Of a stretch of 50,367 nucleotides of DNA, positions 1 through 50,367 are shown piece after piece. The stretch comes from Candidatus Saccharimonadota bacterium. GTDB lineage: Bacteria > Patescibacteriota > Saccharimonadia > Saccharimonadales > Saccharimonadaceae. The notes below the pieces were generated by a model. That model saw only the letters and a program-made list of their open reading frames with translations, ran no database searches and was not told the DNA's origin. Within the stretch, counting starts at the first letter, position 1; every line of letters begins with the position of its first letter. The stretch covers positions 1-50,367 of the forward strand of contig RZYF01000002.1 in assembly GCA_010014665.1 (NCBI GenBank). The letters are read 5' to 3'. Position numbers and translations under genes: made by a program.

Positions 1-38
1 TCAATCTTGCCCCGATCCGCAGCCGTTAGATGACTCAT
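1..38 (-). CDS. 5' end of a minus-strand gene cut by the window edge (MSHLTAADRGKI...); possibly an IS30-type transposase N-terminus
   Basis: RC of 1-38 reads ATG AGT CAT CTA ACG GCT GCG GAT CGG GGC AAG ATT GA, preceded by AGGAAAGG. The 'HLTAADRGKI' start resembles IS30-family N-termini, but only 12 residues are visible. Confidence 0.3.
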   Translation of the reverse strand, partial: MSHLTAADRGKI

Positions 39-125
39 GTTAATCCTTTCCTGATTACATGTTTTATTCTAGCGGTTGCGTTTGATATTGGAAGTTAGGG
101 TAAGACATCTGTTACAATAGTTAGT

Positions 126-2054
126 ATGCAAAAAATAATCTTCGATACTAAAACCCGCCCACAAGATGATTTCTATGGTTACGTAAACAATTTTTGGTTG
201 GCCAAGAACCCCATACCAGCTAGTGAAACCCGCTGGGGGACTTTTGATATATTACGTGACAATTCATGGCGAGCTGTCCATGAAATCGTCAACGATCTAA
301 CAGCTATGGATACCCGGGAGATAACTCGTGACCAACAAACTTTGAAGCGTTTTTTTGAAAGCGCTCTGACATTTGATTCGCACGGCCAAAATCATATCGA
401 CAGCCTACTAGTTGAGAAACAGCTAATCGACGAAGTTTCTACCCAGTCCGATATCGCCCGTCTGATCGGTCGTCATCATAGGTTAGGCCTTGCGCCACTT
501 TTTACTGAATACACAGAACTCGACGACAAAAACTCTCAGATGCAAGTCCTGCGAATTCATCAAGCTGGACTAAGCTTACCAAACCGAGATTACTACCTAG
601 AGGCAGACACACGGATGGTTAAAATACGTACTGCCTACACTAACCATCTGGAAACTATTGGTAAAGTTGTAGGAAATCTAGCGCCAAAAAAGTCTAAAGA
701 GATTATCGATTTTGAAACCAAACTAGCCAAAGCTTCTTGGACCGACGTTGAACTACGCGACGTCCAGCGCAACTACACGCGCATGACGTTAGCAGAACTA
801 GAAAAACGTTATGCCAGCTTCGACTGGACAGCATTCTTCGACGGTCTGGGCTGGAAAAAACCAAGTGATCATATAGTCGTTGACCAGCCAACTTATCTCG
901 ATGCTATGTTCGGCCTACTTGATAAAACGCCGATTGAGATTATCAAAGAATATTTAAACTGGCATCTGTTGAACGGTTTCGTTAGTTGGATCGACCAGGC
1001 CGGATCAGACAAAAACTTTGCTTTTTACGGAATGATACTCGGCGGTATGAAACAGCAAAAACCCCTCTGGAAGCGGGCTACTATATTAGCCGACAGTTTA
1101 GTAATCGGTGAAGCTCTGGGGCGTGAATATGCTACTCGCCACTTCCCAGAAAGTTCCAAACTAGCAGTTACCGAACTAGTCAATCAGATCCGTGAAGCTT
1201 ATCATGTACGGATAGACCGTTTAACTTGGATGAAACCTGATACAAAAAAACTCGCCCATCGGAAACTGAACAATATAAAGGTTTTCGTAGGCTATCCGAG
1301 TAAATGGAAGGATTTGTCGTCACTGGATTTTAGTCAAAACAACTTGATTGCCAATCTGATGCAGGCTCGCGAACTAAATACCGATATAGAGCTTGCCAAA
1401 ATTGGCACCCCACCACCAAACGAAGAATGGTACATGAATGCCCAGACAGTCAACGCTTATAATCACCCGAATCGCCTAGAGATTGTGTTTCCAGCTGCTA
1501 TATTGCAACCGCCTTTTTACGACCCTACCGCGTCACAGGCCACCAACCTAGGCGGAATCGGCGCTGTTATCGGCCACGAATTGACTCACGGTTTCGATGA
1601 CCAAGGCGCCCAATACGACGAACAGGGTAACACCAACCAATGGATTAGTGACAACGAGCTCAAATCCTTTACCAGCCTAGCAGATAATATCGTGCGTCAG
1701 GCTGACGCTTTCGAAGCAGCGCCGGGTATATTTTTACAAGGCAAATTAATATTAGGTGAAGCGATTGCTGATATCGGTGGTCTAGCGCTGGCTGTAGAAG
1801 CCCTCGAGCACTCCGCAACCCCAAAAGAGTTCCAGTCTTCGTTACCTGATTTGTTTGTAAATTTTGCTCGCTGTGAATGTGGCGCTACCCGCTTGGAACG
1901 TGCTATAGAACTTGCCAAAACTGACCCACACCCACCTAGCCCATTTCGCGTCAACTATGTTGTCTGTCACATCGACACGTTCTATGAAGCCTACGATGTA
2001 ACCGAAACTGACAAACTATATCTACCACCAGAAAACCGCGCTAAGATTTGGTAA
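126..2054 (+). CDS. M13 family metallopeptidase (neprilysin/PepO-like), no obvious signal peptide
   Basis: 642 aa; zinc motif VIGHELTHGFDDQGAQYD, downstream GEAIADIGG, C-terminal PENRAKIW typical of M13. Confidence 0.93.
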   Translation: MQKIIFDTKTRPQDDFYGYVNNFWLAKNPIPASETRWGTFDILRDNSWRAVHEIVNDLTAMDTREITRDQQTLKRFFESALTFDSHGQNHIDSLLVEKQLIDEVSTQSDIARLIGRHHRLGLAPLFTEYTELDDKNSQMQVLRIHQAGLSLPNRDYYLEADTRMVKIRTAYTNHLETIGKVVGNLAPKKSKEIIDFETKLAKASWTDVELRDVQRNYTRMTLAELEKRYASFDWTAFFDGLGWKKPSDHIVVDQPTYLDAMFGLLDKTPIEIIKEYLNWHLLNGFVSWIDQAGSDKNFAFYGMILGGMKQQKPLWKRATILADSLVIGEALGREYATRHFPESSKLAVTELVNQIREAYHVRIDRLTWMKPDTKKLAHRKLNNIKVFVGYPSKWKDLSSLDFSQNNLIANLMQARELNTDIELAKIGTPPPNEEWYMNAQTVNAYNHPNRLEIVFPAAILQPPFYDPTASQATNLGGIGAVIGHELTHGFDDQGAQYDEQGNTNQWISDNELKSFTSLADNIVRQADAFEAAPGIFLQGKLILGEAIADIGGLALAVEALEHSATPKEFQSSLPDLFVNFARCECGATRLERAIELAKTDPHPPSPFRVNYVVCHIDTFYEAYDVTETDKLYLPPENRAKIW

Positions 2055-2193
2055 TATCAAAGCCAGTTAAGCCTAAGACGTAGCAAACGAACTAGCAAGC
2101 TATTAAATACAACTGATCGATTCGATAAGTTCCTGTTTAGTGCAGAAGTGATAAAATTTTGTCTTAAATTTAAAGTAATTTTGGCATGAGCGA

Positions 2194-2219
2194 GGCCCGC
2201 TAGTGTGCACTAGCGGGCC
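2194..2219. terminator. GC-rich hairpin at 3' end of island-1 gene
   Basis: GGCCCGCTAGTG-TG-CACTAGCGGGCC, perfect inverted repeat. Confidence 0.6.
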
Positions 2220-2227
2220 AATGGAGC

Positions 2228-2731
2228 TCAAGCTCCTTGAGTGGCATCTCCGAGTTCAGAGAGCCGTTGCTCCATGACTTCGATGAGTACCTTGGCGTAG
2301 TGGTGAAGCTTGCCACCGGCGTCAAATTTCTCGCCAGGCTGTCGATTGTCGGCGAAGCCTACGAAGACCTCACCTGCTTCCGAAAGCCCAAAGCACTGGT
2401 CCGGCACGCCACTATGGGGCCGAGTGAGGTCAGGCACTCTACTGAGGAGGTCGATGTGACACAGGAACTGCGTTGGGAACGTACCGTACGACTCCACGAG
2501 CTCTCGGTTGACTATGTCAGCCCAAGTGCGACGTTGAAGAATCACAAGCGGAACGCTCTTGAACCCCGCTTCATTGAGTTGTTTGCCGAGCTCAGAGATA
2601 CGTGCGTTTAGCTTATTGCACAATTCTGCCTTCTCCTCTTCGGCAATCCTGCGTCGGATCTCGCCATCAGCTTCTTCAGCCGTTCTGGCGAGTACTTCCT
2701 GTCTGATGGCTTCGCGCCTTGCGTCATCCAT
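2228..2731 (-). CDS. hypothetical protein, island 1 (N-terminal charged helical segment), GC-richer than neighbours
   Basis: 167 aa ORF; GGAAGG Shine-Dalgarno upstream of ATG; 3' hairpin at 2194-2219. A 124-aa ORF on the opposite strand is less supported. Confidence 0.6.
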   Translation of the reverse strand: MDDARREAIRQEVLARTAEEADGEIRRRIAEEEKAELCNKLNARISELGKQLNEAGFKSVPLVILQRRTWADIVNRELVESYGTFPTQFLCHIDLLSRVPDLTRPHSGVPDQCFGLSEAGEVFVGFADNRQPGEKFDAGGKLHHYAKVLIEVMEQRLSELGDATQGA

Positions 2732-2889
2732 CGCTTCTACCTTCCGTCGAGCTCCAAACTTTGCGGAGCATGGTTTTTTGGAAAAACCTTAGGACCTTAC
2801 TCCCAAAGTCAATATTACTTTACTATTTAATTGCATTTAATGCAACTTGTTCAGTATTTATAACTTTAAGCAATTTCCTGACCATAAAA

Positions 2890-2954
2890 CCTATGACGTA
2901 ACCTAAACTGACAAACTATATCTACCACTAGCTCGACGAGCTTATATCTGGTAA
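2890..2954 (+). pseudogene. remnant of the 3' end of an M13 metallopeptidase gene
   Basis: 2891-2954 matches 1991-2054 (offset exactly 900 bp) at 51/64 positions. It translates YDVT*TDKLYLPLARRAYIW* versus YDVTETDKLYLPPENRAKIW*. Confidence 0.75.
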
Positions 2955-2963
2955 CTACAAAAA

Positions 2964-3926
2964 CTAGTCAATCACCAAAAAGTCTGAAACCACTAGAGGA
3001 TCACCAGTAGTGGACATGGCTAGTAACCGGCAATCAGCAAAATCTTGTCCAGTAAAATGAAGATATACTTGTGAGGCAAATTTCATTTGTTGAAGTTTTT
3101 TTGGCGTAATCGCGGCAAATCCTCCACCTTGATGGTCGGTTTTGCGATGTTTTACTTCAACAAAGTATAGAACGTTGTCTTTTTTTGCGATTATATCTAT
3201 CTCGCACTGTGTCTTTTTCCAATTCCGTTCGACGATCCCAAAACCACGCTTCGACAGATAATCAGTTGCTAGGTTTTCAGAAGCATTACCGATTTCTCGA
3301 GTCGTCGTTTTTGTTTGAGTATAAGTCGTATCATGATGAAGTGAAGATACGTCATCTACGTTTTCCAAATATTTCTTTATCGGGCTAAAACTTCGTCTAT
3401 GTAGTGGTGTCACGCCGTATTTTTCAATTGCTTCACGATGAAGCTTCGTGCCATAACCGACGTGATGTTCGAAGCCGTACTGAGGATACAGTCTTGCCTG
3501 TTCAATCATATAGCTGTCGCGCGCTACTTTAGCGACTATCGAAGCTGCACTGACGCTAGGAACCAACAGATCAGCCTGTTTCATAGTAGTCACGTAGGGT
3601 GCTTTGCCGGTATCCAGCAAAAAATTAACCGTGCCGTCAAGAATAATCTGATGATACGGTACGCTAATTTGTTCAAGTGCCCGCCGACAAGCCAGTGAAC
3701 AGGCCTGGCTCATACCGATTTCGTCCAGTTCGTCAGCATGCACCCAGCCAAGACCAATCGACTTTGCTTTTTCACGCACCTTCGGTTCAAGTTCGCGCCG
3801 TTTTTTGTCGGTTAGTTTCTTGCTATCTGTCAGACCGTCGATTTCTACACCACCCAAAACTACAGCACAAAAAACCAGTGGTCCCGCCCACGGCCCTCTC
3901 CCGACTTCGTCAATTCCAACTATCAT
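2964..3926 (-). CDS. rnhB: ribonuclease HII fused to a YraN (UPF0102) endonuclease-like domain
   Basis: N-terminal MIVGIDEVGRGPWAGPLV..DSKKL..KVARD is RNase HII. C-terminal ATDYLSKRGFGIVERNWKKTQCEIDIIAKKDNVLYFVEVKHR is YraN. Confidence 0.9.
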   Translation of the reverse strand: MIVGIDEVGRGPWAGPLVFCAVVLGGVEIDGLTDSKKLTDKKRRELEPKVREKAKSIGLGWVHADELDEIGMSQACSLACRRALEQISVPYHQIILDGTVNFLLDTGKAPYVTTMKQADLLVPSVSAASIVAKVARDSYMIEQARLYPQYGFEHHVGYGTKLHREAIEKYGVTPLHRRSFSPIKKYLENVDDVSSLHHDTTYTQTKTTTREIGNASENLATDYLSKRGFGIVERNWKKTQCEIDIIAKKDNVLYFVEVKHRKTDHQGGGFAAITPKKLQQMKFASQVYLHFTGQDFADCRLLAMSTTGDPLVVSDFLVID

Positions 3927-3979
3927 GTAAATAGATTATAAACGTTATTGGCAATCTAGGCACATTTCTCTTAGTAAAC

Positions 3980-4008
3980 TTGACCTTTTTGATTGTGTGT
4001 GTTATGAT
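3980..4008 (+). promoter_or_regulatory. sigma70-type promoter of island 2
   Basis: TTGACC (3980-3985) - 17 nt - TATGAT (4003-4008). Confidence 0.65.
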
Positions 4009-4045
4009 ATAAGGGTTTCGTTGAGATAAATTCTCCGAAGCACTT

Positions 4046-4057
4046 TGACAGAGCAGG
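4046..4057 (+). repeat. island-2 inverted repeat, 5' arm
   Basis: TGACAGAGCAGG, perfect reverse complement of 4525-4536. Confidence 0.7.
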
Positions 4058-4136
4058 AACAAACTGTTCGACTGGTCTCAATGCGTGTGATATCTCGCAT
4101 GTATCGAGACCATTCGAACGAAAGGGGCATGAACAA

Positions 4137-4481
4137 ATGCTATTGGTCAACGAAGAAAGGTCGGCACTGCGACAAGTCAATCGTGCTGCCAGGAAGCTGA
4201 AGAAGCGGATCGACAAGTTGGAAAACTCCGAGAGATGGAAGAAGATGGAAGTGTGGGAGCGCTATCTCGAACACGACCACCTCATCTGGTCAGCTGTCTG
4301 GCACATCCCATTGAGGATGCACAAGAGCATCGCTTCCCTCACCTCCTGGCTCGAGAGCCGGGCCCTCCTCACAGACTACTACAAAGATAACCGCTCCAAA
4401 CCAACAAGAAGGGATGTTCGTGAATTGTGCGTGTACGCACTTCTGGTGAAGAGTGTATACGCCACAGAAGAAGTTCGCTAG
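4137..4481 (+). CDS. hypothetical protein, island 2 (basic, helical), GC-richer than neighbours
   Basis: 114 aa ORF; AGGGG Shine-Dalgarno 9 nt upstream of ATG; hairpin directly after stop. Confidence 0.6.
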   Translation: MLLVNEERSALRQVNRAARKLKKRIDKLENSERWKKMEVWERYLEHDHLIWSAVWHIPLRMHKSIASLTSWLESRALLTDYYKDNRSKPTRRDVRELCVYALLVKSVYATEEVR

Positions 4482-4483
4482 TT

Positions 4484-4507
4484 GGCGCGGGGCTTCGGCC
4501 CCGCGCC
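4484..4507 (+). terminator. 10-bp GC hairpin with TTCG tetraloop after the island-2 gene (no immediate U-tract)
   Basis: GGCGCGGGGC-TTCG-GCCCCGCGCC. Confidence 0.7.
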
Positions 4508-4524
4508 CAGGCGCTCCTTCTTGC

Positions 4525-4536
4525 CCTGCTCTGTCA
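4525..4536 (-). repeat. island-2 inverted repeat, 3' arm
   Basis: CCTGCTCTGTCA, reverse complement of 4046-4057; followed by TTTTCTC. Confidence 0.7.
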
Positions 4537-4570
4537 TTTTCTCTACAATTTATTTAGATTAATAAACCAA

Positions 4571-4600
4571 AACTCCCGCATAACGCGAGAGTTTGTTTTT
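4571..4600. terminator. terminator hairpin between island 2 and rplS (possibly bidirectional)
   Basis: AACTCCCGC-ATAAC-GCGAGAGTT followed by TGTTTTT. Confidence 0.6.
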
Positions 4601-4618
4601 GTACTTCAGTTTTAGGTT

Positions 4619-5143
4619 TTAACTATTGGCTTTGTGTGCAGCTTCAACAGCTTCAGCCTTTGCGTCAAGTTCAGCTTGCTTGGCAGCTTCTTCAGCAGCT
4701 TTTGCCTCAGCTTCTTTGGCTGCTTCTTCTTTCATACGAGCTTCTTCGGCTTCAGCTTCTTTGTCACGAACGTCGTTTACGCCTTCACGGTCAAATTTTA
4801 CAGCCGATAGACGAGCACTCTTCCCAGCGCGATCACGCAGATAACTGAGATAGTTACGTCGAACTTTGGATCGTTTGGTAACTTCTACTTTAAGGACGAG
4901 CGGGCTGTGTAGCAAAAAGCTTTTTTCGACACCGACACCACTAGCTATTTTACGAACAGTTATTCGGCTAGTCAGACTATTTTTGCGATCACAACGTATT
5001 ACTACACCTTCAAAAATTTGAGTGCGTTCTTTGTTTGCTTCTTTGATTTTTTGGTGGACGCGAACTGTATCGCCACTGCGAACGTCTACGACCTTTTTTT
5101 TCATGAATTCTTGGTTGACCTTATCGATAATAGCAAAACTCAT
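4619..5143 (-). CDS. rplS: 50S ribosomal protein L19 with Ala/Glu/Lys-rich C-terminal extension
   Basis: FMKKKVVDVRSGDTVRVHQKIKE...FEGVVIRCDRKNSLTSRITVRKIASGVGVEKSFLLHSP is L19; about 50-60 aa low-complexity tail. Confidence 0.93.
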   Translation of the reverse strand: MSFAIIDKVNQEFMKKKVVDVRSGDTVRVHQKIKEANKERTQIFEGVVIRCDRKNSLTSRITVRKIASGVGVEKSFLLHSPLVLKVEVTKRSKVRRNYLSYLRDRAGKSARLSAVKFDREGVNDVRDKEAEAEEARMKEEAAKEAEAKAAEEAAKQAELDAKAEAVEAAHKANS

Positions 5144-5235
5144 AACTCTCTCACTTTATTGGTTTAATATTTTACAATCAATTTAAGATTGTACCACAGA
5201 TACAGTAAAAAGAAAAGATGTATAATGAATGGTAT

Positions 5236-6367
5236 GAATTATGACGAATTAGCCCTAGAACTCCACGAAAAATATAAAGGTAAGATCAAAACCGCGCTAC
5301 GCGATACAACCGAACTAGACAAGACAAAACTAAGCGCTTACTATAGCCCAGGAGTGGGCGCAATCAGCCGTGCAATCGCCGAAGATCCCAGTACACTACC
5401 GAAATATACCTGGACCAATAATCTAGTTGCTGTTATTTCTGACGGTTCGGCAATTCTTGGCCTAGGCGACTTAGGACCAAAAGCAGCTATGCCGGTTATG
5501 GAGGGTAAAGCACTACTGTTTAAGAATTTTGCAGGAATCGATAGCGTACCGATTGTACTCGACGTTCATAGCGCCGACGAAATCGTCGATGTAGTTAAAG
5601 CAATCGCACCAAGTTTTGGGGCCATCAACCTTGAAGATATTTCGGCTCCAAAATGCTTTGAAGTTGAAGAACGACTGAAGGCTGAGCTGGATATACCAGT
5701 TTTCCATGACGATCAACACGGTACAGCTATAGTAACCTTGGCTGGACTTATAAATGCGATGAAAGTCGTTGGCAAAGAACTAGCGAACTGTAAAGTTGTT
5801 ATTGTCGGCGCCGGCGCTGCAGGAACGGCTATCATGAAACTTTTGCATAAATACGGTGTAGGCTCTATCATCGCTGTCGATAGCAAGGGAATTTTATCGA
5901 CTAAGAGAGATGATCTAAACGACGAAAAAAAAGCCCTTCTGCCATATCTCACGACTTCCATCTCTGGTTCACTTGAAGATGCTGTCGCTGATGCCGACGT
6001 GTTTATTGGCGTCAGTAAACCGAACCTTTTAACCGAAAAAATGATACAAACAATGGCTAGAAACCCGATTGTTTTTGCACTTGCAAATCCTCTGCCTGAA
6101 ATTATGCCAGATGTCGCCAAAAAAGCCGGTGTCACTGTCATAGCCACCGGAAGAAGTGATTTTCCTAACCAAGTTAACAATGCTATTGCCTTCCCTGGAA
6201 TATTCCGGGGCGCCCTAGACAACGGTGTTCAAAAAATCACTGACGAGCATAAGCTAGCCGCCGCTAAAGCTATCGCCAGTTTAATCGAAAACCCGACCGC
6301 TGATGAAATAATCCCATCAGTTTTCAACAAACAACTCGTCCCGGCAATAGTAAAAGTAATCGTCTAA
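5236..6367 (+). CDS. NAD(P)-dependent malic enzyme
   Basis: [72 protein letters not shown] opens at 5189; the likely start is MNYDELA, about 7 nt after TATAAT. Confidence 0.9.
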
Positions 6368-6642
6368 TATTGATAGATAATAATTGCTATAACCACAGTT
6401 ATCTGTAGTGTTGCGTTAATAATTTGCGTGACTATAATTGGACGTAATCTATGAACGATGCCATACAGCAAAATAGGTAATCCTAAAAGCAGTGTCCCAG
6501 CCCAGGTAGCCAAGGATACGTCGTTAGCGCTTTTATTAACAAGAATTGTAGATATCTGTGGCAGTATCATTAGTGGCTGAAATACACCTGCGAGTAGAGC
6601 CATTTTTTCGGTATTTCTAATTAGGGCTGAGGTTTGTTTCAT
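6364..6642 (-). CDS. small PQ-loop / SemiSWEET-like membrane protein
   Basis: GVFQPLMILPQISTILVNKSANDVSLATWAGTLLLGLPILLYGIVHR; three hydrophobic segments. Confidence 0.65.
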   Translation of the reverse strand: MKQTSALIRNTEKMALLAGVFQPLMILPQISTILVNKSANDVSLATWAGTLLLGLPILLYGIVHRLRPIIVTQIINATLQITVVIAIIIYQY

Positions 6643-6647
6643 AGTAA

Positions 6648-8267
6648 CTAAATAACCCTGTTGATCTCTTCTAGGGTAGTTTCACCTGCCAGCACTCGGA
6701 GGATACCGTCTTGAAGCATTGTCACCATACCTTCTGCCACGGCAGCTTTTTCGATAGCTTGAACACTTACATCCATAGCGTCACCACGTATAAATTCACC
6801 AATTTTTTCGGTTATAATCATCTGTTCCATGACAATAATACGTCCTTTATATCCAAGCGGTACTTCTTCGCTCTTGCCTGGTTTATAAAGCACATAATCA
6901 TCGAGGTTAGGTTTTGTAATATTATCAGGTAAAACACCTAGATTTTCACGAATCCAGCGTTTAGTTGTTTCATCGGGCGTGTAGGGTACCTTCGAAGCAT
7001 CATCGAGTTTACGTACTAAACGCTGTGAAGTTACCATCTTGACAGCACTTGAGAAAATCGGATTTTGTCCGATCATATCAATCATACGCGCAAAAGCAGC
7101 TGCCGAAGAACTAGCGTGAAAAGTCGTAAGTACTAAATGCCCAGTTATCGATGCTTGAATAGCAGTTTTAGCAGTATCAACATCACGAATCTCACCTACC
7201 ATTATGACGTCGGGGTCTAACCGCATGATAGCACGCAAGTTTTCACCGAAAGTTTTGCCACGATTGGTATCAACTGGAATTTGCGAGATACCTTCTAGAG
7301 CAATTTCTACTGGGTCTTCGAGAGTAATAATCTTCCTCGTCGTGTCATTGAGCGCATTGATTATGCTATAGAGAGTAGTGGATTTACCTGAACCAGTTGG
7401 CCCAACCATCATAACCATCCCGTGCGGGTGTGATATCACCTCTTCGACATGAGATCTGCGTTCTGGGTCTAAGCCGAGATTCTCAAGATTCAGCAGATCT
7501 TGATCAAACATAAAAAGGCGTACTACCACATCCATACCATACACCGTCGGCACTGTTTCAATACGCATATTTAGTATTTCACCGGGCTTACGAACTGAAG
7601 GATGTTGCATATGACCGGTCTGTGCATCAACTGCCGCCGTACTGATATCAGCGCGCGAGCCGAGCGAAGCCATGATAACGTGGTATTTCTCGTGTGTAAG
7701 ATAGGCTACCGGGTGTAGAGTACCGTCGATACGAAAACGTATACGTACTCGTTCTCTTTGATTTTCTACGTGAATATCGCTAGAACCCAAAATATCAGCC
7801 TGTTCAATCAAATAATCAAGTATCTTTTCACTGCTGACTCCGTCGAGGATTTTCGACACAGACGCTATAGTTTCACTATCACCTCCCGAAGCAATCACTA
7901 CATTATCATATTCAACCTCTTTTGGCGGATCATATCGAATTATGTATTCGTTATAACCTGATTCGGATATCAAATAAAACTGAATAATCTTACCATCTCG
8001 TCGATAAATAGCTGACAAATCACGGGTTTCTGATTGGGGAGTTTTTGATGTAATAGCAAATATAAAGCTAGTCGAGTCACTACCTACTTGCAGAGGAACG
8101 ATATGCATCTCACGCATCTCATAACCCTCTAGAACGCCCGATATGAGTGGTGAGGTGGTTGCTACCCCACGAGTATCAAAATATTTAATGCCTAGTAGCA
8201 CCGCACGTTGCTTGGTAGCGTCTTCTTCTCTATTGCGCCTAGCGTCTAACTGCTCATCATTATTCAT
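6648..8267 (-). CDS. GspE/PilB-family type II secretion / type IV pilus ATPase
   Basis: Walker A GPTGSGKSTTLYSIINAL, ITLEDPVEI, DPDVIMVGEIRD, TGHLVLTTFHA. ORF opens at 8447; ATG at 8265-8267 (MNNDEQL) avoids overlap with the 8335 gene. Confidence 0.92.
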   Translation of the reverse strand: MNNDEQLDARRNREEDATKQRAVLLGIKYFDTRGVATTSPLISGVLEGYEMREMHIVPLQVGSDSTSFIFAITSKTPQSETRDLSAIYRRDGKIIQFYLISESGYNEYIIRYDPPKEVEYDNVVIASGGDSETIASVSKILDGVSSEKILDYLIEQADILGSSDIHVENQRERVRIRFRIDGTLHPVAYLTHEKYHVIMASLGSRADISTAAVDAQTGHMQHPSVRKPGEILNMRIETVPTVYGMDVVVRLFMFDQDLLNLENLGLDPERRSHVEEVISHPHGMVMMVGPTGSGKSTTLYSIINALNDTTRKIITLEDPVEIALEGISQIPVDTNRGKTFGENLRAIMRLDPDVIMVGEIRDVDTAKTAIQASITGHLVLTTFHASSSAAAFARMIDMIGQNPIFSSAVKMVTSQRLVRKLDDASKVPYTPDETTKRWIRENLGVLPDNITKPNLDDYVLYKPGKSEEVPLGYKGRIIVMEQMIITEKIGEFIRGDAMDVSVQAIEKAAVAEGMVTMLQDGILRVLAGETTLEEINRVI

Positions 8268-8334
8268 GTTTATGTTTATAATTATAGCGCATTTATGATG
8301 AGTATACAGAAGAAAAAGCTGTATACTAAGTTTT

Positions 8335-8823
8335 ATGCGTTCAGTAATTCTAATCGCCCACAATATCAGGTCAACCCACAATATCGGATCAATCTTTCGC
8401 ACTGCCGAAGGCCTAGGAGTTGAAGAGATTATAATCAGTGGATACACACCATACCCTACGACACCTGACGATTCACGGCTACCACATATACGTAAAAAAA
8501 TAACCTCTCAGATACACAAAACGGCTCTCGGCGCCGAAACTATCGTACCGTTTCGAGTTTTATCAAATCCACCACTAAACGAACTGCAAGAATCGGGCTA
8601 CCGCATAGTCGGACTTGAGCAATCCAACCGTAGCACACCGCTTCAGACATATCCTGCACCGCAAAAAATCGTCTTGATGATAGGCGAGGAAGTAGATGGA
8701 ATTAAGCCAGAAATTCTTGAATTATGTGACGATATAGTCGAAATCCCTATGGTCGGCAGAAAAGAATCTTTCAATGTTAGTGTAGCAACTGGTATGGCTC
8801 TTTACCAATTTCTTGTTCTTTAG
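8335..8823 (+). CDS. TrmH/SpoU-family RNA methyltransferase
   Basis: HNIRSTHNIGSIFRTAEGLGVEEIIISG...MIGEEVDGI...VEIPMVGRKESFNVSVATGMALY (SPOUT motifs). Confidence 0.9.
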   Translation: MRSVILIAHNIRSTHNIGSIFRTAEGLGVEEIIISGYTPYPTTPDDSRLPHIRKKITSQIHKTALGAETIVPFRVLSNPPLNELQESGYRIVGLEQSNRSTPLQTYPAPQKIVLMIGEEVDGIKPEILELCDDIVEIPMVGRKESFNVSVATGMALYQFLVL

Positions 8824-8844
8824 TATATAATAGACTTTAGCACC

Positions 8845-9882
8845 ATGATAGACAAAAATCCCCAAAATCATACCTTGTTTCATTTGTCACGTATGCTTCT
8901 TTCGGGTCTTTTGCTCGTTTCCGTATTGTTAGCACGCTCCAACATAACAGCGTTAACACTTGCTAGTCAATCAAATAATTCGACTGGTAGTGTTTTAGCA
9001 TACGCGACCAACATGTCGATCGGCGACCTATTGACTGCTGCCAATATGTCACGACAAGCCAATGGCTTACCTGCCTTGCAGCTCAACGGTCAACTTAACA
9101 GTTCAGCTCAGGCAAAAGCTAATCACATGATAAGTTTTGACTATTGGGCGCATGTCGCACCTGACGGTACAGAACCGTGGTATTTTTTCAACCAGGCAGG
9201 CTACAATTATCTCAGAGCTGGTGAAAACCTAGCCTACGGTTTTAATACGGGGTTTGAAGTAAATACCGGCTGGATGAATAGTACAACCCATCGTGAAAAT
9301 ATATTAGGTGACTATGCTGATGTTGGTTTTGGCATTGCTAACGGCGTTAATTATCAGGGTAGCGAAAATACTGTTGTAGTAGCACACTACGGAAAACCTG
9401 TATCACCGCCTCCAGTACCAGCACCAGCTCCGGCGCCGACTGCTCCTGTCGTAGCACCCACTGTTACACCTACACCAACTACCACTGTCACTACTGAGTC
9501 AGCTAGTAATCTTCCTGACACAACCGATACTCAAGCTGAAGAAACAGCTTCAACGCCAGTTGCGGAAACAGAAAAACCCAAACCTGATAAATCTAGCACT
9601 AAGCAGTCTGATGATTCACCTACCGCGAACCTACAGAACAAATCTAAAGCAGTCAGTGTTCTCGAACAGCTCTCAACTGGTAATTCTTCGGCAGCTGTTT
9701 ATGCTAGCTTAGGAATCGTTACGTTATCATCTGCCGGTTACGCCATGACTCATCGTCTACGTATGAAACATCTACTAAAAAAAGGTAAAAAACTGGCACT
9801 CCATCACCCGATGCTTGATCTAACACTAATTGGAACAGCTCTAATATTCATACTTAGTGCCAACGCTGGTTATTTACTGTGA
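8845..9882 (+). CDS. secreted CAP/SCP-domain (YkwD-like) protein with Pro/Thr linker and C-terminal TM segments
   Basis: N-terminal hydrophobic segment; INANMSRQANGLPALQLN-type CAP core, HMISFDYWAHVAPDGTEPW, AGENLAYGF, HRENILGDYADVGFGI. Confidence 0.85.
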   Translation: MIDKNPQNHTLFHLSRMLLSGLLLVSVLLARSNITALTLASQSNNSTGSVLAYATNMSIGDLLTAANMSRQANGLPALQLNGQLNSSAQAKANHMISFDYWAHVAPDGTEPWYFFNQAGYNYLRAGENLAYGFNTGFEVNTGWMNSTTHRENILGDYADVGFGIANGVNYQGSENTVVVAHYGKPVSPPPVPAPAPAPTAPVVAPTVTPTPTTTVTTESASNLPDTTDTQAEETASTPVAETEKPKPDKSSTKQSDDSPTANLQNKSKAVSVLEQLSTGNSSAAVYASLGIVTLSSAGYAMTHRLRMKHLLKKGKKLALHHPMLDLTLIGTALIFILSANAGYLL

Positions 9883-9887
9883 CAGAA

Positions 9888-12800
9888 TTATTTCACAACA
9901 ACGCAATCACTACCATACAGTTCAGAAACACTTGATATTAATCGTTCCGAAATCTCAACACGATAAGGCAAACGTAGAGCAGATTTCTTATCTTCTCCAA
10001 GCACCAAAATAATCTCACTCAAGCCCGTATGATCGTTTAAATGAATTTTTAAATCTTTAAGCAGGTTGTGGTTATCGGGATCTTTGACGTGAATATACAA
10101 AATTTTCGCTGGTTCGTCTTCGATTGGACTGTAAGTAACGTTAGCACTTTCTACTCCCGGTATATCAAATGTTTGTCTATTTTTTTTAGCCTTGTTAGTC
10201 ATGATTGCTTGACTTTTAATTTTAGGAATTCTCATATTTTTACCAGTTTTTTTGTAGTTATCCAATTCATCATTGGTGACAAATACTACCTCGTCAGCTA
10301 TGACTTTTGCCTCACCCAATAAATTGCCATCTCGATCACTACTCGAAACTTTGCCACTAACTTTTACTACGGCGTCCTGAGTTATATCTGAACCTATAAT
10401 TTCAAATGTTTTCGGGAACACGATCACTTCACCTTCTCCCGATTTATCTTCGAGTTTCAAAAATGCCATTTTACTACCACTTTTTGTTAAGATTGTTCGA
10501 ACTGATGATAATACACCACCGACCACGACAGCTTTTTTGTCGTGACCAGTCTGAAGACTTGCCAATGGCACTGTTTGCTCTGCAAAATAATCATCATATT
10601 TATCTAGTGGGTGTGCACTCAAATATAACCCCAGAAGCTCCCTTTCCCACAAAAGTTGCTCGCGTTCAGGAGTTTGTTCGGGAGCATTATTGATAATAAT
10701 ATCTGGAACCTGTACGGCATCGGATAGACCACCAAATAAATCTGCCTGATTGGTATTGGCCTCTTTTTGAACACGGGAAGCGTAAGCTATAATAGTATCA
10801 AGATTGAAAAGCATATCTGAACGAGAAGCAAATCTATCGAATGCTCCCGATTTGATAAGTGATTCCCAGGCTTTTCGATTAAACTTACTCGTACTGACAC
10901 GACGGCAAAAATCGCTTATACTACTAAACTCACCGTCTGTGTCACGAGCATGTAGCACTTCTTCAACTGCACCGACCCCAACTCCTTTGACAGCCGCCAT
11001 ACCAAAACGAATCTTTTTTTCATTAGGAACAATCGCAAACTCAGCATAGCTCTGGTTTATGTCTGGTGGCAGAACTATCAAGCCTGAATATTTACACTCG
11101 GCTATTTCAATCGCAAGTCTATCGATATTATCAGCGTCACTTGTCATCAACGCAGCCATAAATGCATCAGGGTAATAAGTTTTTAAGTAAGCTGTCCAAT
11201 ATGATATCAAACCATAACAAGCGGCGTGAGATTTGTTGAAACAATAAGCTGCAAAATCTTCGAGTTGCTTCCAGAATCGTTCCATTAACTGACGATCAAT
11301 CCCGGAAACTTTTTCTCCACCAACAATCATTTTGTCTTTCATTTTTGCCATAAGATCAGCATTTTTCTTACCGATTGCTTTTCGCAGAGTATCAGCTTCT
11401 CCACCCGTAAAGCCACAAACTTCCTTAGATATCTGCATAACTTGTTCCTGGTAGACCAATATACCATAAGTACTTTCAAGCGCATTTTTCATACTATCAT
11501 GCGGATAAGTTATTTTTCTTTCGCCATGTTTTCGTTTAATAAATTCGTCGATGAATTGCATTGGGCCTGGTCGGTATAAAGCACCCATTGCCACTATATC
11601 ATCAAAAATTGATGGTTTAAGTTCTTTGAGATAGCGCTTCATCCCAGCCGACTCCAACTGGAAAACTCCTGTCGTGTCACCACGCTGAAACAGTTCAAAC
11701 GTCTTAATATCATCAAGTGGAATTTTATCTAACTCAATATCTTGGCCGTAGACTTTTTTAATAATCCGTAAAGTATTTTTAATTATCGATAAGTTAGAAA
11801 GACCCAAAAAATCCATTTTGAGTAGACCAAGATCCTCAATCGGTCCCATAGGAAACTGAGTGGCTACCACGCCTTTTTGGGCCATCTCGAGTGGTACGTA
11901 TTTGACTATGTCGTCCGGCGCTATCACTACACCAGCAGCATGGACACCGTGTGACCGAATCGTACCTTCTAGCCTGATGGCAAAATCAATAACTTTTTTG
12001 GCTGTTGGACTAGTTTCATATTCCTTTTTTAAATCAGGATCTTCGATAATGCTTTTTTTGAGCGGTATATGACGACCTTGAATCGGTGCTGGTATGAGCT
12101 TAGCTAAACGATCCGCTTCACTATATGGTACTTGCAGCACTCGAGCTACGTCACGCACGGCATTTCTGGCAAACATTTTGCCAAAAGTTGCAATATTGGC
12201 TACTCTCTCAGGACCATATTTTTGGACACAGTACTGGATCACTTCGTCGCGACGCGTATCTTGTATGTCGATATCGATATCAGGCATTGATACACGATCA
12301 GGATTCAGAAAACGCTCAAAAAGTAGCTCATATTTTAACGGATCAAGATCGGTTATACGAAGAGCAAAAGCAACTATAGAACCAGCAGCCGAACCGCGCC
12401 CTGGACCAAAAATAATACCTTTGTCTTTGCCCCAGTTTATAAAATCCTGGACAATTAAAAAATAACCATCAAATCCCATGTTATGAATTATTCCTAGCTC
12501 ATAATCAGCACGCTCAACCACTTCTTTAGTAAGTAGATTGCGAACAGCCGACTCAGCTAATTCTTCAGCGTCTTGCCGTAATTTTCCACCATATCGATAA
12601 GCTAGACCACTCCAGACCAGTTTGTGTAAATATTTGGTCTCGTTATATCCTTTTGGCGTCGGAAAAATCGGTATCAATATCTTACCAAACTCAAACTCAA
12701 CGTTACATCGATCAGCCACAGATTTAGTATTTATGATAATTTCAGGGTGTTTATCTCCCCAACGTTCAATAACTTCTATAGGATCGGTAACATGTAGGTG

Positions 12801-13565
12801 AAATTCAGCCAAGCTCATCCGCTTTTCATCGGCTAAATAGGCACCTGTACCGATACAAAGTAATATTTCATGAGGCTCCTGATCTTCGGCATACACATAG
12901 TGGGCATCGCTAGTTAAAATACATTGTATATCTAGCTCTTTAGCTAACTTGAACAAATACTCGTTTACTTTATGCTGCAAGGGAACAGCTTCATGATCTT
13001 GAATTTCGATATAATATCGATCACCAAATACTTTTTTATACCATTTAGCTATTTCTTTAGCTTTATCGTAATCGTCGTGTTGTAGCGGCTCGCTTATTTC
13101 ACCACCCAAACAAGCACTGGTAGCGATTAATCCTTCGTTATATTTTTCTAGTAAATCATGATCAATTCTAGGTTTATAATACATGCCCTCTAGGTTGGCG
13201 ATGGTCGAAAGTTTAATTAAATTTCGATAACCGGTCTGGTTCATCGCAAGCAGTACTAGGTGAAAGCGACGTTTGTCTTTGGAAGGATCACGATCATGTA
13301 TAGTACGAGCGGCCACGTAAGTTTCTATTCCTATAATCGGCTTGATCCCTTCAGCCTTACAGGTTTTATAAAAATCAATCGTACCTGACATCGTGCCATG
13401 GTCGGTCATAGCGACAGCACTCATACCTTTTTGTTTGACGTTGTCTACAAGCTCATCAACCTTCGTTAACCCATCGAGTACGCTATAGTGAGTATGATTA
13501 TGTAAATGCACATAATCCGAAGCTTTCAATGACGTGGCAACCAATTTAGATTTTTTATCGTTCAT
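9888..13565 (-). CDS. dnaE: DNA polymerase III subunit alpha
   Basis: 1225 aa; PHP domain HLHNHTHYSVLDG, GPGRGSAAGS, MPDIDIDIQDTRRDEVI, Y.LLFERFLNPDR. Confidence 0.97.
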   Translation of the reverse strand: MNDKKSKLVATSLKASDYVHLHNHTHYSVLDGLTKVDELVDNVKQKGMSAVAMTDHGTMSGTIDFYKTCKAEGIKPIIGIETYVAARTIHDRDPSKDKRRFHLVLLAMNQTGYRNLIKLSTIANLEGMYYKPRIDHDLLEKYNEGLIATSACLGGEISEPLQHDDYDKAKEIAKWYKKVFGDRYYIEIQDHEAVPLQHKVNEYLFKLAKELDIQCILTSDAHYVYAEDQEPHEILLCIGTGAYLADEKRMSLAEFHLHVTDPIEVIERWGDKHPEIIINTKSVADRCNVEFEFGKILIPIFPTPKGYNETKYLHKLVWSGLAYRYGGKLRQDAEELAESAVRNLLTKEVVERADYELGIIHNMGFDGYFLIVQDFINWGKDKGIIFGPGRGSAAGSIVAFALRITDLDPLKYELLFERFLNPDRVSMPDIDIDIQDTRRDEVIQYCVQKYGPERVANIATFGKMFARNAVRDVARVLQVPYSEADRLAKLIPAPIQGRHIPLKKSIIEDPDLKKEYETSPTAKKVIDFAIRLEGTIRSHGVHAAGVVIAPDDIVKYVPLEMAQKGVVATQFPMGPIEDLGLLKMDFLGLSNLSIIKNTLRIIKKVYGQDIELDKIPLDDIKTFELFQRGDTTGVFQLESAGMKRYLKELKPSIFDDIVAMGALYRPGPMQFIDEFIKRKHGERKITYPHDSMKNALESTYGILVYQEQVMQISKEVCGFTGGEADTLRKAIGKKNADLMAKMKDKMIVGGEKVSGIDRQLMERFWKQLEDFAAYCFNKSHAACYGLISYWTAYLKTYYPDAFMAALMTSDADNIDRLAIEIAECKYSGLIVLPPDINQSYAEFAIVPNEKKIRFGMAAVKGVGVGAVEEVLHARDTDGEFSSISDFCRRVSTSKFNRKAWESLIKSGAFDRFASRSDMLFNLDTIIAYASRVQKEANTNQADLFGGLSDAVQVPDIIINNAPEQTPEREQLLWERELLGLYLSAHPLDKYDDYFAEQTVPLASLQTGHDKKAVVVGGVLSSVRTILTKSGSKMAFLKLEDKSGEGEVIVFPKTFEIIGSDITQDAVVKVSGKVSSSDRDGNLLGEAKVIADEVVFVTNDELDNYKKTGKNMRIPKIKSQAIMTNKAKKNRQTFDIPGVESANVTYSPIEDEPAKILYIHVKDPDNHNLLKDLKIHLNDHTGLSEIILVLGEDKKSALRLPYRVEISERLISSVSELYGSDCVVVK

Positions 13566-13634
13566 ATCAGAGTATTATTATAGCAAAAATCACGCCCTAA
13601 AGCGCGTAAAAACCTTGTCTTATATGTTGTCTTA

Positions 13635-13904
13635 TTAACTGTTTAAAGACTTAATCAAATCACCAACTAAAGGCCAGTCGACAAGCCAACTTAAAACCCA
13701 TAGTAAAACAGCAATCACTACAGTACCGCCAATCGCACTTCCGATTCCAAAAAAAATACCGCGGACAAAATTGACTGCATAAATTAATTTTCTTTTTCGA
13801 TACATATTGTCATATATATCATCGAGCACAGCTTTACTAGATACCAAATCATCTTTTTTATCGACAGTATCTTTAGGCTGTGCTCGTTTCATCATACTAT
13901 ACAA
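13635..13904 (-). CDS. small membrane protein, DUF5665-like
   Basis: DDIYDNMYRKRKLIYAVNFVRGIFFGIGSAIGGTVVIAVLLWVLSWL. Confidence 0.6.
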   Translation of the reverse strand: MYSMMKRAQPKDTVDKKDDLVSSKAVLDDIYDNMYRKRKLIYAVNFVRGIFFGIGSAIGGTVVIAVLLWVLSWLVDWPLVGDLIKSLNS

Positions 13905-13906
13905 AT

Positions 13907-14179
13907 TTATTTTTTATTGAAACCGTCACGTGCACCTTGAATAGCATTTTCGGCTCGATCGCCAAAATCTTTTGCTTTTGCTTCAACGTCTGACTTGATA
14001 TTCCCAGCTTTATTTTTAGCGACATCGGCTTTGCTTTGTGCCTCGGTTTTTAACTCATTTGCTTTGCGTTTAATGTCTTCTCGAGTTTCCTTACCACTTT
14101 TTGGAGCTGACAGTAAAGCCGCAACCGCACCGATAGATGCACCCAAAAATGCTCCTAGTGCAAATTTACCTTTTGACAT
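13907..14179 (-). CDS. YtxH-domain protein
   Basis: GAFLGASIGAVAALLSAPKSGKETREDIKRKANELK. Confidence 0.8.
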   Translation of the reverse strand: MSKGKFALGAFLGASIGAVAALLSAPKSGKETREDIKRKANELKTEAQSKADVAKNKAGNIKSDVEAKAKDFGDRAENAIQGARDGFNKK

Positions 14180-14191
14180 ATCTTATTCCTC

Positions 14192-14443
14192 CTACTTATT
14201 ATGTTTCTTCTTAAAACGATTCATCTGAGAAGCTATCAATTTTGCAAGTATTGCTGGCGATGCCATCTGTATTGCCGAACTAGTAAACGAACTAAATTTT
14301 TCGATAGTCGATTTTGTGGATGTCGCAATTTCATTTATTTGCTTCGTCACTCGTATTAACATAACAGCCAAAGCGATAGCCAGCAACAGAAAAACTGCTA
14401 GAAAGATAGACAGGATAACTACTAGAATCTGCATTGCATCCAT
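14192..14443 (-). CDS. small membrane protein, DUF948-like
   Basis: 83 aa with N-terminal TM; positioned in an apparent operon with the YtxH gene. Confidence 0.55.
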   Translation of the reverse strand: MDAMQILVVILSIFLAVFLLLAIALAVMLIRVTKQINEIATSTKSTIEKFSSFTSSAIQMASPAILAKLIASQMNRFKKKHNK

Positions 14444-14527
14444 ATTTTCAATATTTCCTTATATTTACTACACTACTATTATAACATACCTAAATCTATT
14501 GAATTGCTCGAGCTTAAATATAATCGG

Positions 14528-15418
14528 CTATTTATTTGAGATAGCTTTTCTAACATCTTCGGAATAGCCTTCGTGATCCATTACATATTTGAGATGAGCT
14601 AGAAAATAATTTTTTGGATCACCGGTTGTCATCCATTGACCCTTAGTTTTAACAACATACACATCGTCCTTAACAGCGGCTCGTGTTATAGCATCGACTG
14701 TCCATAGTTCATCATCTAAACCGGTATGATTTGGCTTTAGGGAATCAAATATCTCGGGTGTTAACAAGTATCTACCATATGACGCAAGTGTCGACGGTGC
14801 CTTGCCGATTGCAGGTTTTTCGACAATATTATCTAATTTATCACTGTTTTTTAATGAAATAATACCGTATTTATCGACCACGCCTGGATCAACTTCTTGG
14901 GCCATAATTACACCTTTAGCGTCAGGATGTTTCTTGAAAGTATCGATCATGCTTTTTGTATCTGAAGTTCCGAAAACCACATCATCACTATAAATAACAA
15001 TAAATGCTTCGTCATCAGCGATATAATCTCTGGCACTCACGATTGGTGATCCGTTGCCATATGGCAGTGCGGGATCTTGAATTATAACTCTAATTTTTGG
15101 AAAATCTAATACGTGACGAACTGCCTCGTAGCGGCTTTCTTTACCCTGACCAATAAGCTGTTTACGAATATGATTGACTGCATTGTTGAAATAATCTTCA
15201 TAGATAGGCTTGCCTTCAAGGGTAGACACAATAATAATTTCTTTGATACCGGCAGCTACACATTCTTCAACCGCCAATTGAATAATTGGTCGATTACCTA
15301 GTGGTAACATAGCCTTAGGTATTGTTTTAGCAATTGGTAAATATCGACTAGCATATCCAGCATCAGTGATAATTGCCTTGGTTGGTATACGATAGTTTCT
15401 CGATAAATTGTCCTTCAT
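14528..15418 (-). CDS. galU: UTP-glucose-1-phosphate uridylyltransferase (GalU-like)
   Basis: KAIITDAGYASRYLPIAKTIPKAMLPLGNRPIIQLAVEECVAAGIKEIIIV. Confidence 0.88.
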   Translation of the reverse strand: MKDNLSRNYRIPTKAIITDAGYASRYLPIAKTIPKAMLPLGNRPIIQLAVEECVAAGIKEIIIVSTLEGKPIYEDYFNNAVNHIRKQLIGQGKESRYEAVRHVLDFPKIRVIIQDPALPYGNGSPIVSARDYIADDEAFIVIYSDDVVFGTSDTKSMIDTFKKHPDAKGVIMAQEVDPGVVDKYGIISLKNSDKLDNIVEKPAIGKAPSTLASYGRYLLTPEIFDSLKPNHTGLDDELWTVDAITRAAVKDDVYVVKTKGQWMTTGDPKNYFLAHLKYVMDHEGYSEDVRKAISNK

Positions 15419-15421
15419 ATT

Positions 15422-16858
15422 CTACGATATCCTTTTACGTATTAATTTTTGTGCTAAGCCGGGGTTTGCTTTACCTTTAGATTCCTTCATGATTAGACCT
15501 ATTAAATATCCTATTACTTTATCGTTACCGGCTTTTATGTCTGCGATGGCTTTTGCGTTAGCGGGGTCAGCGAGTACTTTTTCGACTATCGCCGCTATGG
15601 CATTTTCATCACTCACCTGTAACAGGTTCTTCTGCTCAGCTATATGCCGTGGCGACTCAGGACTAGATAACATAGAGATCAGTACGTCTTTTGCCGCCGT
15701 CGAACTAAGCTCAGCTGTATCTACCATACCGGATAGTTCCACTAAACGCGCTGTTCCTATGCTAGATATATCGGTATGTCCTTCCGCCGAACCAAGTACA
15801 CTCGACAACCAATGAGCTACACGAGATGCAGTTTCCTTGCCAGCAATAGTATATATTTCAGCAACAATCTCGGCGTTAGATTTGACACCTAGTAACGCAG
15901 TTATCACCGAGCCATCAAGACCCATCGCAGTAAATTCTTGGCGATATTGATTTGGTAATTTTGGCATAACCTTAGCTACAGCTTCAACTTCACTTCGCTC
16001 AATTTTTAAAGGTGGTATATCAGCATCCGGAAAATAACGATAATCGTGGGCGTCTTCTTTTGAACGTTGAGAAAAAGTAGCTTGACGATCCTCGTTCCAA
16101 CCGCGGGTTTCTTGGACAACTCTTTCGTTTTTATCGAGTAGTTTTACTTGTCGATTTATCTCAAAATCAACTGCACGCTCAACGGCTTTAAACGAGTTAA
16201 GGTTTTTAGTTTCAGTTCGAGTTCCTAGTGGCGCACCAATTGGTGCTACCGATACATTAACATCAAACCGTATATTGCCATGGTAGAGATCGCCGTAAGT
16301 TACATCTACATAAGTCATGAGTAAATATATTTCCTGAGCGTATGCTTTAGCTTCGGAAGCACTGTGCATATCAGGCTCAGAAACAATTTCAATCAAGGGT
16401 GTTCCGGCGCGATTAAGATCAACTAAGCTATAATCTACACCGTTTGGATGAGTTAATTTACCAGCATCTTCCTCGATATGAGCATGGTGAATCCGAACTA
16501 CCTTATCGCTACCATCTTCAAGATGTATTGTCACAGAACCAGCTCCTATAGTCGGGTGGGCTAGCTGAGTTATCTGATAGCCTTTTGGCAAATCTGGATA
16601 AAAATAGTGTTTGCGCTCAAAATAACTGTTTTCTGCTATTTCTGCATTTAGAGCTAAACCAGCCCGAATCGCTAGCTGAACCGCTTCACGATTTAAAACT
16701 GGTAAAGTACCTGGCAGCCCAAAACATATTGGACTAACCATTGTATTTGGTTTAGCATCCCGAGCATCATTATTAGCACCACTAAACAATTTTGTGCGTG
16801 TCTTAAGCTGAACATGACATTCTATTCCGATAGTTGGAATATATTGAGTCTGACTCAT
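15422..16858 (-). CDS. gatB: Asp-tRNA(Asn)/Glu-tRNA(Gln) amidotransferase subunit B
   Basis: IGIECHVQLKTRTKLFSGA, CFGLPGTLPVLN, RKHYFYPDLPKGYQITQ. Confidence 0.96.
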   Translation of the reverse strand: MSQTQYIPTIGIECHVQLKTRTKLFSGANNDARDAKPNTMVSPICFGLPGTLPVLNREAVQLAIRAGLALNAEIAENSYFERKHYFYPDLPKGYQITQLAHPTIGAGSVTIHLEDGSDKVVRIHHAHIEEDAGKLTHPNGVDYSLVDLNRAGTPLIEIVSEPDMHSASEAKAYAQEIYLLMTYVDVTYGDLYHGNIRFDVNVSVAPIGAPLGTRTETKNLNSFKAVERAVDFEINRQVKLLDKNERVVQETRGWNEDRQATFSQRSKEDAHDYRYFPDADIPPLKIERSEVEAVAKVMPKLPNQYRQEFTAMGLDGSVITALLGVKSNAEIVAEIYTIAGKETASRVAHWLSSVLGSAEGHTDISSIGTARLVELSGMVDTAELSSTAAKDVLISMLSSPESPRHIAEQKNLLQVSDENAIAAIVEKVLADPANAKAIADIKAGNDKVIGYLIGLIMKESKGKANPGLAQKLIRKRIS

Positions 16859-17277
16859 AACGCCCCTAGGTCTTTCAAAGCTTTTTTAAAACTTATCAGA
16901 ACTTTATTGGTCAAATTAATGTTTATTTTTACACTTTCTTCGTGAGCGATGCGATTACGAAACTTATGTGCAGCCCATGCTGCTTCACGCCTAGTGAATA
17001 CTCGGCTAGCAGACGTCATACGCTCTCCCATAGTTTCACCCTTAAAGCGTGAGATCCGCAAAGCTTTATCTAATAGTTTGTCGGCATTCAAAATCGCCAT
17101 ATATTGAGAAGTAACGTCTTCGGATACGCTATTTTCTATCGCTAGCCAAGCTTCCTGAAACTCTTGAACATTTATAGATTTAGGTGCTTTTCGACTAAAA
17201 GTAATTATTACGATTAACAATATACCTATAATCACAATACTAACTAAAAACAATATTATTGTTGTTCCACTACTCAT
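16855..17277 (-). CDS. hypothetical protein with N-terminal TM, between gatA and gatB
   Basis: 140 aa; overlaps both neighbours by 4 bp, indicating translational coupling. Confidence 0.65.
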   Translation of the reverse strand: MSSGTTIILFLVSIVIIGILLIVIITFSRKAPKSINVQEFQEAWLAIENSVSEDVTSQYMAILNADKLLDKALRISRFKGETMGERMTSASRVFTRREAAWAAHKFRNRIAHEESVKININLTNKVLISFKKALKDLGAL

Positions 17278-18668
17278 CGGTTTATTACCTCCTCAACCAA
17301 TTTTGCGGCATTTATCAAATTTACATCAAGTCGATAAGGTGCAACCAGTTGAATACCGATAGGTAAATTGTTCTGGCCCGTGCCATTCGGTAGACTAATT
17401 GCCGGTAATCCTGCCAAACTAGGTGGTACCGTCAAAATATCAGTTAGATACATTTTGAGTGGATCACTAACATTTTTACCCAACTTAAAGGCTGGTGTCG
17501 GCGCAGTTGGAGATAGTAATATGTCATATTTTTCAAAAGCCTCTTCATACTCACGAATAATTACTGTTCGAACTGCTTGAGCTTTATGATAATAGGCATC
17601 ATAGTAACCACTCGAAAGTACGTAATTCCCGATCAATATACGACGCTTGTTTTCGTCCATAAATCCTTCACTGCGACTATTTTCGTAAACAGCCTGCAGT
17701 GAATCACCGGTTTTTTGTGTCCCATATTTTATTCCATCATAACGCGCCAAGTTAGACGATAATTCGGCTGGTACAATTATGTAGTAGACCGCTAGAGCAT
17801 AAGGTGATGTAGGTAACGATACTTCACCGACTTCGTAATCGTTATTACGTAAAGATTCTATAAGATTATCAGTACATCGTCTTACGTCTGGATCTATTCC
17901 CTCTCCTAAACCTTCCTTGATTACACCAAAACGAGGCTTTTTGAGTTCAGGGGTAGTTTTTTCAATTTTAATAGTAGTACTATCACGTTCATCTACGCCT
18001 GCCATACAGTTCAGGACTAATTCAGCGTCTTCAGTATTTGTCGTAATCGGTCCCACGACATCTGTACTGCTAGCCATAGCAACTACCCCATAACGGCTAA
18101 CTGAACCATAGCTAGGCTTCAGGCCGACTACACCGTTATAGCTAGCTGGTTGGCGGATTGATCCACCGGTGTCTGTACCTAGCGCAAACGGGACTATACC
18201 GGCAGCTACCGCTGTAGCTGATCCACCCGAACTACCACCCGCAACCCGTTTTTTATCAACTGCATTGGAAGTTGGGCCAAAATATGAGTTTTCCGTGCTA
18301 CCACCATGTGCAAACGAGTCTAAGTTAGTTTTGCCTATACATATAGCCCCCTCAGCCTCAAGTCGCTCGATAACAGTAGCCTGAAAAGGCGCCTCGAAAT
18401 TCTCAAGCATATGTGAGCTAGCGGTTGTTTTGCTATCATATGTCAGTATGTTGTCTTTGGCCAAAAAAGGAACACCCGCCAAACGACCGATAGTCTCATT
18501 TTTTTTGATCCTAGCATCCAGTTCGTCGGCGCGCTCTAGTGCTCGAGCTTCGATAACTTCTAACACGGCGCTATTCTGGTCTTTACGAGCCCGATTGATT
18601 GCTTCAGTTACAACTTCACGAACCGTCGTACCTTTTTCATACATCTGACGAATATCGCTAATTGTCAT
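17274..18668 (-). CDS. gatA: Asp-tRNA(Asn)/Glu-tRNA(Gln) amidotransferase subunit A
   Basis: GVPFLAKDNI, VAGGSSGGSATAVAAGIVPFALGTDTGGSIRQPASYNGVVGLKPSYGSVSRYG amidase signature. Confidence 0.96.
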   Translation of the reverse strand: MTISDIRQMYEKGTTVREVVTEAINRARKDQNSAVLEVIEARALERADELDARIKKNETIGRLAGVPFLAKDNILTYDSKTTASSHMLENFEAPFQATVIERLEAEGAICIGKTNLDSFAHGGSTENSYFGPTSNAVDKKRVAGGSSGGSATAVAAGIVPFALGTDTGGSIRQPASYNGVVGLKPSYGSVSRYGVVAMASSTDVVGPITTNTEDAELVLNCMAGVDERDSTTIKIEKTTPELKKPRFGVIKEGLGEGIDPDVRRCTDNLIESLRNNDYEVGEVSLPTSPYALAVYYIIVPAELSSNLARYDGIKYGTQKTGDSLQAVYENSRSEGFMDENKRRILIGNYVLSSGYYDAYYHKAQAVRTVIIREYEEAFEKYDILLSPTAPTPAFKLGKNVSDPLKMYLTDILTVPPSLAGLPAISLPNGTGQNNLPIGIQLVAPYRLDVNLINAAKLVEEVINR

Positions 18669-18958
18669 TCTATCACTCGCTTTACTTTTATCTGTCCATC
18701 CTGTTGATTTGGAGTGTTTCTAAGCAGAGCATCGCGGTCTAAGCCGTAGTCCACCACTTCGTCCTCGCGCATAACGTTCGACAAGCCAGTTACTTGATAT
18801 GTCGGTTCGATACCTAACGTGTTGACTTCAGACAATTTACTTACAAAACCTAATATCTCATCTAATTGGTTTCGCAACGCATCAGCCTCAGTGTCACTAA
18901 TCGTCAAAGCAGACAATTTAGCCAATTTTTTTACATCTTCAATAGAAATAGAGCTCAT
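18665..18958 (-). CDS. gatC: Asp-tRNA(Asn)/Glu-tRNA(Gln) amidotransferase subunit C
   Basis: MSSISIEDVKKLAKLSALTISDTEADALRNQLDEILGFVSKL. Confidence 0.92.
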   Translation of the reverse strand: MSSISIEDVKKLAKLSALTISDTEADALRNQLDEILGFVSKLSEVNTLGIEPTYQVTGLSNVMREDEVVDYGLDRDALLRNTPNQQDGQIKVKRVIE

Positions 18959-19332
18959 ATGACATATAGTATAACACTTTAAACCAACGAATAGGGATTG
19001 GTTGACTTCATCAAATTTACTTTTGATATCGACTACGATTAATAGTCTATTTTAAGATTTAAGATACCTACATGCTATGAAATGAGTAGATGTGTCGGTT
19101 GAGAAAAACAAAGTATATGATTTCTCAGAACCAAATAGCACAGCAAAAGATATGAACGTTGCCTGTGTTATTGTTTAATAAATCTAGCAAACGGTAATTT
19201 CTCGACAATTGAATAATTTTGTCTCTATAAAATAACATCGATTATGAAAATAAAAAACGAGGCTAGACGCCGCGATTTAATTAAATTTGTTCTATTGTTA
19301 AAGCTATAAAGAATTCTCGAAATCAATTTTTA

Positions 19333-19347
19333 ACAAACAGACAGACT
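19333..19347 (+). repeat. island-3 inverted repeat, 3' arm (relative to its gene)
   Basis: ACAAACAGACAGACT, perfect reverse complement of 20156-20170. Confidence 0.75.
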
Positions 19348-19357
19348 AGCAACCCGA

Positions 19358-19391
19358 CTTTGCGGACCCGGGATGACCCGGGTCCGCAAAG
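19358..19391. terminator. 15-bp perfect hairpin at 3' end of island-3 gene (no U-tract)
   Basis: CTTTGCGGACCCGGG-ATGA-CCCGGGTCCGCAAAG. Confidence 0.7.
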
Positions 19392-19399
19392 TATTCGAG

Positions 19400-20059
19400 T
19401 CAGTCGCAGAGACCCAGATCTTCGAATAGGCGTCTTACGAGGTTGTAATCGGCTGTGGAGCCAGCCTCGCCCTCGTCATCGGTGAACGACATGGGCACCT
19501 GGGTAGTACGATCGATCAAGAAGTCGACTGTGTTTTCAAGTCTATTGATGACCACACCGACCACGAACCGCTTGGCCTCGTTGCAGAGCGCCTCCGTGGT
19601 GAGGGTATGTAAGCGGGCACGCTCCTCTTGCACCTTACCGTCAGGAGTACAGGCAATGATCTGCTCGATGTGAACTTGCCGGTGCGCGAGATCTTTCTTG
19701 CGTGCCTTCTCGCCGACCGGATCGTCGACCAGCTCCACAAACCTTCCAACGACGTAGTCAGTGATAGCGGTGGCAACCCCGCGTGCGTCCTCAGCACCGA
19801 CTACAGTCACCTCAACGTAGAGGCTGTAGCCGACACCGCTGGAGCTATTGACGATTGAGTGACTGTTGTTGCCGGGCTCAACCCGACCAACGATGTCGAA
19901 GGGGTCCAGATCGTCAATCTCCCTGATAACTTCGTCGACTGTCGAGAAGTCCCGTCCTGGATGTAGCTGTCGGAATTCCGACTACTGTCTCCGTAGACCG
20001 CTAGCCCTCATGAGACACTCAGTTGTAATCTTGGGTTCAGTGGTTGGATTAGTAGTCAT
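19400..20059 (-). CDS. hypothetical protein, island 3; frame interrupted by one in-frame TAG (19982-19984). Uninterrupted part is 19400-19810
   Basis: ATG at 20057-20059 with GAGGAG Shine-Dalgarno (20067-20072). The frame continues for 25 codons, a TAG, then 193 codons plus stop. Confidence 0.55.
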
Positions 20060-20101
20060 AGCAAAACTCCTCGGTTGTCACATGGATCCTGGATGGATCG
20101 C

Positions 20102-20155
20102 GTGTAGTGTGGCAAGCTAGGTTCATCTCTATAAACACAGCTTGCCAAACTACAC
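20102..20155 (-). promoter_or_regulatory. long leader hairpin of island 3
   Basis: Arms 20102-20118 and 20139-20155, 16 of 17 paired, directly abutting the inverted repeat. Confidence 0.7.
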
Positions 20156-20170
20156 AGTCTGTCTGTTTGT
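20156..20170 (-). repeat. island-3 inverted repeat, 5' arm
   Basis: AGTCTGTCTGTTTGT on the plus strand, reverse complement of 19333-19347. Confidence 0.75.
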
Positions 20171-20212
20171 CAAAGTATCTCGGAGCAATATGCTACACGA
20201 GCACTGTTTTTT

Positions 20213-20241
20213 ATAATAGCACTATTATTTAAAATTGTCAA
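20213..20241 (-). promoter_or_regulatory. sigma70-type promoter of island 3
   Basis: Minus strand TTGACA - 17 nt - TATTAT. Confidence 0.7.
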
Positions 20242-20280
20242 TGATTTTTTAACATCGACCAATAGGCTAGATGCGAAGAT

Positions 20281-22248
20281 TTATTGGCGACTTTTGACTT
20301 CAGTTATTAGGTCTCGGAGTTCAGCGGCTTTTTCGAACTCTAGATTAGAAGCCGCAAATTCCATCTGGACCTCTAGATCTTTGATAAGCCCAGAATATTC
20401 GTCTTTTGGAATCTTTTTGAGATCTATCAGAGGTTTAGACCCTTCTTTTTTCGGTATGACTGAGCGTAGTCCTTCGTCAACAACTTTTGCAATACTAGTT
20501 GGGGTAATACCATGTTCAGTATTGTAGTTTTTTTGAATTTCTCGACGTCGATTAGTTTCGTCGATAGCTCGTTGCATACTACCGGTTACAACGTCGGCAT
20601 ACATCAGCACGCGGCCTTCGACATGCCTTGCAGCGCGACCAATAGTTTGGACTAGTGCTATTTCGCTACGCAAAAAACCTTCTTTGTCGGCATCCATAAT
20701 CGCTACTAGAGAAACTTCCGGTAAATCTAAACCTTCTCGTAGTAGATTAATACCAACTAAAACGTCATATACGCCAGTTCTTAGATCACGTAAAATATCA
20801 CTGCGCTCTAACGTGTCGACGTCGCTATGTATGTAAGCTGTCTTAATATCAAGCTCTAATAGATACGTTGATAAATCTTCGGCCATACGTTTAGTCAATG
20901 TGGTTATTAAGACGCGTTGGTTTTTTTCGGTTCGACTTCGTATCTCCCCAATCAAATCGTCGATCTGACCATCAATTGGACGAATCTCAATCGTCGGATC
21001 AATCAGTCCAGTCGGACGGATTACCTGCTGAGTTGGCTCAGGTGAGTGCTCAAGCTCGTAAGTACTAGGCGTAGCCGAAACATATATAACTTGGTTGATA
21101 TGTTTTGTAAACTCGTCGAAACGCAGCGGACGATTGTCTAAAGCGCTCGGCAAACGAAAACCGTAATCAACTAAAACCTCTTTGCGCGCTCGGTCACCGT
21201 TATACATCCCCCGTACTTGAGGTAGTGTCATGTGCGACTCGTCGATAAACATCAGAAAATCATCTGCGAAATAATCCATGAGAGTAGCGGGCTGCTCACC
21301 AGGTTCACGGTTCGTTAGATATCGACTATAGTTTTCGATACCTTTTACAAAACCAGTTTCTGCTAACATCTCAAGGTCAAATTTGGTTCTTTGAGCTAGT
21401 CGTTGAGCTTCAAGTAACTTGCCTTCACGTTCAAAAAATGCCAACCGTTGATCTAATTCTTCTTGGATTTTTACCAGAGCCCGCTTCAGTTTTTCCTCAG
21501 GTGTAACATAATGACTACCAGGAAAAATCATAAACTCTTGTGGCAAAGTTATAATTTCACCAGTTAGCGGATTTATTTGAGAAATTTTCTCAATCTCGTC
21601 ACCAAAAAACTCTACCCGAACCGCCGACTCACTACCAGCTGGAAAAACATCTACTACATCACCGCGAACTCGAAAATTCGAACGGGTAAAGTCTATATCG
21701 TTTCGATGATATTGTATATCAGTCAAGTTCCGAATAAATTTGTCACGCTGACGACGTTCGCCAACCCGTAGTCGTATTGCCATGTTTCCATAATCCTCAA
21801 CTGAGCCAATTCCATAAATACAACTAACACTTGCCACGATTATCGTATCGCGACGAGTCAATAGTGCGCTGGTTGCAGCATGTCGCAAACGATCAATTTC
21901 TTCGTTGATTGCACTATCTTTCTCGATAAAAGTATCACTGCTAGCCACATAGGCTTCAGGTTGATAATAATCAAAATAACTGACGAAATAATGAACTTCG
22001 TTATCGGGAAAATAGGCTTTGAATTCCGAGAACAGCTGGGCTGCCAAAGTTTTGTTATGGGCAAGTACCAGAGTCGGTACGTTTCGATTAGCGATTACGT
22101 TCGCCATAGTATAAGTCTTACCGCTACCAGTAACACCTAGCAAAGTCTGTTCACGATTGCCTGTTTCTAGACGCTCAATCAATTGGGCAATCGCCGACGG
22201 CTGATCGCCGGTAGGTTCGTATAGACTCTCCAATCGAAAACTATTCAC
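20281..22248 (-). CDS. uvrB: excinuclease ABC subunit B
   Basis: [53 protein letters not shown]-terminal UVR motif. Confidence 0.97.
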
Positions 22249-22268
22249 TTAGTTATTATACTCTATCG

Positions 22269-23315
22269 CTAGTTTGAAATAGGTGGTGTAGTAATAGCCC
22301 GAGATTGCTTAAACTTCAGCGATGCTGCCATTTTAGCGACCTGTTCACTTTGATCGATATCTTTTCGCTTTATGAAGTAGTCAATTATCGTCTGTTTTTC
22401 GTCGTACTCAAACACATATCTGTAAACTTTTTCACCACCCTCAGCTTTTGTGGTTCCAATAGCGTCACTGGGTTGATACGTCCGCTGATAATACTTTGCT
22501 TGCACGCCATCAGCATAAAACGGGGTGGTTGGCTTAACCCCTGCTATCGCGACTGTGTTAGTTTTCTTCTGAGTCCAAATAGAAAGTGTCGGCCTATCTC
22601 CACCACCAACTCCGTCGACATAACCCTGTTTTATCGGTTCATCCTTGCCCTCACCAAGCTTATGGAACACTATCATATCGCCCTGAGGATCAATTACAAG
22701 ATCACTACCGTTTGGAACAAATACTTGAAAGGCTTTTTGGCCTGATGAAACAAAAATTCCTGAGTAAGGGTATTTTATGCCTGCGCTGAAGTTATTAGCA
22801 GCAACTGTAGCGTTATTTAAGGTTTGTTCGGTCGTAAAATAAAAATATCCAGTGACCAACGAAGCTAATATAATAAATCCTATTAGGATTATCCAGTTCT
22901 TTAGGTTTTTGATTTTCGGACTTTTGGCTTGCGCGTCTTGTACAGTGGCTAAAGTAGCCGATGACGGTAAATCTTGGACCGGATTAGAAACTGAGCTAGT
23001 AGTTACAGGTTGTTGGTTCGGGGTTGGTGGATTAGAATTTAAATTATAATTTCCTGACTCTAGGGAAGTGCTTGAATCGGTTTGGCCTAGTTGTGGTTCT
23101 TGATTTATCTGATTGACCTGAATATTTTGAGCCAGAGATTCAGTACTTGCCAGCTGGGAAACCGGCTGAGAGTGGTTTTCTACCAACGAAGGGAAAACCG
23201 ATACTCCCGATTGATCAATTGGATGGATTACCGGTGCTACAGGCTCGAGCGCTGTGTTGTCAGGTTGATTAACATCACTAGTGTTTTGTTCATTAATAAA
23301 TTGATCGTTTTGCAT
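22269..23315 (-). CDS. hypothetical membrane protein with Asn/Gln/Pro-rich cytoplasmic N-terminus and one TM
   Basis: 348 aa; low-complexity N-terminus then LKNWIILIGFIILASLVTGYFYF. Confidence 0.75.
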   Translation of the reverse strand: MQNDQFINEQNTSDVNQPDNTALEPVAPVIHPIDQSGVSVFPSLVENHSQPVSQLASTESLAQNIQVNQINQEPQLGQTDSSTSLESGNYNLNSNPPTPNQQPVTTSSVSNPVQDLPSSATLATVQDAQAKSPKIKNLKNWIILIGFIILASLVTGYFYFTTEQTLNNATVAANNFSAGIKYPYSGIFVSSGQKAFQVFVPNGSDLVIDPQGDMIVFHKLGEGKDEPIKQGYVDGVGGGDRPTLSIWTQKKTNTVAIAGVKPTTPFYADGVQAKYYQRTYQPSDAIGTTKAEGGEKVYRYVFEYDEKQTIIDYFIKRKDIDQSEQVAKMAASLKFKQSRAITTPPISN

Positions 23316-23395
23316 AATTAACTAGATTTAAATAGCTGATAAATACATTATGGCAGGTTGATATAATAAACTCAAGCATGATACAATAACACCAG

Positions 23396-24085
23396 ATGCT
23401 TAAAAAAACAAAAAGAAAAATCAATGTTACTTGGTCACCATCTAGGCGAATGGCAATTCGTCGTGGCCGTGCTAAGAAGCGTCTGATCAATAGTGATGAT
23501 GAATTTGATACTGCCTTAAAAATTCTTGATCGTTATCCAAAGCGTGTTACTTTTTTTGGTTCAGCTCGCGACGTTCCTGCAAACGAACATTTGCGTGAAC
23601 AAGCTTATGAGCTAGCCTATAAACTTGCCAAGAACGATTATGCGATTATTTCCGGTGGCGGACCAGGGATTATGGCGGCTAGTAACAAGGGGGCTTATGA
23701 GGCTGGAGGTGTATCTATCGGTTTCAATATACATTTACCACGCGAACAAACGCCTAACCCACACGTAACACATTCGTTTGAATTTCATTACTTTTTTACG
23801 CGTAAAGTCACGATGACTTTTTATTCTCATGCTTATATTTATTTTCCGGGTGGATTCGGCTCACTCGACGAGTTATCAGAAGTCCTAACTTTGATACAAA
23901 CCAAGAAAATGCCTCCTCTGAGAGTTATTTTGTTTGGTTCGAGTTATTGGAACAATTTTGCCAAATTTATTAGAGAACAAATGCTCGAAAACGGTTACAT
24001 ATCGCCTGGTGACGATGATATTTTTGTTATAACCGATGACGTCGATGAAGCTCTAGAGCTTGTAAATACCGGTTACGATTCCTAA
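23396..24085 (+). CDS. LOG-family (TIGR00730-type) Rossmann-fold protein
   Basis: VTFFGSAR, ISGGGPGIMAASNKGAYEAGG, YFPGGFGSLDELSEVLTLIQTKK. Confidence 0.9.
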   Translation: MLKKTKRKINVTWSPSRRMAIRRGRAKKRLINSDDEFDTALKILDRYPKRVTFFGSARDVPANEHLREQAYELAYKLAKNDYAIISGGGPGIMAASNKGAYEAGGVSIGFNIHLPREQTPNPHVTHSFEFHYFFTRKVTMTFYSHAYIYFPGGFGSLDELSEVLTLIQTKKMPPLRVILFGSSYWNNFAKFIREQMLENGYISPGDDDIFVITDDVDEALELVNTGYDS

Positions 24086-24096
24086 ACTAAGCAAAA

Positions 24097-25062
24097 CTAA
24101 ATATTTCGCTCGATTATATTCATCGGTTTTAGTTCAGCCCCGTATTCGAGTATGCCAGCTTTAGCGCCGATTTGTTGGACAACACTCGATGAGTTGGCTG
24201 ATGCAAAGTGCAACGATTCCTTGAGCGAATGTCCCTGTAACCATTTACTTAAAAAGCCAGCTGCAAATGCATCACCTGCACCGGTGCGTTCGACGGATGG
24301 AAGATTATCATACAACCCGGTGGTGACAAAGGTCTTGCCGTCAGAAGCACAGGCGCCATTACGCCCATCAGTCACGATTATTACCGGACAGTAATGTAGC
24401 CCATGCATTACCAACTCTTCAATATTATTGCCCTCAACTAACTGCTGCATTTCTTCTTTGTTTGTTACCAGTATTTCAACATCTTCCAGTAGCGAGCGTA
24501 ATTTCTGAGAATCGCCCAATTCAATTCCCGCTGGATTGAGCATGACTTTGATATCTTGCTTAACCGCCCAATCAACAACTTTTGTCAATGATTCTATGGA
24601 ACCGAGCGATGAAGGGTATACCCAGTCTGGCTTATCGACTGTACGCAACATTCGTTCGACATCATGAGCAGACGGTAAAATCCCTTTATAATTCAAAATC
24701 GTTCTCTCTCCACCGTGAAGCGCTACCAAAACAGTTGATAAGCTAGCTTGCAAACTCAAGTCCTGGACTACAGCTGAAGTATCCACTCCCTCTTCGTCGA
24801 GTGATTGCAGAGCCTTTATTGAAGCAACATCGTGACCTAGAGCCCACAAATAGCGCGTGTCTATACCTTGTCGAGCCAAAGTAACAGCAACATTGGTAGC
24901 ATTGCCACCGCTAGCGAATACTGCTTGAGAAATATCAAGCTTAGCACCAAGTGGCAGATGAGTGTAGCACACATCCCCTTCACAATGCGGATCAAATTCG
25001 TCGTCAATCAAAAATATATCTTGAGCAGCCTTACCGACACACAAAACACTTGGTGGTTTCAT
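24097..25062 (-). CDS. PfkB-family carbohydrate kinase
   Basis: GGNATNVAVTLARQG, PSVERTGAGDAFAAGFL. Start MKPPSVLCVG chosen to remove most of the overlap with fba. Confidence 0.88.
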   Translation of the reverse strand: MKPPSVLCVGKAAQDIFLIDDEFDPHCEGDVCYTHLPLGAKLDISQAVFASGGNATNVAVTLARQGIDTRYLWALGHDVASIKALQSLDEEGVDTSAVVQDLSLQASLSTVLVALHGGERTILNYKGILPSAHDVERMLRTVDKPDWVYPSSLGSIESLTKVVDWAVKQDIKVMLNPAGIELGDSQKLRSLLEDVEILVTNKEEMQQLVEGNNIEELVMHGLHYCPVIIVTDGRNGACASDGKTFVTTGLYDNLPSVERTGAGDAFAAGFLSKWLQGHSLKESLHFASANSSSVVQQIGAKAGILEYGAELKPMNIIERNI

Positions 25063-25063
25063 G

Positions 25064-25975
25064 TTATCTAATAGCCTTTCCGGCTGATCCAAAGGCTTGA
25101 ATTTTTTCCTCAACTACAGCTTGAATAACATCTTTTATTTCATCCATTAATTTTACTACTGCAAATTCTGTTGGATCTTCTCGTAATACTTTTTCGAGAG
25201 TGGTGCGAAAAGCATAGCGGATATCACTGTTGATGTTTACTTTGCTGACACCGATATGAGCTGCTTTCTCAAAATAATTCAGTGGTGTTCCCGAACCACC
25301 ATGCAAGCTAATCTGACAGTCTATAACGTCACGTATATTCTGTAATAAATCAAGATCTAGGACTTTTGGTCCAGGGTATTTACCGTGTAAGTTACCAATT
25401 GAGGCTGCGAATATATCTATACCCGTAGCCTCTACAAAAGCTTTTGTGTCTAGAGGCTTGCTAAAGGTTTTTTTGATTTCTTCGTAATCAATCTCTTCGC
25501 TATGAACGTTTGAGCTACCACCAAAATAATGTGGTTCACTTTCAACTAGAGCCCCGGTGAAAGCAGCGTACTCTACTACCTCCTTAGTCTTGGCAATTAT
25601 TTCTTCGTCTAACGCATCGTGTTTGGCTTGACTAATGTCGATGTGAATAAATTCATAACCAGCATCAATCGCCCGTTTACAATCATCGACTGTCGGGCTG
25701 TGGTCAAGGTTTAGATATATCTCTACCCCGTATTCAGCCTTATAGTTGTCTACCATATCACGAACATTCTCGAGTCCGAGGGCTTCAACTTCGCTATCAC
25801 TAACTTCTACGATTACTGGTGAATTTGTCTTCTGAGCAGCCCGAACTACAGCAACAAGAATTTCCTGATTATCGATATTAAAAGCCCCAACAGCAAAGTT
25901 CTGTTGACGACTTCTTTGCATCAAATGTCGAGCCCGCGTGGTATTATTTCTAATTTCTCGAATCCCTAGCGACAT
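25064..25975 (-). CDS. fba: class II fructose-bisphosphate aldolase family protein
   Basis: VGAFNIDNQEILVAVVRAAQKTNSPVIVEVS, NLDHSPTVDDCKRAIDAGYEFIHID, SLHGGSGTP. Confidence 0.88.
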   Translation of the reverse strand: MSLGIREIRNNTTRARHLMQRSRQQNFAVGAFNIDNQEILVAVVRAAQKTNSPVIVEVSDSEVEALGLENVRDMVDNYKAEYGVEIYLNLDHSPTVDDCKRAIDAGYEFIHIDISQAKHDALDEEIIAKTKEVVEYAAFTGALVESEPHYFGGSSNVHSEEIDYEEIKKTFSKPLDTKAFVEATGIDIFAASIGNLHGKYPGPKVLDLDLLQNIRDVIDCQISLHGGSGTPLNYFEKAAHIGVSKVNINSDIRYAFRTTLEKVLREDPTEFAVVKLMDEIKDVIQAVVEEKIQAFGSAGKAIR

Positions 25976-26027
25976 ACGCCCCCTAATTGTTAGATATCTA
26001 AAAATATTATAGCTTATGCTTCTTAGA

Positions 26028-27068
26028 TTAAGCAAATCGCTTATCGGCCATAAATTCTTGTATTGATTTAGCTATCCCTGCAGCGTCCAGACCATAAGCT
26101 TCGTATAATTCCTCAGCTTTACCGGACTCACCGAATTTATCCAACACACCAATTCTCTTGAGAGGTGTAGGATACCGTTCCCCGAGTACCTCAGCAACTG
26201 CACCACCAAAACCAGCTACTACCTGCCCATCCTCCACTGTAACAACACGTCCGGTTTTCTTAGCACTAACAATTATGGTTTTGTAATCAAGCGGTTTGAT
26301 AGTCGGGATATGCAGTAGTTCAACGGAGACTCCCCTGCGGGCTAGCATACGCGCAGCCAACAAAGTGCGGTAAGTCATAGTGCCAGTTGAACATACAGTA
26401 ACATCGGATCCATTACGTAAAACGTAAGCAACGCCAATCTCGAACGGAGTTAGGATTGTCGTAAATACTGGAGTAGAGTCACGTGATAAACGCAAATAAG
26501 CTGGCGTATTTAATTCGCCTAAAGCTAATACGACTTTTTCTGCCTCTAAGCTGTCAGCTGGAGCAACTACTGTCATGTTCGGCAAACTTCGCATCATAGC
26601 AATATCTTCCAGTACTTGGTGCGTAGCGCCATCAGGACCAACACTAAGCCCAGCATGAGAACCAACAATCACAACCGGACGATCGTTGATACAGATAGTA
26701 GTGCGAATCTGCTCCCAATTGCGTCCCGGGCTAAACGCCCCATAGCTAGCCAAGAACGCTTTTCGTCCCATAGCTGCCATACCGGAAGCTACAGTCGCTA
26801 AATTTTGTTCAGCTACTCCGACCTCAACATATCTATTAGGAAAAGCCTCTACGAAAGACTGCATACCCACTGATTCAGCCAAATCCCCGCTAAGACCTAC
26901 TACCCGATCATCTGCGCTAGCTAGCTTAACAAGTCCACGACCAAATCCAATACGAACACTCTCGGTGCGGATATCTTCAGAACCAAGTTGTCTACTAAGA
27001 TGCATTAGCACTTCAGCTTTGGCTGCAGACGCACGTTGCTTTGAAGTCGATTGCCTACGAAGTAGCAC
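26028..27068 (-). CDS. transketolase C-terminal half (pyrimidine-binding and C-terminal domains)
   Basis: VGLSGDLAESVGMQSFVEAFPNRYVEVGVAEQNLATVASGMAAMGRKAFLASY. Confidence 0.9.
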   Translation of the reverse strand: MLLRRQSTSKQRASAAKAEVLMHLSRQLGSEDIRTESVRIGFGRGLVKLASADDRVVGLSGDLAESVGMQSFVEAFPNRYVEVGVAEQNLATVASGMAAMGRKAFLASYGAFSPGRNWEQIRTTICINDRPVVIVGSHAGLSVGPDGATHQVLEDIAMMRSLPNMTVVAPADSLEAEKVVLALGELNTPAYLRLSRDSTPVFTTILTPFEIGVAYVLRNGSDVTVCSTGTMTYRTLLAARMLARRGVSVELLHIPTIKPLDYKTIIVSAKKTGRVVTVEDGQVVAGFGGAVAEVLGERYPTPLKRIGVLDKFGESGKAEELYEAYGLDAAGIAKSIQEFMADKRFA

Positions 27069-27906
27069 TGTCAGATATCCTTCCGTCTAATGTTCTTAAT
27101 TTTTTGATAGCAGTTTTAGCCTGGGCTGAAGACGGCACCATGCCGTGCCATTTATAATCATATTCCATAAAATCTACTCCCTTACCAGGAATCGTGTGCG
27201 CAATTATAACGCTTGGACGATTAGTCACCGCCCGAGCCATAGCGCATGCATCGACAATACTCTCAACGTTATTACCATCAATTTCTTGAACATGCCAGCC
27301 AAAGCTTTCCCACTTGCCACGAAAGTCTTCTAACGGCATTGTCTCTTCAGTACTACCACTAATCTGTATGTTGTTACGGTCAATAATCGCTACTAGATTA
27401 GCAAGTTTATATTTGGCGGAAAGCATTGCGCCTTCCCAGACGTTACCTTCATTACACTCACCATCACCTAAGGTTACGTAGATCCACCGTGAACTATTAT
27501 GCTCTAACTGTTGTAAAACATAGGCCATTCCAGCTGCTTGGCTTAAACCGCTACCAAGCGGTCCACTAGTAACTTCGACACCTGGTAACTTGGTACGTTC
27601 TGGGTGGCCTTGAAGAGAAGAACCATATTTACGCAATGTTTTTAATCGATCGGTTGAAAAATATCCACTCCGAGCCAGCACCGCGTAAAGCACTGGAGCA
27701 ATATGACCATTGCTAACAACGCAGATATCGCGTTCAGACCAATCGGGATTTTTAGGATCATGGCGTAAAATTGAAAAATACAAGGCAGCAAAAACATCAG
27801 CCATACCTAACGGCCCGGCACTATGTCCGCTATTTGCTGATTCTAACATACGCACAACGTCCTGACGGATCGTATTCGCTAAATGTTCTATCTGGGTGTA
27901 TGTCAT
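27055..27906 (-). CDS. transketolase N-terminal half (TPP-binding)
   Basis: SGHSAGPLGMADVFAALYFS, TSGPLGSGLSQAAGMA, GDGECNEGNVWEGAMLSAKYKL. Confidence 0.9.
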   Translation of the reverse strand: MTYTQIEHLANTIRQDVVRMLESANSGHSAGPLGMADVFAALYFSILRHDPKNPDWSERDICVVSNGHIAPVLYAVLARSGYFSTDRLKTLRKYGSSLQGHPERTKLPGVEVTSGPLGSGLSQAAGMAYVLQQLEHNSSRWIYVTLGDGECNEGNVWEGAMLSAKYKLANLVAIIDRNNIQISGSTEETMPLEDFRGKWESFGWHVQEIDGNNVESIVDACAMARAVTNRPSVIIAHTIPGKGVDFMEYDYKWHGMVPSSAQAKTAIKKLRTLDGRISDSATS

Positions 27907-27970
27907 ATAACCCTGCTTCACTAGATATTATTTTAACATAAGCAGTATAACAATTTAGTTATGAAATATA

Positions 27971-28606
27971 TCACCGTCCAGCTAGCTGTGATAATCTGTC
28001 AAATTCAGCCGCAGGATTCTGAGCGTTCCGCAAAGCAGCACCAACATTTATAACACTAACTCCTTGGTCTACAATCAAATATATATTGCTACTATCCGCA
28101 CCACCATCCCATCCAATCTCAACTGACGAATTAATTGAGCGAATGTCACTAATTTTTTCTAATGCAGCCAACTCGCCATGACCGTCACCACCCAACTCGC
28201 CGCCGAACAACATTACATGATCTGCCTGTTCGACTAGGTTTCTATGATCATACACGTTAGTTGTCCGCAAAAAAGATACCCCAGCTCGCACACCTGTTTC
28301 CTTAATACGACGTAGAGTCTCGACTAAATCACCCTCAGCCTCAGCATGTATGATAATCATTGACGGAAGACTGGCAACAGCGTCATCGATTACCTCTAGC
28401 GGTCGACGGTACATTAAATGCACATCGGCTTGCACTCCCTCGGGCCACCAGATCATATTCGATGCAATATTACGATGTGGCGCAAAATCGCCATCCATCA
28501 GATCGATATGTATCCGTTTAGCATAGGAAGTTACACGTTCCATAATATCTCTAAAAACATGAGGATTATCCGTAGTTGGCATAACGGTCGGAACTATAAT
28601 CGCCAT
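27971..28606 (-). CDS. ribulose-phosphate 3-epimerase-like protein
   Basis: IHIDLMDGDFAPHRNI, DVHLMYRRPLEVIDD, IGWDGGADSSNIYLIVDQGVSVINVGAAL. Confidence 0.75.
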   Translation of the reverse strand: MAIIVPTVMPTTDNPHVFRDIMERVTSYAKRIHIDLMDGDFAPHRNIASNMIWWPEGVQADVHLMYRRPLEVIDDAVASLPSMIIIHAEAEGDLVETLRRIKETGVRAGVSFLRTTNVYDHRNLVEQADHVMLFGGELGGDGHGELAALEKISDIRSINSSVEIGWDGGADSSNIYLIVDQGVSVINVGAALRNAQNPAAEFDRLSQLAGR

Positions 28607-28612
28607 GATGTA

Positions 28613-29071
28613 CTATTTTCCTTCTTTTTTACCATACAGTAACCCCAGTAGTACACGTATACCAACAACCAGCAAAGCAACAATTGGAGATAGTACTCGT
28701 AAGCCCGTGGCATGCACTGCTGCGACACTAACAAAACTAGGAACTATAAAACAACTAGCAATGACTATATCAGCTAGTATGACAACCCATCGGTCAAGCT
28801 TCTGATCAAGAGGTTTTGAGCGCGCCACCATAACATACAGTAGATCGGTTAATATCAAAATACCTAGGGCATATATTAATACTTGAGCCTCTCCGATTAC
28901 GTAGTATGGTGAGCTGACATCTATTAAAGATATATTTAACACGAAAGCTATAAAAACCAGCATACTAACAAGTAGAAACCGTGTGGCAGTACCCCAATAC
29001 GATATTGAGCCTAAAAGTCCATGTAGTGTTGGCGATTCTTTTTTGCTAAGTGTAGATATTTTCTTTTTCAT
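28613..29071 (-). CDS. hypothetical integral membrane protein
   Basis: 152 aa with several hydrophobic segments; sits inside the minus-strand metabolic run. Confidence 0.65.
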   Translation of the reverse strand: MKKKISTLSKKESPTLHGLLGSISYWGTATRFLLVSMLVFIAFVLNISLIDVSSPYYVIGEAQVLIYALGILILTDLLYVMVARSKPLDQKLDRWVVILADIVIASCFIVPSFVSVAAVHATGLRVLSPIVALLVVGIRVLLGLLYGKKEGK

Positions 29072-29089
29072 GCTTTCAACTATAAAGCA

Positions 29090-29545
29090 TTAGCTTAGTT
29101 CGTCAAGTTGACGATTACGCCTAACATATCGGGCTGCACCCGCAAAATGTGTGTTAAGCCATGTATCTAGAATATTCTTCCATACTTCATCGTCCTGTCT
29201 AGTAAGTACATCGGCTGACAAACACAGAACATTGCTATCGTTATCTACTCGGCTAACTTTGGCTTCATATATATCACTAACAACTGCTGCACGTATACCG
29301 TTAAACCTATTTGCTGCCATCGCCATACCTTGGCCACTGCCGCAAAGCAAAATTGCCCTCGCATCATCTTCGCCAAGCACTTTGATGACTGCAGAGGCTG
29401 CAATTTGTGGAAAATCATCCTCTGGGTCTAGTTCACCCTCACGAATATCCTCAGTTTCAATCCCTCTTTTAGTTAAATATGCAAAGACCGATTCCTTAAA
29501 ACTAAAACCACGATGATCTGCTCCGATAAATATCTTCATAGCCAC
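29090..29545 (-). CDS. rpiB: ribose-5-phosphate isomerase B / LacAB family
   Basis: IFIGADHRGFSFKESV, LLCGSGQGMAMAANRFNGIRAAV. Confidence 0.9.
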   Translation of the reverse strand: MAMKIFIGADHRGFSFKESVFAYLTKRGIETEDIREGELDPEDDFPQIAASAVIKVLGEDDARAILLCGSGQGMAMAANRFNGIRAAVVSDIYEAKVSRVDNDSNVLCLSADVLTRQDDEVWKNILDTWLNTHFAGAARYVRRNRQLDELS

Positions 29546-29593
29546 TATTATATCTCATAATGATTACGCTTTACTAGAGGCTATAAAGCTAAT

Positions 29594-29616
29594 ATGCGGG
29601 TCAGTTCGACCCGCAT
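29594..29616. terminator. hairpin between gap and rpiB
   Basis: ATGCGGGTC-AGTTC-GACCCGCAT. Confidence 0.6.
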
Positions 29617-29639
29617 AGATAAAACTTTGATTATTTACA

Positions 29640-30653
29640 CTATTCAGTTAGACGAGCTACGTCGCAAGTTAATTCAACTAATCGATTACTGTATCCCCAT
29701 TCATTGTCATACCAAGCAACGACCTTAAGCATATTACCAGCTGTCACTGCTGTTAGTGGTAAATCAACTATGCAAGAATGCGAGTTTCCTCGAAAGTCCG
29801 TACTTACCAGTTCTTTTTCGGTTACATCCAAAATACCCTGGTAATAGAGCTCTTGTGCAGAAGCTTTAAAAACTTGGTTAACTTCCTCGACACTAACGTC
29901 ACGTTTTGTCACAACTGTAATATCACTCAGAGAGACGACTGGAGTCGGCACACGCACACTCAAACCACCAAACTTACCTTTTAAACTTGGGATTACTAGC
30001 GTAGTAGCTATCGAAGCACCGGTAGTTGTCGGAACTATGTTTTCTGCAGCAGATCTAGCTTCTCGTAAATCTTTAGCAGGGGCATCCTGAAGGCGTTGAC
30101 TTGAAGTATAGCTATGTATGGTTGTCATCATAGCTTTTTCGACCCCGAAATGATTTTCAAGAATACTCATGATAGGTGCAATACAGTTCGTTGTGCATGA
30201 AGCATTGGAGATTACATCACTAACACCTTCTTTTAGCTTATTGTCGTTTACACCTAGAACTATCGTATCGGCACCCTCAACCTTCACGGGAGCAGAGATT
30301 ATAACTCGTTTAGCACCAGCTTGATCAATATGAGCACGTGCTTTAGCTGGGTCAACGAAGAAACCGGTTGATTCAATAACTACGTCTACATTCATATCAC
30401 GCCACGGTAACTGACCAGGGTCTGATAAGGCAAATGTCCGAATCTTTTTTCCGTTAACAGTTATCGAATCATCATCATAGCTGACATCATGGTCGTATTC
30501 ACCATAGTTCGAGTCATGCTTTAGTAAATGAGCTAAAGTCTTGTTGTCAGCCAAATCATTGACAGCTACTACTTCAATATCACTTCGTTCAAACGCTATC
30601 TTGAATGCATTGCGCCCAATCCGTCCAAAACCGTTAATTGCTACTCGTTTCAT
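29640..30653 (-). CDS. gap: glyceraldehyde-3-phosphate dehydrogenase
   Basis: MKRVAINGFGRIGRNAFKIAFE, SNASCTTNCIAPIMSIL, NEWGYSNRLVELT; GGGAGG Shine-Dalgarno. Confidence 0.97.
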   Translation of the reverse strand: MKRVAINGFGRIGRNAFKIAFERSDIEVVAVNDLADNKTLAHLLKHDSNYGEYDHDVSYDDDSITVNGKKIRTFALSDPGQLPWRDMNVDVVIESTGFFVDPAKARAHIDQAGAKRVIISAPVKVEGADTIVLGVNDNKLKEGVSDVISNASCTTNCIAPIMSILENHFGVEKAMMTTIHSYTSSQRLQDAPAKDLREARSAAENIVPTTTGASIATTLVIPSLKGKFGGLSVRVPTPVVSLSDITVVTKRDVSVEEVNQVFKASAQELYYQGILDVTEKELVSTDFRGNSHSCIVDLPLTAVTAGNMLKVVAWYDNEWGYSNRLVELTCDVARLTE

Positions 30654-30776
30654 GCCACCCTCCCTATAGTTTATAAGCATTAGCTATTCATTTTGTATTA
30701 TAGCAGATGAGTCAGTATAAGTAAGGTTTTTCAAAGAAAAACTTCTAAACCATACTACTGTATAATTATTCTTGCG

Positions 30777-32246
30777 ATGAAAAAAGCTAGCCTGTTAGAA
30801 CTTGCGAAACATCTCTATGACGATGATCAACTAGCAGATCTGTCTAGTGCGATTGATTATGCAACTGAACTTCATGCTGGTCAGAAGCGCAATAGTGGTA
30901 AACCCTACGTCAGCCACACCATATCAGTCGCAGCAATATTGGTAGATTGGGGTATGGACATAGACACCGTCATCGCAGGAGTTTTGCATGACACTATAGA
31001 AGATACCGATACTAATATTGATAATCTTGAGTCACTGTTTGGCCGTGACGTTGCTTTCTTGGTCGACGGCGTTAGCAAGATATCCAAAGCTCGAGCTGGC
31101 ATGCGCCACATAAACAGCTACCTCCCAGAAACCAAAGATAACCTGACGAAACTATTGATTGCTGTAGGCGAAGACGTTCGAGTAATTATCATCAAGCTAG
31201 CTGATCGCCTCCATAATATGCGTACTCTTAAACACCTATCTCCGGAAAAACAACAGAAAATCGCCAGTGAGACTTTGGAAGTTTTTGCACCTTTGGCTGA
31301 TCGTTTAAATATGGGCCAGGTACGCGTAGAGCTTGAAGAGATTGCTTTTCGTTATATTGACCCACTTCGCTATGAGTATCTGCAACAAGAGTTAAAAAGA
31401 CGCGTCGGTAAAAGCAAACGTAAACTCGACAAGGTACGTCGATCAGTCGAAAAGCGCCTTAAACAAGAAAAAATTCAGTTTCAAATGGATGGTCGAGTTA
31501 AAAGCGTATACAGCTTACATAAGAAACTATCCAAGGTAGATTCTATAGATGATATTTATGACCTAATCGCCCTTCGTATTATAGTTTCCGACGTAGATAA
31601 CTGTTATCTAATCCTCAGCGAACTTCATAGTTTATTTGAGCCCGTAACTGAACGAATCAAAGATTATGTTTCACGTCCTAAGCGCAACGGTTATCAAAGC
31701 CTACACACCACAGTCCTAACTCAAGATGGGCTACATGTCGAATTTCAAGTCCGAACTGAACAGATGCATGAATACGCTGAGCGTGGTTTGGCAGCACATT
31801 TTCACTACAGCGAACAAAAAATGACCGATGCTTACCGCCAAGGTAAAATCGCCGAGATGCCAGCAGAATTATCCTGGATGCTCGATCTCCATGAAGCTGC
31901 TACCGAATTAAGTAAAGGCCATAGTGTGGATCTAAGCTCACTCAAAATAGATCTTTTTGGAAACAGGATATTTGTTTTTTCACCTAAAGGTGATATTTAC
32001 GATTTACCTCTTGGTTCATATCCACTAGATTACGCCTACCGCGTTCACAGTGACGTTGGTGCGTCAGCGGCAGGATTTTTGATTAACGGCAAAATGATGC
32101 CTTTTGACTACCTACTACAGGACGGTGATTGTATAGAAATTATTACTAAAAAAACTGCTAAACCCAAACGCGATTGGCTCGACACCGCTGCTACTTCTCA
32201 TGCTCGCAATAAGATCAAAGCTCAAATAAATAAACTTCGGGTGTAA
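30777..32246 (+). CDS. rel: RelA/SpoT-family (p)ppGpp synthetase/hydrolase, short form ending after the TGS domain
   Basis: HD region HTISVAAILVDWGMDIDTVIAGVLHDTIEDTD, synthetase RPKRNGYQSLHTTVLTQDGLHVEFQVRTEQMHEYAERGLAAHFHY, TGS; 489 aa. Confidence 0.93.
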   Translation: MKKASLLELAKHLYDDDQLADLSSAIDYATELHAGQKRNSGKPYVSHTISVAAILVDWGMDIDTVIAGVLHDTIEDTDTNIDNLESLFGRDVAFLVDGVSKISKARAGMRHINSYLPETKDNLTKLLIAVGEDVRVIIIKLADRLHNMRTLKHLSPEKQQKIASETLEVFAPLADRLNMGQVRVELEEIAFRYIDPLRYEYLQQELKRRVGKSKRKLDKVRRSVEKRLKQEKIQFQMDGRVKSVYSLHKKLSKVDSIDDIYDLIALRIIVSDVDNCYLILSELHSLFEPVTERIKDYVSRPKRNGYQSLHTTVLTQDGLHVEFQVRTEQMHEYAERGLAAHFHYSEQKMTDAYRQGKIAEMPAELSWMLDLHEAATELSKGHSVDLSSLKIDLFGNRIFVFSPKGDIYDLPLGSYPLDYAYRVHSDVGASAAGFLINGKMMPFDYLLQDGDCIEIITKKTAKPKRDWLDTAATSHARNKIKAQINKLRV

Positions 32247-32295
32247 TCACTAATCCGTAATCGGAAATTTATAAGATATGAAGAATTATGTATTG

Positions 32296-32766
32296 TTATT
32301 TATTGTTATGGATTTCAGTAAAATTTTTTAATGTACCATTAGCATTCATAAAATCAACTACAAACCGTTGACTTGGGCGCCAATTAACCGTTACGAATTC
32401 AGCAATATCTACCCAATAAAATGCGGAGTGCTCCCAACTCAAAGTCACATCACTACTTAAACTTTCTGCCAAAAAGTAATAATTTTGCCAGTATTCAGAT
32501 TCGTGTAATGATAAGTAAGTATTTTGGAAAACAAGGCTCACAGAATCAACAGCTAACTCTAGACCAGTCTCTTCAGAAACTTCACGAGTTAAACCTTGGA
32601 CAATTGTCTCGTCCGATTCAATATTACCCCCTACCAGATCCGGTTGCAGTGACCGGTCAGGTCGATCGTGCCACTTCGATCCGACCAAAACTAGCAGTTT
32701 ACCACTAGGTGACACAACAACAGCGTTGGCTGAACGACGATAAGTAAATTTATTATTTTGCACCAT
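32296..32766 (-). CDS. NUDIX hydrolase
   Basis: Nudix box GNIESDETIVQGLTREVSEETGL. Confidence 0.88.
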   Translation of the reverse strand: MVQNNKFTYRRSANAVVVSPSGKLLVLVGSKWHDRPDRSLQPDLVGGNIESDETIVQGLTREVSEETGLELAVDSVSLVFQNTYLSLHESEYWQNYYFLAESLSSDVTLSWEHSAFYWVDIAEFVTVNWRPSQRFVVDFMNANGTLKNFTEIHNNK

Positions 32767-32810
32767 TAAAAATTCTCATTTTTTAGTTATCTGGCTACCA
32801 ATAACTAACT

Positions 32811-33350
32811 CTATTCTCTAGCTTCAGTATTCCAACGTTCAATAGATTTACGTATTACTATCTTAGCTTCTTCGACATCACCAAAATGATCTACATGCGT
32901 GCTACCTGGTTTTTTTAAAGCCTTATAGTTATTGAAGTGAAATTCAATTTGTTTGAGTAATTGAGCTGGTAAATCATTCAATGATTGATAAGCATTACCC
33001 GTAGATCGATCATCTGCCGGAACGGCTATTATCTTGTCGTCAACTTCACCGTCATCGCTAAAAACCATCACACCTAGAGCACGCGCCTCAACCACTACAC
33101 CGGTCCAAAGTGGCTCGCTAGTAATCAATAGTACGTCCAGTTCGTCACCGTCTTCGTCAAGTGTTTGCGGTATAAAACCGTAGTTAGTCGGCTTAGCAAA
33201 TATTCTTGGTTCCACCCGATCAAGTTTAAAATATCCTTCATGTCGATCCCATTCAATCTTATGGCTCGAGCCTTCGGGTATCTCTACTACCATATTGAAA
33301 GTTCCATCGTCGATTTTTCCAGGTTTAATTTGTTTATTAAAATCTGTCAT
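32811..33350 (-). CDS. ppa: inorganic pyrophosphatase
   Basis: VEIPEGSSHKIEWD, YGFIPQTLDEDGDELDVLLI. Confidence 0.93.
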   Translation of the reverse strand: MTDFNKQIKPGKIDDGTFNMVVEIPEGSSHKIEWDRHEGYFKLDRVEPRIFAKPTNYGFIPQTLDEDGDELDVLLITSEPLWTGVVVEARALGVMVFSDDGEVDDKIIAVPADDRSTGNAYQSLNDLPAQLLKQIEFHFNNYKALKKPGSTHVDHFGDVEEAKIVIRKSIERWNTEARE

Positions 33351-33434
33351 AGCCTAACTCCTCCTTACGATATTGTTTTTTCGTTGTTGTTATTAGTTTA
33401 TCATCCCGCAACGCATATGGTATATAATTTAAGT

Positions 33435-34421
33435 ATGTTTTCAAAACCGAAGCTATTGCTTCCGGAAGAATATGTTAATGATGCGATACTGCATATCAAT
33501 CGCGCTTCATCACAAATACACCTTCTGACAACAATCATGATGTATGATGACGAGACCATCCCTTTGTTTGAAGCTCTCATAGCTGCAGCCAACCGCAATG
33601 TACATGTCGAAGTCGTAGGTGATATGTTTAGCTACATGGAACGATTTGGCCAGTATCGTATAGGTATGCCAGTGCGGAATCATTTGCAGCCACTTAAAAT
33701 TCTTCGCAACAGATTACGTCGTGCTGGTGTGAAATTTATCTGGTTAGGCGACAAAGCCAATAGTATCGTCACTGGCCGAACTCACAGTAAATGGTTAGTG
33801 ATCGACGATGTTGTTTATTCTTTTGGCGGAGTTAATCTATCGCCTGATGGGTTATCTAGTGCTGATTACATGATCCGGCTAAAAAATATCGGTCTAGCAA
33901 GTGCTATAGTGGCCGAGCAGGCTCGTATAATCAAGGCTAATAAACAAGGACATCCCTATCGTTCGCATCAAATAGAAGATGGGGAAAATACAATTCTAAT
34001 AGATGGTGGTTTTGTAGGTAGATCAATCATTTATAATGAAGCTTGTAATCTAGCAAAACAATCTCGTCGTGTTATTTACGTTTCACAGTATTGCCCTTCA
34101 GGAAAGCTCGGTAAACTACTTAAAGCGACTGATACCACTTTCTACTTTAACCCCTTAAACAAAGCTGTTTTTTTGAATAGAGCGGCTATTTGGCTAGGTA
34201 GTTTACTGAGTGGTATAAAAACATCTTATTCGAAAAACGTTTATATACATGCAAAGTGCATAATATTTGAGTTAAAAGATGGTAAAAAGGTTGCACTTTC
34301 AGGATCGCATAATTTTTCGAACGGTGGAGTTTGGCTAGGAACTCGTGAAATATGTCTAAAAACTAGCGATCCTGAGATAGTGAAGTTACTAGAGCAGTTT
34401 GTTGAAGAAAATATTGCCTAA
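33435..34421 (+). CDS. phospholipase D-like / cardiolipin synthase-like protein
   Basis: Two HKD-like motifs, HSKWLVIDDVVYSFGGVNLSPD and HAKCIIFELKDGKKVALSGSHNFSNGG. The upstream part of the ORF (33165-33434) overlaps ppa and is discounted. Confidence 0.85.
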   Translation: MFSKPKLLLPEEYVNDAILHINRASSQIHLLTTIMMYDDETIPLFEALIAAANRNVHVEVVGDMFSYMERFGQYRIGMPVRNHLQPLKILRNRLRRAGVKFIWLGDKANSIVTGRTHSKWLVIDDVVYSFGGVNLSPDGLSSADYMIRLKNIGLASAIVAEQARIIKANKQGHPYRSHQIEDGENTILIDGGFVGRSIIYNEACNLAKQSRRVIYVSQYCPSGKLGKLLKATDTTFYFNPLNKAVFLNRAAIWLGSLLSGIKTSYSKNVYIHAKCIIFELKDGKKVALSGSHNFSNGGVWLGTREICLKTSDPEIVKLLEQFVEENIA

Positions 34422-34449
34422 CGACTAGTTAATGTTACAATCAGCATAG

Positions 34450-35127
34450 ATGTTATTTATTACCAGATACGATCGAGACTCTTCTTCTTGCCAATACCAC
34501 AATCTTGGAGCACTGGCCCGAGCGGTTGCGACCAACACAGATATGGTCAGCCTTCCTGTCCGAGTTACCTCCGACAAAAAGTTAGTTCTATCTGCTCATT
34601 CTTCAATAGGTACAAAACAGTCCCTGACTCATATACGAAGTTCGTCACTCAAGCAGATTCGCCGAGCTGCCAGTGGTTCGGAGCAACCGTTGGTCACCCT
34701 GGAAGAAACGTTGAACAGGCTTTACGGTAAAACCTTTCTAGAAATCGAGATTTACGAATGGAGTAGTGTTTCACCAATAGTTCTACTTATCAAAAATTAC
34801 GCCAAGCGAAAATCCGATTGGTCTTCGTTATTAATAGCCTCTGAGAACCCGCTTTTACTACTTCGGGTTCGTAAATTAGCTCCTCATGCTTTACTCTGTC
34901 TTAAACATCGTCGCTATCCCTTAACGTTCATTAGTTGGCACCCGATCCTACAGCTTAGCGCTGTCGGATTTCGCAGACTTCATACTAGTTCCATAGCTAT
35001 TGAGGCCGCGCGTAAACTCGACCTACTCATTTATGTATATACAATAAATCGCAAAAAATCTTTAAAAAATCTCGAACGATATGGTATTGATGCTATCGTT
35101 ACTAACACACCAGAACGATTCACCTAA
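34450..35127 (+). CDS. glycerophosphodiester phosphodiesterase-like protein
   Basis: VTLEETLNRLYGKTFLEIEIYE and C-terminal IYVYTINRKKSLKNLERYGIDAIVTNTPERF. Confidence 0.7.
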   Translation: MLFITRYDRDSSSCQYHNLGALARAVATNTDMVSLPVRVTSDKKLVLSAHSSIGTKQSLTHIRSSSLKQIRRAASGSEQPLVTLEETLNRLYGKTFLEIEIYEWSSVSPIVLLIKNYAKRKSDWSSLLIASENPLLLLRVRKLAPHALLCLKHRRYPLTFISWHPILQLSAVGFRRLHTSSIAIEAARKLDLLIYVYTINRKKSLKNLERYGIDAIVTNTPERFT

Positions 35128-36083
35128 ACAACTGGTTGCTCTCGACCTTGCTGTTCTAGATATTCACGAATTGATAACGCAGCAGTAGCTCCCTCACCAA
35201 CTGCACTGGCTATTTGAGCGGTAGCCCCTGAACGTACATCACCGCTAGCAAACACCCCTGGTATAGAAGTCTCGAGCCGGATGTTTGTTTTTATCATACC
35301 AATCTCGTCTAGTTCGACATCAGAATCTTTCAGGAATCCAGTGTTTGGTAATAGTCCGATAAATACAAAAACTCCATCGACATCTAGCTCAAAGGCCTCG
35401 CCTGCTTTTGTACCGACAACTTTGTCAACCGATTTATTATTACTTGCAATAATCTCTGAGAGTACTGTTTCTAAATGCACAGTGATTTTGCCTTCAGAAA
35501 TCGCTTTATCTATTTCGCATTGTAATACTTCAGAGGCACGTAGCTTCGATCGGACTAATAGGTCAATATGAGAAGCAAAACGTGTCAAAAACAAAGCTTC
35601 TTGGACTGCTGAATTTCCACCACCAATTACAGCCAACTTCTTGTCTCGGTAAAAAGCCCCGTCGCAAGTCGCACAGTAATGCACGCCTCGACCATAATAC
35701 TTTTCTTCACCGGGGATCTCTAGCTTTCGATAGTTGCTACCGGTAGCTACTAGAATAGTCTTAGCTCTAAGTGGTCCTTCGCTAGTCTCAACTACTTTTT
35801 CCTGACCTATATCGCGAATAGATAACACTTCACCATAGCGAATATCGGCACCGAACCGTTCAGCTTGAGCCTGAAGCTCGGTCGCTAATTCCATACCAGA
35901 TATACCCTTCGAAAATCCTGGATAGTTATCTACCCAATCAGTTATCGCAGCTAGTCCACCGACTACAGCTTTTTCCACTAAAACTGTGTCGATATCTTCG
36001 CGTGTTGTATAAACGGCCGCACAAAGAGCACTTGGTCCAGCGCCAATCATTACTACGTCATGTAATTTATCGTCTTGTTGCAT
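35124..36083 (-). CDS. trxB: thioredoxin reductase
   Basis: GAGPSALCAAVYTTRE, GVHYCATCDGAFYRDKKLAVIGGGNSAVQEALFL, GVFASGDVR. Confidence 0.94.
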   Translation of the reverse strand: MQQDDKLHDVVMIGAGPSALCAAVYTTREDIDTVLVEKAVVGGLAAITDWVDNYPGFSKGISGMELATELQAQAERFGADIRYGEVLSIRDIGQEKVVETSEGPLRAKTILVATGSNYRKLEIPGEEKYYGRGVHYCATCDGAFYRDKKLAVIGGGNSAVQEALFLTRFASHIDLLVRSKLRASEVLQCEIDKAISEGKITVHLETVLSEIIASNNKSVDKVVGTKAGEAFELDVDGVFVFIGLLPNTGFLKDSDVELDEIGMIKTNIRLETSIPGVFASGDVRSGATAQIASAVGEGATAALSIREYLEQQGREQPVV

Positions 36084-36101
36084 AAAATCTCCTATATATT
36101 T

Positions 36102-36356
36102 CTAAGCCGCCAATGCTGATGATAAAGCCCCTGGATTCCAGCCTATGCTGGCTATTAATTCATCGCCTTTTTCGTTAGTTATCATTACTATCGGGACTGT
36201 TCTTGCTCCGCTTTTTGCTACTACAGAAGCTTCTTCCGACGGATTTTCATCGAGATTAATTACATCATAATCCTGTTTTTTGATGTCGAGATAGCGTTTT
36301 ACTTGGACACAATATGCGCAATTATTACGTGTGTAAACTGTTACTTTTTTACTCAT
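36102..36356 (-). CDS. glutaredoxin/mycoredoxin-like protein
   Basis: VTVYTRNNCAYCVQVKRYLD, GARTVPIVMI. Confidence 0.85.
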   Translation of the reverse strand: MSKKVTVYTRNNCAYCVQVKRYLDIKKQDYDVINLDENPSEEASVVAKSGARTVPIVMITNEKGDELIASIGWNPGALSSALAA

Positions 36357-36455
36357 ATACTCTCCACTCTCCCAAATTTGATATTTATAGTTTTTGTGCT
36401 TATAACCATTATATAGCGTATATAATATGTTTCAAGACACTATATGTTGTATTTT

Positions 36456-37118
36456 TCATTGTATAGTCATCAACTGTTGTGGTATCGAAGGCTGAGCAAA
36501 CTGCTCCGGCAAAGATATCGCCATAACTACAAAACGAATCGGCGAATTAGCCGGAATATCTTCGCCAGAGCCCTGGGCTCCGTAGGCTTGTGAAGCTGGA
36601 ATTGTCAACAGTCTTACGCCTCCAATTCGCATACCCTTCATGCCTTCTTTCCAGCCGGTGATAAGTCCAGCACTCATAAGACCATCAGCAACTGGAAGTG
36701 GCGCCTTAAGTCTCTGACCATCTATCGACTGATCAAATATCTTTCCCGAAGGGTTCCAGCCTATATAATAAGCAGCAAACGTCGTAGTATCGTCAATTAT
36801 CTCACCATCGCCAACCTTCAAATCCTCACTTGAAATTGTGGTATTAGCCGACTCGGCGTCGAAGCTACTAACTCTAGTTGCATATTGCGAGAAATCTTCA
36901 TAGTAAAGACCAGAAAGTTCATCACCCTGTGCATCTACCTTTGCTTGATATGCTTCGTATTCCTTCATATATTTATCATAGACTTGTTGCTGACTTAATT
37001 GCTGCGCCTGGTCATTGTTGTTAGCAAGTATTGCCACAAAATAAACTCCAACCGCGCCAATAACCATAGCGACGAGTATAATCCAAATTACAATTCTTTG
37101 AGACTTCGGTGTAGCCAT
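36456..37118 (-). CDS. membrane-anchored FKBP-type peptidyl-prolyl cis-trans isomerase
   Basis: N-terminal TM; GLITGWKEGMKGMRIGGVRLLTIPASQAYGAQGSGEDIPANSPIRFVV. Confidence 0.85.
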   Translation of the reverse strand: MATPKSQRIVIWIILVAMVIGAVGVYFVAILANNNDQAQQLSQQQVYDKYMKEYEAYQAKVDAQGDELSGLYYEDFSQYATRVSSFDAESANTTISSEDLKVGDGEIIDDTTTFAAYYIGWNPSGKIFDQSIDGQRLKAPLPVADGLMSAGLITGWKEGMKGMRIGGVRLLTIPASQAYGAQGSGEDIPANSPIRFVVMAISLPEQFAQPSIPQQLMTIQ

Positions 37119-37361
37119 AATATCCCCCATTTTTATAAAATTTTGTTTTGTGTTTAAAAACATCAAACACTTACAACCTCCACGGTCTTATGACTATTAT
37201 AGCTCCTTCTAGCCTAGAACGATAGCGCTTTTGAAAAAATACTACGCTAACTACAGAGTTATCAATCTTTAAACGTTTAAACTTAGCTTTAACTATATCT
37301 GTTTATTATTTTCACAACTTCTATGATCGGTAGTTATAATTTAGGTCATTAGTAGATACTG

Positions 37362-39365
37362 ATGCAAACTCTATATGCTAACATGGAACGTATGAACAAA
37401 ACGCTTGTTGATTTAGACCCATGGCTAGAACCTTATGAGTCTATTATTATTCAGCGGCAAAAATATATGACCGGTAAACGTCAACAGACACTTGGCAAAA
37501 AATCAGCCAGCGAATTCGCCCTTGGTTATTTGCACTATGGACTACATCGTACTACAGATGGTTGGGTGTTTCGTGAATGGGCTCCTCATGCCAGTCAAAT
37601 ATTTCTAGTTGGCGAAGTCAATAACTGGCAGGATGACAAGTTATATGAAATGATTCGACAGCCAATGGGAAACTGGGAGCTTACTCTGCCCGACTCAGCT
37701 CTCAAACACGGTCAGCGTTACAAGCTTCACATACACTGGCCAGGCGGCCAAGGCTTTCGAATACCGTCCTATGCTACTCGAGTTACCCAAGACGAAACAA
37801 CCAAAGGTTTCGACGCAGTAGTTTGGAATCCTCCGAAATCATACATCTGGAAAAACCTTAGCCCCAACATCACCGAGCCACCGATGATCTACGAGGCCCA
37901 CGTCGGGATGAGTAGTGAATCCCCCCAAGTCGCTACCTACCGTTACTTCGAGAAAAACATCCTACCCCGCATCAAATCTGACGGCTACAATACTGTTCAG
38001 CTCATGGCGATCCAAGAACACCCCTACTACGCTAGTTTTGGCTACCATGTCTCGAATTTCTTTGCCGCTAGCTCACGTTACGGAACTCCCGACGAGCTAA
38101 AAAGCCTCATCGATACTGCACACGGCATGAATCTTCGTGTAATTTTAGACATCGTTCATTCACATTCAGTCAAAAACGAAGAAGAGGGTTTGGGTCGGTT
38201 CGATGGTACATTAGAACAATATTTCTACCCTGGTGAACGCGGTAATCACGAGCTTTGGGACTCGCGTGTCTTCGACTATGGCAAGAACCAAATTCAGCAT
38301 TTTTTGTTATCTAATTTACGTTACTGGCTCGAAGAATATCATGTCGACGGCTTCAGATTTGATGGTGTCACCAGCATGATATATACCCATCACGGCCTCT
38401 CGAAGGATTTTATCGGTTATAACGACTACTACAACGATGACGTTGACACCGATGCCCTATCTTACCTAGCAACAGCCAACGAGCTTGTCCACGAATTCCA
38501 CCCGAGTGCCATCACTATAGCCGAAGAAATGAGCGGCTTCCCTGGAGTAGCTGGTCCACTTGACCATGGCGGACTAGGTTTTGATTATCGTATGAGTATG
38601 GGTGTACCGGATCTCTGGGTAAAAACTCTCAAAGAAAAAAAAGACGAAGACTGGGATCTAACTCATCTATTTCACGAGTTAACTGCCCGTCGACCTGAAG
38701 AAACTGTTATTTCCTATGCCGAAAGCCACGACCAAGCTCTTGTTGGCGACCAGACTATCCTGTTTCGCTTACTCAAACACGATATCTACTACCACATGAC
38801 GGCTAGCGACCGCCACGACAAGGTTGAACGCGGTATTGCCTTACATAAACTAATTCGTCTTGTCACTGCCAGCCTAAACGGCGGCGGTTATCTGAATTTC
38901 ATGGGTAACGAGTTTGGTCACCCAGAATGGATTGATTTTCCCCGCCAAGGCAACGACTGGTCATTCCATTATGCCAGGCGCCAATGGTCTTTAGCTGAAA
39001 ACCCCAAACTCAAATATCATTGGCTCGGTGCCTTCGATAAAGCTATGATTGATGTAATCAAACACCTAACATCGGCACCCGAATACGTTCACATACACAA
39101 CGACGACCACGTTCTGTCATATATGCGCGACGGGTTTTTGTTTGCTTACAATTTTTCGCCAAACCGCTCCTACGAAAACTACCAGTTACCCTCCCTCAGT
39201 GGCTCTTACCAACTTGTTATTAGCAGTGACGACAAAGACTTCGGTGGCCAAAACCGTGTTATATCCAACGCACCTTACCTTACGCAATCTAGCGGTAGAC
39301 TTGGTACTAAACTCAGTCTCTATCTACCGGCACGTGTCGCTGTAGTCATGAAACATAATTCATAA
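37362..39365 (+). CDS. glgB: 1,4-alpha-glucan branching enzyme (GH13)
   Basis: YHVDGFRFDGVTSMIY, EEMSGFPG, YAESHDQALVGD, NFMGNEFGHPEWIDFPR. Confidence 0.93.
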   Translation: MQTLYANMERMNKTLVDLDPWLEPYESIIIQRQKYMTGKRQQTLGKKSASEFALGYLHYGLHRTTDGWVFREWAPHASQIFLVGEVNNWQDDKLYEMIRQPMGNWELTLPDSALKHGQRYKLHIHWPGGQGFRIPSYATRVTQDETTKGFDAVVWNPPKSYIWKNLSPNITEPPMIYEAHVGMSSESPQVATYRYFEKNILPRIKSDGYNTVQLMAIQEHPYYASFGYHVSNFFAASSRYGTPDELKSLIDTAHGMNLRVILDIVHSHSVKNEEEGLGRFDGTLEQYFYPGERGNHELWDSRVFDYGKNQIQHFLLSNLRYWLEEYHVDGFRFDGVTSMIYTHHGLSKDFIGYNDYYNDDVDTDALSYLATANELVHEFHPSAITIAEEMSGFPGVAGPLDHGGLGFDYRMSMGVPDLWVKTLKEKKDEDWDLTHLFHELTARRPEETVISYAESHDQALVGDQTILFRLLKHDIYYHMTASDRHDKVERGIALHKLIRLVTASLNGGGYLNFMGNEFGHPEWIDFPRQGNDWSFHYARRQWSLAENPKLKYHWLGAFDKAMIDVIKHLTSAPEYVHIHNDDHVLSYMRDGFLFAYNFSPNRSYENYQLPSLSGSYQLVISSDDKDFGGQNRVISNAPYLTQSSGRLGTKLSLYLPARVAVVMKHNS

Positions 39366-39406
39366 GCATACTTGACAATTATTCATTTCTGTGATATTAT
39401 TCTATT

Positions 39407-39625
39407 ATGAATAAATCTCCCTTCCGCTCAATGGGACCTGAGACCGCCGACCCTTTGGAGCGATTCAATAAATTGACTCAAAAAATTGGCATCGGCGTTG
39501 TTTTGGGGGCTACAGCCCTCGGAGCTATGGGTATAGCCGTGGCAGCTGGAGTCGGTGTGGGAATCGATAAGGTTGGTGGGACAGTTTATAGCGATCTCAA
39601 AAAACGCTTTAGAAAAAATTTATAA
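39407..39625 (+). CDS. small hypothetical membrane protein
   Basis: 72 aa; TTGACA-17-TATTAT promoter with -10 ending 6 nt before ATG. Confidence 0.7.
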   Translation: MNKSPFRSMGPETADPLERFNKLTQKIGIGVVLGATALGAMGIAVAAGVGVGIDKVGGTVYSDLKKRFRKNL

Positions 39626-39677
39626 TAGCCTACGAATTACCCGAGCTAACCGCAAATTAATTATTCATAGAGACAAG

Positions 39678-42272
39678 TTAAATACGCACGGCATTTAAAT
39701 TACTGACTTCTAGTTCAGATATTTTATCCATAGTTCTAGCGACCTCTTTATCAGTCAATGTCTTGTCATAACTAGCGATTTCGAGACGCAAAGTAATAGT
39801 CTTGTAGCCCTGGTCTTCTTTGGCCTGGTATATACTAAGTGGCGATAGTTTGGCGTCACAGTTTCGAGAATTATCAGCTACAATTTTTTGAGCTAAATCA
39901 AATACTTGCTCATATGTTACATCATCTGCAACTTTCAATGAAATATCTTGAGTCACTTTCGGAAACCGACTTAGAGGTCTATAAGAACTCTCGCCCAGCT
40001 CAACAAGTTGCATGATTGCATGAAAGTCCAGAGTCACACCAGCGCAATACTCAGGTAGTTTGAAACCTTTTCGAACCGATTGTTTTAGCTCACCAACGTA
40101 TCCGACTTCACCCAATTCAACCTGTTGTTTGTCACGATAATAATACGCAACCACAGTTGCTGTACGTGAGCGTTCAAACTGATCGACAAATGGTCCGGTA
40201 ACCCTATCGGCTAAACGCGCGAATTTGACCACAAAACCCAGATCTGACGCCAACTGCTCTACATAGCGTCTCGTTATATAGTACGGAGTGCTTTGTTGAG
40301 CTTTTTTACTAGCATAAACCAAATCCAAACTAGTCTGTTCTGTAGGTAAACCATCACCATAGTCGGGATAGGTTTTGTCATGGCTTTTGCCAATTTCAAA
40401 CAGTACAAATTCGTCATGACCAGCTTTTATATTCGGGTGAACTTTTTCGAGCAAACTTGGCAAAATTGACAACCGATAATACTGTAAGTCTGGGCTAAGA
40501 GCATTACTCAAACGATAGGCTCGAGATACATCCTGTTCAGCTTTTTCGATAGTTTTTGCATTCACGAAACTATAACACAGTACTTCGTTGGCGCCAGCTC
40601 GGACTAGACTGTCACGAATCTGTTGCTTGACTTCAAGGTCTGAATTTTTAGGTGCAGGACTGATACTTCTCTTAGGTAGCTCGCGTGGTAATTTATCAAA
40701 ACCATTCAAACGACCGATTTCTTCGACAATGTCTTCAGGAAGATTAATGTCGGTACGCCAAAAAGGCGTGGTGAACGTAATGAAAGGTTCAGAAATTAGC
40801 GTTTGATTATCGGCCGAAGTTCCATAAGTGCCCGCGAATTCCACATTATGAAGTAGCTGATGCATTTCTTCGTTCGATAAAGCAGTCCCTAGACGTTGAT
40901 TGACGAAATCAGTATAAGTTCTGTTAGCATAGATACCTCCATCTAAGCTTTCATCGTTTTTACTAAAGTTTTCGTCAATTGCTGTATTGTTGCAGTCAAA
41001 CACTTTACTAGCCTGTTCGCTTCCGATTACGTCTTGAAAGTAGCTAATTGTCTTTGCTAGAACTGCAGAATTTTGCAGCGGCGATTGTCCTTTATTGAAG
41101 CGCGTGACAGCGTCGGTAAATAGCCCATGACGCATGCTGGATTTGCGGATGCAGTACATGTCAAACGTAGCACATTCTAGCACGATGTTTTTTGTATCAG
41201 CGCTTACCTCACTATTGCCGCCGCCCATAATTCCACCCATACCGATTGACTTTTCGCCATCAACGATTACGATATCTTCGGGTGTAGTTTCATAAGTCTT
41301 ACCGTTGAGTAATGTTAACTTTTCGCCTGATCTGCCCATGCGCACACCAAGTGCATGGCCAGCAAGTTTATCATAATCGTAGGCGTGTAGCGGTTGCGCA
41401 GTGATCAGCATCACATAATTAGTAATGTCAACGACGTTATTTATCGGTTTACTACCCAGTACTACTAGTTTAGCTTGCAGCCAAAACGGACTTGGTTTTA
41501 TCGTCAAATCTCTGAAAGCTACCGCCATAAAGCGCGGAACTGCTTCCTCAGCATCATTTGTAACAGTTAATTCTAAACTATCGGCGAATGTAAACTCTGG
41601 TGTATCGAGATACCAGCTAGGGCTTACAAACTTGTGTCTTAAAATTCCCGCAATCTCACGCGCCACACCCAACTGACCAAAACAGTCCGGGCGGTGGGTA
41701 AACATCTTGTTTTCGATGTCGATGATTATGTCATCAAGACCAAAAACCTTTGCAAAATTTTGCCCTGGTTCTAAAGACTTGATTTCTGAAGCCTCGGGCA
41801 AATCACCTTCTGTCAATTCGATAATTCCAGTATGATCACTGCCGGTCGCTAGCTCGTCTGGCGCCGCCAACATACCTTGACTTACCGCGCCACGAAGCTC
41901 ACGCGCACTCAAAACAAACGGCTCGATGTCGTCAAAACTTGCCGGTACAGTAACCCCTGGTGGTAGCCAGACAGCAAACATATCTTTGTGAACATTTGGT
42001 GCGCCACAGACTACCTGCACATGACCGTTTTCGTCACGTGGCACGTCTTTCACTACACCGCCATCATCAACTTTACAAATCGTCAGTTTGTCGGCGTTAA
42101 AATGCTGGGTTGTACTGACTACTTTAACAATCACGATGCCTTGGTATTTAGCGCCTAAATCAACGACATTCTCGATACCACCAAGCTGTTCGTTGATATG
42201 TTTTTTCAACTCATCAAGTTGCGGAAGTTCAAAATCTATATATTGTTTTATTGTATTTAAACTAACAATCAT
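39678..42272 (-). CDS. pheT: phenylalanyl-tRNA synthetase beta subunit
   Basis: tRNA-binding and B3/B5 domains, FDX-ACB C-terminus (LSRFPKVTQDISLKV). Confidence 0.95.
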   Translation of the reverse strand: MIVSLNTIKQYIDFELPQLDELKKHINEQLGGIENVVDLGAKYQGIVIVKVVSTTQHFNADKLTICKVDDGGVVKDVPRDENGHVQVVCGAPNVHKDMFAVWLPPGVTVPASFDDIEPFVLSARELRGAVSQGMLAAPDELATGSDHTGIIELTEGDLPEASEIKSLEPGQNFAKVFGLDDIIIDIENKMFTHRPDCFGQLGVAREIAGILRHKFVSPSWYLDTPEFTFADSLELTVTNDAEEAVPRFMAVAFRDLTIKPSPFWLQAKLVVLGSKPINNVVDITNYVMLITAQPLHAYDYDKLAGHALGVRMGRSGEKLTLLNGKTYETTPEDIVIVDGEKSIGMGGIMGGGNSEVSADTKNIVLECATFDMYCIRKSSMRHGLFTDAVTRFNKGQSPLQNSAVLAKTISYFQDVIGSEQASKVFDCNNTAIDENFSKNDESLDGGIYANRTYTDFVNQRLGTALSNEEMHQLLHNVEFAGTYGTSADNQTLISEPFITFTTPFWRTDINLPEDIVEEIGRLNGFDKLPRELPKRSISPAPKNSDLEVKQQIRDSLVRAGANEVLCYSFVNAKTIEKAEQDVSRAYRLSNALSPDLQYYRLSILPSLLEKVHPNIKAGHDEFVLFEIGKSHDKTYPDYGDGLPTEQTSLDLVYASKKAQQSTPYYITRRYVEQLASDLGFVVKFARLADRVTGPFVDQFERSRTATVVAYYYRDKQQVELGEVGYVGELKQSVRKGFKLPEYCAGVTLDFHAIMQLVELGESSYRPLSRFPKVTQDISLKVADDVTYEQVFDLAQKIVADNSRNCDAKLSPLSIYQAKEDQGYKTITLRLEIASYDKTLTDKEVARTMDKISELEVSNLNAVRI

Positions 42273-42392
42273 TTTTTCTTCTCCGCGTTTACTATCAACC
42301 ATTTTTTATCAAGGATATAACCAATCTCAATAATCGCAAAACCTGCATCTTCGTCCGTCGAGACCGGCTGAAAAAATTTAATTTTCATCATC

Positions 42393-42929
42393 TTATCCCT
42401 TACTTAGTCCTAATATATCGACAAGTATTGGTAGTTGAGTATGCTCTGGACTTTGTTGGGCAGAAAAATGTTGCGCACCAGGCACTATAACCAACTTGCC
42501 TGCAGTTTGCCTGGCCAGATCTTTAACCCCTTCAAGTGGGGCAATCGGATCGTTATCACCATGAACAAAAATTAATCTTCGAGCTTTATTTTGAACCATA
42601 TTAGTGCGAATTTTATCTATAAAATCCGCCGGTTGATAAGCCCCTACCGCCACTACAGTATCGATACGACTACCGACAGGTAGCATTTCGAGCAATTTTA
42701 GTGCCAATACCGCTCCTGAACTATGTCCAACTATTATAGTCTCGGGACTAAATTCAAATTCTCCAGCAAATATAAATCGCCGATTAAGTTTTAAATCAGG
42801 GCTATCGGTGTGAGGCAGTTGCGGTATATAAACCTCATAGCCTTTTTCGGACAATTTGCTAGCCAACCAATCAAACCAATTAGAGTGTGAGTTCGCACCT
42901 GTCCCGTGTAATATTAAAGCGTTTTTCAT
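42393..42929 (-). CDS. RBBP9/YdeN-type alpha/beta hydrolase
   Basis: ALILHGTGANSHSNWFDWL, IIVGHSSGAVLALKLLE, VHGDNDPIAP. Confidence 0.85.
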   Translation of the reverse strand: MKNALILHGTGANSHSNWFDWLASKLSEKGYEVYIPQLPHTDSPDLKLNRRFIFAGEFEFSPETIIVGHSSGAVLALKLLEMLPVGSRIDTVVAVGAYQPADFIDKIRTNMVQNKARRLIFVHGDNDPIAPLEGVKDLARQTAGKLVIVPGAQHFSAQQSPEHTQLPILVDILGLSKG

Positions 42930-43961
42930 TTAAAACTGCCTCAAAAAATCAAGTTTTCCACTTTGAAAATGCCGTATATCTTCTATGCCTGTTTTCATCA
43001 TCACTAGTCTATCGATACCGCAGCCGAAAGCAAAACCAGTGTATTCATTGGGGTCGATTTTGGCCGATCTAAGGACATTGGGATGAATCATACCACAGCC
43101 CAAAAGTTCAATCCATTTGCTATTCGAGCAAACATTACAACCGTTGTCACAAAACGGACAACTCAGCGCGAATTCAAAGCTTGGTTCGGTAAACGGAAAA
43201 TAAAACGGATTAACACGTACTTCAAGCTTCTGCCCATAATATTCTTCTAAAAATTTCTGAAGTGTCGCCACCAGCATACCGGCATGAACCCCGCGATCGA
43301 CGTATATACCTTCGACTTGATAAAATGTATGCTCGTGTCGAGCGTCTAAATCTTCGTTGCGAAACACCCTATCGGGTACAATCGCCGCTATCGGTTCTCG
43401 GTTTTCTAAATTATCGCGATATTTTATGAGCGTACGATTTTGCATAGTACTAGTGTGAGCTGGTGCGATAAACTGATCACCGTCGGCGTCAGTTTCAACC
43501 GTCATGAAAGTATCGTAGTCATCGCGTGCTGGATGGCCTTTGGGAAAGTTTAGCGATTCGAACATGTGGTATTGGTCGTCAATCTCACGGGATTCTTCGG
43601 CTACAAAACCCATACGTCCAAAAATATCGACTATCTTGGTAATTTCCCGCGTCAACGGGTGCATAGTGCCCTGACTACTTGGTATGAGATTAGGGAGAGA
43701 TGAATTAATATCAAAAGGCGCCGTAACGTCTATAGGCCGTAGTACCTCGGTCGTTTGATCAAGATTTTTGGAAACGATATCTTCTAATTCGTTTCGCAAA
43801 GCATTTATCAACTTTCCGAACTCACCGCGCTTTGAAGCCTCAACTGTAGGTATAGCACCAAAAAGTTGTTTAAGCTCGGGTGATTTTAAAATCTCTGCTT
43901 TGTTTTCAAGGCCTTTTAAACGTTCAAGCAAAATCAAGCGGGTTTCGGCTATCTGTTCCAT
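42930..43961 (-). CDS. pheS: phenylalanyl-tRNA synthetase alpha subunit
   Basis: HPLTREITKIVDIFGRMGF, LIKYRDNLENREPIAAIVPDRVFRNEDLDARHEHTFYQVEG, FGCGIDRLVMMK. Confidence 0.95.
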   Translation of the reverse strand: MEQIAETRLILLERLKGLENKAEILKSPELKQLFGAIPTVEASKRGEFGKLINALRNELEDIVSKNLDQTTEVLRPIDVTAPFDINSSLPNLIPSSQGTMHPLTREITKIVDIFGRMGFVAEESREIDDQYHMFESLNFPKGHPARDDYDTFMTVETDADGDQFIAPAHTSTMQNRTLIKYRDNLENREPIAAIVPDRVFRNEDLDARHEHTFYQVEGIYVDRGVHAGMLVATLQKFLEEYYGQKLEVRVNPFYFPFTEPSFEFALSCPFCDNGCNVCSNSKWIELLGCGMIHPNVLRSAKIDPNEYTGFAFGCGIDRLVMMKTGIEDIRHFQSGKLDFLRQF

Positions 43962-43979
43962 GTAATCTATATTATATCA

Positions 43980-44010
43980 AAAATCTCGCAGAGTTCGTCC
44001 GCGAGATTTT
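43980..44010 (-). terminator. rho-independent terminator of the aquaporin gene
   Basis: AAAATCTCGC-loop-GCGAGATTTTT, U-tract on the minus strand. Confidence 0.8.
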
Positions 44011-44037
44011 TGTAGATCAAATACATGTCAAATCTAA

Positions 44038-44979
44038 TTATTCAGAACGACGAGCGATAAGCAAATATAGATTACCGCCTAGAGCCGCACCAATCAGGGT
44101 GCCCAAAATCAGATCTAGGGTGAAACGATTTGCTAAACTCTCACCAGCTGGAGCCTGACCACCCATCAATTGGTCTTCGCTCACTTCTTTAACTGCCAAA
44201 GCTACTGCGGGGTTAGCCACAACGCCTCGAATTAACAATGCTCGGGGTGTCTTAGGTTGTTCGGTCCCTTCAGCATCAGCATTCTGTGCAATTTTATCAG
44301 CCTCATCTTGATAAGCTGCATACGCACCTTCTTTTGAAGCAGTCAAAAGCGATGAGCCTGCAACCAAAGCTGCGGTCAAAGACAAACCAATAACTACGGC
44401 GCGGGATGTCACGCCTAAACTCGTTCGCGTTACTGCAGCTGTAATACCAAACATAAACACAGCGGCAGCGACTAGTTCGACTGCAAACAGTGACCAGTCA
44501 AACAGCGCAATACTAGAGAAGTTCATACTCATAGTATTGTTTGATACCAAGAACATAACAGCCAGGGCCAAAAGGCTACCAACGAACTGAGCTGCCCAGT
44601 ACATTAGACCAGTTGCCCAATTTATTTTACGCATAGTCCAGAAACCAAACGTAACCGCTGGGTTCAAGTGAGACCCGGAGATCCCACCGATGGCTAATAC
44701 TATAACTGCGAACGCCAAACCAACGAACAGTTCACCGAGCGCAATAGAGGCTACTGCTACAAGTGTTAGTACAAATGTACCCAAAGCCTCGGCTAACATG
44801 ATATTTGGTATATTCAGAGGCAGTCGTAGTTTCTTAATTACTTGACCTGATGTTGCTGCACTCTTAGTTAGTACTGGTTTTTCTGCCACTGTTGTTGCAG
44901 TAGCTTTCCGCGAACTTGCGGATTTTGTAGACGCAGCCTTTGCAGCCGTCGACTTCTTGGTGGCTTTTTTAGTAGCCAT
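44038..44979 (-). CDS. MIP/aquaporin-family channel with basic Lys/Ala/Ser/Thr-rich N-terminal extension
   Basis: GGISGSHLNPAVTFG (first NPA) and GVVANPAVALAV (second NPA). Confidence 0.88.
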   Translation of the reverse strand: MATKKATKKSTAAKAASTKSASSRKATATTVAEKPVLTKSAATSGQVIKKLRLPLNIPNIMLAEALGTFVLTLVAVASIALGELFVGLAFAVIVLAIGGISGSHLNPAVTFGFWTMRKINWATGLMYWAAQFVGSLLALAVMFLVSNNTMSMNFSSIALFDWSLFAVELVAAAVFMFGITAAVTRTSLGVTSRAVVIGLSLTAALVAGSSLLTASKEGAYAAYQDEADKIAQNADAEGTEQPKTPRALLIRGVVANPAVALAVKEVSEDQLMGGQAPAGESLANRFTLDLILGTLIGAALGGNLYLLIARRSE

Positions 44980-45046
44980 AGTCGTTCTATCCTCCTATCA
45001 TTAAACGGTATATACTTGATAGTATAGCATAGGAGTTTTTAAACAA

Positions 45047-45268
45047 ATGGGTTTATTTTTGAGACAGACTGAAGACCGTAGTGAATTACAAACCAAAATA
45101 GCTACCGAACTGCAAGAAAAATTGCGAGCTAGCTCTATAGAAGAATCTGATCCGGTCGAGCCTCAACTACTAGCAAACCAACACAATACACGTACGGCAG
45201 GTGTAATAATTACCTTTTTGGTTTTTATCTTAATAGTTGTCGCAATCATAGCCGTAAGTAAACTTTAG
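45047..45268 (+). CDS. small C-terminally anchored membrane protein
   Basis: 73 aa ORF with GGAG upstream; C-terminal TM. Confidence 0.6.
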   Translation: MGLFLRQTEDRSELQTKIATELQEKLRASSIEESDPVEPQLLANQHNTRTAGVIITFLVFILIVVAIIAVSKL

Positions 45269-45278
45269 ATATCAAATA

Positions 45279-45962
45279 TTATTTGTGACAAATATTGGTA
45301 CCAAATTCAATCAAATCATCAAAATTTTTATCTTCTAGCCAACGCTCATATAATTTAACCCGTAATTTATGGTGATCTGTATAGCCTAAGTCAGGTTTTT
45401 CAAGTGGTGGTACTAAACTCTGATCCAACACAAACGTCAGTGATTCTTTCAGTACCTCAAAATCCTCTTTAGACATTTTATTCATTGCCGATTTTGGGTT
45501 GTTACGCCAATAGTATATCGTCTGAAAATGTAAAATTTCGTGCATAAAATTAGCAATCGGGTTAATCCATAATATTGGCAACCACAAGCTACCACTCTGA
45601 AAATCATAGGGGCCACGAGGAAAAGTAGTCAGGTAAATCGTAAAATCATCACGATACAGTGGTCTGCCTGTAATCTCAATTAATTTCTGACAAGCAAGCT
45701 CAAAGTGCTCTTCGAATCTTTTATTTATGAACTCGAGACCTAACCGTATTGTCTCCGAATCTTCTTGATATTTTTGCTTCAAATATTTATCGAGAAATTC
45801 GTAGGCTTCGTCTGGTTTTGCCTTCGACAATTTATCGGCTACATCACTGTCAATTCTTTGTTTCCAATCCACCCCGAAACCAGTCTTTTGGCAACCATTA
45901 TACCAATTCCAGGCATCTTTTTCAGGATTGAAAACCAACTTGTAGGTATAGTTATTCATCAA
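45279..45962 (-). CDS. hypothetical protein with HEILH motif
   Basis: 227 aa; NPIANFMHEILHFQTIYYW. Confidence 0.7.
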   Translation of the reverse strand: MMNNYTYKLVFNPEKDAWNWYNGCQKTGFGVDWKQRIDSDVADKLSKAKPDEAYEFLDKYLKQKYQEDSETIRLGLEFINKRFEEHFELACQKLIEITGRPLYRDDFTIYLTTFPRGPYDFQSGSLWLPILWINPIANFMHEILHFQTIYYWRNNPKSAMNKMSKEDFEVLKESLTFVLDQSLVPPLEKPDLGYTDHHKLRVKLYERWLEDKNFDDLIEFGTNICHK

Positions 45963-47031
45963 CTCTAGGCTTATCTAGTAGTATAGGGTCTATTGCACTA
46001 TCGGAGCCAGTTATCTTTACCACGTCTTTATCGATTCTGCCAAATTCTTTGTAAGCGCCATTATAATGATTGACCGTAGTGCCGAGACTAATCCCAAGTT
46101 TTTTCATGTAGTCGTCGTATTTGGCGATATGAGTGCCCAGCTTGCCGACACGCACCTGTATGTCTTTGGCTTGCTCTTCAATCTGTAAACTACGCAACCC
46201 TTGTAAAACGGTTTGTAGATACGCCATAAAACTCGTCGGACTAGTGATAATGACATGCTTGTCACGAAAAGCGTATTCTATTAGGTCACGGCTACTTCCA
46301 CCCTGCCCGACATTACCGATCAAAAGATCATAGTAAAGCGATTCGCTCGGTATGAACATGAAAGCAAAATCCATGGTATTTTCACTTGGACGAATGTATT
46401 TGGCAGTTTCGTCGATTCGACTTTTTAGATCAGCCTTAACTTTCATAAGATATTTCTGACGCTCTTCTCCGTCTGCTTCGATCATGCGATTGTAGTTTTC
46501 GAGGCTGAATTTGCTATCAATTGGTAATATTTGACCTTTGTCCAGAAATATCACCGCGTCGGCTATTTCGCCGTCGTTAAACTTGTATTGCATCTGAAAC
46601 TGTCCGGTTGCTAGTACATTATCAAGCACGCTTTCTAGATAAAATTCACCGAATACACCTCGCTGTTTTGGGTTTTGTAAAACATTCTGTAAAGTTTTTA
46701 GCTCGTCAGCCACATCAACAACTCGCTTGTTTGTCTCATCAAGTTTGGTTAAACGCTGGGTCACTTCTGTAATTAATTTGGCACTTTCAGATAGTTGTTT
46801 TTGAACACTCGATTGCATTTGAGCGTTCGACCGGTCCAATTTATCGCCAACGGTTTGTTGTAAGCTATCTTTGAGTGCTACGACGCCCCGATTTAGTTCA
46901 GTTATGTCAGCTTTCAGTAGTTCCGCACCGGGTTGTTTCTGAAGTATGTTCAGCTTTGAAACGAGAAAAATCGTCACAAACAAAAAGCCCAGAACCAGCA
47001 CCACCAAAATAACTACCAGGAGAGTTTCCAT
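45952..47031 (-). CDS. rmuC: RmuC-family DNA recombination protein
   Basis: N-terminal TM, coiled coil, LPIDSKFSLENYNRMIEADGEERQKYLMKVKADLKSRIDETAKYI. Confidence 0.9.
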   Translation of the reverse strand: METLLVVILVVLVLGFLFVTIFLVSKLNILQKQPGAELLKADITELNRGVVALKDSLQQTVGDKLDRSNAQMQSSVQKQLSESAKLITEVTQRLTKLDETNKRVVDVADELKTLQNVLQNPKQRGVFGEFYLESVLDNVLATGQFQMQYKFNDGEIADAVIFLDKGQILPIDSKFSLENYNRMIEADGEERQKYLMKVKADLKSRIDETAKYIRPSENTMDFAFMFIPSESLYYDLLIGNVGQGGSSRDLIEYAFRDKHVIITSPTSFMAYLQTVLQGLRSLQIEEQAKDIQVRVGKLGTHIAKYDDYMKKLGISLGTTVNHYNGAYKEFGRIDKDVVKITGSDSAIDPILLDKPRVDE

Positions 47032-47050
47032 GTGATAATTATAACATGAG

Positions 47051-47533
47051 CTATATTGCTGATATCAGATGAATAACAACAACTGCAACAATCGACGAGA
47101 CTAGCGAAACTACAAAAATCGTGTGCGAAGCTAGCCATGAAAACAGTGCATATGCTAGACCAAAAAGTAAACCAGACCAGAGCATACCCTGCCACCAAAA
47201 CATCGGCATAAGCCAAGCGCCAATACCCCATAAAGCCGCTACCGCAGCAACGACAACGAGCAATGGACGGTGCATGTTCGTCCGCATAAGCACGAACACA
47301 CTGACGAGCGCCAATATTATATAGGCTATATCCCAGGCTATTGTGCCTCCGCTTGAGCATAGTGAAAATGTATCGGCCGAGCGACAGAAAAGACTAGCTA
47401 CTACAACGTTTTTAAAAAACAGAGTTAGTAACCAGCCGAGCATTCCGACGCCAATACCAATAAGAAATGGCCGGAGTACTCCCGATAGGCCAATTGAGTA
47501 GATACGTGCTGTGGGTGGTGTTTGTGGTTCCAT
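47051..47533 (-). CDS. hypothetical integral membrane protein
   Basis: 160 aa, multiple hydrophobic segments. Confidence 0.65.
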   Translation of the reverse strand: MEPQTPPTARIYSIGLSGVLRPFLIGIGVGMLGWLLTLFFKNVVVASLFCRSADTFSLCSSGGTIAWDIAYIILALVSVFVLMRTNMHRPLLVVVAAVAALWGIGAWLMPMFWWQGMLWSGLLFGLAYALFSWLASHTIFVVSLVSSIVAVVVIHLISAI

Positions 47534-47570
47534 ATACTTTGATTATGCCTGGTTTGCCTTATGTTGTCAA

Positions 47571-48038
47571 TTATGATGTACTTATGTCACGCTTACGCTT
47601 AATATACCACCAAGACCCAGCAAGACCCGCCACTAGCCCTCCTAGCATATCAAGTGGAGTATGTACTAGCGCTGCTACACGTGCGACCGCCATCGCTAAG
47701 ACCAAAATAGCGAGTAGATAACTGAGTTTTTTATAGGTTGTCAAGCAATAAACCGTCGCCACTACGATAACCGCAAGTAACATATGATCAGACGGAAAAC
47801 CTGGATTGTCTATATAAGCCGCCCCAGCCTCAACGCCTTTTTCTATAAATGGACGTATGGTACTAGGCTGCCAGAAACTCATTAGCTTGCCGACTGTCAG
47901 TGAAGTCAAACCAGCCATCAGAACATATGGTAGCCATGTCTGCCACTTTGGTCGTTCACGAACTAACCAAACCAAACCGGCAATAGCCGAAACACTCAGT
48001 AGTAAAATTAGCGAACCATCTGCCAAAAAACGTAACAT
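47571..48038 (-). CDS. PAP2-family phosphatase
   Basis: STIRPFIEKG...GFPSDHMLLAVIV...ARVAALVHTPLDMLGG. Confidence 0.85.
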   Translation of the reverse strand: MLRFLADGSLILLLSVSAIAGLVWLVRERPKWQTWLPYVLMAGLTSLTVGKLMSFWQPSTIRPFIEKGVEAGAAYIDNPGFPSDHMLLAVIVVATVYCLTTYKKLSYLLAILVLAMAVARVAALVHTPLDMLGGLVAGLAGSWWYIKRKRDISTS

Positions 48039-48047
48039 AATACCTGT

Positions 48048-48644
48048 CTAACCCTCAAACCTCTCGGCGGTTCGTTGCCAATCGACAATTTTCCACCAAG
48101 CTTTTATGTAATCCCCTCGTGACGCTTTGTAATCTAGGTAGTAGGCATGCTCCCAGACGTCCAGCCCCAGTATCGGCGCTGGTTTACCCTGCATAATCGG
48201 ATTGTCCTGGTTGGGTGTGGTTTCGATAGTCATATCTGGCATCAACCAAGCCCATCCGCTACCGAACACCCCTGTAGCTTTAGCCGAAAACTCGTCCACA
48301 AACGACTGAAAATCGTCATACTTGGCCTCTAGAGCCTCCAGGAGCCTCCCAGAGGGGTTTTTAGTGCTATCCGGTGTCATACACTGCCAAAAAAGCGAGT
48401 GATTGTAGTGGCCACCTCCGTGATTCCGAACAGCGGTCCGAACGCTCTCGGGGACGGTTTCGAGGTTTCGTAACAACGTAACAAGGTCTTTGTCCTGAAG
48501 TTCCGGCACCTGCTCAAGAGCTAAATTAAGTTTGTCGACATATGTTTGATGATGCGTACCGTGGTGTAGCTTCATAATATCGGCCGAAATATATTTTCCG
48601 AACGCGTCGTAACTATAGTCAAGCTTTGGTAGTGTAAACTGTGT
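48048..48644 (-). CDS. Fe/Mn superoxide dismutase
   Basis: LPKLDYSYDAFGKYISADIMKLHHGTHHQTYVDKLN, DVWEHAYYLDYKASRGDYI. Confidence 0.94.
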   Translation of the reverse strand, partial: TQFTLPKLDYSYDAFGKYISADIMKLHHGTHHQTYVDKLNLALEQVPELQDKDLVTLLRNLETVPESVRTAVRNHGGGHYNHSLFWQCMTPDSTKNPSGRLLEALEAKYDDFQSFVDEFSAKATGVFGSGWAWLMPDMTIETTPNQDNPIMQGKPAPILGLDVWEHAYYLDYKASRGDYIKAWWKIVDWQRTAERFEG

Positions 48645-48717
48645 CATCTTATGCTCCTCTTTTTGCGTTAACGCGATTATTGCGAATCTGCCTATTTTCC
48701 ATTCCCCAACCCCCAAC

Positions 48718-49383
48718 TCAGGCGTGAGTTTGCTCTATGTCGGCTTGACGCTCCTTTTTATCGACAGGCCTGTCATTACCCTGCTTGAAACGATAGATCA
48801 ACACCTTTCCAAATTTCATCTCGACGTCGGCAATGTCTTCGTCGCTAATCCTATCTAAATATTTGATAAGGGCCCGTATACTGTTGCCGTGGGCGACCAC
48901 CAGAATCGTTTTGCCAGCCTGGAGCTTAGGCAAAATCTCAGCTTTGAAATATGGTATGACGCGGTCATAAACCTGCTTGAGGTTTTCGCCCTCCGGTATG
49001 ACGTTGTCCCAGCCCCGACGAATTACAGTAAACTCGTCTTCACCGACTTCTTCTTTGACTTCCCACTTCTCTTTGCCGGTGTAGACACCGTAGTCGCGCT
49101 CGTTTAGGGCCGCGTTAGCAGTTTTCGGTAGCTCGTTCATCTCAGGCCGACCAAGACCACGGATGATACCTTGCAAAGTTTCCTCGGTACGTTTTAGAAC
49201 GGAGGTATAGATTTCGTCATACTCAAAATCTCCGATAATCTTTCCGATCTCTTCAGCATCACTGGCGCCTTTTTCAGTCAATCCAACATCCGTCCAACCC
49301 GTCCATTTACCAAGTAGATTCCATTCGCTCTCGCCGTGGCGAGTTATTACCAATGTTCCAGTATTATTTTGTGATTGATTCAT
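48718..49383 (-). CDS. gpmA: 2,3-bisphosphoglycerate-dependent phosphoglycerate mutase
   Basis: LVITRHGESEWNLLGKWTGWTDVGLTEKG, LNERDYGVYTGKEK, VVAHGNSIRALIKYLD. Confidence 0.94.
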   Translation of the reverse strand: MNQSQNNTGTLVITRHGESEWNLLGKWTGWTDVGLTEKGASDAEEIGKIIGDFEYDEIYTSVLKRTEETLQGIIRGLGRPEMNELPKTANAALNERDYGVYTGKEKWEVKEEVGEDEFTVIRRGWDNVIPEGENLKQVYDRVIPYFKAEILPKLQAGKTILVVAHGNSIRALIKYLDRISDEDIADVEMKFGKVLIYRFKQGNDRPVDKKERQADIEQTHA

Positions 49384-49729
49384 ATCTACTATTATAGCGC
49401 ACAGTTTTCTGGTACTTAAACGCAAAAACCTGCTATCCACTAGGAGACGACTAGGTTCGGCTGACGGATAATCAGATCTCGGCGTTTAGCCACTCTTCGA
49501 ACAACTACTCCTGAAATTCTCCCAGCTCGCGTCGACACCCAGACTAATTAAGATTAAAAGAGATTGTATACCCTGTCCCTGTTAGGATTGAGCTTTCTAC
49601 CTAGACTTCTAACAATCAAATGTCATTGCGTTTAAAATATTTTCAAAAATTAAATATAAAAAATCACCCCATTTTAGTGAATCATTACGTTGAACATTAT
49701 TTTAGCATTAATTTTATCTAAGCGCTGAA

Positions 49730-49743
49730 CGACAAGCAGACCA
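49730..49743 (+). repeat. island-4 inverted repeat, 3' arm (relative to its gene)
   Basis: CGACAAGCAGACCA, perfect reverse complement of 50233-50246. Confidence 0.75.
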
Positions 49744-49839
49744 TTATAGAATAAAGCACGTAGCTTCAACTACAAAAGCGATGATTGGCGTCAGCGATGT
49801 TGCCCTTGAGGCTTGGAGTCAGGATGTTATTCCAGGTAC

Positions 49840-50214
49840 TCAGGGAGTCAGGATGTGGGCTTTGCAGGGCTCACAGCGGCTCAGGTGAAGTTCCCACGCC
49901 AGCTCGTAAGCGGCTGCCGCGAGTTCGCGTTCCGCTGGCGAAGCCTCTTCCGGAGCATACATAGCGGCGACGTAATCCATGGACAGATGGTCCTCTTCCC
50001 AATTGCGAGTGAGGACTCGACGGGCACGGGGTGTGTAGAGGATCGCTTCCACCTGCTGAGGGCTACGTGGCCCCTGGTAAAGGAGCCTCACGAGCTGCCT
50101 TAGCCAGAGTCCGTTCCCTAGGTACGTTGGGTTAAACTCTTGCTTGAGCGCTACGCGAGCCAATGCAGCGCGCAGTTTTTCGAGATCGAACAAGTGCTGT
50201 GGCGCGTCGGTCAT
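49840..50214 (-). CDS. hypothetical protein, island 4, GC-richer than neighbours
   Basis: 124 aa ORF; AGAAGG Shine-Dalgarno upstream of ATG. Confidence 0.6.
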   Translation of the reverse strand: MTDAPQHLFDLEKLRAALARVALKQEFNPTYLGNGLWLRQLVRLLYQGPRSPQQVEAILYTPRARRVLTRNWEEDHLSMDYVAAMYAPEEASPAERELAAAAYELAWELHLSRCEPCKAHILTP

Positions 50215-50232
50215 GACAGCCTTCTTTCGTAG

Positions 50233-50246
50233 TGGTCTGCTTGTCG
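50233..50246 (-). repeat. island-4 inverted repeat, 5' arm
   Basis: TGGTCTGCTTGTCG on the plus strand. Confidence 0.75.
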
Positions 50247-50285
50247 AGGTGCATATGATAGGATAATCCTACCGATGCATTGCTT

Positions 50286-50314
50286 ATTATAGCACGTAAT
50301 AGATTTTAAGTCAA
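50286..50314 (-). promoter_or_regulatory. sigma70-type promoter of island 4
   Basis: Minus strand TTGACT - 17 nt - TATAAT. Confidence 0.75.
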
Positions 50315-50367
50315 CAGTTACCAGTATATATCCATCAGTCAATACCTCATAGCTTTAATGTATACTA

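What the first reader, a model, noticed from the sequence alone, without database searches (positions are those of the whole stretch)
19333..20170. Island 3: 15-bp perfect inverted repeat plus 16/17-bp leader hairpin and 15-bp trailer hairpin
ACAAACAGACAGACT arms (19333-19347, 20156-20170) enclose the ORF. The 5' arm directly abuts a leader hairpin (20102-20118 / 20139-20155) and the 3' arm lies 10 nt from a perfect CTTTGCGGACCCGGG hairpin with no U-tract. This symmetric repeat-hairpin-ORF-hairpin-repeat layout is not explained by a simple terminator.
Basis: seen in the sequence. Interest (0 to 1): 0.66.

Follow-up and report, generated by a model that had tools for sequence, protein, structure and literature searches.

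The report
RNA-framed swappable gene cassette, Saccharibacteria
In tiny parasitic bacteria (Saccharibacteria), a conserved RNA frame whose two ends are complementary encloses single, fast-changing foreign-looking genes; the repeat-and-hairpin layout that was flagged is one copy of this frame, which probably folds the messenger RNA back on itself to control or protect it.

Summary
The layout is real and not a chance palindrome. Island 3 (19333-20170, minus strand) is one member of a family of single-gene cassettes in Saccharibacteria. Order: sigma70-like promoter outside, 5' hairpin, motif CTCCGAGATACTTTGACAARCAGAC that includes the 5' arm, leader hairpin, SD, G+C-rich ORF, trailer hairpin without U-tract, 3' arm.

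Two tests that did not select for repeats confirm the pairing. Loci found by the 5' motif alone, or by a covariance model of the 3' module alone, carry the matching other arm (9-14 nt) at 15 of the intergenic hits in other genomes. The arms change together: 7 of 14 pairs changed on both sides, 0/500 shuffles. Between two sister loci the frame is 86-100% identical over most blocks, while the ORFs align at only 40-66% in DNA and the proteins are 28% identical.

The arms lie downstream of the predicted promoters, so both are in the mRNA. In one subtype the 3' arm also sits in a G.U-rich hairpin that competes with the 5' arm.

Best reading: an mRNA frame closed by 5'-3' long-distance pairing, resembling hok/aapA fold-back but not type I toxin-antitoxin. 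There is no support for excision, transposition or inversion. The island 3 ORF has an in-frame TAG at codon 26.

The parts
20213..20241 (-). Predicted sigma70 promoter: -35 TTGACA (20241-20236), 17-nt spacer, -10 TATTAT (20218-20213); outside the repeats
   Evidence: Read from sequence; equivalent promoters at the other cassettes. Not measured.
20174..20205 (-). 5'-terminal hairpin of the predicted transcript (P0)
   Evidence: RNA folding; similar 5' hairpins fold in cassettes B, D, L119, L227 and L151
20156..20185 (-). Conserved motif CTCCGAGATACTTTG plus 5' arm ACAAACAGACAGACT (arm 20156-20170)
   Evidence: CTCCGAGATACTTTGACAARCAGACA shared with L268 of another genus; ACTTTGACAAACAGAC found only here and in G017 among 380 phylum-wide genomes
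20102..20155 (-). Leader hairpin between the 5' arm and the SD
20067..20071 (-). Shine-Dalgarno-like AGGAG
   Evidence: Sequence
19400..20059 (-). Cargo ORF of island 3 (C): 25 codons, in-frame TAG at 19984-19982, then 193 open codons; GC3 0.66 in the 193-codon part; no homologue found
   Evidence: searches
19357..19392 (-). Trailer hairpin, 16-bp perfect stem, no U-tract
19333..19347 (-). 3' arm AGTCTGTCTGTTTGT, complement of the 5' arm
   Evidence: 15/15 pairs in the MFE structure, mean pair probability 0.99
4046..4536 (+). Sister cassette B (rnhB-rplS gap): arms 4046-4057 and 4525-4536 (TGACAGAGCAGG), leader hairpin, ORF 4137-4481 (114 aa, GC3 0.68), trailer hairpin 4484-4507
49730..50246 (-). 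Sister cassette D: arms 50246-50233 and 49743-49730 (CGACAAGCAGACCA), ORF 50214-49840 (124 aa, GC3 0.65); 5' motif GCACCTCGACAAGCAG
2171..2822 (-). Probable related island A (167-aa ORF 2731-2228, trailer hairpin 2219-2194); only a weak 9-nt arm TAAAGTAAT, membership uncertain

Best explanation
Island 3 is a single-gene cassette in a Saccharibacteria genome, expressed from its own outside promoter as one mRNA. Its 5' and 3' untranslated parts form a conserved structured frame. The 5' arm pairs with the 3' arm and closes the mRNA into a panhandle; a 5' hairpin, a leader hairpin and a trailer hairpin complete the frame. In one subtype the 3' arm can instead fold into a local, G.U-rich 24-bp trailer hairpin, so the RNA has two competing states (terminal closure or local hairpin). 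Closure most likely blocks or delays translation and protects both mRNA ends until the 3' end is processed or the switch flips. The frame is conserved while the enclosed gene is replaced or diverges very fast. SHOWN by computation: anatomy, recurrence, joint variation of the arms, frame conserved with ORF divergence, near-equal predicted energies of the two folds. INFERRED: promoter use, transcript ends, translational control, RNA stability, and an actinobacterial (host) origin of the cargo genes.
For: (1) Cassettes defined without looking at repeats (GC3-high ORF plus G+C-rich trailer hairpin): 6 of 18 have leader-trailer complementarity of score >=11 against 0.18 expected from swapped trailers; 3 reach >=14 against 0.00; ordinary genes 4 of 300. 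(2) A search with the 5' motif only in 384 genomes gave 18 hits. D plus eight loci in other genomes (L249, L250, L257-L261, L263) have a perfect 11-14 nt complement 344-1198 nt downstream; L251/L252 keep 8 nt; the remaining hits have none or a 6-nt match and mostly look like chance hits in coding sequence, but L254 is a true negative for an exact motif. (3) A covariance model of the 3' module only: 8 of 9 further hits have the matching 5' arm, 9-14 nt, including changed pairs such as TGACAAACAGACGC and TGACAAGCAGGTAC mirrored in the 3' arm. (4) In rows chosen by one arm only, 7 of 14 pairs change on both sides, 92% of cells paired, 0/500 shuffles. (5) The arms are downstream of predicted promoters at the loci read. 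In G027 L117 and the G013 triplet they start about at the predicted +1; in G027 L122 the 5' arm contains the SD AAGGAGG. (6) Closure is in the MFE structure of nine cassettes with pair probability 0.96-1.00. (7) Three-strand behaviour: the left strand of the 3' hairpin differs from the 5' arm mainly by changes that keep G.U pairs in RNA; the ensemble splits 0.22/0.78 to 0.92/0.08. (8) L259/L260: frame conserved, ORF diverged.
Against: No transcript data: TSSs, 3' ends and both folds are predictions. The arm sequence is itself conserved in many loci (TGACAAGCAGACA), which pure pairing would not need; a protein or DNA-level site is possible. In L250 the local hairpin wins outright and in L251 the predicted partner is elsewhere. 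Some otherwise similar islands (E, G) have no clear arm and A and F only 9-nt ones. ViennaRNA on 400-1300 nt is unreliable for one pairing by itself. The ORF of island 3 has a stop at codon 26, so this copy may be decaying.
Confidence: 0.66

Rival explanations
1. The arms are DNA recombination sites: the cassette, or its ORF, is exchanged, inverted or integrated by a site-specific recombinase that recognises YGACAARCAGA at both ends.
For: The arm core is conserved in inverted orientation at both ends across genera. ORFs are unrelated between loci and one sister locus shows ORF divergence inside conserved flanks. The uvrB-gatC gap is an insertion hotspot, and L151 has a layout-identical cassette at that site.
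Against: Three sister pairs show the same orientation. The promoter, a conserved 5' hairpin and flanking motif lie outside the arms, and the outer flanks differ (GCACTT against TRTTCGC). The local hairpin keeps RNA-style G.U pairs, which DNA sites would not need. Arm length and sequence vary with exact compensation. No recombinase gene in the cassettes examined.
Confidence: 0.17
2. Terminal inverted repeats of a non-autonomous transposon (a mobile insertion cassette with a passenger gene).
For: Perfect repeats around a foreign-looking gene; ancestral gatC-uvrB spacing of 35-60 bp in relatives against 1.3 kb here.
Against: No target-site duplication read at B, C or D; the AT-rich flanks are also absent in relatives; promoter at a roughly constant distance (30-46 nt from -10) outside the arm; no full element with transposase found.
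Confidence: 0.06
3. The repeats and hairpins are only mRNA end protection or terminators of recently acquired high-GC genes, with no regulatory role.
For: Strong hairpins at both ends; host-type terminators lie further downstream of some cassettes (B, F).
Against: It does not explain two alternative partners for the 3' arm or the 5' arm covering an SD in L122. It remains compatible with the panhandle itself.
Confidence: 0.11

Closest known systems
Type I toxin mRNAs with 5'-3' long-distance interaction (hok, aapA family; PMC6733600)
   Same: 5' and 3' ends of one mRNA pair, strong hairpins, metastable alternatives, an arm that can cover an SD (L122)
   Different: ORFs of about 75-300 aa, often soluble, unrelated between loci; no overlapping antisense RNA gene identified; other phylum; arms up to 1.2 kb apart
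Integron gene cassettes
   Same: One promoterless ORF with folded repeat ends; content changes while ends are kept
   Different: No attC consensus GTTRRRY/RYYYAAC at the arms by inspection; scattered singly, each with its own promoter; IntI not searched
Phage morons
   Same: Single foreign-composition gene with its own promoter and hairpin, inserted between conserved genes
   Different: Chromosomal, with a conserved RNA frame; no phage relatives of the three cargo genes of this window that were tested
Mobile insertion cassettes (MITE with passenger gene)
   Same: Inverted repeats around a passenger gene
   Different: Promoter and 5' hairpin lie outside the repeats; no target duplication read

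Membership tests
Type I toxin-antitoxin mRNA (hok/aapA) | 5'-3' long-distance pairing of the toxin mRNA | tested here: met
   Joint arm variation and folding; prediction only
Type I toxin-antitoxin mRNA (hok/aapA) | Small hydrophobic toxin (about 60 aa or less) | tested here: not met
   Island 3 ORF 219 codons with a TAG; others 75-298 aa, many soluble
Type I toxin-antitoxin mRNA (hok/aapA) | Overlapping antisense RNA | not testable with these tools
   Needs RNA-seq
Integron gene cassette | attC site and integron integrase | tested here: inconclusive
   Arms lack GTTRRRY/RYYYAAC by inspection; IntI not searched
Insertion sequence / MITE | Target-site duplication flanking the repeats | tested here: not met
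   Flanks of B, C and D read by eye: none
Insertion sequence / MITE | Autonomous relative with transposase and the same ends | not tested
   No transposase seen in the cassettes read; autonomous copies were not searched for
Invertible (phase-variable) segment | Both orientations found | tested here: not met
   Sister loci L259/L260, L251/L252 and L272/L273 have the same orientation; population reads not available
Known Rfam family | Match to a covariance model | tested here: not met
   No match at the cassettes; only sub-threshold chance matches at island 3

The most novel reading that the evidence does not exclude
A previously undescribed bistable mRNA frame of Saccharibacteria that carries exchangeable, host-codon-like genes. 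High GC3 (0.53-0.95 across cassettes), one cargo of a family seen in an actinobacterium (DUF6197) and armoured mRNA ends are also what one would expect if the frame serves capture of host genes, or makes transcripts meant to act or be translated in the actinobacterial host.
Probability: 0.12. Interest if true: 0.95.

Novelty: new variant of a known kind. Interest (0 to 1): 0.76.

Why it matters
It gives a searchable handle (5' motif plus 3' hairpin model) on a class of lineage-specific genes in an obligate epibiont group whose host-interaction genes are largely unknown. It also shows an RNA structure kept more strictly than the protein it encloses. If closure controls expression, it is a new use of fold-back mRNA regulation outside toxin genes, and testable with existing Saccharibacteria cocultures.

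Tried and rejected
Relatives of the island 3 protein: none in 198 family genomes, genome contigs, viral contigs, phages, plasmids, Pfam, PHROGs or NCBIfam. Islands A and D: none in phages or viral contigs. Rfam: none. Arm sequence as one fixed repeat in the own genome: only C exactly. A1, the triplet protein family of G013: found only in G013 among 343 genomes. Idea that all islands share a target-site duplication: not seen. Idea that dN/dS shows diversifying selection in L272/L273: 8 nonsynonymous against 2 synonymous differences, too few to conclude. Literature searches found nothing on such cassettes. Alignment A3 shows stronger covariation but its rows were partly chosen for having repeats, so I rely on A5.

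Full report
SETTING. The window is one contig of a 928-kb, 157-contig draft genome. UvrB relatives place it in Candidatus Saccharibacteria. Host genes have GC3 of about 0.32-0.47; islands in the window have 0.58-0.68. Island 3 lies between gatC and uvrB. In relatives these genes are 35-60 bp apart (G076, G027, L144, L146, L147, L158, L171), while here the gap is 1.3 kb.

OBSERVATION. The repeats and hairpins are as described. Added here: a promoter-like TTGACA-17-TATTAT just outside the 5' arm, an AGGAG before ATG 20059, and an ORF of 219 codons with one in-frame TAG (codon 26). One 15-nt inverted pair at that spacing is seen in the window against 0.05 expected. So the pair alone is suggestive and recurrence is what decides.

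RECURRENCE. In the same window, B (4046-4536) and D (49730-50246) have the same order of parts with 12- and 14-nt arms; D has no clear hairpin between arm and SD. In 570 kb of this genome only five G+C-rich, U-less hairpins of 11 bp or more exist, four of them at the 3' end of such islands. G027 has a 75-aa cassette with a 16-nt perfect arm starting at the predicted +1, and a 142-aa cassette (GC3 0.93) with a 14-nt arm. L151, another Saccharibacterium, has a layout-identical cassette with a different 14-nt arm and ORF at the same uvrB-gatC site. G013 has three tandem paralogous cassettes whose arms differ together.

STATISTICS WITHOUT SELECTION FOR REPEATS. Cassettes chosen by GC3 and trailer hairpin: 6/18 with strong leader-trailer complementarity against 0.18 expected. 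An exhaustive scan for repeat plus hairpin gave 11 in 1.46 Mb of Saccharibacteria (a few of these, such as L046, are chance pairs) and none in 0.32 Mb of other bacteria.

THE MOTIF AND TWO SEARCHES. Aligning the 5' sides revealed CACYT-N-GACAAG. Searching GCACYTNGACAAGSNG in 384 family genomes gave 18 hits; I counted 8 hits of the reversed control pattern. D and eight loci of other genomes had the complementary arm downstream (one of them, L249, is the G027 L122 locus seen before); two more (sister loci) had a shorter one; L254 carries the exact motif without an arm. A covariance model of the 3' module found nine further loci, eight with the matching 5' arm. The arms covary in rows picked by one side only. 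Island 3 shares CTCCGAGATACTTTGACAARCAGACA with L268 from another genus. ACTTTGACAARCAGAC occurs only in island 3 and one other Saccharibacterium among 380 genomes spread over the phylum; most of those genomes are outside the family.

RNA OR DNA. The promoters lie outside the arms at a roughly constant distance, so both arms are transcribed. Closure is in the MFE fold of all nine transcripts tested. In L257-L260, L250 and L263 the 3' arm is also part of a local hairpin, and in L257-L260 the partner strand is rich in G.U pairs; predicted occupancy of the two states is close in L257 and L258. G.U-preserving changes speak for RNA. In L122 the arm contains the SD, so closure would hide it. Against a DNA-level explanation: same orientation in three sister pairs, asymmetric outer flanks, no target duplication, no recombinase. 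A recombination role of the conserved arm core is not excluded.

FRAME VERSUS CARGO. L259 and L260 sit at the same place in sister species. From the promoter to the SD and from the stop codon to the 3' arm they are mostly 86-100% identical. Between these, blocks of 50 nt align at 40-66% and the proteins are 28% identical. Cargoes elsewhere are singletons, except DUF6197 in L272 (E 4e-16; the only plasmid relative is from Frankia) and a sub-threshold CAAX-protease-like protein in L251. That donors are the actinobacterial hosts is inference.

MECHANISM. The closest working analogue is the aapA/hok mRNA, where 5'-3' pairing makes a stable, untranslated full-length form activated by 3' trimming (PMC6733600). 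I propose the same logic with a replaceable ORF. Membership in type I toxin-antitoxin is not claimed: the small hydrophobic toxin criterion fails and the antisense RNA is untested.

LIMITS. All expression statements are predictions. Only part of each genome could be read. E-values of model R1 are rough (trained on four sequences). The island 3 ORF may be a pseudogene, though its frame is intact.

Noticed in passing
window 1984-2061 and 2884-2961: The last 78 nt of a peptidase M13 gene are repeated (77% identical) on the far side of island A, as if the gene's 3' end had been duplicated around the insert.
   Followed up: partly
L117:562-701 (G027): At the same M13-rnhB site the relative has a 140-bp element with perfect GACAAGCTGACG arms and a hairpin but no ORF: an empty frame or remnant.
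   Followed up: partly
L071:9770-10330 (own genome): G+C-rich island with two long hairpins and a small 40-60 residue ORF on the minus strand (MIGNGFKLGNIGPPTADQF...), possibly a peptide precursor.
   Followed up: no
L240:17780-19300 (G013): Three tandem paralogous cassettes, proteins found in no other of 343 genomes.
   Followed up: partly
L261 (G139): One frame with 13-nt arms encloses at least four consecutive small high-GC ORFs over 1.2 kb.
   Followed up: no
L272/L273 (G017, G121): Cargo with GC3 0.94-0.95 belongs to DUF6197; only plasmid relative is from Frankia.
   Followed up: partly
L151-L155, L159, L161, L163: The uvrB-gatC gap is an insertion hotspot with different inserts in different Saccharibacteria.
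   Followed up: partly
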